Below, piece by piece: positions 1-64,000 of a DNA stretch of 64,000 nt. The DNA comes from Rhizophagus irregularis. Its lineage: Eukaryota; Glomeromycota; Glomeromycetes; Glomerales; Glomeraceae. The notes beneath the pieces are model-generated. The model worked only from the letters and a program-made list of their open reading frames with translations, ran no database searches and had not been told where the DNA came from. How positions within the stretch are numbered: position 1 is the first letter of the stretch; the number at the start of each line of letters is the position of its first letter. The position numbers were made by a program, and so were the translations under genes. The DNA lies in assembly GCF_026210795.1 (NCBI RefSeq), contig NC_089429.1:3472001-3536000 (forward strand). The letters are read 5' to 3'.

Positions 1-1240
1 TCTTCGGAATTTGGAAATCCACCCGATCCTAAAAAAAAGAAAAGAATGGTTATTAGTAACTATTCATTAATAATATTAAAAAAAAAAGAAAAAAAAATCA
101 AGATTCGTAATTAGTAGTTACTTACGAATCTTGATTTTCTGTACTTCGGAATTTGGAAATCCACCCGATCCTAAAAAAAAAGAAAAGAACGGTTATTAGT
201 AACCGTTCATTAATAATATTAAAAAAAAAGAAAAAAAATCAAGATTCGTAATTAGTAGTTACTTACGAATCTTGATTTTCCGTACTTCAGAATTCGAAAA
301 TCCACCCGATCCTAAAAAAAAGAAAAGAACGGTTATTAGTAACCGTTCATAATAATAATAATAAAAATAAAAATTAAACCAAGATTCGTACTTACTTACG
401 AATCTTAGTTCCACTTTTTCCAAAGATCGGAAGCCCACCTGAACCTAAAAAAAGAAAAGAACGGTTATTAGTAACTGTTCATTAATAAAATTAAACAAAA
501 CAAAAAAATTAAAACCAAGATTTGTATATACTTACGAATCTTGGTTCTTTTCCGTTCTTTGGAACTCGTGAACCTAAAAAAAGAAAGAACGGTTATTAGT
601 AACTGTTCATTAATAAAATTAAAAAAAAAAACAAAATTAAAACTATGATTCGTATATACTTACGAATTTTTGGTTTTTTTTCGTTCTTCGGAACTCGGAA
701 ACCCCTCCTGAGACGCCGAACCTATAAAAAATAAAAGAAAAAGAACGGTTAGTAATAACCGTTCCAAATATTAAAAAAAGAAAAAAAAAACTAAGATTCA
801 TAGTACGGAATCTTAGTTTTTTTCCGTTCTTCGGAAACTCACCCAAATGGCCGAACCTATAAGAAAAAGAAAAGAACGGTTAGTAACCGTTCATATAATA
901 GGAAAAAAAATAAAATAAAAAATAAACCAAGTTTCGTACTTGTACTTACGAAACTTGGTTCTTTCCGTTCTTCGGAACTCGGAAGCCAACCCGATCCTAA
1001 AATAATAAAGAAAAAAACGGTTATTAGTAACCGTTCGTTAATATTACAAAAAAAAAACAAAAAAAAATTAAACCAAGATTCGTTTACTTACAAATCTTGA
1101 TTCTTTTCCATTCTTCGGAACCAGGAAGCCTGCCCGAAACCTATAAAAAAGAAGGAACAGTTAGTAACCGTTCCGAAATATTAAAAAAAGTAAAAACCAA
1201 GATTCTTAAGAATCTTGGTTCTAAATCCCCTTTCTCTTCC
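1..1240. repeat. Tandem array of ~140-bp units, each with two hairpins
   Basis: About nine degenerate units start near 1, 144, 285, 425, 557, 686, 828, 969 and 1,112. Each begins with a CTTCGGAA-like anchor and carries two inverted repeats. The first is a short one of the type GAACGGTTATTAGTAACCGT(TC); the second is longer, with arms CAAGATTCGT and ACGAATCTTG. A-rich spacers separate them. Both stems are conserved while loops and spacers vary, and some units carry paired changes (for example GAATGGTTA with TAACTATTC in the first unit). No gene is visible. The array continues off the left edge. It may be a satellite or subterminal transposon repeats; which is unknown. Confidence 0.85.
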
Positions 1241-2176
1241 CCCTTTCCCCATTTTTTACCTTAAAGTCCAGTTTCGTGTTAAAGCCGGCGTCCTCCTATA
1301 CGTCCTACAAAAAAAATAATGAAAAGAAACGTTAGTTCGTTTCTTAAATTAACAAAACTTCACTTTCCTGTTTTTTACCCTTTTTTAAACTTTGATATGC
1401 GTAACGTGTGACGTTTAATTAGACTATTCGACCAATGTCTAATCGTAGATCATGGTCGAATTTTTAATTGAATATAGGCCAGCCTTTTTCGACTAGTGAA
1501 ATCAGAAATCGGCTATGCCGAATGTCACCTGATATACAGACGATCGTCAATTATTAGCCAAAATTTAGCCAAAATAAGGACGATTTGCCTTATTTCCGAT
1601 TTGCCTTATTTTGACTAGTGCTAGTTAAGCATTTCCTACCTTCTGAATTTAAGTTTCCATCTAATAGTGCATATATAAGATACTTTTTAGTATAATGAGT
1701 GGTTTGCAGATTAATTATATTAGAATTAATCATTATGTATTTTTTTTGTATATAAACTTTTTAAAAAAAATAATTAATGAACTTTTAGCTAAAATTCTCC
1801 TTTTTTACTAAAACTCAAAAATTGTGCTTTGCAAATTTTTTAGCATCAATTTAATAAGAGCTATAAAAAAATAATCAGACTATCAAATCATATTGAGATA
1901 ATTGCATAGCCTTAATTTTTTAACTTTTTTATTAATTTATTAATCCCAAATAATACTGATATAACTTACATAAGGAGTTGCGTAAAGTTTATATGAAAAA
2001 AAATTTGAACTAGCATGCATAGATCAATTAAAAATTTTATGATGCTACTTATTGGAAATTTATAAATTATATATTTAAAATTATTAAAATTATAATTTAA
2101 ATAATATACAGTACATAACATTTTGATATTTTTAAATTCTGGAATAAATAGATTTAAATGTATAAAATACAATATA
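1241..2176. other. Spacer with a dispersed-repeat end at 1,491-1,620
   Basis: No coding signal. From about 1,490 to 1,620 there is repeat-like sequence ending in CCGATTTGCCTTATTT followed by TGACTAGTG. The same end recurs at 61,945-61,969. The remainder (1,620-2,176) is AT-rich and includes the 3' flank of the aminotransferase gene. Confidence 0.55.
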
Positions 2177-4105
2177 TCAATCACAATACTTTTCTAAAAA
2201 TTCATTATGAAATTTTTGCAATTTTATACAAAATCCATCAAGTAGCTCTTCAGGTGGTAAAAATGTACTTCTGAAGTGCCAAGTGCCATTTTTTTGACCA
2301 AATCCACTACCGGGAACAACACATACACCTGTTGCATCAAGCATAGCTAAACAATAAAATTCATCAGGTTTTTTGCCTGCTTGATGAGCAGCTTCAATTG
2401 CCTTTTGTGGCAAACGAAGTTGAGGGAAAAGATACATTGATCCCTTTTTTTTTAAAAAAAAAAATGTTAATTAGTTTAATTTTATAAAAATAAACTTATA
2501 TCCAATATCTCACCTGAGCATTATTACATGTAACGCCCTCCAATTGATTGAAGCATTCACTTAGTTTCATGCTTCTCCTTCGTAAACTCTCATAAATTTC
2601 ATTCAATTCTTTTTGGTATGATGTATAACTTTTATCACCACGTTTTGGTGGTTGAACCATTAAATCTACCATGATTTGTCCTTGAACATTTGGACAAAGA
2701 CTAACTGATGCCATTTTATAAAGTTCTTCGATGATACGAGAGTCAATATTGGTACATTCATAATATCCCCCTCTCCTTCCACATTCCCCTATCATGCCTT
2801 TGGAAACTGAATGGAAAGAAAATAATTCAAATCGCTCATATTTTTTTCCCATTGATCGAATGACTTTTTTAAAAGAATGGAATGGGCGTTCATCAGGTTG
2901 ATAAATATTTGTTTGATAAACCTCGTCTGCCAATAAAACAATATGTTCATTATGGCAGAAATCTACAATTTCACGCATATTATGTTCAGTCAAACATTGG
3001 CCAGTAGGATTACCAGGATTAATAATAACAAGCGCACGAACATCTAACCCTTTAGAACGTCCCACGGAGAGTGAAGAGGCCAATTGACTCAGATCTAATC
3101 CCCAATCTTCTTCTTCATTTAAATAGTATGGTACAGGCTGCGCGTCATATAGTGCCAAAGTAGCAGTATAAAGAGGATATTGTGGTATTGGTATCATAAT
3201 ACCAACATTAGAATGTGTGATAATAAGTTGAAGCACGGCTTGAACACCTGCAGAAGCGCCCTGAGTAAGAAAGATATCATTTGGATTTGCGGGGTACCCA
3301 TCACGTTCTAAGTAAAAAAAAAATATAAGAATTTCGAAAAAAATCTTCAAATTAAATTGATATTATCAACCTTCGATGAATTTTGCGACATTATTCCTTA
3401 TATAATGAATTCCTTGAGAATGAGAATATGCACCGACACTTCCGATTTCCTTAAGTAATTTTTGTGCGCGTTCAATTGCATCTGTAGGATACAATGCTTC
3501 AACTTGTTCACGATTTTCAGGTAATAAAAGATCAGGATATTCTGTTAAAGAAGCGACCTATTCAAAAAAAAAGGAATAAATATAACACTCTAAATTTAAA
3601 AAAGAAAAAAACATACCTGACGGAAGAAAGTTATGGGTTTTTGCTTTAATTGTTGTGGATTGCCGATATTACAATTAACAACAGCGTCGAAGTCGTAGTT
3701 ATGTGAATTTTCTTTAGATAATTCATCTTTGATTTGTTCAGCACGAATTGCCAATTCACCACGAACAGCGTACTCTACCCTCTTTACATGAGGGTTAATA
3801 CTTTCATAAGTAAGAATTTTCGCTAGGGAATTTAATCCATTAATTAATTACAAGATGGCGTAACGGTTCAGAACATGATAATTTATAATTAAGATAAGCC
3901 TATGATATCTCCGAATAAGGTAGAGCGAGAAAGTCAATTTTAAGATACTGAAAAAAAAACTATAAAACTAACCTGGTGAAGCACTTTGTACATGATTGGA
4001 GACGGACATATTTAACTTTGAAATTTTCAAATAAGTTTGTTGGTAAATTGTCGAGCCTAGGCGGCAAGCAAGAAAAAAAGCTGGTTTATATGTTTTTCGC
4101 ATCAT
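2177..4105 (-). CDS. ALT1: Alanine aminotransferase (PLP-dependent), probably mitochondrial
   Basis: Five exons with consistent phases: 3,973-4,105, 3,617-3,822, 3,371-3,557, 2,514-3,307 and 2,177-2,443, giving 528 residues. The enzyme interconverts alanine and 2-oxoglutarate with pyruvate and glutamate. Family landmarks are visible: NCNIGNPQQLKQKPITFFRQ, then INPGNPTGQCL, the ADEVYQ stretch, the PLP-lysine motif FHSVSKGMIGECGRRGGY, and VVPGSGFGQ in the last exon. The first ~33 residues are basic and hydroxylated with few acids, as in a mitochondrial presequence; an in-frame ATG at MSVSNH could give a cytosolic form. Length fits the family (480-530). The start at 4,105 is the first of two adjacent ATGs. 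The family is certain; the compartment is inferred. Confidence 0.95.
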
Positions 4106-4319
4106 AGAATGATTTGAACATTCGAGGTTACTAATATTAATATTAAGATTAGATTTGATTTTAAATCCGATTTATCCCGTTCCGCGGAGATGATTTTAGG
4201 AATTCCAAATTAGGAAATACGGTTTGATGGCACGTGTATTATTAGATCGATATAAAAACGCGTTTATCCGATTTTATTGATTTTACTCGAACATCTGATT
4301 TTACTCAAACAACTAAAAA

Positions 4320-5743
4320 ATGTCAGAAACAGACCGAACAAACCAAGGAGGGTTTAAGAGAGCCGCTAAAGATTGTTTTAGCGGAACGGTTGGCGGAATC
4401 GTACAAGTGTTTGTCGGTCAGGTAACTTAAATATACTTTTAATTCAACCAGTAGTTTATTCGTTATTTAACAAGTGAGCTGTTCTTATTATTTATTGTCT
4501 AGCCATTTGATACAGTTAAAGTGGTGAGAATTAGTGTGAATATGTTTATTCAGCAAGAATACAAGAAATAAAAATAATTATTATATATTATTTATAGAGA
4601 CTTCAAACACAAGGCGAACCACCAAAATATACTAGCATGCTGGATTGTGTAAGGAAAACCCGAAAAGAAGGATTGACCGCATTTTATAAGGTTTGTAATT
4701 ATCTAATTTTTTGATTTGTTTTGTTAAAATATTCGCATACAGGAATTCTATTACGGGTATATATTTTTCGTCGTCCGCTTATTTTTAGAGAATATATAGG
4801 GAACAACTACCCCATTAGTAGGAGTTGGTGCCTGTGTCTCTATTCAATTTCTAGTTTTCGAATTTATGAAAAGATTCTTTAATGAAAAAAATAAACGCCC
4901 GGGGCAGTTGACATTACCACAACTGTATCAAATTGGAGCAGCGGCTGGAATGGCAGCTTCTTTTGTTTTTTGTAAGTTATATTTGAAATGCTTATCGATT
5001 TATTTGCAAAATTGTAATTTCTTTGAATTCTGTTTTATAGGTCCAGTTGAACATATTCGTACACGTAAGTCTTGAAACGATATTATAGAGCTAAATCGGG
5101 GATTTGCTCTGTTTAAATTTAAATTTAATTATAGATTATGTATCTTGATAATTTTATATATTTAGTGATTGTTTGTTAAATTAGGTCTCCAAATTCAAAC
5201 TCAGATTAAAAAGTATAATGGACCAATTGATTGTATCAAGAAAATTTATTCCTGCCACGGTATTAAAGGAATTTATAAGGGACAGTTAATAACAATGGCA
5301 CGTGAATTTCATGGAGGTGCTTGTTATTTTCTAATATACGAATTTCTTATGCAACGCGCTATGCTAAAAGAAAAGAAATTAAGGAATGAATTACCCGGTT
5401 GGAAAAAATGCTTATATGGAGCTGCATCAGGTTTGTCTTATACGCATTAAAAAATTTTTATTTCTGTTTTCAAATGTAAACTTTAATCTTTTTTTAAGGA
5501 TATGGAATGTGGAGTTCTATTTATCCGATAGATGTTATTAAGAGTAAAATTCAAACTGATTGCTTTTCAAAAGAAAAGCGAAAGTATTCAAGTTCACTTG
5601 ACTGTGCAAAACAGATTTTAGCCAGGGAAGGAATTAAAGGTTTTTTTAAGGGATTTGGAACATGTATGCTACGTGCTGGCCCTGTTAATGCTTCAAGTTT
5701 TGTTGCCTTTGAATTCGCTATGGAATTATTTGAAAAGATTTAA
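4320..5743 (+). CDS. Mitochondrial carrier family protein, YMC1/YMC2-like
   Basis: Seven exons with matching phases (4,320-4,421, 4,503-4,523, 4,598-4,690, 4,800-4,971, 5,041-5,064, 5,185-5,430, 5,499-5,743) give 300 residues. All three carrier repeats are present with their signature motifs PFDTVKVRLQT, PVEHIRTRLQ and PIDVIKSKIQT, each starting a tripartite domain of two membrane helices. This is the full length and plan of an SLC25 carrier of the inner mitochondrial membrane. The overall pattern (GTTTPLVGVGACVSIQF after the first repeat) resembles the yeast YMC1/YMC2 and carnitine/ornithine carrier branch. The exact substrate cannot be read from sequence. Two exons are only 21 and 24 nt, so automated models may drop them and lose half of a signature motif. 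Confidence 0.93.
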
Positions 5744-6063
5744 AGAAAAAAAGAAAGAACAAAATAGAATTCAATATTTTTTTTATTACAACATTTATTT
5801 AATTTTACTGACAATTTAAATAATTAAATAAAAATATTAGAATCAATTTGACTGATATATATTATATATAAAATATGCTCCCCCAGCGGACTCATTAATT
5901 CAATTAGAATTAAAATAATCTATTATACTTTAAAGTTGTACTAACTATTAAACTTGAATTGATATTACTTATATTGTACATTATAAATTAATTTTTAGAT
6001 TGCGTATTGCAATCTCTATAACTGATAATATTATTTTACTATATCATAATTTAATGATAAACA

Positions 6064-7935
6064 TTAAAACTAAAAAACAAAAATAAATATTATTAGAAAA
6101 TAAATAAGAAAATTAATAAGAAAATTTAATAATAAAAAATTTTCTTACCCTAATTTGATAACTTCCTGCTTTAGTCATATACCTTACCCATTTGACACTT
6201 GTGTAATTACTTTTTTCGAATACTTTCAAAAATCTTACCAATAATCCGGAAGAAGTGAACATTAAAACTTGGAAATCCATTGATATCGGTGGTCGCGACC
6301 ATGCTTTCTTAACAGTCATAGAAGAAAGTTCAGCTTCGCCAGACAATGTTGCCTCGGATTGTCCTTGAAATCGCGGTAACCTACATAAAAAAAAATTTTT
6401 TTTTTTTATAATGTAAATAAATAAATAGACTTGAATTATCGTATTCATAATTATTTAGATACATTACTTCCACACAATAGAATTCTCAGCTGGGACATAT
6501 CTCGCTCTACCAGCAGTAACGCGTATATTAATACTGGCAGTGTTAAGTGGCGTGGGTATCCTTATCACCACATTATTAGCAATTAACTTCGGAGAAAAAT
6601 TGGCTTTTACAGTAACACGATATTCAACTCGAGATTTACCAATTTCATTAACCACCGGGTGAACACGAAATGGAAGATTGACATTTTCTGTAGTACGATA
6701 TCTTTATAAATAAAATGATTAAAATAGCATTCGAGGAATTTTGAAGATAAGAAAAACGGTTATTCGGTTCAAACCTCATTAATTCAAATTCACCATCTGG
6801 AGGAACAAAACTTATAGTTCGATCGGAATCGAATTTTCCTAACTTAACACATTGATGAAATTGGCAGTCATCAATCTCAACAGCATTAGTTCTTCTCTGA
6901 GATCTGTTGAATAATTTAATTTTAAGTAAGTCTCTAAATGAATCTATTTTAAGATACAAAAAAATTCACATACAATCCTCTATGCGATGTGTCTTTTTCT
7001 AATAACAACTTATCATTAAGTCCAAATTTACATTCTGGAGTACCAGAAAGGTATGCTCTCATCATAATTTGCCCAGACACGTCCGCTCTTAATGTTGTAC
7101 CTATTTTATCAAAGACAAGTATTTATTACCTTATAAAGCACTAAATGTTAAAAAACAGAACATTAAAGATACTAACCTTTAGTACTCATTAACAAATTTA
7201 CGGATTCAATTACATCTATAAAGGCTTCATTCTTTCTGTATTTAATATCTGATCTGCGCCACGAAGTAGCCCCAGTTGCTTGGATGGTGATCTTTGAAGA
7301 ATCCTCTTTCTATTATTGAAAATAATCAATATTTTACCTAAATTTATCTACAATATTGGAGATAACATACCACAGCGCGTTGAGATTTGACGCCTTCGGT
7401 GGTTATATACATTTTGAGCGTTTCTGTTTCGCTATTTTGAGGATACCCAAAATCGAGGACCTCTAATAAAAGTTAAAGCATTATCAATTTTATGACATTA
7501 TTCCTATTCCAAATTTGCGCGAGTATTTACCATCTAACAGCTCATATATTAATACAAAATTATTCTTAACGGCTTCCTCGTCAAATTTTCCAAAATAAGC
7601 CTTTCCAATATTAACCAGCCGATAACAAAACTCAAACACTAAGGCAGCGTTAGCATTACATTTTGTAACGGCCACAATGTAAAGGTTATCATGACGAACA
7701 TGAAAAAATGATGTAGACCCAAGTGTAATGATTGGTGAGCGAACATCTGTATTGGAAATTACTTGAATTCTAAAAATGTCCGCCACAGAACGCCTAGATA
7801 GAATGTTCGCGTTTTATGAGTTTCTATTAATGTTAATCTAAAACAGAAACTTCATACTCACTTCAAATCTTGACGGTACAAACGCGAGATGAGCACTTCT
7901 CCTTTCTGATTATAAATAAAGAATGCACTTATCAT
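6064..7935 (-). CDS. AP-2 clathrin adaptor complex, mu subunit
   Basis: Nine exons; eight were phased by eye: 7,862-7,935, 7,531-7,793, 7,371-7,462, 7,177-7,309, 6,974-7,100, 6,775-6,903, 6,468-6,701 and 6,149-6,380. The last is a proposed two-codon exon at 6,064-6,069 after a TTTTTTAG acceptor; without it the frame would read on to 6,113. Product about 429 residues, family length ~435. The longin-like N-terminal half shows [14 protein letters not shown] and [11 protein letters not shown]; the C-terminal mu-homology domain shows [25 protein letters not shown] and [10 protein letters not shown]. It recruits cargo with tyrosine-based signals during clathrin-mediated endocytosis at the plasma membrane. 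The match is to AP-2 mu rather than AP-1 mu. Confidence 0.93.
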
Positions 7936-8570
7936 CGTTGTCAGATACGAACCTAATTCGAGAGCAAATCAATTGATAAGTTTGTCGATCCTCTTTCCTA
8001 TTGGATGGATACACAGTCAATCTAATAAAATTTTAGTCGCAGCTTATCGTACAAGTATTACAGTAAAAAATAGAAAACAAAGTTGGAACATGATAGATTT
8101 AGATTTACTATCTTCCTTCAAACCAAAATCTAAAAGACCAAAATTACAGTTGATCCGTTCATTCTTATTGACGGAATAAACGAGCACGACGGTAAAAGAA
8201 GTCTAAAAAAGTTGCTTTAGGATTATAGGATGTTTAGAGTTTGTTTAAGGTTGTTTCTGATTCTAGTTAAAAAAGACTAGGTTTTTATCAAACGTAAAAA
8301 AAAAATACGCTTTCACTCGAACGCCCGAAAATTTTAAAATGAATCTTTTAAGTGATCGATTACAAACTACTATGAAGACCGGGAAACCACTAAAAAAGAC
8401 TATAAAGGGAATTAATTTTTAATGGATCGCCTAGCAAACTTGCATCTATTATTTGTAATTTTTTGTTTTGTCAAACATATTAGATGATTTAATATAGTCT
8501 AAAGAACATTTAAGGCTGCGCCAAAAGAACAATAAATAATATCTAAAAATCTAAAAATCTTGTATATTCA
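7936..8570. other. Intergenic spacer between AP-2 mu and SEC15
   Basis: A 68-codon frame at 7,973-8,179 on the + strand has no recognisable product and I do not call it. The interval holds the promoter side of the AP-2 mu gene and the 3' flank of SEC15. Nothing else is seen. Confidence 0.5.
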
Positions 8571-11500
8571 TCACGTCGAACTTCTCAAAGATCGTACAAC
8601 ACTTTCCATTGCTCGTTTTTTAACTCTCTCTTCAGGTTGCATTGCCAATAACGGTTGATCCTGCCATCTATTAAAACAATGTGTTTCTTTAACATGATGC
8701 TTATTAATATATAATTTTTTTGTAATATAATTTTTTGGACGAACTTACTTATCAAACAAATTAATAACATCTGTAGGCTTAAGTAATGAATATTTTCTAT
8801 TTCTTGTAGAAGGATCCAAGTATTCTTCAACATTATCGGATTGTAGAAGAGTTACAATCTAAAAAAGCGGTAACATAATATACAATTAGTGACTTGTTAA
8901 TTGCTTATTAATGTAATTATATCATAATTTATGATTACAAATACCTGTCTCAATTCTAAAAATGCATCCGCGATATTTGGGTCTTCAAGTTTACGTGCAA
9001 AATGTTCAAGGAACGTAACATCAACTTCAAGATTTGCAACACCATTCGCATTAATCTTTTTAACGCTAGGACTTAGAATTAAATTCTATAAAAGGTATAG
9101 AGTACAACTTTAAAATAAATCTTTTCGATAAACTTTAAGTAATAGTTAAATAAAGCATACACATAAAGAAGAAGCCAAATGACTTAAAGCATTAAAGTAA
9201 ATGAAAATCTTGATTGACATCGGAAGATTGTACAAAGTTGAACTAATGACAGCCGTAAGGTAGTTAGCCATATCTGTGTTTTAAAGTAAAAATTTCATTA
9301 AATGATTTCAAATAACACTATTAATAATAAAATAACAAACCGTGAAGGAAAAAACTTGGATGAGCCTGAACAGAATTCGGCACCCTAAATAATTACACAA
9401 TTAAAGTATATGATAGATTCAAGATTTCAAGATGTGAAATAAAAGACTTACCAATCATAATCTGCTAATTCTAAGAAATCATCAATTTTTGAATTGACTA
9501 GTTCAAAAATACGCTTCTCCGCTTTTTTACTAGTCTCACGAAATTCTTCAGCAGCTTTTAACTTGATTTGGCCTCCACGATGAGATGATCTAAAAAAAAT
9601 AATATTTGTCATGGTAGTTTGCAATTTTTTTTTTACAGAAGTGGAATAAGGTGAATAATATACCTTTTTGATTTTAGTAATTTTTCTAATTCCCCACAGG
9701 CATCATGAAAATATTCGAGATTAATGATAATTTGTACAATCTGTGACATATTTTGACTTTCTAATTTACTCGTTAGAACACCATTAACATGTTCTATTAA
9801 CAAATTATCTAACGTCTTTTAAAAGCGAAATATATTTATTATAAGCGGATAATTCAAAAAATTTCCTAACTATAATATTAAACCAACCTGTTTTGCAATA
9901 TCGTCTACTGTACTAAATTGTCGTGAATCACCTTCTGCAAATGTATAGTATTGATCCACAAATTTTTTAATGTCCAAGCAACATGAAGGATATGCTTGCG
10001 AAAAAGGAAGTGTTCTTGGATATCTATAGAATATTCATACGAAAAGTAAAATTTTTCCTTAAATATATTTCTGATTCTGAAAAATCAAGTATCAACAATT
10101 TTTTACATATGGACTAATTCGGCTCCAAGAATTTCAGTACCACCCAATCAAAAACTGAAATTGGCCAGGCTGCGTATAGAAATATTTATAATTGATTCCT
10201 AACATACCCTTGACTAATACGATGATCCTCTTTAAACCAACAAGCATCAACAACTGCCTCATACTCTGCTGGACTACTAATAGGCATTGGCATGTAATCA
10301 TCATACAGGAGTGTCTACAATATATAACTTTCTTTAAAAATCAACATAATATCAAAGAAATAAAAAATCAACTTATTTTACCTGAAGAAAATCTTCCAAA
10401 AATCTTTGTTTCAACATATCAGAGTATCTTTGAAAAACAGTTAATATCAAATCTGTAAATGCGTGAACATTATATCCGTAATCCTAAGAAAAAAATACAT
10501 ATATATATTATCTATGACAAAACTTTGATAGAAAAAAAGTATGTAAATTTAATTACCTCCAAAGTTTGAATGAAGGTAAATAAAGAAAATTTAATCTGTA
10601 AAAATAAATTTGGATCATGACATTCATCAAGACTTTCAGTAATAATTTTAACGACTTTAGCAATTACTGAATCCCATAAGTTATCAACCTCTGTTTGAGA
10701 TCGAAAATTTTGTGTAGAGTGTACAATCACATATTCTACAACAAAAAACCCTACAATGTCTTGGAGGAAAGCTTCGAAACCCTTCTCATTACCTTCCCTC
10801 AATGTGAATGATTGTGATAGAACCAAATTTGCTTGGGACTTGAAAGAAAAAAAAAAAATTATTATAATCATTATTATATGTGTATTAAATTCACATGAAG
10901 TTAATTCACATGAAATTAATTACCCTTCTATCTTCCTCATAATTTGATTTAAATTCATTTCGTTTTCCTAGTTCTTCGTAAATATGCAAACATTGATATA
11001 ATGGTTTGAAATCAATATGTACATGATCATTATTTACGATGTTAACTATATAATAAAAAAGAATGTAGTGTACTTGTAAAATGAGGAAATAAGGGAAAAT
11101 GAAAATGATGAATGATATAACGTACATTCATTTTCTTCGTTCATCACCATCTCGATTGGCGAACTAACCGGAACTGAACGTAAATCGGGATTTTTAGCAA
11201 CCTTAAGTTTCCATCGTTCTTGACGTAACTTCATTTGTTCCATCGCTATTTTGCCAACTTCTCCGGACACTTGCCGAACTCTTTACATAACAAAGAACTT
11301 GGTCAATAATTAACTCATTGTCCGTATCTAATTAATAACTTAATTTGGATACGTTTACAGCAATAGATATTATAATCACATACTTAAATAACCATTCTTT
11401 CATTTCTTTTGTTACAGCATTCTTGACATCATGCTGCATAACGGGAATAGATTCCTCTAAAATAAATTACATATTATCCCAAATTCAAAATCGTAAATAA

Positions 11501-12330
11501 ACTTTAAAAAAAGAAGATATAACATACGCAAATGTTTGGCGAATTCATATTGTATAGCTTTACGCAAATGAACAGTCTGTAACTCTTCCAATGTCTGAAA
11601 TAATAACACTTTAATGTCTTCACTAACAAGTCATAAAATTAAACCAACGGAATATCTACCCTTAAAGCCGAATAATATTTTCTCTCTTCTACTAAATGAT
11701 TTACACGATTTGCCATGTCAAGCACATGTAAACATAATTGCAATGTTTCAACAGCTTCATCAATATTTTTTTGGATTCTTCGTGTTTGTATAAGTTCTTT
11801 TTTCTAGTAGAAGGAGAAAAGTTCATTAAAAATGGTAATCAATGTAGTTTTAAAATGAAAATAATGTAACTACCTTTGATGCAACTTTTTTACCAGATTT
11901 TTGTACATCATAATTTAAATCAATTATTTTATTTTTTAAATTGACAGTTCCTTGTCTAACTTTCAATAATTGATCCACAGATTGTATAAATTCCTACCAA
12001 TGATAAGTTCATTTATTTACTTATTTATTGTATTTATTGTAAAAATGTTTAACAAAATACGGGAGATAACCTCAAATTAGATATATCCAAAGATGTCTAT
12101 AGATATTGAATTAATTCAAGCCATACCTGATAATTACTATTACACATTCTCTCAATTTCTCCTTCTTTCTTCCTAACAAACATTGCCAGTTGTTCAAGAA
12201 AAGCTTCTTGTCTATCAGTATCATAAATAGTTTTTATGATAGGACCGAGCTGTTCAAGGTTCTCATTTTCAACATTCAATTCCGCCGAGAATACAAGATT
12301 CTGAAGCTGTTGTTGGTCGTTAGCCGACAT
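8571..12330 (-). CDS. SEC15: Exocyst complex subunit Sec15 (EXOC6-like)
   Basis: A gene of roughly 17-18 exons. The first three exons were phased (12,127-12,330, 11,874-11,993, 11,660-11,803). The N-terminal region is helical and coiled-coil-like, with VDQLLKVRQGTVNLKNKI, LIQTRRIQKNIDEAVETL and LVEERKYYSALRTLEELQ, the classic Sec15 N-terminal pattern. The middle contains LYQCLHIYEELGKRNEFKSN and the C-terminal half LLYDDYMPMPI. The last exon ends in a basic helix before TGA at 8,571. Sec15 binds Sec4/Rab11-type GTPases and tethers secretory vesicles at sites of polarised growth. The start at MSANDQ (12,330) is the first ATG in frame; the upstream codon that could extend it is TTG. Middle exon limits were not all checked. 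Confidence 0.88.
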
Positions 12331-13139
12331 TCTGTAAAACGTTCTTCGCAATAATCTTTTTATTTCAACCGATCAGAAAATTACATTTTAGTTTTCAGCT
12401 GAAAAATGTGACAGGTTACGCCAAATATTACTCAATGTATGGGCAGAATTATAAATGATCGGCGCTGAATATTTCTAATGCCACTCTGTCAGATCTCGCG
12501 TTTTGCTGTCCGTCGTCAAATATGCTGCAATTTTTTCTGAGTGCCTTGATGCTTTGAAATAACTGATTTGTTATTAACGATATTAAATCAGTGCCAACTA
12601 AAGGTAATAAATAGATTTTTATTCAATGCATGGAATAATTTCAAATGGAGCAAATTTAATGTTTGTACATATATGCAAGTGTGATGTGGAAAAATCAAAA
12701 CATACGTGTCTACTAGTGAATTTTCTTCTGAGATTTTTTAATGTAATTTTAATTGTTTCTCTGTCTTTAACCGTTAAGCTACATATTTTACACAATGTAT
12801 CAAAAGAATATTATCGGACAATCAGAGAAGGGATTCCTATTTTAAATGTTTAAAGAAAATGAAATTATGGGATCAGACTCCAAACAAATCATTAAATTTA
12901 AATTCCAAAATCAAAGTTTTTGATTGTAATAGAAAAAAATCAATCGGTTAAGTTTGGCACTGAAAATTGAGTCATATGCTTTTATAACTGCTTCTGATCA
13001 CTTATTTAATAAGATTCCACGCCGATGTATCGAAGGAAGATTAATGAGATCTTTAATGCATTAGTGTATTAAGGCAACGTTCTTGGTAAAGCAGACACAA
13101 TATAAAACAGTGACCTTTTATATAAATTATTCGTATAAT
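12331..13139. other. Intergenic spacer upstream of SEC15
   Basis: AT-rich with no convincing gene. A 75-codon + strand frame at 12,626-12,853 has no splice context or recognisable content. The interval likely holds the SEC15 promoter and the 3' flank of the next minus-strand gene. Confidence 0.5.
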
Positions 13140-13826
13140 CTATAAATCAAATATCCCGCTCATCCCATGCGTCAATTCTTTAACAGCAATAACTACACCT
13201 CCAGTAACCATTCCGGTAAGTTTTCTTGCGATTTCTGCATATATCCATCCAACAACTGGTAAAGATTCCAATAAATCCTTTAAACTCCAAATATCTTCAT
13301 GTCTAACAATCTTGTGTTGTTCGTTAAACTCAAATCTTGAAATTATACGCAATGTAAATTCATTATTACAGTTATTACAAAATTGACTATTTTTACCAAA
13401 CACTATACGCAAACACGGAAATGAAGGAAATTGAAGAGGGAAACGATATTTAATCAAAGCATCTATGCATACTAAATGATGATTTCCTGCTATTTTACTA
13501 TTAGTGACTGATTGTATTTCAGGTGTTATAGCATAGAAGAACGCAGAAAGCAAATGAAATTGATTGATTATTTGGTCATGTGATTCGACAAGTAAAATTG
13601 GATTTTCAAAGACTAAAAAAGTTCCAAAAAAAATTTTAATCAATTTTCAATAAATTATTTCTTTGATCTATTTTATATCCATACCAGCATTAACATCAAA
13701 ATAAGTCGTAACAACATTCCTTTGGATTTCTTTTTTCTTAGAAAACAAGCTTAAATAAACAAGCCTAGCGATAGCTTTCTCGCTGCTCTCGCTACTCTCG
13801 CTATTTTGTGATCCATTTGCATTCAT
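13140..13826 (-). CDS. NTF2-like / SnoaL-like fold protein, function unknown
   Basis: Two exons, 13,685-13,826 and 13,140-13,612, join in phase (142 + 473 nt) to give 204 residues. The N-terminus is serine-rich and low in complexity (about 15 residues), then helical. The C-terminal part has RHEDIWSLKDLLESLPVVGW followed by IYAEIARKLTG, a pattern I associate with fungal proteins of the NTF2/SnoaL-like superfamily that end in an amphipathic or membrane-seeking helix. Four cysteines in CNNC-type spacing (near FCNNCNNEF) are unusual. No catalytic assignment is possible. It lies between SEC15 and LETM1, all on the minus strand, with no sign of joint function. Confidence 0.72.
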
Positions 13827-14047
13827 GATTACATACGGTTCTTATAAATAGAAGTTGTGCTATTATAATAACTGGATAATAATACTGATTGCCGATCATT
13901 TTCATATGATCTACAGATTTAGTTTGCGCAGAAATGATTTGAGATATTTTATTTTACTACAGTTGGAAATCTAGGTTATATTACATAAAATCAATATTAA
14001 ATTTTTATTTAAAAAAATCATCTGCACTTAAATAATATTTTGTTTAT

Positions 14048-16765
<2,718 letters not shown>

Positions 16766-16974
16766 TCCGAGATTGATCGAAATCAGACATCAATTAATGC
16801 TCATTATTTATCAATGTTTAAAGTTACACAAGTTCCAAATTTTTTTTTTTTCCGACATATTATATTATTATTAAAATTTTTTTATTAAAAAATGATTTTA
16901 CAATATAAATAATAAATAAATAGATAAATAGATGAATAAATATTCACAACATTATTTTTTTTTCTTTTTTTTTG

Positions 16975-18516
16975 CTAATAGGGTCTTTTTGGTGTTTTGG
17001 TTGATAAATCTCTTTTACCACCAATTTGTTTTGCGGCTTTACCTATGTCAAAACCCGGTATATTAGGTATTTTTCCATCCTAGAAGATTACAGTTATAAA
17101 AAATTGGTGAGAAAGTTTTCATATATATTAACAAATATGTATAAATTTACCTTAATTGGGCAATCAATCATGGCTTTCCTATCCAAACTTGGGTTTATGG
17201 TAATTAAAAGAATTTTGATTGTCAGTGTTAATTTATAGTCGATTTCCAGTTTTTGTTTCTCTCCTCCTCCGGTTAATCCACATTTTTGGGCAATGTCAAA
17301 AAGGATAGCAAATCCTGGATCAATATCCTTATTGTAATTTACAGAGAATGGAAAATCAATAATGGTTTTTCCTTTAGCTGCGATAGTCACATCGGTCAAA
17401 TTTCCGCCTCCAATTGGATCTGAATGTCCGGGATAAAATGCCTACATTAAATATGAATCAGATTTGAATATAATAATTTTGATTCTTTTTAAAAAAAGAG
17501 TCGAAACTTACAATTGCTTTGATCATTTCAAAATTTGCGCCAACTATATTTGGATTATCGACTTGGATTTGTAAACCAAAATTAAAATCAAATCCTGCGG
17601 TATTAGCATTGTATGCTGGTAAACCGTTGGGCGAAGGAACAATGCCCAAGAAATCGACTTTTGGAGGACGTGCCCATAATAAAACAGCAGCTGCAATTCC
17701 AATAATAAGTAAAACAAGGATACAACATATAATTGCACAGGCCTTGCAACAAGTGATGCGACCACCACAACAGCAATATTTCATTAGTCCACCCGGTTTT
17801 GCGCGTTTTTCATCATCATCATCATAATCAAGGAAAGGTTTGCTAGAGTATGCACTAGTTGGGCTAAGGGGGTTTTCTTGACCATGATTGGTTGGACCGG
17901 GATTTGGTGAGGATGTAGAAGAGGTAGAATACATTCCTTTAGACAAAGCACTGTCGCTATAGGGATCTGCTGGACGACCACCATATGGAACTTGATGAGT
18001 AGGAATCGGATTAATGGGTGGATGAGTAGGGTTCATCCCAGGCATAACTGGAGAACTTGGATGTTTCACCGGGGAAGGAATGTAAGGAGTGTTATAACTA
18101 GTTTTTGTATCGTTAAAAGGAGTGGTATAAGGATTTTTATAACGAGCATTAGAATGCGATGATATATTATTAGGATTTGAATACCCTGAATCATCATATG
18201 CACTGCCAACAGGACTTGTAGATTTGATATTGGAATAATGTGTATCATTACTATATCCATTCCTAGGATCGGGATATATTCCACCGCCATCATAATTATT
18301 ATTATTATAATTGACTTGCGAATTGTTGATATATTGTGGACGATAATCATTTTGAGCATGGTTTTCATATTGAGGGCTTCTTGGATATAAATTATTGTCA
18401 TGCTCATTCTTGCTATAAAGGTCACCAACATTTCCTCCCTGATTACTAAAATTTTGATAATATCTAGCGCTTTGGGGATTATAATAGTCCATATTATTAT
18501 TATAATTGTAATCCAT
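16975..18516 (-). CDS. LEA2-domain single-pass membrane protein with long N/Y-rich tail
   Basis: Three phased exons (17,512-18,516, 17,151-17,441, 16,975-17,079) give 466 residues. The first ~240 residues are Asn/Tyr/Pro/Ser-rich and disordered (cytosolic tail). A Cys-rich stretch (KYCCCGGRITCCKACAIICC, a likely palmitoylation site) abuts one transmembrane helix (ILVLLIIGIAAAVLLW). The rest is a beta-rich domain of the LEA2 / late-embryogenesis-abundant-14 type, starting PPKVDFLGIVPSPNG and including IPNIPGFDIG near the end. Fungal proteins of this plan are poorly characterised; membrane or vacuolar localisation is inference. The N-rich tail also gives long open frames in other phases, which are not genes. 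Confidence 0.85.
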
Positions 18517-19812
18517 CTTTAGGGTTAATCAATAAAAAATAATAAATTAATCTTTTTTCACCGAAAATTTTCTAAAATTATAAAAGTTCAGTATTATTAT
18601 ACAGAAGTAATAAATATTATATATATAAATAATTTTGAGGGAATCGTTGCTTTTTTATTTATTACCCTCGTTCCGGAACGTATATATATACGTTATAAAA
18701 AGAAACAAAAAAGTTTGAACGTCGAAAAGTTTTGCAATAAGTTGCAAACTTAACAAAACGCATTTATTTGTTTCTTATATTAGATTATTACTAAATGCTT
18801 TTTTTACAAGTTTTAAAATTAAACCCGCGCAAAAATGTAACCCCAACCCAAATTAAACCGGCTTCGCAACTGAGGCGAAGTTTAATAAAAAATATGCTAG
18901 TGCAAAAAAAACAAATAAGTAACGTAAGCAAAAAAAACGAGAATTTTTAGGCTAAGCCAATGTCTTTTAAACGCAAAAGAGGCTTGGAAGCTGCGGATAC
19001 GATAAAAGGGATACGATAAAAGGAGTATAAGGAGTAAAAGGAGTAAAAGGAGAGGATAGAGAAGAAATTGAAGTGGGGGAGGAGAAATAATTGGAGGACT
19101 AAAGTCGTCAGACTTGCCTCTTTGCGTTGTTGACGTATTAGTGATGATGAAAACTTTGCACCAGGCAAGATAAAAGAAATAAACGATTGCAAACTTTTGC
19201 TTGTAAAACGAAGAAAACTATTTAATTAAAACAAACCGATATTGGTTAAACAAAGGTTATTAAAAGAAAATTTATTATGCATATATAGTATATATAATGT
19301 ATACAACTTATTCAAAACCAGAAAGACGACCTACCATCTAAATAAGGAAATGCATTCAAGCTCATTTATGACTCCCTTGTATCTGTAATCTGTTGATCGA
19401 TCATTTTTTCTCCTGTATGTACTTATTGTATTTATCAACGAGCCACAACTTGATCCCTTGTTCAAGATGAACACTTGGATTAGAATTACGTCAGATAAAA
19501 TCTTTTGCCATTTTTTCGTTTATATAAATATATAATGTTCAGTCAAATTTCTAAATTATTCATTATTCGAACTTAATATATATATAACAAAAATTTTCTC
19601 GAATTGAATTAATTTGCTGCGGCGTACAAATTTTAAAATAAATTAATAAATCAATGATCACCAATTGTCACCTGATTAATAACACATTTACTACACAAAC
19701 TTGCCGCATTCGTCCTCATCACAAAAGTAAACAAATCGAAAACTAATAGTTCATATTTTCTACTTTTACCTTTTTAATAACCTTCTTTTCAAGGGTTTTT
19801 TTAAAAAAAACT
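18517..19812. other. Divergent intergenic region between LEA2 gene and HAP5
   Basis: About 1.3 kb of AT-rich sequence serving two genes that point away from each other. A short GGAGTAAAAGG-type direct repeat lies around 19,018-19,055, and an alternating ACGTATATATATACGT palindrome near 18,679-18,694. No gene was found. The 19,760-19,812 stretch is pyrimidine-rich and leads directly to the HAP5 ATG. Confidence 0.5.
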
Positions 19813-21317
19813 ATGACAGAACAAACGCCACAGACCGCTGTCGATCAAAGTGTTTCAGCAACTTCAAATGTTGCTCCCACTTCTACTGCTACTCCGTCAG
19901 CTTCAACACACATTCAAACGCAACAGCAACTGCAGCAGCAACAACAAAACCAGGCGTTTATGCAGCAGGTTCGTAGAAAGAAAATTTATTTTCATTGTTT
20001 TATAAAGGTTACTTATTTAATGTTATGAAGGTTAATCTTATTTATTGATAATAATTTTAAACAATCTTAGTTTTGGAGTCGACAAATTACTCTTGCAGAA
20101 CAGTTTGAAAGTGACTTTAAAAATCATCCTCTACCTCTAGCTAGAATTAAGAAAGTCATGAAAAGTGATCAGGATGTTAAGGTAAGCATTTAGATAATAA
20201 AAATTATTCTTAATGAATACTATTATAATTGTTTTAAATTATACTAATTTATATAAAATTGAATCAAAAAACTTAGATGATTAGTGCAGAGGTAGTCTTT
20301 TTTTTTAATTAATTGTTAAAAAAATTATAAATGCTCAACTCTTTACACAATATCATGTCATCAATTAGGCACCAATCTTATTCTCCAAAGCCTGTGAAAT
20401 TTTTATATCTGAAATTACAATGCGAGCATGGATCCATGCTGAAGAAAACAAACGTCGCACCCTACAACGTAGTGATGTTGCTTCTGCAGTTAGCAGATCT
20501 GATCAATTCGATTTCTTGATTGATATCGTTCCAAGAGAGGAAGTACCTAAAAGTTCAAATAGAAGACCTAAGGAAGAACCTGTAGGCGTTAATGCTTTTT
20601 GATGTATATTGCGTTTATAAAAGATTTTTTTTCGTATAATGGTTGTCTTTTTATTCTTATAAGAGTATCTTGATTTATATTTTTTAAAAACAAATTTTCA
20701 ATAAAAAATAAATTTTAAGCAAACAGAACATATATTTGCCGAACAAAATACTTTAGCTTATTATCCACCTCAACATGGAATGCAATACCAACCAGATCCC
20801 ACTACTGCTTCCTATTATCAACAGGTAAGGAATTAAAATTTGTTGGGCACCTTATTATAAACGTTAATCTTTTCCATCTTATGATCAATATCTAATAATT
20901 AAGAAAAAGAATTCGAATGACACAAATGTTGTTTAGCTTCAAGCAGAACATATTCGACATGAAATTCACCTACAAGAACAACTTCGCATTCAACACCAAA
21001 AATTTCAACAAGATCAACAACAATCATCAACATCCTCAGATACAACATCGCAAACAGTAGTAGCTCAACAACAGGAACAAACCCAAACATCACAACAACA
21101 TTCTTCTCAACAATCAACACCATATGATCATAAACAAACTTCACAACAAATAAAAACCTCCGCTCCACCTTCTACCACTCCGTCGGATGGTACAGTGATA
21201 GATGCTTTATTAACTGCTGCAAACGACGTAGCAAGACATCAACCACAAGAATCAGAAGACCAAGATAGACAACGTTCTAAATCTACACGGAAAGGTTCAA
21301 AGAAAACGAAAAAGTAG
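19813..21317 (+). CDS. HAP5: CCAAT-binding factor subunit C (NF-YC/HAP5)
   Basis: Six exons: 19,813-19,968, 20,071-20,181, 20,277-20,291, 20,369-20,581, 20,720-20,824 and 20,937-21,317, all in phase, 326 residues. The histone-fold core is complete: [39 protein letters not shown], then [20 protein letters not shown] and LIDIVPREE. The protein dimerises with the NF-YB subunit and, with NF-YA, binds CCAAT boxes. Exon 3 is a 15-nt micro-exon coding the invariant MISAE; skipping it would delete part of the core without a frameshift. The N- and C-terminal parts are Gln-rich, typical of activation regions, and the end is basic (RKGSKKTKK). The exon 4 donor could instead be six bases further on. Confidence 0.94.
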
Positions 21318-21596
21318 ATAAATATAATTTAACTCTCTAGGGAGGTCAAATGTATATAGTGAGATATGAATAGCATATATTTTCTGATAATCCGAGTAAT
21401 TTGAATAAAAAGAGTATCTATTCCAGATTAGCGAATTTATTAAACTAAATTTGCCACAACCATTTTAAAATTTCTGATTTTTCTAGTGAAAATACATAGT
21501 TATACAGTCACGTTAGCGGTACGTAAGTGCGCAACTATTGTAATAATTGCACGATATCACCTATATATCAGAGTAAAGACATATATATTTATATAC

Positions 21597-23461
21597 TCAT
21601 TCAGAACATTTGTTATTTGTTGCACCGCATTTTAAATAATTCTCTACAATTTTTGCGTCTAACTCTTGATAATAAGGTAATTTTGCCAAAGGTTTTGGAT
21701 CTAAATCGATAACATTAACTTTGTAAACATACGGCTTATCAAGGTAATTATCGTAAGGATACTTATTCAGAGAATCACTAATGGGCGATTGTGTTTCAGA
21801 CAAAGATATTTGTTGAAGTCTTTCTTTGTTTTGGAAAATTTGACTTAAAAACAAGAACAAGAAAATACTTTATGGATCAATAATTAATTAGCCATGGCCT
21901 AACCCGAAAAATGTAAAGAATACCTTGAATGAGATTTTTGTTCAGCAAAATCGCGTATATCAGATTTCCGAAAAGAAAAGATTATAGAACAGTCCTTCAA
22001 TGTAGCAGACATCAAATATTCGTATATCCGCTGATGAATTTGTTTATTTTCCATTGTAGACATAAACTCGAGCACTAATTAAAAATCAGTGTAAATAGTT
22101 ATAAGAGTAATAATAATAATAATAATAATTTCTATCTTATTCAAACCATTTTCATTATTACTATTATTTGCGGTGGTTCTCTTCATATATTCATCTACTA
22201 TCAATTTCCATTCTTCTAATAATGGTTCTGATAATTTCGGTCGGAGAGTTATTAAGAGTTTATTAATTCCTTCAATGTCTAGTTCATCTAAAGTTTTTTG
22301 TAATATCTTTAGCCTTCTAAACAAATATTGTTCTTTCATAATAACTTGTATCAATAGAACAATAAGCATATCAATTACATAACTGTAAATGAATAGGAAT
22401 TAACAATTAATAGTGCTACGTTTTATCAATTAGGTATTATGTAAACTTACTGCTGTTTTTTATCATCCAATTCAGGGTAACCGATCTCAAAAAACTCACA
22501 TAGCGAAGTCAGCCAATTCTCCTGTATTCATATAGTTTATGTTTAATATCATTATACTACTTATATATAATTTAATTCAACTTACTTTTCCAATCTCAAT
22601 TTGCAGCCCTTGTATAAATAATTTTAAATTACTTCCAGGACAGTCTATTAAGGCCTCTATTGCCTTTCTTATTCTTTTATCTTCCAGAGAAAATAAATCT
22701 AATGGACAATATCTTGTGACGTCATCTGTTGGACCTCGTTTAAGGTACTTATGCATACAGAAACGACATGATTGAAATTTTACAAAATTTTCAATGAAAG
22801 GAGAAGATGGCAAAAATGCCCATTTAGGCTGAGCTCAAAAAGAGAATAATATAATAATATTATAAAAAAATGAATAAATCAGTATCATAAGAAAGAATAA
22901 AGTCTACCTTTAACTCTACAGAAAGCGTGGGACTAATATTCGACGGGAACACCGTATGATCAGGTGTTAAAATAGCATATTTCTGATTGTGATCGATATC
23001 TTTTTGGGTTCGCTTATTGGATCGTATCTTAAGAACTGATTTAGACAAAGCTTTAAGAAACTCCGGCTGTACTTCCAACAATATCTATAATCACCTTTTA
23101 TTTAAATAAGGTCAAATGGAAATTTTAATAAAGTTTAAATTGTCTTTATTTACCGATTCACCGACGTATTTATCACCAATTAATGGCTTCATAATGAAAT
23201 TTGCATAAGAATACGTAAAGTATTGAGGATCAATAATTGTATCCAATTGATTATCCTTTCGCAAGCGAAGTACCGTAGCTGACTACATATAAATGCATGA
23301 AATTATTGGAAAAAATTAAGTAATAATAATGATATCATTTTTAAGCGTACAAATCTAGCATTTTCGCCAACATATGATAATGTTATATTTGCGTTGCCTT
23401 CTGCCTTGAATTTCCATAAAGTCGTGTTATAAAGTTCGGGAATAGTTTCGACGCGCGCCAT
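21597..23461 (-). CDS. IPK1: Inositol-pentakisphosphate 2-kinase
   Basis: A multi-exon gene starting MARVETIPEL at 23,461. It makes InsP6 (phytate) from InsP5, used in mRNA export and signalling. IPK1 landmarks appear in order: ITLSYVGENARF, TVLRLRK (nucleotide-binding lysine region), PLIGDKYVGES, LLEVQPEFLKAL, VELKPKWAFLPSSPF, SCRFCMHKYLKRG, YCPLDLFS, LKLFIQGLQIEIGK and, in the last exon, VIDLDPKPLAKLPYYQELD. The cysteine/histidine set in SCRFCMH matches the structural zinc site known in this family. It converges on HAP5 (280-bp gap) and diverges from the NmrA-like gene across only 166 bp. Middle exon borders were read from splice consensus but not all counted. Confidence 0.92.
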
Positions 23462-23627
23462 TCATCAATTACTTATAACAAAAAGTCACGGGATGTTCAA
23501 GAAAAGTCATTTTATCTGGATTGATCAGCAAAATAGTAAAAAAATTTCCAGATTACGTATTGTGCAACCTATAAAAATGATAAATAGAAATTTAAAACTA
23601 TCGAAATTTGTTCTTTTAAAGGATAAA
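23462..23627. promoter_or_regulatory. Short bidirectional promoter between IPK1 and NmrA-like gene
   Basis: Only 166 bp separate two divergent start codons. The interval includes 5' leaders for both genes. No specific factor site can be assigned. Coordination of the two genes is inference from spacing alone. Confidence 0.5.
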
Positions 23628-24600
23628 ATGTCCAAGTTCACAATATTTGTTTCGGGCAGCATTAATTTGCCGGTATGTATTAATAAATGATATTGAAAAA
23701 ACGCGAAAACAAATTTTTGAAATTCCAAACGCTTTTTAATTGTGAAAGGCCAGAGCCGTTGTCAAAGAGCTAAATAAACACGATGACAAAATTACAAAGC
23801 TACGGCTTGGCTTGTTACCAGGTCAAACTACCTTGGATCTTGTAAGAGGATATACGGAAGTATTTTATATAAATCCTTCCGAACGTAATACTATTAATGT
23901 AGCGTTGGAAGGCGTTGATGCGGCATTTGTCTGGGATTCAGAGCTTGAAGATAAAAGTCATTTAAATGATTTTATTGATATAGCCGTGGAAAAGGGAGTC
24001 AAACAACTTGTCGTACTTAGTGCTTATAATACAAACCCTCTAGCAGCTGAAGATATTGAGAAATATATCATTTCAAAACAAATTCCTTCTTATACATTCC
24101 TCCGTGTTCCTTTTTTTACTCATCATCTTAACCTCTATACCGATTCAATTATTAAAGAAAAAGTTTTGCCTTTGCCAATTGGATTTGAAGGGACTTTTTC
24201 ACCTTTAGATGATCGTGATTTTGGTGAAGTGGTTGCAACTATCTTATTAGCTGGTGTAACCGAAAATCCTTACAATAAAATGATCTATACTCTTACCGGA
24301 CCAAAGTTATATAGTGGACCACAACTAGCTGAAAAATTATCAATAATAATGAATGACCAAATTGATTTTCGAGGTACTTCACAAAATGAGGCTGAAGCTT
24401 TTTTGATACAAGCGATTCCATCCGAGTTTCGTAACAAAAATCAATTAGTAAAGCATTATCTTGAATTTTATCGTTTAATTCGTGATGGAGAAATTGGGAT
24501 GACAACAGATGATGTAAAGAAAATAATGGGAGATGAAAAGTCACCAAGAGATATTGAGGGTTATTTTGGAGAAGTATTGTTGCAAACTATCTCTATCTAA
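23628..24600 (+). CDS. NmrA-like NAD(P)-binding Rossmann protein with degenerate glycine loop
   Basis: Two exons, 23,628-23,672 and 23,749-24,600, join in phase to give 298 residues. The plan is that of the NmrA/atypical short-chain dehydrogenase group: a first strand (KFTIFVSG), VALEGVDAAFVW, KQLVVLSAYNT, YTFLRVPFFTHHL and a C-terminal helical half with LTGPKLYSGPQLAEKL. NmrA-type proteins sense NAD(P) state or act as redox enzymes or regulators. The nucleotide-binding loop, normally GATGxxG, reads GSINLPAR here and lacks the glycines, so dinucleotide binding may be lost or altered. The upstream 45 codons in the same strand are not needed for the fold. Confidence 0.85.
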
Positions 24601-25844
24601 CATTGGTATTTAATTTAATGAGGTGCTACGTGTAATTTTATTTTGCAATTATTCTATCCTTCACATTTATTTTTCTTCATTGTAATCAATTTTTTAAAAT
24701 CTTTATCATCAGCATTTTCTATTGTTGTGTCTTTGACATTATTTTCTTTTTTTATTTGATTAGCCATTTAAAATAGTATTCCCTTCTAAAAAGTTTTAAT
24801 TTTATAATAAATATATGCCAATTATTAATTAAGTTAATATAATTTAATATATATTATAAAAATAACATTTCAGATAAATTTAATTAGCAAAATAATACTT
24901 TACTCTTATAATATTTGTTATATATTGCTTTACTAAAATTATATATAATTACCAAAATTAAAATTTTATTACTAATAATAAAAATTCTAATATACAGTAT
25001 ATATATTATATTATTCTGTCATCCTACCAGAGTTTAGGAGTTATGCACTTGCACGTGATAGCGTTAAACTTAACTCCAGCCAGTGCGTAAACTAATATCG
25101 TACACATGATGCGTAAGTTATATTGCCAATAATTGATAATTAATATTTATAATGAAAATCACCTGTAGTGAGATTTAGCAATACTATTGCAACAAGTTAT
25201 ATATACAAACTTTGTATTATACATTATACTATTTTATCAAATTACTATAAATAGAACAAATAAAAAACAAATAAAAAAATGAATTTTTAAATAAAAAAGA
25301 TGCCTAAAAATATTAATTTAAAGTAGAAACCTTTAATAAAGTTTGCATATAAGTAACTTTTGAAATTTTGTGTAATCTGTTTTTTTATATATAAAGTATA
25401 AACTTGCCTAAAAGTTGGAATTTTCATTTTAAAATCAAAGTTTTTATTTAAAAATGCAATAAAATTTATTGATTTTAAGAAATTTTATTTTTATTTTATT
25501 TTTCCTATTTATTTATTTATTTATTTTTGCTGTAGCACATTCAATATTTATTAAAATAATGCATTAAATCAAATACACATATATAATACAATTTAAAAAC
25601 TATTTTAACTAATTACTGTATATCGTGGGCCACAATACCCCCCTACACAGTACTCCTTTAAAAAAATTTATCGTAATTTTAAAGTATCCAGATACTTTAC
25701 ACAGAAATTTTCAATTTAAAATCTTAGAATTTGTAAAATACTCAGGATATAAATACTTATTTATAATATAATATTCTGAATACAACTTTATTTATTAAAT
25801 GGAGTACAGTCAATTCTCTTTATAGTCATACATTTGGGACAGTC
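24601..25844. other. AT-rich gene-free spacer at the edge of the repeat region
   Basis: No coding signal on either strand; long runs of A/T. It ends in ~45 bp that, with the sequence beyond the LINE at 33,842, formed a small inverted repeat (CTCTTTATA ... TATAAAGAG) before the LINE inserted. Confidence 0.55.
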
Positions 25845-26163
25845 CATATTTGGTGATTATGAGCAAACAGTCTTATGACTTTATCTTTTATTATAAATTT
25901 TAACGAAAAGCACAATAATCAAATCAAATAATATTACAAACAAAATATAGAAATTTAAACATAAAAAATAAAAAGAACTAGCTTCACGATTCATATAAGT
26001 AAAGAAATCTAAACAAAATAAAATTAAGTAAAGAAAAACTAAACTATTACAGAATACGCATACCCCAACTTTACCCGAAGGCCAGTGTGAGTCAACTATC
26101 CAGCATGCCCTAAGATCCAATCCGTTACCAAAAAGAAATCTTACGTAGAGACTGAACTGTTAA

Positions 26164-29100
26164 GTGGCGCTAAAAATCCAAGTGCGAGAGCCAAGACCCA
26201 CCTTGGATTATAGAAGAGGAAACCCAAAAAACCCAGAAATCCAAGGAAACTGTCGCCAAGGAAGGTGTCAAAGAGTCAGGAGGAATATTAGGGAAAAGGT
26301 GAGAAATAATAGAAGGTCCAAAAGTGGACGATTTCATCTTTTTAGTGATGCCTTGAGCTGATTCCCAATGATGAAAGAAAATGGAACAGCACAACCAGAT
26401 TTGAACATAAAGGTCAAAATGAAAGTTGTGCAAAGGTGTATCTAAAATAGACCATATGGTGGATAATGAAAAATAATTTCCAAGAAATCCAGTTAGGGAT
26501 ATTGGTATAAGTCCACGTGCGAGTCTCAGGCAAGAGGACAAAGGAGGGTCACAATGCCAACAGTCAATAGCCATGAATTTAGCATCAAAAGAATCTGGTA
26601 AAGGTTTTAAAGATGTCGTGGAAATGAATTTATCTAAATAATTAGATTGAAGATCCAGTAAAAGTGTTTTAAAGGTAGTGAGAGGGCTAAATTCGGGTAA
26701 GATATAAGGACAAGTCCACAAGTGGTTTAAAGTCTCGGGAAAGGAGTTGCATTGAGGGCAAAGTCAACTCAGGTCATAGAGATGAGGCTTTCGTCTCTGA
26801 AGAGTTGTAAGTGTCGGAAGCATATCTAATAGTATCTTGACACGGAAAGCACAGAATTCGGAACGACCATTCCGATAGGAAAAGAATTGTTTTTTGTTGT
26901 TAAGACAAAATTTGGTACAAGCCCAATCAATATCAGAAATAGAAGAATTAGAATTAAATCTTGGTAATACAGCAAGAGTTAAAAGACTCTTAGCGTCAAA
27001 AATATTGCTAATAAACTTCTGGATATTCATATCCACAGATAAAGAATTAAATTGTAAAATGCAAGGAGCGAGAGGTTCAGACAACGACTGAAAGAAGAGA
27101 TGCGAGTCTGTATGGGCGGCTTTAGCTAATGCATCCACATAATTATTCAAAGGGTCGTCAGCATGAGCAGGAACCTTGATCAAAGTAACATCCAGATTCT
27201 TTTGTGAGATAATATTTCGTACAGAGGACCACAAAAGGTGGTTGGGTTCTTTAAGCATTCTAGGAATAAAAGGAGCGTCCACGTACAAGGACCATAAGGA
27301 AATTAATTGGGCACAATCAGTGGCGACAGTAATCTTAGAATTCTGGGGGAGAGAGTCCAGTCCATGCAATAAAGCAAAAATTTCTGAACGTAATGCAGAG
27401 GGAAAAATAGAAGGAATGATATTATAAAAGGATTCAAGAATAAATCCATCCAAATCTATAGCAGTTTATGCAAAAGCCATCGAAGGTATCGGATGACTAG
27501 GAGGAGGAAAGAAGGAACCATTAATATAAAGTGTAGACACCGGAGAAGGGAGATGGACATCAGAAATCATAGACACTTGATTATTCACAGGGACTAATCG
27601 ATTCAGGACAAAAAGATGAAATAATAAAAGAGATTTGGCAAAGCCTAATGAGGCGGAAAGTAAAACTGAACGAGTGTTCGCATGTATATAAGTACGAGGT
27701 TTCGTAGGGTAACGGATCAAAGATGTTAAAGGAACATAGGAAAATAATCTTCAGAGAGACATCATTTAATTAGCATCTTAGAGGTAGAGGAGCAGGGGAT
27801 AGCAGAGGCACAACCACGGCATGCAGTAAATTCAGAAAGTAAGTCATCAACAGATGACGCAATCCAATGCGAAATAAGAGCTTCATTTCGCGGAGTAGAA
27901 TAGGTAATAATCACACGGCCAACGAGGAAAGAGTTAGTATTACGATTAAAAGAAATAGCCCATTGAGGGTTAAACAAATAATTTCGACTAATATCTATTA
28001 AAGAAATGGAAGCTACAGTATGGGAAATAGGAATTCTAAATTGCGGTAAAACAAAAAAAGAAGGAGAATTAGAAGTAACAATAAGATTAAATAAATAATT
28101 GAACCAAGCAGGTACAGATCCTTTGTTTGAAACTCGTTTAAGAAAGCGTAAATCTTTCTATGAGAGAAGTTGAGAGCCACACGGTGTAATCAATTGGGCA
28201 AGATAACGAGTGCAGAAATTCTTCCGAACATTTTTCATGGAAGTAAATAAGTTTTTTGGTAAAATAGTCCAAAGTGAAATCGCCGGACGTAGATCTTTTC
28301 TTATAGGTCGGAATGATAAAGACCACATGATATTCAATCGAGAAAAAAATAATAAAGAGTTGAACAAAGAATGTGTTCGCAGGGAAAAAGTATGAGACCA
28401 TGGTTCCAAGTCGATAGTAGAAGGACAGGCATCACAGTCCAAGAATCCTTGGAGATAAGTAATCATATAGTTGGCAAAAAGCTTATATAAAGGGTAAAAG
28501 AAAATTTTTTGCCATGAAGCCACATGAGATGATAAGAATCGACTGAACGCTTGTTGAATTGAAAATGGCAATAATGTGAAAAGCGCGGGGAGAGGAGTGA
28601 CTGAAACAAGACCAGCCATCTGTCGAATAAGGAAAAGTATTGGAGAAACCATACGATTGATGGTGGATTCAGCAAATAATGTGGTTTGTAGGCGAAATTC
28701 TAGCCTCGGAAGTAGGACAACATTATAAAGATAAGTCACATGTTGTGCCAAAAGCTTTTTAGGACTAAGTAGAGCAGTCATGTCTTTAACCATGGAAGTG
28801 GTTTGATTATGAACAAAATGAGAAGAGGCCGAAAGACAAAACCAAACACCTAAAAAACGGAAAGACACGAATAAAGCTAACGCCTTTAAAGTAAGAGTAC
28901 AAATTGGGATTAAGGGAGATGGAAAAAGATTAAATATTATAGTTTGAGAAAATTGTTCAGAAGAAAGAAGGATATATTTTGCTGAATTTGCTTGAGTATT
29001 ATTTAAAGTATAAAATTCAGCAGTAATGGAAAGGCGATCTTTAATTCCTCGTTTAGATGAAGCAATCAAGGTAGAGTCATCCATAAATGTGATATGAGAA

Positions 29101-31480
29101 ACAGGGAGATTATGTTGTTTATATTCAATCAGAGAGTAATCCAATAATGCAGAGGATTTCAAAATAAAGGGATCACAAGCTTCTCGATTAAGTGTTGTAA
29201 GCAAAGGATCTAAATAAATCACCCATAATAACGGAGAAATAATTTCACCCTGGTCAATACCTATTTTAACTCTATATCCAGAAGTATTACCATAATGGGT
29301 AATAATTTTATTGTTGCGTCTAGTGAAAAGATTAATAATAAATTTGATCAACAAAGGTGGCTATGCAAACGGATTAAAGCCAATTTAAGCATGTTTAGGT
29401 CAATCGAGTCAAAGGCCTTAGAAATGTCTTGGGAAACTATCCATAACTCTTGGTCATCAGTTTTGTCAAAACGGCGTTGATGAATGATAGCATCGAGCAT
29501 CTTGATAGGAATATCAGTAGAACCGCCTGGTAGTCCAGCAAAATTACCACCTTGAAGCACTTAGTTATCAGCGAGGATTTTTGAAAGTCGAGTTGTAATG
29601 ACCTTAACCACACATTTTCGTACAGTTTCTAACAAGGTAATAGGTCGCGTATTCTTTAATTGGGCGTCAAATTCATGAGACTTCGGAATAGGATAAATAA
29701 GCGCTTCATGCCAATCAGCGGAAATATCACCATGAATAAGGCAGGCATTAGCTAACACAAGAGACAAATTGAAAGTTTCTCCAGTTAAATGTTTGAGCAT
29801 CTCATAAGAGATCTTAGAAGGACCAGAGGCTTTGTTATTAGGCATAGACTGGATAGTGTTCTTCCATTCTTCTTCCAGAATAGGAGACATGACCGAGTTA
29901 TATAAAGACGAGTCAATGTCAGAAATAGGAGTATATGCTCTTTGCCAGCGTGGAGGAAACGAATCTGTGGAAGAATACTGAACCAAAGGAGGAGTAACGA
30001 CCGATTGGAAATGTTTGATAGCAGCTTGTTTGATATCTAAAAGATCAGTAAGTAAAGTGGGTTTGGAGTCAATTACAACCAAAACTCTATCAAGAACGAT
30101 AGAGCGATGTTCCACTGACAAGGCTGAAGAAATAAAAGAGCCCAGTGTCGTAGAGAAATGTTCATCTCTAAGAGCGGTATAATACTCAATAGAGTCTATA
30201 CGATGTTGGTGAAATTGCGTGAAAAGATAGGTGGAGACCAAAGCTTTTTGTTAACGCAAAAATTTAACAAAAGCAGGAAGTGATGTTGTACTATAAATAG
30301 GTATAGTATAATCTACTAAAAGAGATTTGAGAAGAGTTAATTGTGTAGGTAAAGAATTAATCATTTTTGAAATTTGAGCAGGACGACTAGGCTGAGAGGT
30401 GATCAATTTGAACAATAATCTATCTAAGAATTTGTTGATAGCAATAAGCATTGTAAGCTCAGGAGGATATTTATGATGATGAGTATTAGATACATGTTGA
30501 AATGGTAGAGAATCAATGGCACCATCAAGAATAGAACGTTTAAGAGCGTGCCAAAGTTTGTCTAAAGGAAGAGCTGAAAGTAAAGATATGGAAGGATGGT
30601 GTGTGGCCAGATAAAACTCAAGACGGGAATTCACTTCATTGGAAAATACATCCCAAATATCATCCTTTAAATTTTTGTAAAGGAAAATGGTGCGCTGTTC
30701 ACTTTTTTTTTTAATCTAGCTTTAGCTAGAGTAGCGAAACAAGAACTAAAATCAAAGACTGTTATAAGTACACGGTGGTCAGTAAATTGATTATCATTCA
30801 GCTTAGGACAAGTTTCAACATGAGAGAAAAGACCAGGAGCAGGAAATCCAGGGGATGACCAAATATAATCAAGTCTAGAAGAACCATTTTGATGGTAAAA
30901 GGTAGGACTGGGACCTGAAATTGAAGAAATATGGGATTGATGATCCATAAAATATCGAGAAGAAAGTGATCGCAAGAATTTCAAATGATGTTGAAGAAGA
31001 TGTGAATGTGAAAGTTCATCTGCATTAAAGTTACCAAGAATGATTACATGGTAATTATTAGAACGGGCTTTATCAAGCCATAAATTAAGTTGTGCAAAAA
31101 TAGCATCACGTTCTTTATAATGGATAGAATGATAAGGAGGAATATAAACAGAAATAATAGAAATTTTTGTTTGATGAAAAAAAAGATCTAATTTTAAAAG
31201 ACGACCTTTCCAAGGATCAATCTTCTGAACATGTTTATGTAAAGGATGGCGAAGTAAAAGACCAACACCATCATGAGGTCGTGAATTAGAAGGAGAAGGA
31301 GCCCAATAGGATTTAAAATTATATAAAGAATGTTCATTATGATAAATAAATTTAGCACTAAATTAAGTGAGACGAGTATCATTTAAAGATAAGACACCAA
31401 AAGAAGAATGCAAGAAATAATTTAACAAATGCAATTGTCGAACAGGGGAACATAAACCATTAACATTCAGTTGTCCAAAA
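26164..31480 (-). pseudogene. LINE ORF2, endonuclease-RT-RNase H polyprotein
   Basis: Endonuclease: YLNVNGL, ILGNFNADE (family GDFN), SRLDYIWSS and TDHRVLI (family SDH). RT: NTRPITLLETVRKCV, WIVSQDISKAFDSID, GIDQGEIISPLLW and the catalytic box as FMDDSTL (family F/YADD). RNase H: LYINGSF where D is usual, RSEIFALLHGL, VATDCAQL and NNYVDALAKAA. C-terminal CPQCNSFPETLNHLWTC is a zinc-knuckle-like motif. Stops interrupt the frame near 31,362, 30,251, 29,561, 28,158 and at several points in the RNase H region, and the frame shifts near 29,350. The element cannot encode its own polymerase. Confidence 0.88.
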
Positions 31481-32163
31481 TTAATAAGAGGGAAAGGAGA
31501 AAGGGAATGATTATTATAATTAATATTATTAGGTATCGCACTGTTAGGGGGTGAAATCCCTGTGAAGCACCTAATATAAATTGGTGTTCAATCATTAGAA
31601 GGGGAAGGGTTTGAGGGAGAGAAGGAGTCCAATTTTTCCATAATCGAACCAAGTTGGGCAGAAAGATTCTTATGTACACTAGTAACATTAGAAATTTCCA
31701 ATTGCAGACAGGAAGCAGTAGCATCAGGAGCAATAATATTGGGATGGGAGTTTGGTAAGGGGACATGTCTACTAGATAAGACGGAGTGAGGATCCAAAGT
31801 TGAAAAGGAAGCTGGAAGCATCAGGAGAGGTGTCCATAAGAGAAGAGGAAGTATTAAGAGGAAGAATGGATCGTGAACTCGTGTCTTGGGTTGGTTCATC
31901 ATCCCATCCATTATCATGGGAATAGATTTCATTATCATCACGAGGCCGATACAAATCAGAGTTTCCAGGACCGTCATAACCCATCATTGATTCAAACTCA
32001 GATAACCTATACTCATATTGCGTGATAGTATCTTGCATCCAGGAGACAGTTTCATCAAGAGTACTGAGGGTGTTAGCTATCTTTTTGATCTGTGCCTTTA
32101 AATCATCAATGATATGTTGAGGAAGCGTATAGGCAGAGTCGCCAGATGGAGAAGCAGGTGTAG

Positions 32164-33716
32164 ATCTATTAGGGTATTATTTGTGTGGAGATTGAGTAGA
32201 ACCAGAAGAGTTTTCATTGTTCCTGGGATTGTTAATATTATTATTGCTGGTCCAGTTGTTACTATGAGAAGTATTAGGACGAGAAGTGTTAATAACATTA
32301 TTATTGTTATTGTTAGATCGGGATGAAGAAGAATTATTGCGGGATCTAGAGTTGGATCGCGATCTGAAACAGAAATTGGATTTGTCACGTGATTGGCATG
32401 AATCCTGACGACCACGTCTAGGACCAGCATTAAAGTGCGAATACAGTTTGTTAAAACGTTCATCCACTTTTCGCGTGGGGTGAGGATTGCATACAGAAGG
32501 GGAACAACTAGGACACCTACAAACATGGCATAAAGTGTGAGCTTCATTAGGAAGGTGCCATGTCAACCCTTTGCCGCAGAAAGCCACAGTCATCTCTTTC
32601 GCAGCTTTAAGAGTATCAAATGAGGAGAAATTCAGATATACATAGGGTTTAGGCTTGTAAGAATTGATGGATAGGGGAACATTGAGAGCCTTAGCATTAA
32701 CATGAGTAGCAATTTCTAAAAGGTCAGCTTCTTTAATATTTTTTAGAATGCCAGCAAGAATAGCGACATGTTCTCTACGGCTTTTACGTTGGAGTTTCGA
32801 AAAAGATGCCGGGCAGACACGTAAAGAATTACCTAGGCAAATGATCACCCAGATATCATTAAATTGGGTAACTGCATTCGCGGAGGAAAATTGGATGTGT
32901 CTATTATAATAATGTTTTTTCAGGGTAAGTTTGCACTTAATCACATTGCCATATCGGGAAAAGGCCTGACGGACTTGTGTCTCGTTTAGAAAAAGTGGGA
33001 TGTTGGTGACAAACAAAGACTTCGCTTTATTACTGAGTTTGGCATCTGCAGGGAAATAATGGGTGAATGCCAAATCGAGAAGATCAGCACATGGGGAGTT
33101 GACACAATCGGTAAAATCATCTTGATTATTGAAGAAGACAAGGATTTTTTTGTTATCGCGTGATCCATCGTAGTGTGCGCGGACACCATAGGAGGAATAA
33201 CAAGAGAGCGAACAATTCACTTCATCACACATAAAGCGATTAGTAATAAATTTAGCTTTAAATACGTCAGGCACGTCGCGTAGATAGGCCGCAGCATGAT
33301 AGCGAGAAGGTGTGGATTTAATAGCGGTAGCATTACCATCGGGGGATGGTTGACGTTCCGGGATAGCGAAGGCAACAGATTTACCTTTGTCGTCCTGAGA
33401 GGCTACAGTGGTAGGAGCAGGAAGGGTTTGTGCGTGGATAGAGGAGTCTAGAGAGTTATCATTAATAATAGGTGGTTGCGTAATAACAGACAGGAAGGCC
33501 GGTCAGAGCAGTAGGACCAGGGCTGAAACCAGGGGTACGAGTAGAGGTTGTTTCAATATCCATAGCATTATCAGGGACAGAACGCAAACGCTTAGTGGAC
33601 ACGCTACCAGAGTTATCAGGAGATAACGAGCGACTTCCAGAGGGAAAAGTAGGTCCAGGAAGCGGCAGAGGTGGTATATCAGGGTTAATAACCGAAGGAG
33701 CTTTGGGTGTTGTCAT
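32164..33716 (-). pseudogene. LINE ORF1, RNA-binding protein
   Basis: Begins MTTPKAPSVINP at 33,716 with a Pro/Ser-rich start, then changes frame near 33,490 and continues without stops to TAA at about 32,177. The second part has an RRM-like segment (SLFVTNIPLFLNETQVRQAF), a short Cys cluster (CHVCRCPSC) that could bind zinc, and a Ser/Arg/Asn-rich tail (RSRSNSRSRNNSSSSRS). RRM-bearing ORF1 proteins coat LINE RNA. The single frame change suggests modest decay. Confidence 0.8.
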
Positions 33717-33841
33717 AGTAAAGCAAGTTTAATAAGAGGAAAGCAACGAGGAAAGATTATTTTAAACTTGTAAATTTCGAACAATATGTTTTTTCAAAAT
33801 TTCAGGAAAGAGTTGCGATGATCCTCATATTTGGTGATTAT

Positions 33842-34149
33842 AAAGAGATGTAACTATATAAAAAATTTCTTATATTAGTATATCATAATTCCAGCCAAAA
33901 ATTAACATAATTTTGGCCAAAATTATACTTAAAACTTTATTGTATCATAACTCAGCCAATATTAATCGTAGAGAAATGATCTTACCGCCATTCGATTCAT
34001 CTCAATGAAACAGTTCTAATAGTATAAAATACATCAAAATCCAATCACTAGATTAATTTCCAAAATTAAAAAAATATTAATGGTTTTGTGTAATAACTCT
34101 GCCAAAAGAAAAAAGAAAATAAATGATAGCAAAATATTTGCGAGATTAA
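33842..34149. other. Short spacer right of the LINE
   Basis: AT-rich, no gene. The first 10 bases complete the inverted repeat interrupted by the LINE. Copies of GCCAAAATTA-like words near 33,890-33,925 are in both orientations. Nothing else is seen. Confidence 0.45.
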
Positions 34150-34861
34150 TAGATCTAAATCACGATTGTTAAAGAAAAATTCGCAAAAATTTTTCTTGAT
34201 ACTGCTTAATTTTTGTGATACCACTTAATTTTTAAAGTTTAAATGTGATACCGCTTATTTTAATTTCGATTAATAAATTACACGTTATTAAGAAAAATTC
34301 GCAAGAATTTTTCTTAATGCTGCTTAATTTTTAAAGTTTAAAAATGTGATACCGCTTATTTTAATTTCGATTAATAAATTAAAGTCACGTTCTTAAGAAA
34401 AATTCGCAAGAATTTTCTTAATACTGCTTAATTTTTAAAGTTTAATTATGTGATACCGCTTATTTTAATTTCGATTAATAAATTAAAGTCACGTTCTTAA
34501 GAAAAATTCGCAAGAATTTTTCTTAATACTGCTTAATTTTTGTGATACCATGCTTAATTCCCCGATTAATAAAATTGAAATCACGTTTTTAAGAAAAATT
34601 CATGAGAATTTTCCTTGATACTGCTTAATTCTAATTCAGCTAATTTAGTATTAAGGTTTTAATTTAAAAATTACGCAGTATCTAATTAAATCGTTCAGTT
34701 ACACTAAATTTTTTTTTTTTTTGCGAACAAAAAAAAAAAATTTCAAATTCAAAAAAAAAACGAGTTTTTTTTAGTATGTTTTAGTCGTTATCAAGAAAAA
34801 TTCGCGAGAATTTTTCTTGATACTGCTTAATTCTAATTCAGCTAATTTAGTATTAAGGTTC
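34150..34861 (+). repeat. Palindrome-bearing satellite array, copy A (forward orientation)
   Basis: About six units of 100-120 bp. Each has a near-perfect palindrome with arms AAGAAAAATTC and GAATTTTTCTT around GCAA/GCGA/ATGA, then GATACTGCTTAATTTT, AAGTTTAA, ACCGCTTATTTTAATTTCGA and a short link to the next. The last two units carry an extra block (AATTCAGCTAATTTAGTATT) found at 34,632-34,651 and again at 34,833-34,852. The same unit recurs at 41,983-42,230 (same orientation) and 44,590-45,215 (opposite orientation). Confidence 0.85.
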
Positions 34862-34863
34862 TA

Positions 34864-37569
34864 TGGTGCGGCGCACCTATACTCATCAATTAGTCCGAAA
34901 TTCAAATTATAATAAAGTTACGTGAAATTCACGTGAAATGGTTTTTATTGGTCGTTAAGCAATCAGTTTTTAATTTCGCGGCGTAAAACATAAACTAATC
35001 AAATTTAATTTGGTTTAATTCTTCTATAACTTCGTCCGGAATTCTTCTATGAGATCTATATTTTTTAACTGCATATTCAGCTAATTTTCCACCAATTCCT
35101 TTTTGATATAAACTCATATAACGCCAAGCTTTTCTTGCAAATCTTCTAATTGTAATTAATGAAACTGATTCAAGACTTTGGGGTACAATTTGTTTTAATC
35201 CTACCCATGAATAATTACAGTTTTCTCTTGCATGCCTCTTTGCAGCCCCCCAATAACGCTCAATAAAGTTAAGTTCACAATGAAATTTTGGGTAAAAAAT
35301 ATATTTGTGACCTGCCTTTTCAATTATTTCAGCAATTGCACCCTTTTGAGCAAGAAAATCTGGTTCTAAGGACATTACTCGGCGCGCACAACAATTAATT
35401 CGATTTTCATCATCATTTTTTTCTTTGCATTCTTTGCATTCCAACATCAATCCACCATTAGGCCATTTTTTTCGTTCTTGTAATATTTGTCTCAGTCCTA
35501 GGCTGACCTCGAAGCTTTTCATTTGGATGGTCATCAGAAAATACCATTGATTGCAACTGGTTATCAGGACCCCAGTAAGTATCACGCATTTTTGGTTGCA
35601 AACCACCAGGTTTTAAGTTCATTTTTTTTGCCACTAATGCATCTTTTGCAAATATTGCATGATTTGAACTGTTATCAAATGCAAAAATGCCGATACAATT
35701 TGGATAAAGAACTTCAAATATAGGAATTGCTTTAATCTTTATCTGTTCAATGACATTTTCTGCCGTCCAATAACCTTCACGATCTTTACCTGGCTCTAAA
35801 TATTCACGAGCTTCTACTGGAACATTAGGGTATTGTTCAATATTTTCTGGTTTCAATTTCAAACGTCCATCAACTTCTGTTAAAAACTCGCTAATCATAA
35901 TTGATTTACCATTACCTTTTTTCCGTAAAGGCAATTCACCATTTTTGGCCTATACACCACGTAATCCATCATTAGAATAAAAAATACATTTATCATGCGT
36001 TACTAAAATGTGCTCTTTTTCACCTTCTGCTAAATCAGGTAAGATCCGATCCATATTTTCACCTTCATAACGTGACATAAGCCTCTCATATTCAAAAATT
36101 TGTTTTAAAAAATCATTCCTATATTGAACCACATTCGCACGTTCATGTCCATCATAAAATATACCTTGCTTTTGTCTTTGCTTTGTATATCCAAGAATAT
36201 GAAGCCAGCGGACTGCAGTTGAAATATTTATAGTTTTTTTCTTATTAATTCCCAACTTAGCTAATGAGATTGTGTTCTATAAACTCTTTGAATTTTATAG
36301 GCATGACTTTGTAATTTTGATCTCGAATCCAAGCATGACATTCTTCAGCAACATCTTCATCATCAATTAATCGAATGGTTTTTTGATGCTTTCCTTGATA
36401 TGATATAGGAAGTGCATTATGAAGAAGCCAATAATTAGCCCAATTTCGTATTTGACGAGCTTTCCAAACTCCACCATCAACAAAAACCATACGTGCAACA
36501 TTTAAACTTGCTTCCATTTTCCCACCACCATTTTCATCTGATAGTTTCAAATACTCAAATATTGCTCGTTTCTTATTGTATTCATTAACCTTCATTTTAT
36601 TGTGCTGACTTCCTAATTCTTCTTTCAAAGCCTTCATTCTTGCATCAATATTAGTCACTTTACATATGTTTTCTTCCTCTGATCCACTTTGTTCACTTTC
36701 ATTTTCAATATTATGATCGGTATTAGATTGAGCTTTATATACGGGAAAAAAACTTGTGATCTTTGAGGTGCCAAATGCCGCTTTGGTAAATGAGCCACTT
36801 GGTCCCCACTTATCATAATATGTTGATTTTGGTGTCTTACATGCACTATATGGACCTCGTTTCTTTTTTTCAAATTCGTTATTTACATCCCACTCTAAAA
36901 ACATAATAAATAAATAAAAAATTATTCTGAAATAATTGCTTTTATTTCTTACCTAACTCAATCATCATCAATTTTGATTGAGTATTTTTTTCCTTTTCTA
37001 AATCAAACTCATCCTCCCATCCACTGTCATCATCATCTCCCCATTCCTCTGCAGAAAATTCTAACTCAAGAGTGACGTCATCGGTCCCTTCTCTAATATT
37101 CAATTCATATTGTGTTGGATGGTTGTTATTGCTCCTTTTTTTTGTTCCAAACCTACCATCTGATGTCCGAAACTGTTGCTTGTAAAGTTTTTGTCGTTTC
37201 TTGACGGGCGGCATTTTTAATTTAATGATAACAACGCGTGGGAAAATGAAAATTCTCAATATCTTCGTTACTGCGATTCATTATTTATACATGAAGATCA
37301 AAATTACATCATAAATCCATGTGAAATTTATCATTTCAGTTTTTCCGAATTTTTGATATTTACTAATAAAGACATATGATTTTACGCATTTTAAAACTTT
37401 AATAGTCCACCAAAAAATCATGTAATCTCAAATTAAAACCGATAGATTGAAAGAGAATAACCTAATCTATCATTCTATCGGTGTTAATTTTATAAATTAC
37501 ACAAAATGTAGAACTAGATAGATTTGGCAGTTACACGAAATTTTTGATGAGTATAGATGCGCCGCACCA
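34864..37569 (-). mobile_element. Tc1/mariner-IS630-type DNA transposon with complete ends
   Basis: Terminal inverted repeats of ~28 bp start TGGTGCGGCGCA and continue with one mismatch into CTATACTCATCAA. TA dinucleotides flank both ends (34,862-34,863 and 37,570-37,571), the target duplication expected for this superfamily. Length 2,706 bp. The transposase gene fills most of it on the minus strand. The element sits at the right end of the palindromic satellite array A. Confidence 0.92.
34995..37214 (-). pseudogene. DDE transposase of the Tc1/mariner-like element, interrupted
   Basis: Starts MPPVKKRQKLYKQQF at 37,214; a short intron (~36,904-36,952) joins to EWDVNNEFEKK in phase. The N-terminal third is charged and probably DNA-binding. 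DDE landmarks: THDKCIFYSNDGLRGV (first Asp), FAFDNSSNHAIFA (second Asp), FHCELNFIERYWG (Glu). A Cys cluster (CKECKEK ... INCCARR) lies between them. It has about three breaks: a frame change near 36,257, a TAG at 35,950 where Trp is expected, and a frame change near 35,500. Low break number plus intact ends suggests a fairly recent arrival. Confidence 0.88.
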
Positions 37570-37571
37570 TA

Positions 37572-38708
37572 TCAAAGAATTTCTCGTGAATTTTTCTTGA
37601 TCATCGTGATTTTTAATTTATAAATCAGACTTTTGAACTTTAAAATTAAGCAAGTATGAAGGAAATTTCTTGCGAATTTTTGTTATAAATCAGACTTCTG
37701 ATGGATTTTTTATATGATCACGTGAAATTATCTATACAGTTTACAGTAGGGATCGGCATCACGCATGAATAGAAACCGCGCCCGACCTGCTAGATCATAT
37801 GGAGATGATGTAATTTTTATTTGTGAAACTAAGGATATTGTTTGTTGTTTGAATCATTACCAATTACGTTTAAATATAACTCTATACTTATAAAAGATGA
37901 TCGTGAAATCATATGAAATAAAATTTGTATATAAGGGGAATTTTCTTGATATTCTCACGGGTAGTGGGATCACTGCATCCAAGTTTGATTCAAGTTTTAA
38001 TAAGAGGAAAAAAAAAATTTTTCCTCTGCCATTTAATTAAAAAGATGAGTAAAAAAGACTATCAATATGAGTATATTAAAAGGCAAAACCGTCAGTTTGC
38101 GCTGTGATATTCACAAAATAAATATTACATATATGAGAGTATTATTGACCATAATTAGATAATTAAATTGGTAATTTAAATTTATTTTAATAAATAAAAC
38201 ACCCCTTTAATTTTTTAGATCAATTCGAGACAATTAATTTTTTTCTCTAAATTTTTAGATCGATTCAACACCCTTATTGACCATAATTAGATTGTAATTA
38301 AATTTATTTTAATAAATAAAACACCCCCTTGATTTTTTAGATCAATTCGAGTTTATTAAATAGACACCCTTTACAATTAATTTTTTCTCTGGATTTTTAA
38401 ATCGATTCAACACCCTTATAATTAATTTTTTCTGATTTTTATCGATTTAACATCTTTAACATTAATTTTCTTCCTTCAATTTTTTCCTCAAAAATCACCC
38501 TTATAATTAATTTTTTCTTTAATTTTTTATCGATTTAACATCTTTAACACTAATTTTCTTCCTTCAATTTTTTCCTCAAACTTCCTTCATTTTTCCTTCA
38601 ATTTTTTCCTCAAACTTCCTTCAATTTTTTCTTCTTCCTTCAATTTTTTCCTCAAACTTCCTTCAATTTTTTCTTCTTCCTTCAATTTTTTCCTCAAAAA
38701 TCTCAAAA
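37572..38708. other. Spacer with repeat fragments and pyrimidine-rich tract
   Basis: 37,575-37,690 carries further fragments of the palindromic satellite. 38,150-38,470 holds a repeated block around GATCAATTCGA and ATTGACCATAATTAGAT; 38,470-38,700 is a (CTTCCTTCAATTTTTTCCTCAAA)-type run of about eight copies leading straight to the next ATG. A TATA-like element (TGTATATAAGGGG) is at 37,926-37,938. No convincing gene. Confidence 0.55.
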
Positions 38709-39212
38709 ATGGATTCAATCGACAAAGAAAGTAAATTAAAAGAAATTAGTATGTAATGAATGAGATATATAAATTTATGTTTTTTATTTATGTATTATAA
38801 GTTTTTTTTTATTTACTTAATAATTTTTCCAAAAGAACAAAATTTAATAAGGTTCGCCTCAAAGACATTTAAAGAGATGAAAGAATTAGAAATTAGATCT
38901 CTTAATATTTCTAATTCAAACGCTATATTAGAAAATAATGATATTGGGATATTCCGAATTCATTTTGGAGAAAACGATTTTAATGAAATTGATGAAGAAG
39001 AAGTTGATTCAAAAAAACAGTCAATCACAATAAAAAATAAAAAAGTTAATAATTTTTTTATACTTTTAATTCATTAAGATTCTATTCATTTTGACAATAT
39101 ATTAATTATGCATTGTTATGCGCAGAAACCGTTTTTATCATCTCCGGCTATTACGATGGCAAGGAATCTACGAGAATTATTACTAAATATTGATAAACTC
39201 CCAGATCAATAA
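38709..39212 (+). CDS. Small lineage-specific protein, unknown function
   Basis: Three exons in phase (38,709-38,748, 38,836-39,044, 39,126-39,212) give 111 residues: a charged start (MDSIDKESKLKEI), FASKTFKEMKELEIRSLNI, an acidic middle (FGENDFNEIDEEEVDSKK), then ITMARNLRELLLNIDKLPDQ and TAA. No domain is recognised. The stop lies ten bases before the ATG of the next frame and the two are in the same reading phase, so the two entries may be halves of one gene. Confidence 0.6.
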
Positions 39213-39221
39213 TCTTTTACG

Positions 39222-40121
39222 ATGAACCCGACAAAATTCACAATAATTGAATCATATGTACAATTTTTGTTGAACAAATTAAAAAGTTCTTCAACAAAAG
39301 AAGCTTTTGTTGAAGAACTTAGATGTAATAATGACAATTTCTTAGAAATCGGTCTACCTCCTAATAATGAAAATTTAAAAGATAATTTTGAGATTACCTC
39401 GAAGGTAAATTTGTTAAAAATGGAGGAATCTTCCTTCGAACGAAGTAAGGAAGAAATAATAAGAGCGCTGGTCGCTCAATTAATATCAATTTATGACAAT
39501 GTTCTTCAGGAATATATCGAAGCAGAGATTAATAGACGAAATGGATTTCGTAATTATTTGAATTTTTTAAAGATTTATAAAAAAATCGAAATATTTTGTA
39601 ACATATACAAAATCAGATTGAAAGGTCAAACAATAAAAAATCAAACAAATACCAAAATTGTCGATTATAGCGAACAAAAAATTAAATTAACAACTCTCAC
39701 CATCACTCTCAGAGCAGCAAAAAGAATTGATAGGCTATTAAGTCTTTCCAATAAAAATTTTCTCATTGTTGACATATTTCCTAATTTAGATGTAGCTTTT
39801 TTTAAATCATCGTCAATTAATGTCGCTGCATATGAATGTTGGCTGAAGATCATAGAAACGGGAAAAATAATTTCAGAGGAGCAAGGATACGAAATCTATC
39901 AACAAAAAAAGAAGGAGGAGAATTCATTAAGAGAAAATATTCTTAAACAAGTGTATGAATCAGCGGGATATGAATCGGCGGAATATGAATCAGCGGAATA
40001 TTATTACATTGATGAAGAATCACCAAGATACTATCCTGATAACGACAATCCTGATAATGAAGAATCACCAAGATATTATGCCGATAACGAAGAATCTATT
40101 CTTCCTATGGATAAATCTTAA
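39222..40121 (+). CDS. Lineage-specific helical protein with acidic C-terminal repeats
   Basis: An uninterrupted 299-codon frame. It looks mostly helical: IIESYVQFLLNKLK, IIRALVAQLISIYDNVLQEY, LTTLTITLRAAKRIDRLLSL, AAYECWLKIIE. The C-terminal 60 residues hold two internal repeats, YESA(G/E) and EESPRYYxDN. No catalytic or binding motif is recognised. It follows the preceding gene in the same reading frame, separated only by TAATCTTTTACG. This may be the C-terminal part of one ~415-residue protein with a nonsense codon in this copy. Confidence 0.65.
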   Translation: MNPTKFTIIESYVQFLLNKLKSSSTKEAFVEELRCNNDNFLEIGLPPNNENLKDNFEITSKVNLLKMEESSFERSKEEIIRALVAQLISIYDNVLQEYIEAEINRRNGFRNYLNFLKIYKKIEIFCNIYKIRLKGQTIKNQTNTKIVDYSEQKIKLTTLTITLRAAKRIDRLLSLSNKNFLIVDIFPNLDVAFFKSSSINVAAYECWLKIIETGKIISEEQGYEIYQQKKKEENSLRENILKQVYESAGYESAEYESAEYYYIDEESPRYYPDNDNPDNEESPRYYADNEESILPMDKS

Positions 40122-40127
40122 CTCTTT

Positions 40128-40340
40128 CCTCCGCTTTCTTTCTCTTCTTCTTCTTCCTTCTTCGTTATTTTCCTCCTTTCCTCCTTCTTCTTCTCTCTTC
40201 TTCGCTCGTATCCTCCCTCTCTTCTTTTTCTCCTTTTTCGCTCTTTTCTTTCTTTTTTTCCTTCTTTTCTCCTTCTTCGTTCTTTTCCTCCCTTCCCTTC
40301 CCTTCCTCCTTCCTTTTCCTCTTTAATTTCACCAGTAGAA
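40128..40340. repeat. Polypyrimidine tract (CTTC/CCTT-rich)
   Basis: Over 200 bp almost purely C/T on the + strand. The minus strand gives a Lys/Glu/Arg-rich open frame up to 40,432 whose first ~30 codons (VKREPKKRTKSVPSAEEQK) have normal composition, so a small antisense gene is possible but not supported by any family. It probably acts as 3' flank of the gene ending at 40,121. Confidence 0.7.
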
Positions 40341-41979
40341 TCCATTATTTTTTTGATTTTTTGTTCCTCGGCACTTGGTACTGATTTCGTCCGTTTCTTT
40401 GGCTCTCTTTTGACGCTTTCTTTCACGTTCATGTTTAAGTCATTGTTTGGGTGTTTTTCTCCTTTTGTTATTTCATTTCTCGGGTTAGTACTTTGATATC
40501 CATTTTATTATAATTTTTAAATGTAAAAGTTTATGCAAAGCGCATGGGAATTTTATATCTGATTTTTTTATCTTAATTTTTATAGTCGTCATCTTTACTT
40601 TAAAGTACAAAATTAGAAATACAATCGCCACTGGTTACAAACCTGGATATACCGAAAACTCGTTATATCGAACCAAATAGTGCAGAACTATTTATCCAAA
40701 ACTTGTGTTTGTTTGATCAAATATATTATATACTGAATGATCACGTGAATTAAAATTGGATAATCTTTTTTTTTATCGGAATACAAAATTTAAAAAAAAA
40801 ACCCGATATTAACACAATATATCAACAAAGAAAAGGGATTATGTCAACAAATCTTGTGTTACAATATTTTGCTGTGCAAATGCAACCTCGTGTTATGAAA
40901 AATGTCAACTACAAAAACCTTCCCGTTCATTATTTTTGGAATAAAAAGGCGTGAATGCAAGTTAGTATTTTAATGAAATTCTTCTTGAACTTAATCTCTT
41001 GAACTTAATACATGAAATTCTTCTAATATATATTTATTTCTTTTATTTTTTAGTTTTGATGGAAAAATTGATGACCTTGATATGTTAATTTCTAGTTGAT
41101 ATTAACGTATATGGATATGTTCATATTGAGGATGAAATGCTAGAGGGTGGACTTACTGATGAAGAAATTGTTGATAGGATATGAATACAAAAATGAAATA
41201 ACTTATTTATACCAGAAAAAGTTACTTTGGCAGTAGTTAAAAGATTTATAAACGAATCTATAAGATTTTTATACGCAGAAGTGGGTAAAGAATTAAATAA
41301 TATAATATAATAATAAAGATAATTCATAATTCACCTTAATTATTTTTAATCATGTGATTTGATTTTATTGGTAGAATTTATATACCGCGTTATATCCAGT
41401 GACGACCGCAATCTCAATTTTATTAATCGAAAAAAATAAGTAGTACCAAGAAAATTCTCAGAAAATTTTCTTGATGATCGCAATTAATTGGATTTAAATT
41501 TAAAAATTGTCAATCGTAATTTCAATTTCAATTTCAATTTATTTATTAATCAGCCTTTGAAAAATAAGGCCCATCAATTTCTAAAAATAGCTAAACGCGA
41601 ATTTAATTTTAATGATTATTCTGTTATATTAACAAAATTGATCAATTTGCGCTTTTTTCTAACAATAATAGTTAGATAATATAAAATAGATAGTCATAAC
41701 GCTATTATGTAATAATAAAAGAGTAATTTCTAATTAAACTCAATTCCAATTGTTTGTTTGTAAATTCTAATCGTTTGATTGTGACGTAAATCATGATCAT
41801 CTTCCGATTTCTGAAACTATTTTTCACAAATATATACTGTATTGATATTGATGGACTGAAATTTAAAATGCCCCATGATTTTTTAGAAAACAACTTATTA
41901 GCATAGCGGCCAATCACAAAGATAGCACTGAAAATATAAGATCAGCTGATACTAACAACTGTGATCTGTATATGGTGAT
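40341..41979. other. Repeat-derived spacer without intact gene
   Basis: Contains the pogo/Tigger-like remnant listed separately (40,632-41,405), one satellite-like palindrome at 41,447-41,476, and AT-rich sequence with short frames (41,488-41,679, 41,705-41,917) that I do not support as genes. Confidence 0.5.
40632..41405 (+). mobile_element. Pogo/Tigger-like DNA transposon remnant, internally deleted
   Basis: About 0.77 kb between inverted CACTGG motifs. Inside, broken frames read YKNLPVHYFWNKKA (around 40,910-40,955), typical of the sequence just before the catalytic region of CENP-B/Tigger transposases, and later IEDEMLEGGLTDEEIV (41,125-41,172), typical of their C-terminus. The catalytic region between them is missing. 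A TA target duplication is not evident, so the exact ends are uncertain. Confidence 0.6.
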
Positions 41980-41982
41980 TAA

Positions 41983-42230
41983 GACCGATTAGAATCACGA
42001 TTGTTAAGAAAAATTCTTGGGAATTTTTCTTGATACTGCTTATTTTAAAGTTTAAAGACCAATTAGCAAACTGAAATCACGATTTCAAGAAAAATTCTCA
42101 TGAATTTTTCTTGATACTGCTTATTTTTAAAGTTTAAAGACCGATTAGTAAACTAAGATCACGATTTTAAGAAAAATTCTCACGAATTTTTCTTGATACA
42201 GACTGATTAGTAAATTGAAATCACGATTTT
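41983..42230 (+). repeat. Palindrome-bearing satellite, copy B (forward orientation)
   Basis: About three units. Each has arms AAGAAAAATTC / GAATTTTTCTT, then GATACTGCTTATTTT, AAGTTTAAAGACC, (G/A)ATTAG, AAACTGAAATCACGATTT. Same family as 34,150-34,861, and the exact inverted counterpart of 44,590-45,215. Confidence 0.85.
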
Positions 42231-42404
42231 TAAATATGATTGTCTATATTTAACTAACTTTAATAATGATTGATCATTTTGTTAGAATTGTTAATTTTAG
42301 ATACATAGTATGATATTATCGATACTTTTGCAATTGTAACAGATTTTGAAATCTATTATAAAATAGTTTTTTTTAGTTAAATAAATCATTTCGACTTTTT
42401 AGTA

Positions 42405-42625
42405 ACTTTAGATAATATAGAGTCATGTTTGTGATCGAATTTTCTTTGTTAACGGTACGCGTTTCTCTAGAATCATGATTGTTCACAATTTAGTTACCCT
42501 AGATAGTATAGAGTCATATTTGTGATCGAATTTTCTTTGTTAACGGTACGCGTTTCTCTGAGTCACGATTGTTCATAAATAAATGTGATTGAATTTTCTG
42601 TTAATGGTACGCGTTTCTCCATCAT
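42405..42625. repeat. Three tandem ~85-bp units upstream of the coiled-coil gene
   Basis: Each unit holds GTGATCGAATTTTCTTTGTT, AACGGTACGCGTTTCTC and usually CACGATTGTTCA. The third copy is shortened and lies ~90 bp before the ATG at 42,709. It could contribute regulatory sites; no evidence beyond position. Confidence 0.75.
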
Positions 42626-42708
42626 TCATACATTTTGCATTTATCATTTACGTATTCTTTCTTATTTTTACGTGTTCTCATTCATATTCGTATGTTTACG
42701 TCAAAAAA

Positions 42709-44399
42709 ATGAATCAACAAGAAGAAATTTCCTTGATCAAAAAACAAAATGAACTCATCTTGGAAAGATTAAAGTATAATAGATTTTTTATAAGAATAAA
42801 TTTAAATGAATATTATTACTAATGAGTTATTTTTTAAAGTTCTTTAGATGATGGTACTTTTGCTGTGTTGTTCACAAATATTCGCAGACCTTCTATGTCA
42901 TCCACAACCTCCCCCGTTGACGTGTCATCTTTATCAGCTCATGAAAATATTCGCTAGCCTTCTACGTCATCCACAACCTTCCCCGTTAACGTGTCATCTT
43001 TATTAGCTCGTGGAAATTCTCGCAGACCCTCTACGTCGTCCACAACCTCTCCTGTTGATGTGTCATCTTTATCAGCTCGTGGAAATATTCGCAGACCCTC
43101 TACGTCGTCCACAACCTTCCCCGTTGACGTAAGTTATTAATATAAGTCTAATCATACTTTTTAAAAAAAAATTCAATTTTGTAAAAAAACTAATAAAACT
43201 AATAATGTATGATATGTATGATTAAAAGACACACAATAAAAGTTTTGTTGCAAAACCAAAAAAAAAATACATATCTAAGTTAGATATGATAAGTACGTTA
43301 GATATAACGAATGAAATGTATACGTTGTGTATGGTACGTATATACATTAAATAATAATTGAATTTTCATACAAACAAGGCTTTTTGTAATAAATTAATAA
43401 TCAATAAAACTAGTCGTCAATGAGAATATGTGCAGATTATCATCTTGATTATAATTTGTCATATAAAGACATACACAAAAACATTTTATTTAAAATAATC
43501 GAAAAGGTATTTATTTTTATTTACTTTAATCAATATGTTTATAGAATAAATATATAATATTTATAGAATAATTTTATAATTATTTTTTTTTAGTTTAAAA
43601 TAAAAACTAAGGATCTTAACATTTCGCTTGGATACAATGATTGGTTTGCATACGAGCTATTAAAAAAACACGTTCAGCACGTTCGTAAGTATTTCTTTTT
43701 TTATTAATATAATACAAATTAAATATGATTTTTTAAAAAATCAAAAAATATAATTTATATTTATATAATCAAAGGCGACCACAAAGCAAAAACAATAAAT
43801 GAATATTTCACGAAAAGAACCCGAAGCAGAGGTGAGGAGAGGCCAGTGGAAAAAAACGTAGAAGAAAGCGGTGGTGATGAAGAAGAGAGAGAAAGTGAAG
43901 GTGAAGAAGCAGCAGCAGAAATTGAAATTCGGGATGACTCCGATTCTGATATAGACGAAGATTTAGAACGTCAACTCTTAAATTTATTTCGTAAAAGATA
44001 TAAAAAAACAGGCGGAACAGATAGTAATAAGGATGAAGAATTAGAACGCAATCTTATACGTGAAATAAGAAGTAAGTACGAGCGTAAAAAGAGGGAGAGG
44101 CAACTACAACAACAAAAAATACTACTACTACAACAACAACGAAAACAGCAGCAGGAAGAAAAAGAAAAAGAAGTTGAAGAAAAAGAAAAAGAAATTGAAG
44201 AAAAAGAGAAAGAAATAGAAGAAAAAAAAAATGAAACAGCCACAAGTAATAATTTTTCTGTATATTAATTAATTAATTTAAGTATTAAAAATAACTTATT
44301 TTTATCATTTTTTCTTAAGGAGGTGGACGTACCTTACGCAAAAGGACAGTGATGGCCAATAAGGCCAATAAAAAAGCGAGGGCCAATAAAAAAAGATAA
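42709..44399 (+). CDS. Lineage-specific coiled-coil gene, multi-exon, possibly broken
   Basis: The first exon is MNQQEEISLIKKQNELILER. Later exons read RPSTSSTTSPVDV repeats (42,870-43,130), ADYHLDYNLSYKDIHKNILF (to 43,507), then DLNISLGYNDWFAYELLKK (to 43,686), and finally DHKAKTINEYFTKRTRSRGE onward from ~43,776. The last part is very acidic, then Lys/Glu/Gln-rich coiled coil (EEKEKEIEEKEKEIEEKK). A donor at 44,245 joins in phase to 44,320 and adds RTLRKRTVMANKANKK before TAA at 44,399; otherwise it ends at 44,268. One repeat copy contains a TAG (near 42,954), and the first junction could not be phased, so it may be a pseudogene. Function unknown. Bracketed by satellite copies B and C in opposite orientations. 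Confidence 0.5.
42870..43130 (+). repeat. 69-bp tandem repeat coding a 23-residue Ser/Thr-rich unit
   Basis: Nearly four copies, translating as variants of IRRPSTSSTTSPVDVSSLSA. Copies differ by a few bases and one has a stop, which suggests expansion after selection relaxed. Confidence 0.8.
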
Positions 44400-44589
44400 T
44401 GAAAAAAATAAAAGGTAAATAACATTACGCAAAAGGACAGTGACGGCCAATAAAAAAGATAATGAAAAAATAAAAAATAAAAAGTAAATAGTTAAATATG
44501 TTTGTAATAAACAACTCATTTTTATAAAAAAAATTATTAATGAACTGAAATAAATAATAATAGTAATTTTTATATTTAATTGGCTTTTG

Positions 44590-45215
44590 AACCTTAAGAA
44601 AATTCGTGAGAATTTTTCTTATCGGGATTTCAATTTACTTAAACTTTAAAATGAGAAGTATCAAGAAAAATTCGCGAGAATTTTTCTTGAAATTGGGATT
44701 TTAGTTCGCGAATTTTTCTTGATACTGCTTATTTTAGTTTACTAACCGGTCTTTAAACTTTAAAAATAAGCGGTATCAAGAAAAATTCGCGAGAATTTTT
44801 CTTGAAATCGTGATTTCAGTTTGCTAATCGGTCTTTAAACTTTAAAATAAGCAGTATCAAGAAAATTCGCGAGAATTTTTCTTAAAAAATCGTGATTTCA
44901 ATTTATTTAAACTTTAAAAATAAGCGGTATCAAGAAAAATTCGCAAGAATTTTTCTTGAAATCGTGATTTCAGTTTACTAATCGGTCTTTAAACTTTAAA
45001 ATAAGCAGCATCAAGAAAAATTCGCGAGAATTTTTCTTAAAAAATCGTAATTTCAATTTATTTAAAATTTAAAAATAAGCAGTATCAAGAAAAATTCGCA
45101 AGAATTTTTCTTGAAATCGTGATTTTAATTTATTTATTAGTCAGTCTTTTAAACTTTAAAATAAGCAATATCAAGAAAAATTTGCGAGAATTTTTCTTGA
45201 AATCGTGATTTCAAT
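44590..45215 (-). repeat. Palindrome-bearing satellite array, copy C (reverse orientation)
   Basis: About six units, the reverse complement of copies A and B: TAAACTTTAAAATAAGC, (A/G)GTATCAAGAAAAATTC, GCGA, GAATTTTTCTTGAAATCGT, GATTTCAGTTT, CTAATCGGTCT. Units alternate between two lengths. With copy B it forms an inverted pair around 42,230-44,590. Confidence 0.85.
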
Positions 45216-46785
45216 TTATTGGTTGGTATCTCTAATAGTCTTCGGATTCTTGTTTTTTCGTTATTAATTTCTTCTTTTTATACGTGGAACTCGACTATTT
45301 TCAGATTTTAACAACCGAACTATCAATCTAATCGCTCGCGACTTGACTGTTTGGCATTATAACGAACAAATTTTATTATTTTGAATAAAATTAAATCTAT
45401 ACCATAATAGATTAATAGATGTTGTAATGCAATTTCGAATATATTATTATATCTTACAAAAATTCATATCTACAATATCGGCATAAACCCAGATATATAT
45501 ATATCATGTGATTTAATCGCTTTCATTCATAGATTATGATTGGATAATTATCACATGGATGCTGATCATTTGTTTGTTTTTGCATGCACGCGAATGATAT
45601 AAATTGGGAAAAATACAAACTGTTTCTCTTTTACTCTTTATTCTTTATTTTGCTTTTTACTCGAAGTATTATCTCAAATATTGCACTTATTTATTTATTT
45701 CATTTTTTATAGAAGAAAATTTTAAACGATACCAAATAAAAGGTTGCCTAATAGATATAGAAAGAAATACATTTCACAAAAAGAAAATATTTAACGTTTA
45801 TGAAGTAATATTTTTTTAAACTTAAATATAATTAATTGTATTATTCTTTATTACTAATTTTTTATCTTGTCTTTTTGAACTTTTCTAAAATAGATTTATT
45901 TATAATTTAATAAAATAGGTACAGTTACTTTTATTTTCGGTCTTTATTGCTATTAATTGTATTGCTACTAATTGTATCTTTTTTTTTTATCATTACTAAT
46001 TGTATCTTTCTTTCATCGCTACTAATTGTATCTTTCTTTCATCGCTACTAATTGTATCTTTCTTTTATCGCTACTAATTTTTTATCATTACTAATTTTCT
46101 TCTTTTTATCACTATTAATTTTTCTTCTTTTTATCACTACTAATTATATCTTTCTTTCATTGCTACTAATTTTTCTTCTTTTTACCACTACTAATTGTAT
46201 CTTTCTTCTATTGTTACTAATTATATCTTTTTTTTATCACTACTAATTTTTCTTCTATCGCTACTAATTGTATCTTCTTTTTATCACTAATAATTTTTCT
46301 TTTTTTTATTACTACTAAATGTATCTTTCTTCTATTGTTACTAATTATATCTTTTTTTTATCACTACTAATTTTTCTTCTATCGCTATTAATTGTATCTT
46401 CTTTTTATCACTAATAATTTTTCTTCCTTTTATTACTACTAATTGTATCTTTCTTTCATCGTTACTAATTGTATCTTTTTTTTTATTACTGCTAATTTTT
46501 CTTCTTTTTATCACTACTAATTTTGTATCTCTTTTTATCACTTCTTCTTTTATAACTACTAATTCTTTCTTTTTTTTATTTTCTCTATATTTAATTATAA
46601 TAATTTTATTACTATAATAGAAGTATTCTTTTATTAGATTTTAATTACACAAATTATTAATTGCATATCAATTTAAATAATAAATTATCTGTTATATTTA
46701 TTTATACATTATATTATTAATAAATAAAAACATTCTATGTAAATACGTGTACTAATGGTATATTTTTAATATGTAAACATACGGA
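45216..46785. other. Gene-free AT-rich stretch with CTACTAATT repeats
   Basis: 45,960-46,570 is a degenerate tandem of 20-30 bp units such as ATCGCTACTAATTGTATCTT with more than 20 copies. The earlier part has only short frames (45,604-45,819 and similar) without recognisable content. Confidence 0.7.
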
Positions 46786-46790
46786 TTGCT

Positions 46791-47400
46791 GGGATATCAT
46801 GCTGTTCGCAAATTAATCAAAGTAGGAAACGTACGGTTCACACTGAAATATCGTGCTGTTCGCAAATTAATCAAAGTAGGAAACGTACGGTTCACACTGG
46901 GATATCGTGCTGTTCGCAAATTAATCAAAGTGGGAAACGTACGGTGCACACCGGGATATCGTGCTGTTCGCAAATTAATCAAAGTGGGAAATGTACGGTG
47001 CACACTGGGATATCGTGCTGTTCGCAAATTAATCATAGTGGGAAACGTACGGTTCACACCGGGATATCGTGCTGTTCGCAAATTAATCAACAGTGGGAAA
47101 TATACGGTTCACACCGGGATATCGTGCTGTTCGCAAATTAATCAACAGTGGGAAACGTACGGTTCACACCAGGATATCGTGCTGTTCGCAAATTAATCAA
47201 CAGTGGGAAACGTACGGTTCACACCGGGATATCGTGCTGTTCACAAATTAATCAACAGTGGGAAACATACGGTTCACACCGGGATATCGTGCTATTCGCA
47301 AATTAATCAACAGTGGGAAACGTACGGTTCACACCGGGATATCATGCTGTTCGCAAATTAATCAACAGTGGGAAACGTACGGTTCACACCACCATATCAT
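46791..47400. repeat. Minisatellite of 11 copies, 54-bp then 55-bp units
   Basis: Units begin GATATCGTGCTGTTCGCAAA and end ACGGTTCACACCGG. The first five copies are 54 bp with TCAAAGT; later copies are 55 bp with TCAACAGT. The 54-bp section is a multiple of three, so it is open in more than one frame on both strands; these frames are not genes. Confidence 0.93.
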
Positions 47401-47587
47401 TCTTTATGTCAGTATAATTTTCACGTTAAACATATGTGCGTTAATACAATATGTATGATACGGTGTGCAAAATACTGAATATATACCGTATGTGTAATAC
47501 AATAATAATACATTATTCATACTGTAAAGATACTGATCGCAAAATACGGTTATACCGTATGATAACAGTATATATATTTTTTTATAG

Positions 47588-49489
47588 GGCGTATATTACT
47601 CCGGTGCTGTGGATTGTGCCGTCGAAGGGTTGAAACCAATCCAAATTCAAAATCAATCTGAGGTGCGAATCAGCAACATCAGATCGGAAAAAATTATTTG
47701 AACTTTCATCTGTCGTTTCTTTAAAAGTTTTTCAAACTTCACCATCGTATATATCAGTTAGGATATTATTGAAAGTTGGACGATTTATTCAATGCCTTAG
47801 AGAATTTTCAAAGTTAGGTTGACGATACATTGCTTCCAATTGCTGCTTAATACTCACAAACGGAAATAATAATTCAGGTTTGATTGAAATTTGATTATTT
47901 AACAATGTTGTTTTCTATGCCAAAGGTGTTTGGCACAACCTTAATCTTTGAGTTGTCAAATTAGGAAATTTGACATGGCAACACTTCATGATGGCAGGTT
48001 GCTCATTTTGGAGAAAACTTTTTATTTCCTGTTTGTTGTATAATTTGTGGCATTTGGAACACGCCACAAAACTATGAAACCGGTCTTCAAGATTAAGGGC
48101 TTTTCTTGCAGATATAAAGTGTCAGGAAATGTGTCAAAATCAGGACTACCGATTTCTGTTAGAACAAGCTTCAAGAATTTTATCAATGATTCTGTAGCTG
48201 TTTCTGGTAAGTTAAACCTGGTTCAGAAGCTCATGATCCATAATAATATCCATAAGAACCGATTATTTATTGATTGTTCAGTATCAGAATCTTGAAATGG
48301 TTCGAAAGGTGGACATGAATAATCTTCAAAAATTTTGTGGTATTCGTCATCATTAGATGGTTCATTATTGGATAATTCATTTCTATCATCGATATTTGCA
48401 TCTTCCTCCGTAGTATATTCAGAAGATTCAGAAGATTTATCATCTACTATATCTCCTAATTCAGCAATTATAACCGGTCGAACATATTTTCTTGATCGTT
48501 GTCTACTAGGCAATTCAGCTTCTGATTCTCTCATTCGTGGTTCATCTGATATTGAGGCACTTTCGTATGGTTCGTCACTAGGCAATTCAGCTTCCGATTC
48601 TCTCATTCGTAGTTCATCTGATATTGAGGCACTTTCGTATGGTTCATCACTAGGCAATTCAGCTTCATCAGTTAGATGTACTTCTGTTCTTTCTGAATCA
48701 TCATCCTCTGAATCTTGGTTAATTTCATGGATAGTTTTCGTACGAGGATCTACTAATCGTCCATTACATTCAGAACAATTACATGCAACTAACCTTCCAA
48801 TACGTCATCAGGAAATTTGTTTAGGCGTAATTTAGTGTAATATTTCGAAGGTGGTGTAAAATTTCGAAATATTACACTAAAAACGTAATATTACAAAAGT
48901 TTACGCTCTTAAATTTGAATAATTATAGTAATTTAAGAATATCTCGCTATCTACTGATCCAATCAAGACGATCTATAGCTCATTGGAATCAGCTCATCAA
49001 GACGAATCGAATGGTAGTAAAATCGTATCTTTACGTTCGATAGATGATTTTCTATTAATTTAAAACTTTACTGCATACTATAGAGCGTTCTATCAACTGT
49101 AGAAATGCGATTTTACTACCATTCGATCCGTCTTGATGAGCTGATTCCAATGAGCTATAGATCGTCTTGATTGGATCAGTAGATAGCGAGATATTCTTAA
49201 ATTACTATAATTATTCAAATTTAAGAGCGTAAACTTTTGTAATATTACGTTTTAGTGTAATATTTCGAAATTTTACACCACCTTCAAAATATTACACTAA
49301 ATTACGCCTAAACAAATTTCCTGATGGTGATGATGTAGGATAAGATTGATTTGAAGATTCTTCGTCAATTATATTTGACACTGATCTGGTTCTTTGTATA
49401 CGTGATGAAGGTATGGCATAAGGTTTAGAATCTGATTCTTCATTGAGTATACTTGATAATGATCTTTTTCTCGTCATTTTTGTGAACAT
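47588..49489 (-). pseudogene. Decayed CACTA/Tnp2-like transposase, split by a MITE, 3' half missing
   Basis: Starts MFTKMTRKRSLSSILNEES at 49,489. After removal of the 521-bp insertion the frame reads on through RLVACNCSECNGRLVDPRTK, an acidic region with two copies of a 24-residue unit (LPSDEPYESASISDE), FLWILLWIMSF, then several frame changes and stops. Recognisable pieces remain as far as LNLDWFQPFDGT and HSTGVIYA near 47,590. I know this as a very abundant repeat-borne family in Rhizophagus, resembling Tnp2/CACTA transposases with a Cys-rich N-terminus. The catalytic C-terminal part is absent; the sequence stops next to the minisatellite. Confidence 0.75.
48806..49326. mobile_element. 521-bp palindromic (foldback) MITE, CATCAGGAAATT termini
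   Basis: Two arms of ~220 bp, nearly perfect reverse complements, meet around a ~70-bp centre (~49,032-49,100). Ends are CATCAGGAAATT / AATTTCCTGATG, flanked by GT on both sides (48,804-48,805 and 49,327-49,328), a 2-bp target duplication. It has no coding capacity. The same termini and the word TTTCGAAATATTAC link it to the 9.5-kb element 350 bp away. Confidence 0.93.
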
Positions 49490-49779
49490 TTTTTGAAATA
49501 AAGTTAATTGTTAATAATATATCAATAATATCAATATAATTCGTTTAAAATACTTAAATTAGAATAAAATCATCAACTGCGTCGATGTAATACTAAATTT
49601 ATTAAAATCATCAATCTACACTTAAATTATAAATATAAATTATTTGATTAATAATATTGATAATAAAATAGACATCAGGAAATTTTATAGCGCGAAAAAT
49701 TGCGTAAGTTTACGATTTTGTAAGTTTATGAAAGTTTATGGCATAATATTTCGAAAAATTTCAAAATATTACGTAAGTT

Positions 49780-50240
49780 TACAATTTCGTAAGATTTATG
49801 TGATATTACGGTTAAAATATTACGTAAGTTTACAATATCGTAAGATTTACGCAATATTACGGTCAAAATATTCTGCAAATTTACGAAACTGTAAACCTGC
49901 GTAATATTACGGTTGAAATATTTTGAAAATTTACGAAACTGTAAACCTGCGTAATATTACGGTTGAAATATTTCGAAAATTTACGAAACTGTAAACCTGC
50001 GTAATATTACGGTTGAAATATTTCGAAAATTTACGAGATTGTAAATCTGCGTAATATTACGGTTAAAATATTTCGAAAATTTACGAGACTGTAAACCTGC
50101 GTAATATTACGGTTGAAATATTTCGAAAATTTACGAGACTGTAAACCTGCGTAATATTACAGTTGAAATATTTCGAAAATTTACGAGACTGTAAACCTGC
50201 GTAATATTCCGTTTCGAAAATTTACGAGATTGTAAACTGC
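49780..50240 (+). repeat. Left subterminal array of 50-bp units
   Basis: About eight tandem copies of GTAATATTACGGTTGAAATA, TTTCGAAAATTTACGAGACT, GTAAACCTGC. A less regular version starts at ~49,690. Such arrays near transposon ends often bind the transposase. Confidence 0.88.
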
Positions 50241-50606
50241 GTATGCAGTAGAACGTATACAAGGGGCATGTGATACTATTGAATAATCAAAAATAATATA
50301 AACACCTTTTCTTTTATATAAACACCTTTTTTTTTAAGTTTGGGAAAGCAAATTTATTTTTATTTACGAATTTTTTATTATTTACAATTTTTATGTTAAA
50401 AATTAAAGTAAATTCTAATTTTTATTATAACTTAATAAAAAAATATACATTTGATACTTGTTCGCTACTATTTTATAAAATAGTACCCAGGCTGTACAGC
50501 GTGGACGTCAGTATCAGTCACAGCCCAAAAAAACGTGAGTCTCCAGCCGATATTTGGTACGGACTGGGCCTAGCTACTCACTTAATAAATAAAAAAATAA
50601 AAATAA

Positions 50607-51247
50607 TTATCTTCTACGATACGTAGGTAAGTTTCTCCTTCTCCTACGATCATCACGCGTATCTAAAATTGATCAAATTTATCAAATTTAAAATGTGAAC
50701 GTAAAATAGAATGTAATATTAATTATAAAATTTTATTATAGTATAATTACCCGGCCTCTCCCAAAATCTCGTTCTAAATTCGCGATAATATCTTTGGCCG
50801 GTACGCGTCCACAGCCGCCGCCCAGGCCGATCAGGGGTACCATTACGATAAAGGACATAGTTCTAAATATCAAAATCAGTTTGAATATTTGGTAAATACA
50901 TTTAATTTAAATGAATGTAATTTTATTTATTTACTTACATGGTAATCCCTGACGAGGTTCCTCCACTTTTGGCTGCACTGTTGCCCGGAAACCCTCGTTC
51001 GAAATATTCTATTTATTCTGATTCAATTAAATGGATTGGTTAATTTGAATTTAAATTCTTTCTTAAAGAAAATTATAGATATTAGTCATATGAACCTATT
51101 GGCAACAGAGTCCCAAAAATCATGGCGGCTTCTACCATTAATATTATGGTAGGCGCGGTTTCTGTCGCGGCGTATGTCGACAAGTTCGTCCATCATAGCC
51201 CAGTTCCAATGGACGTTATAGGAACGACGACGTGTTTGGCGAGGCAT
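50607..51247 (-). CDS. Myb/SANT-like DNA-binding protein carried by the transposon
   Basis: Four exons in phase: 51,096-51,247, 50,939-51,008, 50,751-50,862 and 50,607-50,662, 129 residues. Exon 1 has a basic start (MPRQTRRRSYNVHWNW) and ELVDIRRDRNRAYHNINGRS followed by FWDSVAN; exon 2 adds VSGQQCSQKWRNLVRDYH. Together these are the three helices of a Myb/SANT-like domain of the transposon-associated type, with the spaced tryptophans. The C-terminus is strongly basic (TRDDRRRRRNLPTYRRR). Only exon 1 is visible as a long frame. The donor of intron 1 (GTTCAT) is weak. Probable role, by analogy with Harbinger-type elements: binding element ends with the transposase. That is inference. Confidence 0.72.
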
Positions 51248-51729
51248 TATTAGATTTGATTTTATTTTTATAATTTGATTTTGGGATGAGTAAAAATTTG
51301 AAAGAAAGTCGTAAAATGTCACTTTAAATAAAATTTGAACAATACCTCTTTGGTTTGATTTTATTTCTCGTTTCAATTAAAATTTAATTTATTAGACTTT
51401 TCATCATTAAACATATTAATTAAATCTCATGCGGATATGGATTATCTAAATATAAATATCATGATTCTAAATATAGATATAAATCACTTAATTTATTTTA
51501 ATTTTTTTTAAAAAAAAATCTTAGTTTGATTTCAATTAAAAATAATTAAAAATCATGTACATGTTTTGGTTATTTAAATATAAATATCAATATATTATAT
51601 TTAAAAATAAAACAATTTATTATTAGCACATTCTATTGAATTTTTAAAAAAAATCATCAATATATCATATTTAAAAATAAAACAATTATATTCTGATTAA
51701 ATATTTTGCGTACATTTCTTAAAAAAAAT
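51248..51729. other. AT-rich spacer between Myb/SANT gene and inner inverted repeat
   Basis: No gene. Words such as AAATATAAATATCA and AAAATAAAACAATT are repeated. It is likely the promoter side of the Myb/SANT-like gene. Confidence 0.5.
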
Positions 51730-51955
51730 CATAAAAAAAATCTTGTACGTCGTACATGCAATTACTAAATATCATCCCCTTGTGATAAATAAAAAATTAC
51801 GCAACACAAATTCAACACAAACTCAACACAAATTTAACAAATTTAACGAAATTTGGCCAAAATTAACAAATTTTTTACCAGAATTATCAACACAAATTGA
51901 ACACAAATTTCAGTCACGATTTATTTATGTCACGCCCGTGTTGTTAATAATTAAA
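51730..51955. repeat. Inner inverted repeat, left copy
   Basis: Contains ATTACTAAATATCATCCCC, AACTCAACACAAATTTAAC, AAATTTGGCCAAAATTAAC and GTCACGCCCGTGTTGTTAA. It pairs over ~220 bp with the reverse complement of 57,645-57,870 at roughly 85-90% identity by eye. It brackets the transposase and the coiled-coil gene. Confidence 0.9.
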
Positions 51956-52056
51956 TAAATAAATCTGCATTTTATTTATGATATGGAAAACGTGACCATA
52001 AATTCTTTTAAGGATATAATTTTATTAAAATAAATCAAAACTCCTATATCAAGTGA

Positions 52057-55040
52057 CTAAAAAATATATTTATTTACGAAATATTCATTTTGTTTATCAA
52101 ATCGGGGTACTATGTGAACGACACCATGTATAGACTCTATAGCTACAAAGTTATATAATTCTATCAATTTTAAGTGAGGACATCCATATAAATATGGGTT
52201 CCTTTTAGATTTAAAATCGTACCATTGAATTAATGCGAGATTTAGCGGTGGGTCTGTTAATACTTCTGCTAACAATAAGGCCTATAAATAATAAATATTT
52301 ATTAATACTTTTATAATAAATTATTACATAAATTGGAAAAATACCTGTCCATAACAAAGTCCTTTGTCTGATATATAATCATTTGATTCTTCAGAATCCA
52401 TTGAAATAGCTATGTCGCTAAACCATACTTTATTATGATACCTGTTTGTGGCACGCATTATGGCACCATTTTCCAGTGTTACCGATCCGTATATGTTTAT
52501 TCGGGTTTCACCAATAATTGTGAACCCATCAAGTAAATCTAGATATGAATCCAGACAACTTATAAATCTAGCAAAACCAGTCTGCATTTTATTGTCTACG
52601 GAATCTTTTTTTTCATTAAAAAATGTATTTGCATCTTGTAAAGAGAATTCAAAGAGTCTTGCAGAAAATTTACAAGTGCGAGGTGTTTTTGCCGGATTCA
52701 CTGAATGTTGAGACATTCTAATAGATATTGCTTGACGTTTTATCTATTAATTTAATTTCCATCTTAAGTTATATAATAAATATATACAATAAATAAAATT
52801 TTCAAATACTTACAGTTCGTAAAATCTGAGGTTCGACATCTTTTTTATTGCTAATTCGGTAGGGTATTTTAACGAAATATTTGTGAAGACTTTCGTAAGT
52901 TTCTGTAGTATAGCCATTTATTGCGCCATAAGATCGTATTGAGTCAATAATATGATAAACCCATGAATGCAATTTAGGTAACTTCAAATTGGAAGGAGAA
53001 ACAAATTTAAAAGCCTTGACAAACATCCGGGCCCATCTATGTATTGCATTCTAAAACTTAAATGTTAATTTAATTTATTTAATTTAAATTTTCAATTTTA
53101 CTAAAATTTTAATACATACATTAAATTTCTCCAAGTCACTTTCACTAAATTCTTCATATCTACTTAAAATATACATTTCATTCCAATATTCGTACAATTT
53201 CGTAAGATCATCATTATTTACAAAATTATCTACTTCATTGTTATTTTCATCATATAAATTATCAATAACAAATATCATGACTTTCATCAAACTTCAATAT
53301 TCATTAGCAGTTAATCTTGCAATTGACTGCAGTCCATTGGAAAAAATTTTAATGGCGGGAAAACGTGGGATTGCTGCTAGACGGCGATCTACTTCTTCAA
53401 CTAATTTATTACCATTAACATGTTGCAATTTTAAGATATCGCACGTGAAGATAATTTGATAACGAAATAAACCTAAATCTAAATGATGCATTCTGTCAGG
53501 GAACAGTAGCCAAGTAGATATTTATATTCCTTGATAATATAAATATTTATAATTAATAGATATATATGTTATTATAATTATTTCTACTTTTGCATACTTA
53601 CGGTAAATCCCAAAAAAAATTATGTACAGATTCTATGCAAACAGATCTTTGTGTATCATTTTCAAAATGTTTACGCATTTCATCATGAGTTCTTAGTATT
53701 ACATCGTTAACCGATAAGTCTATATTTGCAAGATTTTCCCTTTTAACTAAACAGGAGTGACATGGAAGGTTTGAATTGGAGGATTTATAAACTAAACAAA
53801 AACTTGCGGCCTCCGGCCAATCTGCAATAATAGTTGAAACTCTAGGATAAAACCAGGTATTTTCATTATTTATAAAAAGGTCTATACCATCTTTTAATAA
53901 AATAATAGGTTCTAGTAAATGACGTAAAGATTTATGAAAGGTATCACGAACCAGATCTTTATTTGCAGCTTCTAAAATTGGTAAATATCCCAAAAGTTGC
54001 TTTGCATCCTGTTTATTACGACGCCATATTGGGATATTACCTAATGTAATATATATTGGATGCAATTGACTTTTTCCTAATGTATCTGTAGTTGTTGCAT
54101 CTGAATATAAAATAATTGATAATAATTTGGAACCAGTAGGTAAGGATTCTTGCGTAGTTTTCCACCATTTTCCAGTGTTTTGTTCACTGTAAATACTTTC
54201 TCTATTATACTATAAAATAATATAAATAAATTAAAATAAATATTATTTAAATTATTGAATTAACTAATATTTACTATTTACCTCATAGTTTTCGTAAGAT
54301 AGCGCAAAATTTTGTGTTATGTCAGGAACAGTTAAGATATTTTTGATGCACTGTATTAAGTTTTGATAATAAAGAAAATAATCTTTATCTTTATGTTTTG
54401 TTATAAGAACTTTACTAAATTCTAAATTAGAAAACTTCATATTATTCATAAATGCTCGTCCTTGTTCGATATTTTTTGGTAATGGTGATTCTGTAAGATT
54501 TGAATGTTTATTAAAAAAACGTATTATTTCATTACCACCTTTATTGTTTATTTTATATTTCGTTACTAATAACATTAGATCTTTATAAGCATCATTAGGA
54601 AATTCTGTGCAAGTTTTGGTATTGAGATTTTTGGGTTCTTCAAAAATTTCAGGCTCTTCAGATAAATCTAATATATTTTCAAAGTTACTATCTTCAAGGC
54701 TCATCTCTGATATTGCACTTCCAATACTGTCAAATGACATATTTTGTACATTATTATCATCATTCACCTAAAATTATAAACCAAAATGAGTTAGTATAAT
54801 TTGAGCTTTTTCTTTAAAAAGAATAATCTGGAATAACATAATTACCTCAACTTTATCATTTTCATATTCACTACTTAGATTACTTCTTGTATCCATTTCA
54901 CTGCTATATTTTTCACTATCATTATTATCATCATCATCTTCTACTTCTACTTCTACATTTTTTAAGCATTTTTGGGCGTGTTGAGTATATGCAAAGCGTT
55001 GACTGAATATTCGCATACAAAGGGGGCATTTGAAACTCAT
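52057..55040 (-). CDS. Plavaka/CACTA-like transposase, apparently uninterrupted
   Basis: Seven or eight exons on the minus strand from MSFKCPLCMRIFSQ (55,040) to stop at 52,057. Checked junctions (54,846/54,769, ~54,282/~54,210, ~53,601/~53,493) are in phase. Order: an N-terminal zinc finger (CPLC, then H and C), an acidic linker, then the Plavaka core: LYSDATTTDTLGK, HPIYITLGNIPIWRRNKQ, AKQLLGYLPIL, IIADWPEAASF, LPCHSCLVKRENL, MHHLDLGLFRYQ, and LPKLHSWVYHIIDSIRSYGA near the end. Length ~800 residues fits this family (CMC superfamily in fungi). I found no internal stop or frame change in the exons read. It probably drives its own element and perhaps the related MITE. Confidence 0.85.
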
Positions 55041-56141
55041 GTTACTAAATTAACGCGTCAAATTTGATGAAAAGTATCAATTCACTATTTAATTTATATG
55101 AGATTATGTGTGCTAATAAAATTATATTGCAAATTCATTGTAAAAATTTAATGAATTAATTGAATGGATTACAATTGATTGAGTTATTTGAATAGACACG
55201 ACTACGCAAATTTACGCATTAATGAATGGAACTGGCTGTAAGAATCTGGTGGCTAATATCGCGGAATCATTCGCAATTTTACGCATTATAGCAAAATTTA
55301 AAATATGCGAAACACTCAGCAATTTTGCTGTCGGGAACTTGCCGAGTTCGTGGGTTGGCAAATCTAAAAATAAATGTAACAAGTCTCATGATGTACCATA
55401 TAAATATTGTTTATTATTTTATTTACTATTTCAATTTGCCGGCAACCTGCCAAGTGAATCTGACAGCAAAAGTGCTGAGTGTTTCGCATATTTTGAATTT
55501 GCTGTAACGGGCTGTAAGAATTCGGATGGCTTATTCAATCGGCTAATCATCTGATAATCAGCCGCAAATTTATTGGCTTAACACGGCAAATCACTTTTAC
55601 AATAATGGACGGATGATCAGCCACAAATTTATGCGATAATCAGGTTATAAGCGCTCAAGATCACTATCAATCTGATCAGCCAAATGAGTTCACTGGCTGC
55701 AACTTTTTTTTTCTATGCATAAAAGCCCCAACATGTGTAACATGTTATTTTTTTATAAATTGGATTTGATTAATATTTCGATTGTACTATGTGCTTTTAC
55801 GAGAGTTTTTTTTAAAGTTCTCTTATGAAAGTGTTACAATATTTTTTCGTAATATCACGATGCAAAATTTTTGCATTAGTACATTCATTTTTCGTAATAT
55901 TTCGCATTAGTTCATCCATTTTTCGCAATATTTCGCAAGTTTTTTTTCTTTTTTAGTATAGAATGGCGGAAATTACCTTACGACAGCTTGCCTCCTTTTT
56001 CTGAATTTCTGATTCATGTATTTCCCCCTTTTTCCTCATCCTTTTCGAATTTTCTAGTTCACCTTTTTCTCATATATTTCCTCTTTTTTCTCATATATTT
56101 CCTCCTTTTTCTCATATTTTCGTTTCAAATTTATTATCATA
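55041..56141. other. Region between transposase and passenger gene
   Basis: Holds a foldback-like insert (55,232-55,533, listed separately), more CTGATCAGCC/GATAATCAG words at 55,540-55,690, and a pyrimidine-rich run with three CCTCTTTTTCTCATATATT copies at 56,020-56,125 just before the next ATG. It is a divergent promoter region for two genes of the same element. Confidence 0.55.
55232..55533. repeat. Imperfect hairpin flanked by ~22-bp direct repeats
   Basis: The direct repeat GGCTGTAAGAAT(C/T)(T/C)GG(T/A)GGCT occurs at both edges. Inside, arms around 55,295-55,345 (ATATGCGAAACACTCAGC, TTTTGCTGTC) pair with 55,455-55,495 (GACAGCAAAA, GCTGAGTGTTTCGCATAT). It may be a small transposon or a regulatory hairpin. 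Confidence 0.6.
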
Positions 56142-57559
56142 ATGGCTACAAAGCGTGGCGAGAAATGAAGAATTGACGATAATGAAAGATTTTCAAAACG
56201 TAGTACTGAGGGTAGCGAAGCTGAGAAGCGAGTGTGAATATCCGATGATAGTGTTGATGGTATATATGACATAATATGTATCATATTCTTTATAAAAGAA
56301 ATTATATAATATATAGTTAAATTATATTTTATTGTTAAAGTTAATAAAAAAACAATAGAAAAACTATTAAGAACCAATTCGCAGATAATTTCTAAGCTTG
56401 AAGTTCTTATCACCGGACAAAAAAATCTCGAAACCCGTCTTCGAAACATAGAAAAAAAGCTCAACGATAATAACAAAAATAATAATAATACAATAGATCC
56501 GGAGTATGTAAAGGTAATAAAGATGAATATTATTTAATGTAAACCTGAAATGCTAACCTCGTTTGATTAGAAGCTCGTTAAGAAGGTGTCGAAAATTTTA
56601 TTTGAAAATTTTGTTTATCCTTCGCAAGACGAGTACAAACTCGCTACCGAAAAATATTTAAAAGACGAAAATCCGGAATTTATGCGCCAGTTCAAAAAAA
56701 ATCAATGGATTATTTTTTTCGAAAAAAAAATTGCCCCGACTGTAAGTTAAAGCAATTATGAATTTTATTAAATTTCATACTAACATTTTTTTTTAATAGT
56801 TAGTACAACAACATAGAAGCATACGAGGGACGTTCACGTCTAGAGTTAAAGACGTTATGTATTCTGTTTTCGAAGCGACTGGGCATAAATTACCGTCTAT
56901 TAACACTCAGGCTAGTCCGTCAAAGATTCAGGAATGGAAGAGTAAGGCGGAGGTGAAAAGATGTTACAACAACCTATTTAAAAAGGTTAAAGATGGGCAA
57001 CCTACGACATATATGTCGCTGATAATCGATAAGTTGCGAAAAGAAAATAAAAATCCCTCAAAAACACAAATAGCGTATGCGATTAGCATATGTGAAACGT
57101 ACTTAAATCCTAATAATCAAAACATTCAAATGAGCGAAAGTATAATGAAGTCGAAGATAATCAACAACTTAGTAAGTTTTTAATTTACAATTTGCAAAAT
57201 GTGAATTATTTGAATTACAGTTTATTTATTTATTTATTGATTTTTAGCAAAAGTTGGAAAATAGGGATAAATTTACACATTCGGACGATGATTCTCATGA
57301 TGGTAATGATGTAGACGATGGTGGTGATAGAGCAGCTGATGATAGAGCAGGTGCGGCTGATGATGATGTGACTAACGATGGTAGGCCTAACGATGGTGCG
57401 GCTAACGATGATGCGGCCAACGATGGTACGGCCAACGATGGTGCGGCCAATGATGGCATAGCTGACGATGATATACTTTCTATTGACTCTTATAACACGG
57501 AGGAGGAAGGTCGGTATGTAAATAGTTTATTAGAGAATTATGGGTTGCATAAAAAATAA
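56142..57559 (+). pseudogene. Lineage-specific coiled-coil/helical passenger gene
   Basis: Five exons. Exon 1 begins MATKRGEK and, after a TGA, continues RIDDNERFSKRSTEGSEAEK, then another TGA, to a donor near 56,257. Exon 2 joins in phase (KTIEKLLRTNSQIISKLEVL, coiled coil), then KLVKKVSKILFENFVYPSQD, a conserved-looking helical region (RSIRGTFTSRVKDVMYSVFE, TQIAYAISICETYLNPNN) and an acidic tail of NDGAANDDAANDG repeats. Both stops are CGA-to-TGA type. If translation starts in exon 2 the rest is open. No family name is known to me; it resembles in layout the genes at 42,709 and 59,585. Whether it is functional is unclear. Confidence 0.6.
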
Positions 57560-57644
57560 ATATTATTTTTTATATATATCACACGTAATAGCATTTTTTT
57601 TACCATAATTAATATAGTTTTAATAAATAAAATGGTTATTAATT

Positions 57645-57870
57645 CTTAACAACACGGGTGTGACATAAATAAATCGTGGCTGAAATTTGTGTTCAATTTG
57701 TGTTCAATTTGTGTTGATAATTCTGGTAAAAATTTGTTAATTTTGGCCAAATTTCGTTAAATTTGTTAAATTTGTGTTGAGTTTGTGTTGATAATTTTTA
57801 ATTTATCACGAGGGGATAATATTTAGTAATTGTGCATATACAATTTCTGTGATTTTTTAAAATGCGGATT
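57645..57870. repeat. Inner inverted repeat, right copy
   Basis: Reverse complement of 51,730-51,955, with AACACGGGTGTGACATAAA at its inner edge. No clear target duplication was found next to either outer edge, so whether these are true transposon ends is open. Confidence 0.9.
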
Positions 57871-58724
57871 TCCGTAATTTTACGATATCGTATTTTCTGG
57901 CCAATCAAATTAGGCTGATCCTTCGCATGTGATTTAATCATTTAATCATTTAATCATGCACGCGTTTTTGTCTTATTTATTTTTGTTTCTTATTTCTTTA
58001 TTCTTTTGTTCAATATTTTTAATTTTTTTGTCTCTTCTTTCTATTATTTCTTTAATTATATACAATATATTTACATATATTTCATAATTTATTGCTTTGC
58101 AGGTATAGAAATATTTGTTTATTAATACTAATTATTTTCATTTTTTTTTACCTCTTTGTTATTTTGTATCGTAATACTAACAATAATATCCATGTTTCCT
58201 TTATTCCTTTTTACTTGTACTTTAATACTAACGATACTAACAATACTAACAACATGTTTATTTTTTCCTTTCTCTTTATTTCTTTATTCTTTTGTTCAAT
58301 TACTTTGCAGGTATAGAAATATTTATTTATTAATACTAATTATTTTAATATTAACGCATTTTTTTTTTACCTCTTTGTTACTTTATGTCGTAATACTAAC
58401 AATACTATCTACGTTTCCTTTATTTCTTTTTACTTGTACTTTAATACTAACGATAATATCCATGTTTCTTTTACTCCTTTTACTGTTTCTTTAACTCTTT
58501 TTACCTTAATACTAACAATAATAACAATATTTCTTTTATCTTTATATCTAATACTAACGTTACTATAGCTGTTTCTCTTCTTTTTACGTCTAATAATATT
58601 GTTACTCTACTCTTTCTCTTTTTTACTTTTATGTATTCTGTATATATTAATAAATACTTGTAATTTTTTATGATTATATCTAATAAAACATACATTATAT
58701 AAACTTATAGTACAGAAAATGAAG
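57871..58724. repeat. AT-rich stretch with two ~220-bp direct copies and TACTAAC repeats
   Basis: TTTGCAGGTATAGAAATATT starts near-copies at ~58,097 and ~58,306. From 58,170 to 58,560 the motif (A)TACTAAC occurs about ten times, mixed with CTTTTT runs. Frames here (58,092-58,494) are low complexity and not genes. Confidence 0.65.
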
Positions 58725-59195
58725 TATTATTTATCGAAATATTTTGAAATATTACGAAATATTAAGTTGTGTAAAATCACAGAATATTACGAATCGTCAA
58801 ATTATGGAACATTACGCATCATAGAATTTCGAAATATTTTAAAAAGTTGCGAAGTATTACGCAGTAAAATTACAGAATATTACGAATCGTAAAATTACGA
58901 AGCCTTGCATACAGTAATATTTCGAAATATTTTAAAAAGTTACAAAATATTACGCTTACGCAAACTTGCGGCGGGTCTGAAAACTTACGAAATATTATGT
59001 AAAATTACAAAATATTGCGAACCGCAAAATTACGGAATATTACAAATCGTAAAATTACGAAGCTTTGCATATCGTAATATTTCGAAATATTTTAAAAAGT
59101 TACGAAATATTACGCTTACGCAAACTTGCGGCGGGTCTGGAAGCTTACGAAATATTATGATGTGTAAACTTGCGCAACTTTTCGCACTATATAAT
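58725..59195 (-). repeat. Right subterminal array
   Basis: Degenerate units with AAAATTACGAAGC, TAATATTTCGAAATATTT, AAAAGTTACGAAATATTACG and CTTACGCAAACTTGCGGCGG (twice). The words TTTCGAAATATT and TTTACG are shared with the left array and with the MITE. Confidence 0.8.
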
Positions 59196-59324
59196 TTCCT
59201 GATGGACTATTCGATCGATCAGTATGATGGCGAAAGTTTCTTAAAGTTTAATTTTTTAAACAACTTCATTTTTTCTCACCAACCTTTTTCTTTTTAGAGT
59301 TTAATCTTTTTAGAGTTTAATTGT

Positions 59325-59530
59325 TGATATAATACTTAAATTATATTAAATTTATTAAAATCATCAACTATCACTTAAATTATAAATATTACATGATGTC
59401 GATTTGCGTTCAAATCGTTCGATTAATAATATTAATAATAAAATAGACTATTTGATCAGTATGATGGCGAAAGTTTCTTAAAGTTTAATTTTTTAAATAA
59501 AACTTCATTTTTTCTCACCAACCTTTTCTT
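59325..59530. repeat. Second copy of the element's flanking sequence, without insertion
   Basis: Similar to 49,560-49,672 on its left part (AAATTTATTAAAATCATCAA, ATTAATAATATT, AATAAAATAGA) and to 59,205-59,300 on its right part (CAGTATGATGGCGAAAGTTT, CTTCATTTTTTCTCACCAAC). The point corresponding to the 9.5-kb insertion is intact here (~59,450). Confidence 0.88.
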
Positions 59531-59584
59531 TTTAGAGTTTTAACGTCTAATACTCTTCGCAACCAAAAAAAAAATAAAAAAATA

Positions 59585-61596
59585 ATGAGCCAAAATTCAC
59601 AACCAAATAAAATAATGATCTAAAATAGAAAAAATAAAAATACTGAAAAAGATTTGGCTAGTGATAATCGAAATAAAACGATTACTAACATCAATAAAAG
59701 TTCGTCCAATATCCAACAAGCTGTTGAAGGGACTGCCACGCCAATTCATGAGCGAGCTCAAACTACTAACATCAATAAAAGTTCATCCAATATCCAACAA
59801 GCTGTTGAAGGGACTGCCACCCCAATTCATGAGTGAGCTCAAACTACTAACATCAATAAAAATTCGTCCAATACTCAACAACCATCTGCTGCGCCAAGTC
59901 ATGAACGAGCTCAAAGTGTAAAAGAGAGATATAAAAATCTTCGGCTTCCGGATTCGTCCAATACTCAACCACCATCTGCGCCAAGTCATGAACGAGTCCA
60001 AAGTGTAAAAGAGAGATATAAAAATCTTTGGCTTCCGGTCAGATATCAAACTAATGAACCTACCCGCGATAATGATGATGCATCAACAGGTCTGTATCGT
60101 GTATATATCGTCAGTTAGATTTAGTATTTTTTTTTTTGTTGATTTTACATTTTTATACAAAGAATCGGAGGTTATCTCAAGAAGTATCCGATTTGCGTGC
60201 GAAGTGTTTACAGTTAGAACGACGAAATAATGAATTAACCAAACATACAGCTGTCGTTGCCACTTAAATAGCTCGCTTACGAGAAGATAACGAATTTCTT
60301 GCTGGTGTTAACGCAGAATTCGGTTCTGAAAATGACGACTTAAAAGAAGAGGTTAACGAATTAAAAACGAAACTCGAACAATACCAGATACGATCATCAT
60401 CTGAAAGCCTTGATGTTATTGATGTTCCAAAAGAACGGTTAGCAAAACGGTTCAAATCAGATAGGTCAAAAAAAGTAAAGAAGACGGTATACTACGCCGA
60501 AAATTAACCAAAAGAAGAACAAGAAGAACAACATGAAAAGGAGGCGAGAGTTTGTAATTTTGTAATTTTAGGCAGAATTGTATAGTCTTTATACTTTTAT
60601 ACTAATTGTTCCGATTTAAAAATTGAAATGAAAATGATCCTCAAAACTATTAAACCTAATGACAATTTGGATGATAACAAAACGTTTAATAGTCCAAAAA
60701 ATGTTGAAATTCGCAGTAGATTAATTCCCGAACTTCGAAGGGTGATGTTTCCGAATTATAAACCTTCAGTAGCACAATTGACGAACTGGTTGAGTGCCCT
60801 CCATAAGTCGCGAAGATCACAAACACAACTGAAAAAAAGTGGAAAAAGCGACGAGAACAGTCGCAGAGTTTACAACAACAGTCACATACAAAATGTAAAA
60901 TTGTCGAATTTTTTCCTTTATTATCATGTTAATGATTTATGCTAATTTTCTTATATATTTATCATTTAAGAAAAAATTGCGTCAAATTAAGGCTGCAAAG
61001 GATCTTTATAGGAAAAGTGACGAAAGAATAATTGGTTATGAAAAACGCCAATTATTAAAAATGTTGGCAAATCGATCTTACCACTCGCCGGAAATCAGTG
61101 AGTCAGATGAAGAGAATCCAGATAAGACGATCGTATGCGTCTATGCTTATTCTTGGTGATCACAAGAGGTTTATACTTTGATATTTATTATACTTCGATA
61201 TTTATACTTTGATATTTATACTTTGATATTTATACTTCGATATTTATACTTCGATATATCACTCGTGTCCCTTTCTTTATTTTGTATTTATTTTATTTAT
61301 ATTGTCTTTTTTAGCTAAAAAATTTACTTCGAAACGTCATCGACTCACATTCGGCAGATATTCAAACGGCAAAATTACAACGACCTCGCCAGTATGATGA
61401 TGAAGTTCAACACTTCAACCGAATGCACCCTGAAGATGCTCCACAATGGTCATATGTCGAGCAAGAGGATTTTATATATGATACGGAAATCGATAGTAGA
61501 AGTAGTTTCGACGAAGATGAAGACTATGGTGAAGAAACGGAAGAGGTGTTAATCGATAGTCAAAAAAGTGCAGCCGGTGATGATTTAGCTGAATGA
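59585..61596 (+). pseudogene. Lineage-specific coiled-coil gene, decayed
   Basis: Starts MSQNSQPNKIMI and stops at codon 13, but the frame continues through tandem units of INKSSSNIQQAVEGTA and APSHER, then a second exon of leucine-zipper-like coiled coil (LRAKCLQLERRNNELTKHT, LKEEVNELKTKLEQY). Later exons read IRSRLIPELRRVMFPNYKPS, AQLTNWLSALHKSRRSQ, IIGYEKRQLLKMLANRSYHS, PEISESDEEN and an acidic C-terminus (EDFIYDTEIDSRSSFDEDED) ending at 61,596. Three visible stops are all explainable as CAA-to-TAA or CGA-to-TGA. The SYHSPEISESDEE motif recurs, from memory, in many repeat-linked genes of this lineage. Function unknown. Confidence 0.65.
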
Positions 61597-61719
61597 AGCG
61601 GGACTATCGATTACATTTATTTTAAATTTTTTTTTTCATGTATTATCGTAAATATTTCTGATAATTAATATATAACGATAATAAATTTAAATCGAATTTT
61701 CTATATATAATAATTTTCT

Positions 61720-61969
61720 GAATTTACTATGATTTAGTTCTGATTTATGTCTGATTTAAGTTTCGAAGTACATCTGATTGACTGTCCGAATTTAGTATAA
61801 TTTAGTTCTGATTTATGTCCGATTTAAGTTCCGAAGTACATCTGATTGGCAGTCAATCGGATAACAATCGGAATATATTTTTTTTGTAAAAATCGGACAT
61901 ATTTCAGCCGTAATTTGACCTAAAATCGGATATCCGATTTTTAGCCGATTTGCCTTATTTCGACTAGTG
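61720..61969. repeat. Dispersed repeat with CTAGTG end
   Basis: Two tandem copies of a ~70-bp block (GAATTTAGTATAATTTAGTT, CTGATTTATGTCCGATTTAAG, TTCCGAAGTACATCTGATTG) then CCGATTTGCCTTATTT and CGACTAGTG. The last part matches 1,596-1,620. It may be one end of a DNA transposon whose other end is not in the window. Confidence 0.65.
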
Positions 61970-62104
61970 GCAAGCTCAGGCTTCAATCTTTGACGATCAT
62001 GCCAATTTCTTAAGCAATCCCTCACTTTGAGGATAGCGATGAGCTATTAGCAATAAATGAAATTAAAGACTACTGAACTGAGAAACTGCCTAAAAAACAT
62101 ATTC

Positions 62105-64000: not shown

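Follow-up and report, generated by a model that had tools for sequence, protein, structure and literature searches.

The stretch of DNA analysed here (the window, 64,000 nucleotides of contig C1 in a 146.7-Mb, 32-contig assembly of Rhizophagus irregularis) contains a large insertion, and the locus raises the questions of what kind of element this is, how its parts came together, and whether the genes that accompany its transposase are passengers. A sequence-only reading had placed a fungal transposon at 49673..59204 with a duplicated GA. The host is indeed a fungus, Rhizophagus irregularis DAOM197198, and the insertion proved exact to the base, since its ends, its target site duplication (TSD) and a paralogous flank that reads through the insertion point are all present:

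49673..59204, no strand: the entire Plavaka-type element, 9,532 bp, with exact ends CATCAGGAAATT/AATTTCCTGATG
49673..49713, plus strand: left terminal inverted repeat, 41 nt, 90% match
59164..59204, minus strand: right terminal inverted repeat, 41 nt, 90% match, pairing with the left one
49671..49672, no strand: left copy of the target duplication GA, read from the sequence and the flank alignment
59205..59206, no strand: right copy of the target duplication GA, read in the same way
59327..59533, no strand: paralogous flank corresponding to the empty site, from alignment of the joined flanks

The ends are inverted, CATCAGG..CCTGATG, and when the flanks are joined minus one GA the alignment continues without a break into the paralogue near 59,327-59,533. 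Immediately to the right of the element, positions 59,619-60,000 hold an open frame made of short-unit repeats (ACTAACATCAATAAAAGTTCGTCCAATA...). The reading had also expected other copies with these ends and with 2-bp flanking repeats, and both were found. The 12-bp end matched the genome 355+380 times (735 in all) versus 6+9 times (15) for a reversed control pattern. A 2-bp TSD flanked 20 of the 22 fetched elements that have both exact 12-bp ends, a sample chosen for that exactness and biased to young copies, while unrelated flanks match at 20%; the two failures are both MITEs (L018, L025). With both copies of a second family, E63, the count becomes 22 of 24, and TA is the commonest duplication (10 of these 22 matching flank pairs, E63 included). 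No 3-bp TSD was seen among the 22 elements examined.

One of the MITEs lies 346 bp upstream of the large element:

48806..49326, no strand: MITE, 521 bp, same 12-bp ends as the 9,532-bp element, TSD GT

With the large element it shares its outermost ~14 bp and subterminal motifs only. It sits within a minus-strand open frame, which terminates shortly inside it; joining its flanks minus one GT yields a single continuous frame of more than 200 codons, a second empty-site control. Pattern counts give about 140 MITEs of ~521 bp in the genome. Two loci (C13:4457204-4466334 and C12:4623586-4626176) were considered as autonomous parents of the MITEs and were rejected, being MITEs that contain other insertions. 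In MITE copies L088 and L089 the inserted DNA measures about 8.6 and 2.1 kb.

The class of the large element is indicated by its transposase together with its termini.

52057..55040, minus strand: Plavaka transposase in seven predicted exons, interrupted in the window copy by one in-frame stop

The exon limits are predicted splice sites read from the sequence alone. The portion upstream of the stop matches PF18759 (Plavaka) in Pfam with E=1.8e-31 and 110 bits against a cutoff of 26.3; the portion downstream has no Pfam match. Exon 4 is free of stops in 31 of the 35 loci read, that is in 30 of 33 distinct copies (L029 is the window copy and L030 is L012), and at least one copy has no stop in any aligned exon, some of the alignments being partial so that frameshifts could be hidden. 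The D, D, CxxC, HxxxxH and TTETYE motifs are conserved by eye across three families, and PCHSC and HSWVYH recur, again by eye, in L059 and L061 in agreement with the C(2)C and H(3-4)H motifs of PlavakaB. Passages of Kojima 2025 (PMC12730594) give PlavakaB 5'-CATCA..TGATG-3' termini, TSDs of 2-3 bp and these two motifs, and PlavakaA TGT..ACA termini with a 2-bp duplication. The present element combines a Plavaka domain, CATCA..TGATG termini, a 2-bp TSD and C(2)C and H(3-4)H between the second D and the last E. TGT..ACA is absent from its CATCAGG ends and occurs at the edge of an inner module only. The CAC..GTG ends and 3-bp TSDs of CACTA/EnSpm are likewise absent from an element with CATCAGG ends and 2-bp TSDs, and Pfam finds no Harbinger transposase family in its transposase, the TSDs being of 2 and not 3 bp. 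It is thus very probably a cut-and-paste DNA transposon of the Plavaka group, which is related to CACTA/EnSpm, and of the PlavakaB type as judged by its termini. The earlier suggestion that a CATCAGG terminus was undescribed does not hold, as termini and TSDs of this form had already been published for PlavakaB in the passages cited.

Inward from the 41-nt terminal repeats come subterminal tandem repeats on both sides, then the Myb gene on the left, then arms of ~180 bp around a module:

49803..50223, no strand: left subterminal repeats, a 50-bp tandem in 8.4 copies containing AATATTACG and ATATTTCGAAA
58734..59159, no strand: right subterminal repeats, with AATATTACG and ATATTTCGAAA as on the left
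50607..51247, minus strand: Myb/SANT-like gene, four predicted exons, 124 aa, spliced by hand, stop-free in the window copy
51759..51938, plus strand: left arm (F) of the inner inverted repeat, ~180 bp
57655..57832, minus strand: right arm (F') of the inner inverted repeat, ~180 bp
51939..57654, no strand: module of transposase and coiled-coil gene, 5.7 kb, edges TGTTGTTAA..TTAACAACA, missing in short copies
56142..57559, plus strand: coiled-coil gene, two in-frame stops in the first exon (window copy), acidic tail

All three genes of the sequence-only reading (transposase, Myb/SANT-like, coiled-coil) are therefore found in the element. The Myb protein scores slightly below the cutoff of PF13837 (E=1.4e-5, 25.9 bits, cutoff 27). 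Its gene is part of the outer shell, which is found also without the module.

Copies of the family fall into several classes. Full copies number about 77 by pattern counts, with 79 transposase matches, 79 right arms and 154 module edges in the genome. Allowing one mismatch at most, 128+124 ends are of the 9.5-kb type and 142+141 of the MITE type; roughly 200 further 12-bp ends belong to neither. Four other full copies that were fetched measure 9,624-9,714 bp, and their long aligned pieces are 94-99% identical. Short copies retain the ends, the Myb gene and a single arm; the module and the second arm are missing from them. At least 38 of their junctions were matched (27 exactly, 6 at one mismatch, 4 at two and 1 at three), a lower bound given that the pattern missed at least one short copy (L071); the two with both ends fetched are 3,529 and 4,139 bp long. 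A family transposase lies within 8 kb of 67 of the 117 strongest Myb matches and of none of the other 50, these 117 being drawn from the 150 scored and listed after exclusion of 33 fragments or distant matches, and set against the 77 family transposases among the 150 listed. As to the source of the Myb gene, 17 matches at 46-50% identity to it, nine of them equal in score (C5:1333110, C6:5700029, C7:5137, C8:1802461 and others), suggest a further gene or repeat family. Mean divergence among 15 full copies, measured over ~1.3 kb of the right outer part, is 0.83%; 11 of 12 short copies differ from full ones by 0.6-1.1%, and L014, also of the short type, stands at 6.4%, farther out than any other of the 27 copies (15 full and 12 short). 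Apart from L014, an old short-type relative, the copies compared are thus young. The family has spread recently and has two classes of transposase-less copies, short and MITE.

How the short copies arose bears on the history of the whole element. Internal deletion is the usual origin of non-autonomous elements, and it is, by a small margin, the more probable one here: the short copies would be deletion derivatives of the full element, with nothing gained. A tree of the repeat arms places the solo repeats from 12 short copies together with the left arms from 5 full ones, and in a tree of the outer part full and short copies are intermixed. On the other side, the ~6% outlier L014 is short, and the short junctions look more diverse than the full edges, 11 of 38 having 1-3 mismatches versus none in the 100 listed full edges (of 154), all exact; this comparison is suggestive, with three mismatches allowed for short junctions and two for full edges and with patterns that also differ. 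A different history can be proposed with considerable doubt, in which the older form is a CATCAGG element with the Myb gene and no transposase, and the recent uptake of the module between the inverted repeats made it self-sufficient and led to the burst of ~77 copies.

The reading had called the additional genes passengers. Their presence stands, but for the coiled-coil gene the term appears too narrow, as its relatives adjoin diverged Plavaka transposases. The label "coiled-coil" was given by eye; the protein has no Pfam family above cutoff, its C-terminal exon belongs to no known family, and an AlphaFold prediction of the large exon from the single sequence was set aside at pLDDT 46, so that any DNA-binding fold is putative. 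Of the 150 scored matches to the C-terminal exon, 117 lie within 8 kb of a scored transposase match where about 2.5 would be expected, a count that compares the best 150 of 265 coiled-coil candidates with the best 150 of 203 transposase candidates and is dominated by near-identical copies of one family, so that at least the first 78 matches are a single case. Two diverged families are further cases. In the E69 family, whose transposase exon is 69% identical, relatives of the coiled-coil exon are present at 41-50% identity, and at several loci one side of the transposase holds two to four coiled-coil paralogues spaced ~3 kb apart, with often one more on the other side. The E63 family is 7.84 kb long, with two copies (L067+L061 and L068+L062), ends CATCAGCAAG..CTTGCTGATG (CATCAGC..GCTGATG) and 2-bp TSDs, AA and AT. 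It carries a transposase and a coiled-coil exon with 19% identity across 120 aa (E=1e-6 for one single comparison, 1e-4 to 3e-4 by tblastn), and an E69 coiled-coil exon matches the E63 exon with E=8e-5. At the sensitivity used, most of the diverged transposase matches have no coiled-coil match in their vicinity. Termini of E69 were not found in L059/L060 and their extensions, where the left limit of similarity abuts a poly-T and the right one enters repeats.

Tandem arrays of coiled-coil genes with ~3 kb spacing were observed beside one Plavaka transposase at L059/L063 (C7:3703557, 3706632, 3709630, 3712332), and similar arrays beside a Plavaka transposase at loci on C1, C5, C14, C18 and C32. 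Near unpaired CATCAGGAAATTTTTT ends, L017 carries a distant relative of the coiled-coil exon (27%, positions 2980-3354) and an open frame of 566 aa (7457-9157), which we take to resemble a D5/SF3-type helicase.

From these comparisons the coiled-coil gene looks linked to diverged Plavaka transposases and more than a passenger. That both accessory genes are inert passengers, with no role in transposition, seems rather doubtful. Such a view would fit the finding of no Pfam domain in the coiled-coil protein and, among three Plavaka families, of the Myb gene in just one (what was fetched of E63 and E69 gave no Myb exon, best E 0.78), but coiled-coil exon relatives adjoin the transposases of two other Plavaka families (41-50% and 19% identity) and the coiled-coil frames are often open. 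It is improbable that the module is itself a PlavakaA-like transposon with TGT..ACA edges that nested in a CATCAGG-ended Myb element before the composite was amplified: its edges TGTTGTTAA..TTAACAACA, flanked by CCCG/CGGG, resemble TGT..ACA with a 2-bp CG duplication as in passages on PlavakaA (PMC12730594), and module-less shells exist, the most diverged of the 27 copies among them, yet these flanks are the arms of one inverted repeat, so that a CG duplication is indistinguishable from the symmetry of the repeat, the related transposase of E63 has CATCA ends, and the 154 arm-joined module edges come to about two per transposase copy (79) with no sign of a free-standing module, which the edge pattern is by design unable to detect.

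If the coiled-coil gene is indeed more than a passenger, the subterminal repeats offer candidate sites for its product. The left subterminal part (566 bp) contains AATATTACG 15 times and the right one (492 bp) 6 times; the MITE has two copies, the 8.45-kb interior has one and the remaining 53.1 kb of the window has none. The corresponding numbers for ATATTTCGAAA are 6, 5, 2, 0 and 0. Both were selected post hoc from enriched 9-mers that occur in all three parts, and their counts partly reflect tandem duplication; the informative part of these data is the sharing between the large element and the MITE. Looser motifs that were tried are less specific. Both motifs contain CpG and are common to the two ends and the MITE. 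They are particular to the family of the 9,532-bp element, because both are absent from E63. The DDE-type transposase would cut at CATCAGG..CCTGATG and insert with a 2-bp duplication. In a role like that of TNPA in En/Spm, binding of the subterminal motifs, pairing of the ends and control of transposition might fall to the coiled-coil protein, perhaps together with the Myb one. The transposase would act in trans on short copies and MITEs, both of which retain the ends, and transposition might be sensitive to CpG methylation through the motifs. By analogy, the element may thus work like plant En/Spm, with its accessory proteins as end-binders.

Among known systems, PlavakaB of Agaricomycotina is close in the passages cited (PMC12730594), sharing CATCA..TGATG termini, TSDs of 2-3 bp, a Plavaka transposase and the C(2)C and H(3-4)H motifs. 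Some of those elements carry a TET/JBP dioxygenase, whereas the element of R. irregularis carries Myb/SANT-like and coiled-coil genes and inner inverted repeats; the main text of that paper has no occurrence of Rhizophagus or of its group names. According to passages of a G3 2024 study (PMC11075540), Plavaka is prevalent in R. irregularis DAOM197198. The families treated there are from the same species and have a Plavaka transposase, but those passages give no termini, gene content or non-autonomous classes per family; the 9,532-bp element may be present, though undescribed, in that study's library. PIF/Harbinger elements, including Nuwa, similarly pair a transposase with a Myb/SANT partner in the passages cited, but have canonically 3-bp TSDs (0, 2 or 3 bp in relatives) and another transposase (PMC12730594). 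Literature searches covering main texts found no account of a Plavaka element that carries Myb/SANT and coiled-coil genes, of arrays of coiled-coil genes next to Plavaka or of the MITE seen here. With that scope, the earlier suggestion of an undescribed gene set stands where that of an undescribed terminus did not, and what looks new is the anatomy (the gene set, the shell and the inner repeats) and not the terminus or the TSD.

En/Spm and plant CACTA elements, as presented in parts of PMC2613891, share with the present element a transposase and a second protein (there DNA-binding), subterminal repeats and derivatives. TNPA binds the subterminal repeats of En/Spm, which are cis sites; TNPA and TNPD are both required, and deletion derivatives are moved in trans (PMC2613891). 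They differ by CAC..GTG ends and 3-bp TSDs (passages of PMC12730594), and DNA binding by the coiled-coil protein is putative here. For a young Plavaka family of a model mycorrhizal fungus, our study establishes the ends to the base, the TSDs and the size classes, and it finds a lineage-specific coiled-coil gene next to diverged Plavaka transposases. Should the coiled-coil protein bind the subterminal repeats, the two-component logic of plant En/Spm would extend to Plavaka, and, given the CpG in the motifs, a methylation switch could then be tested in a fungus reportedly rich in young transposons.
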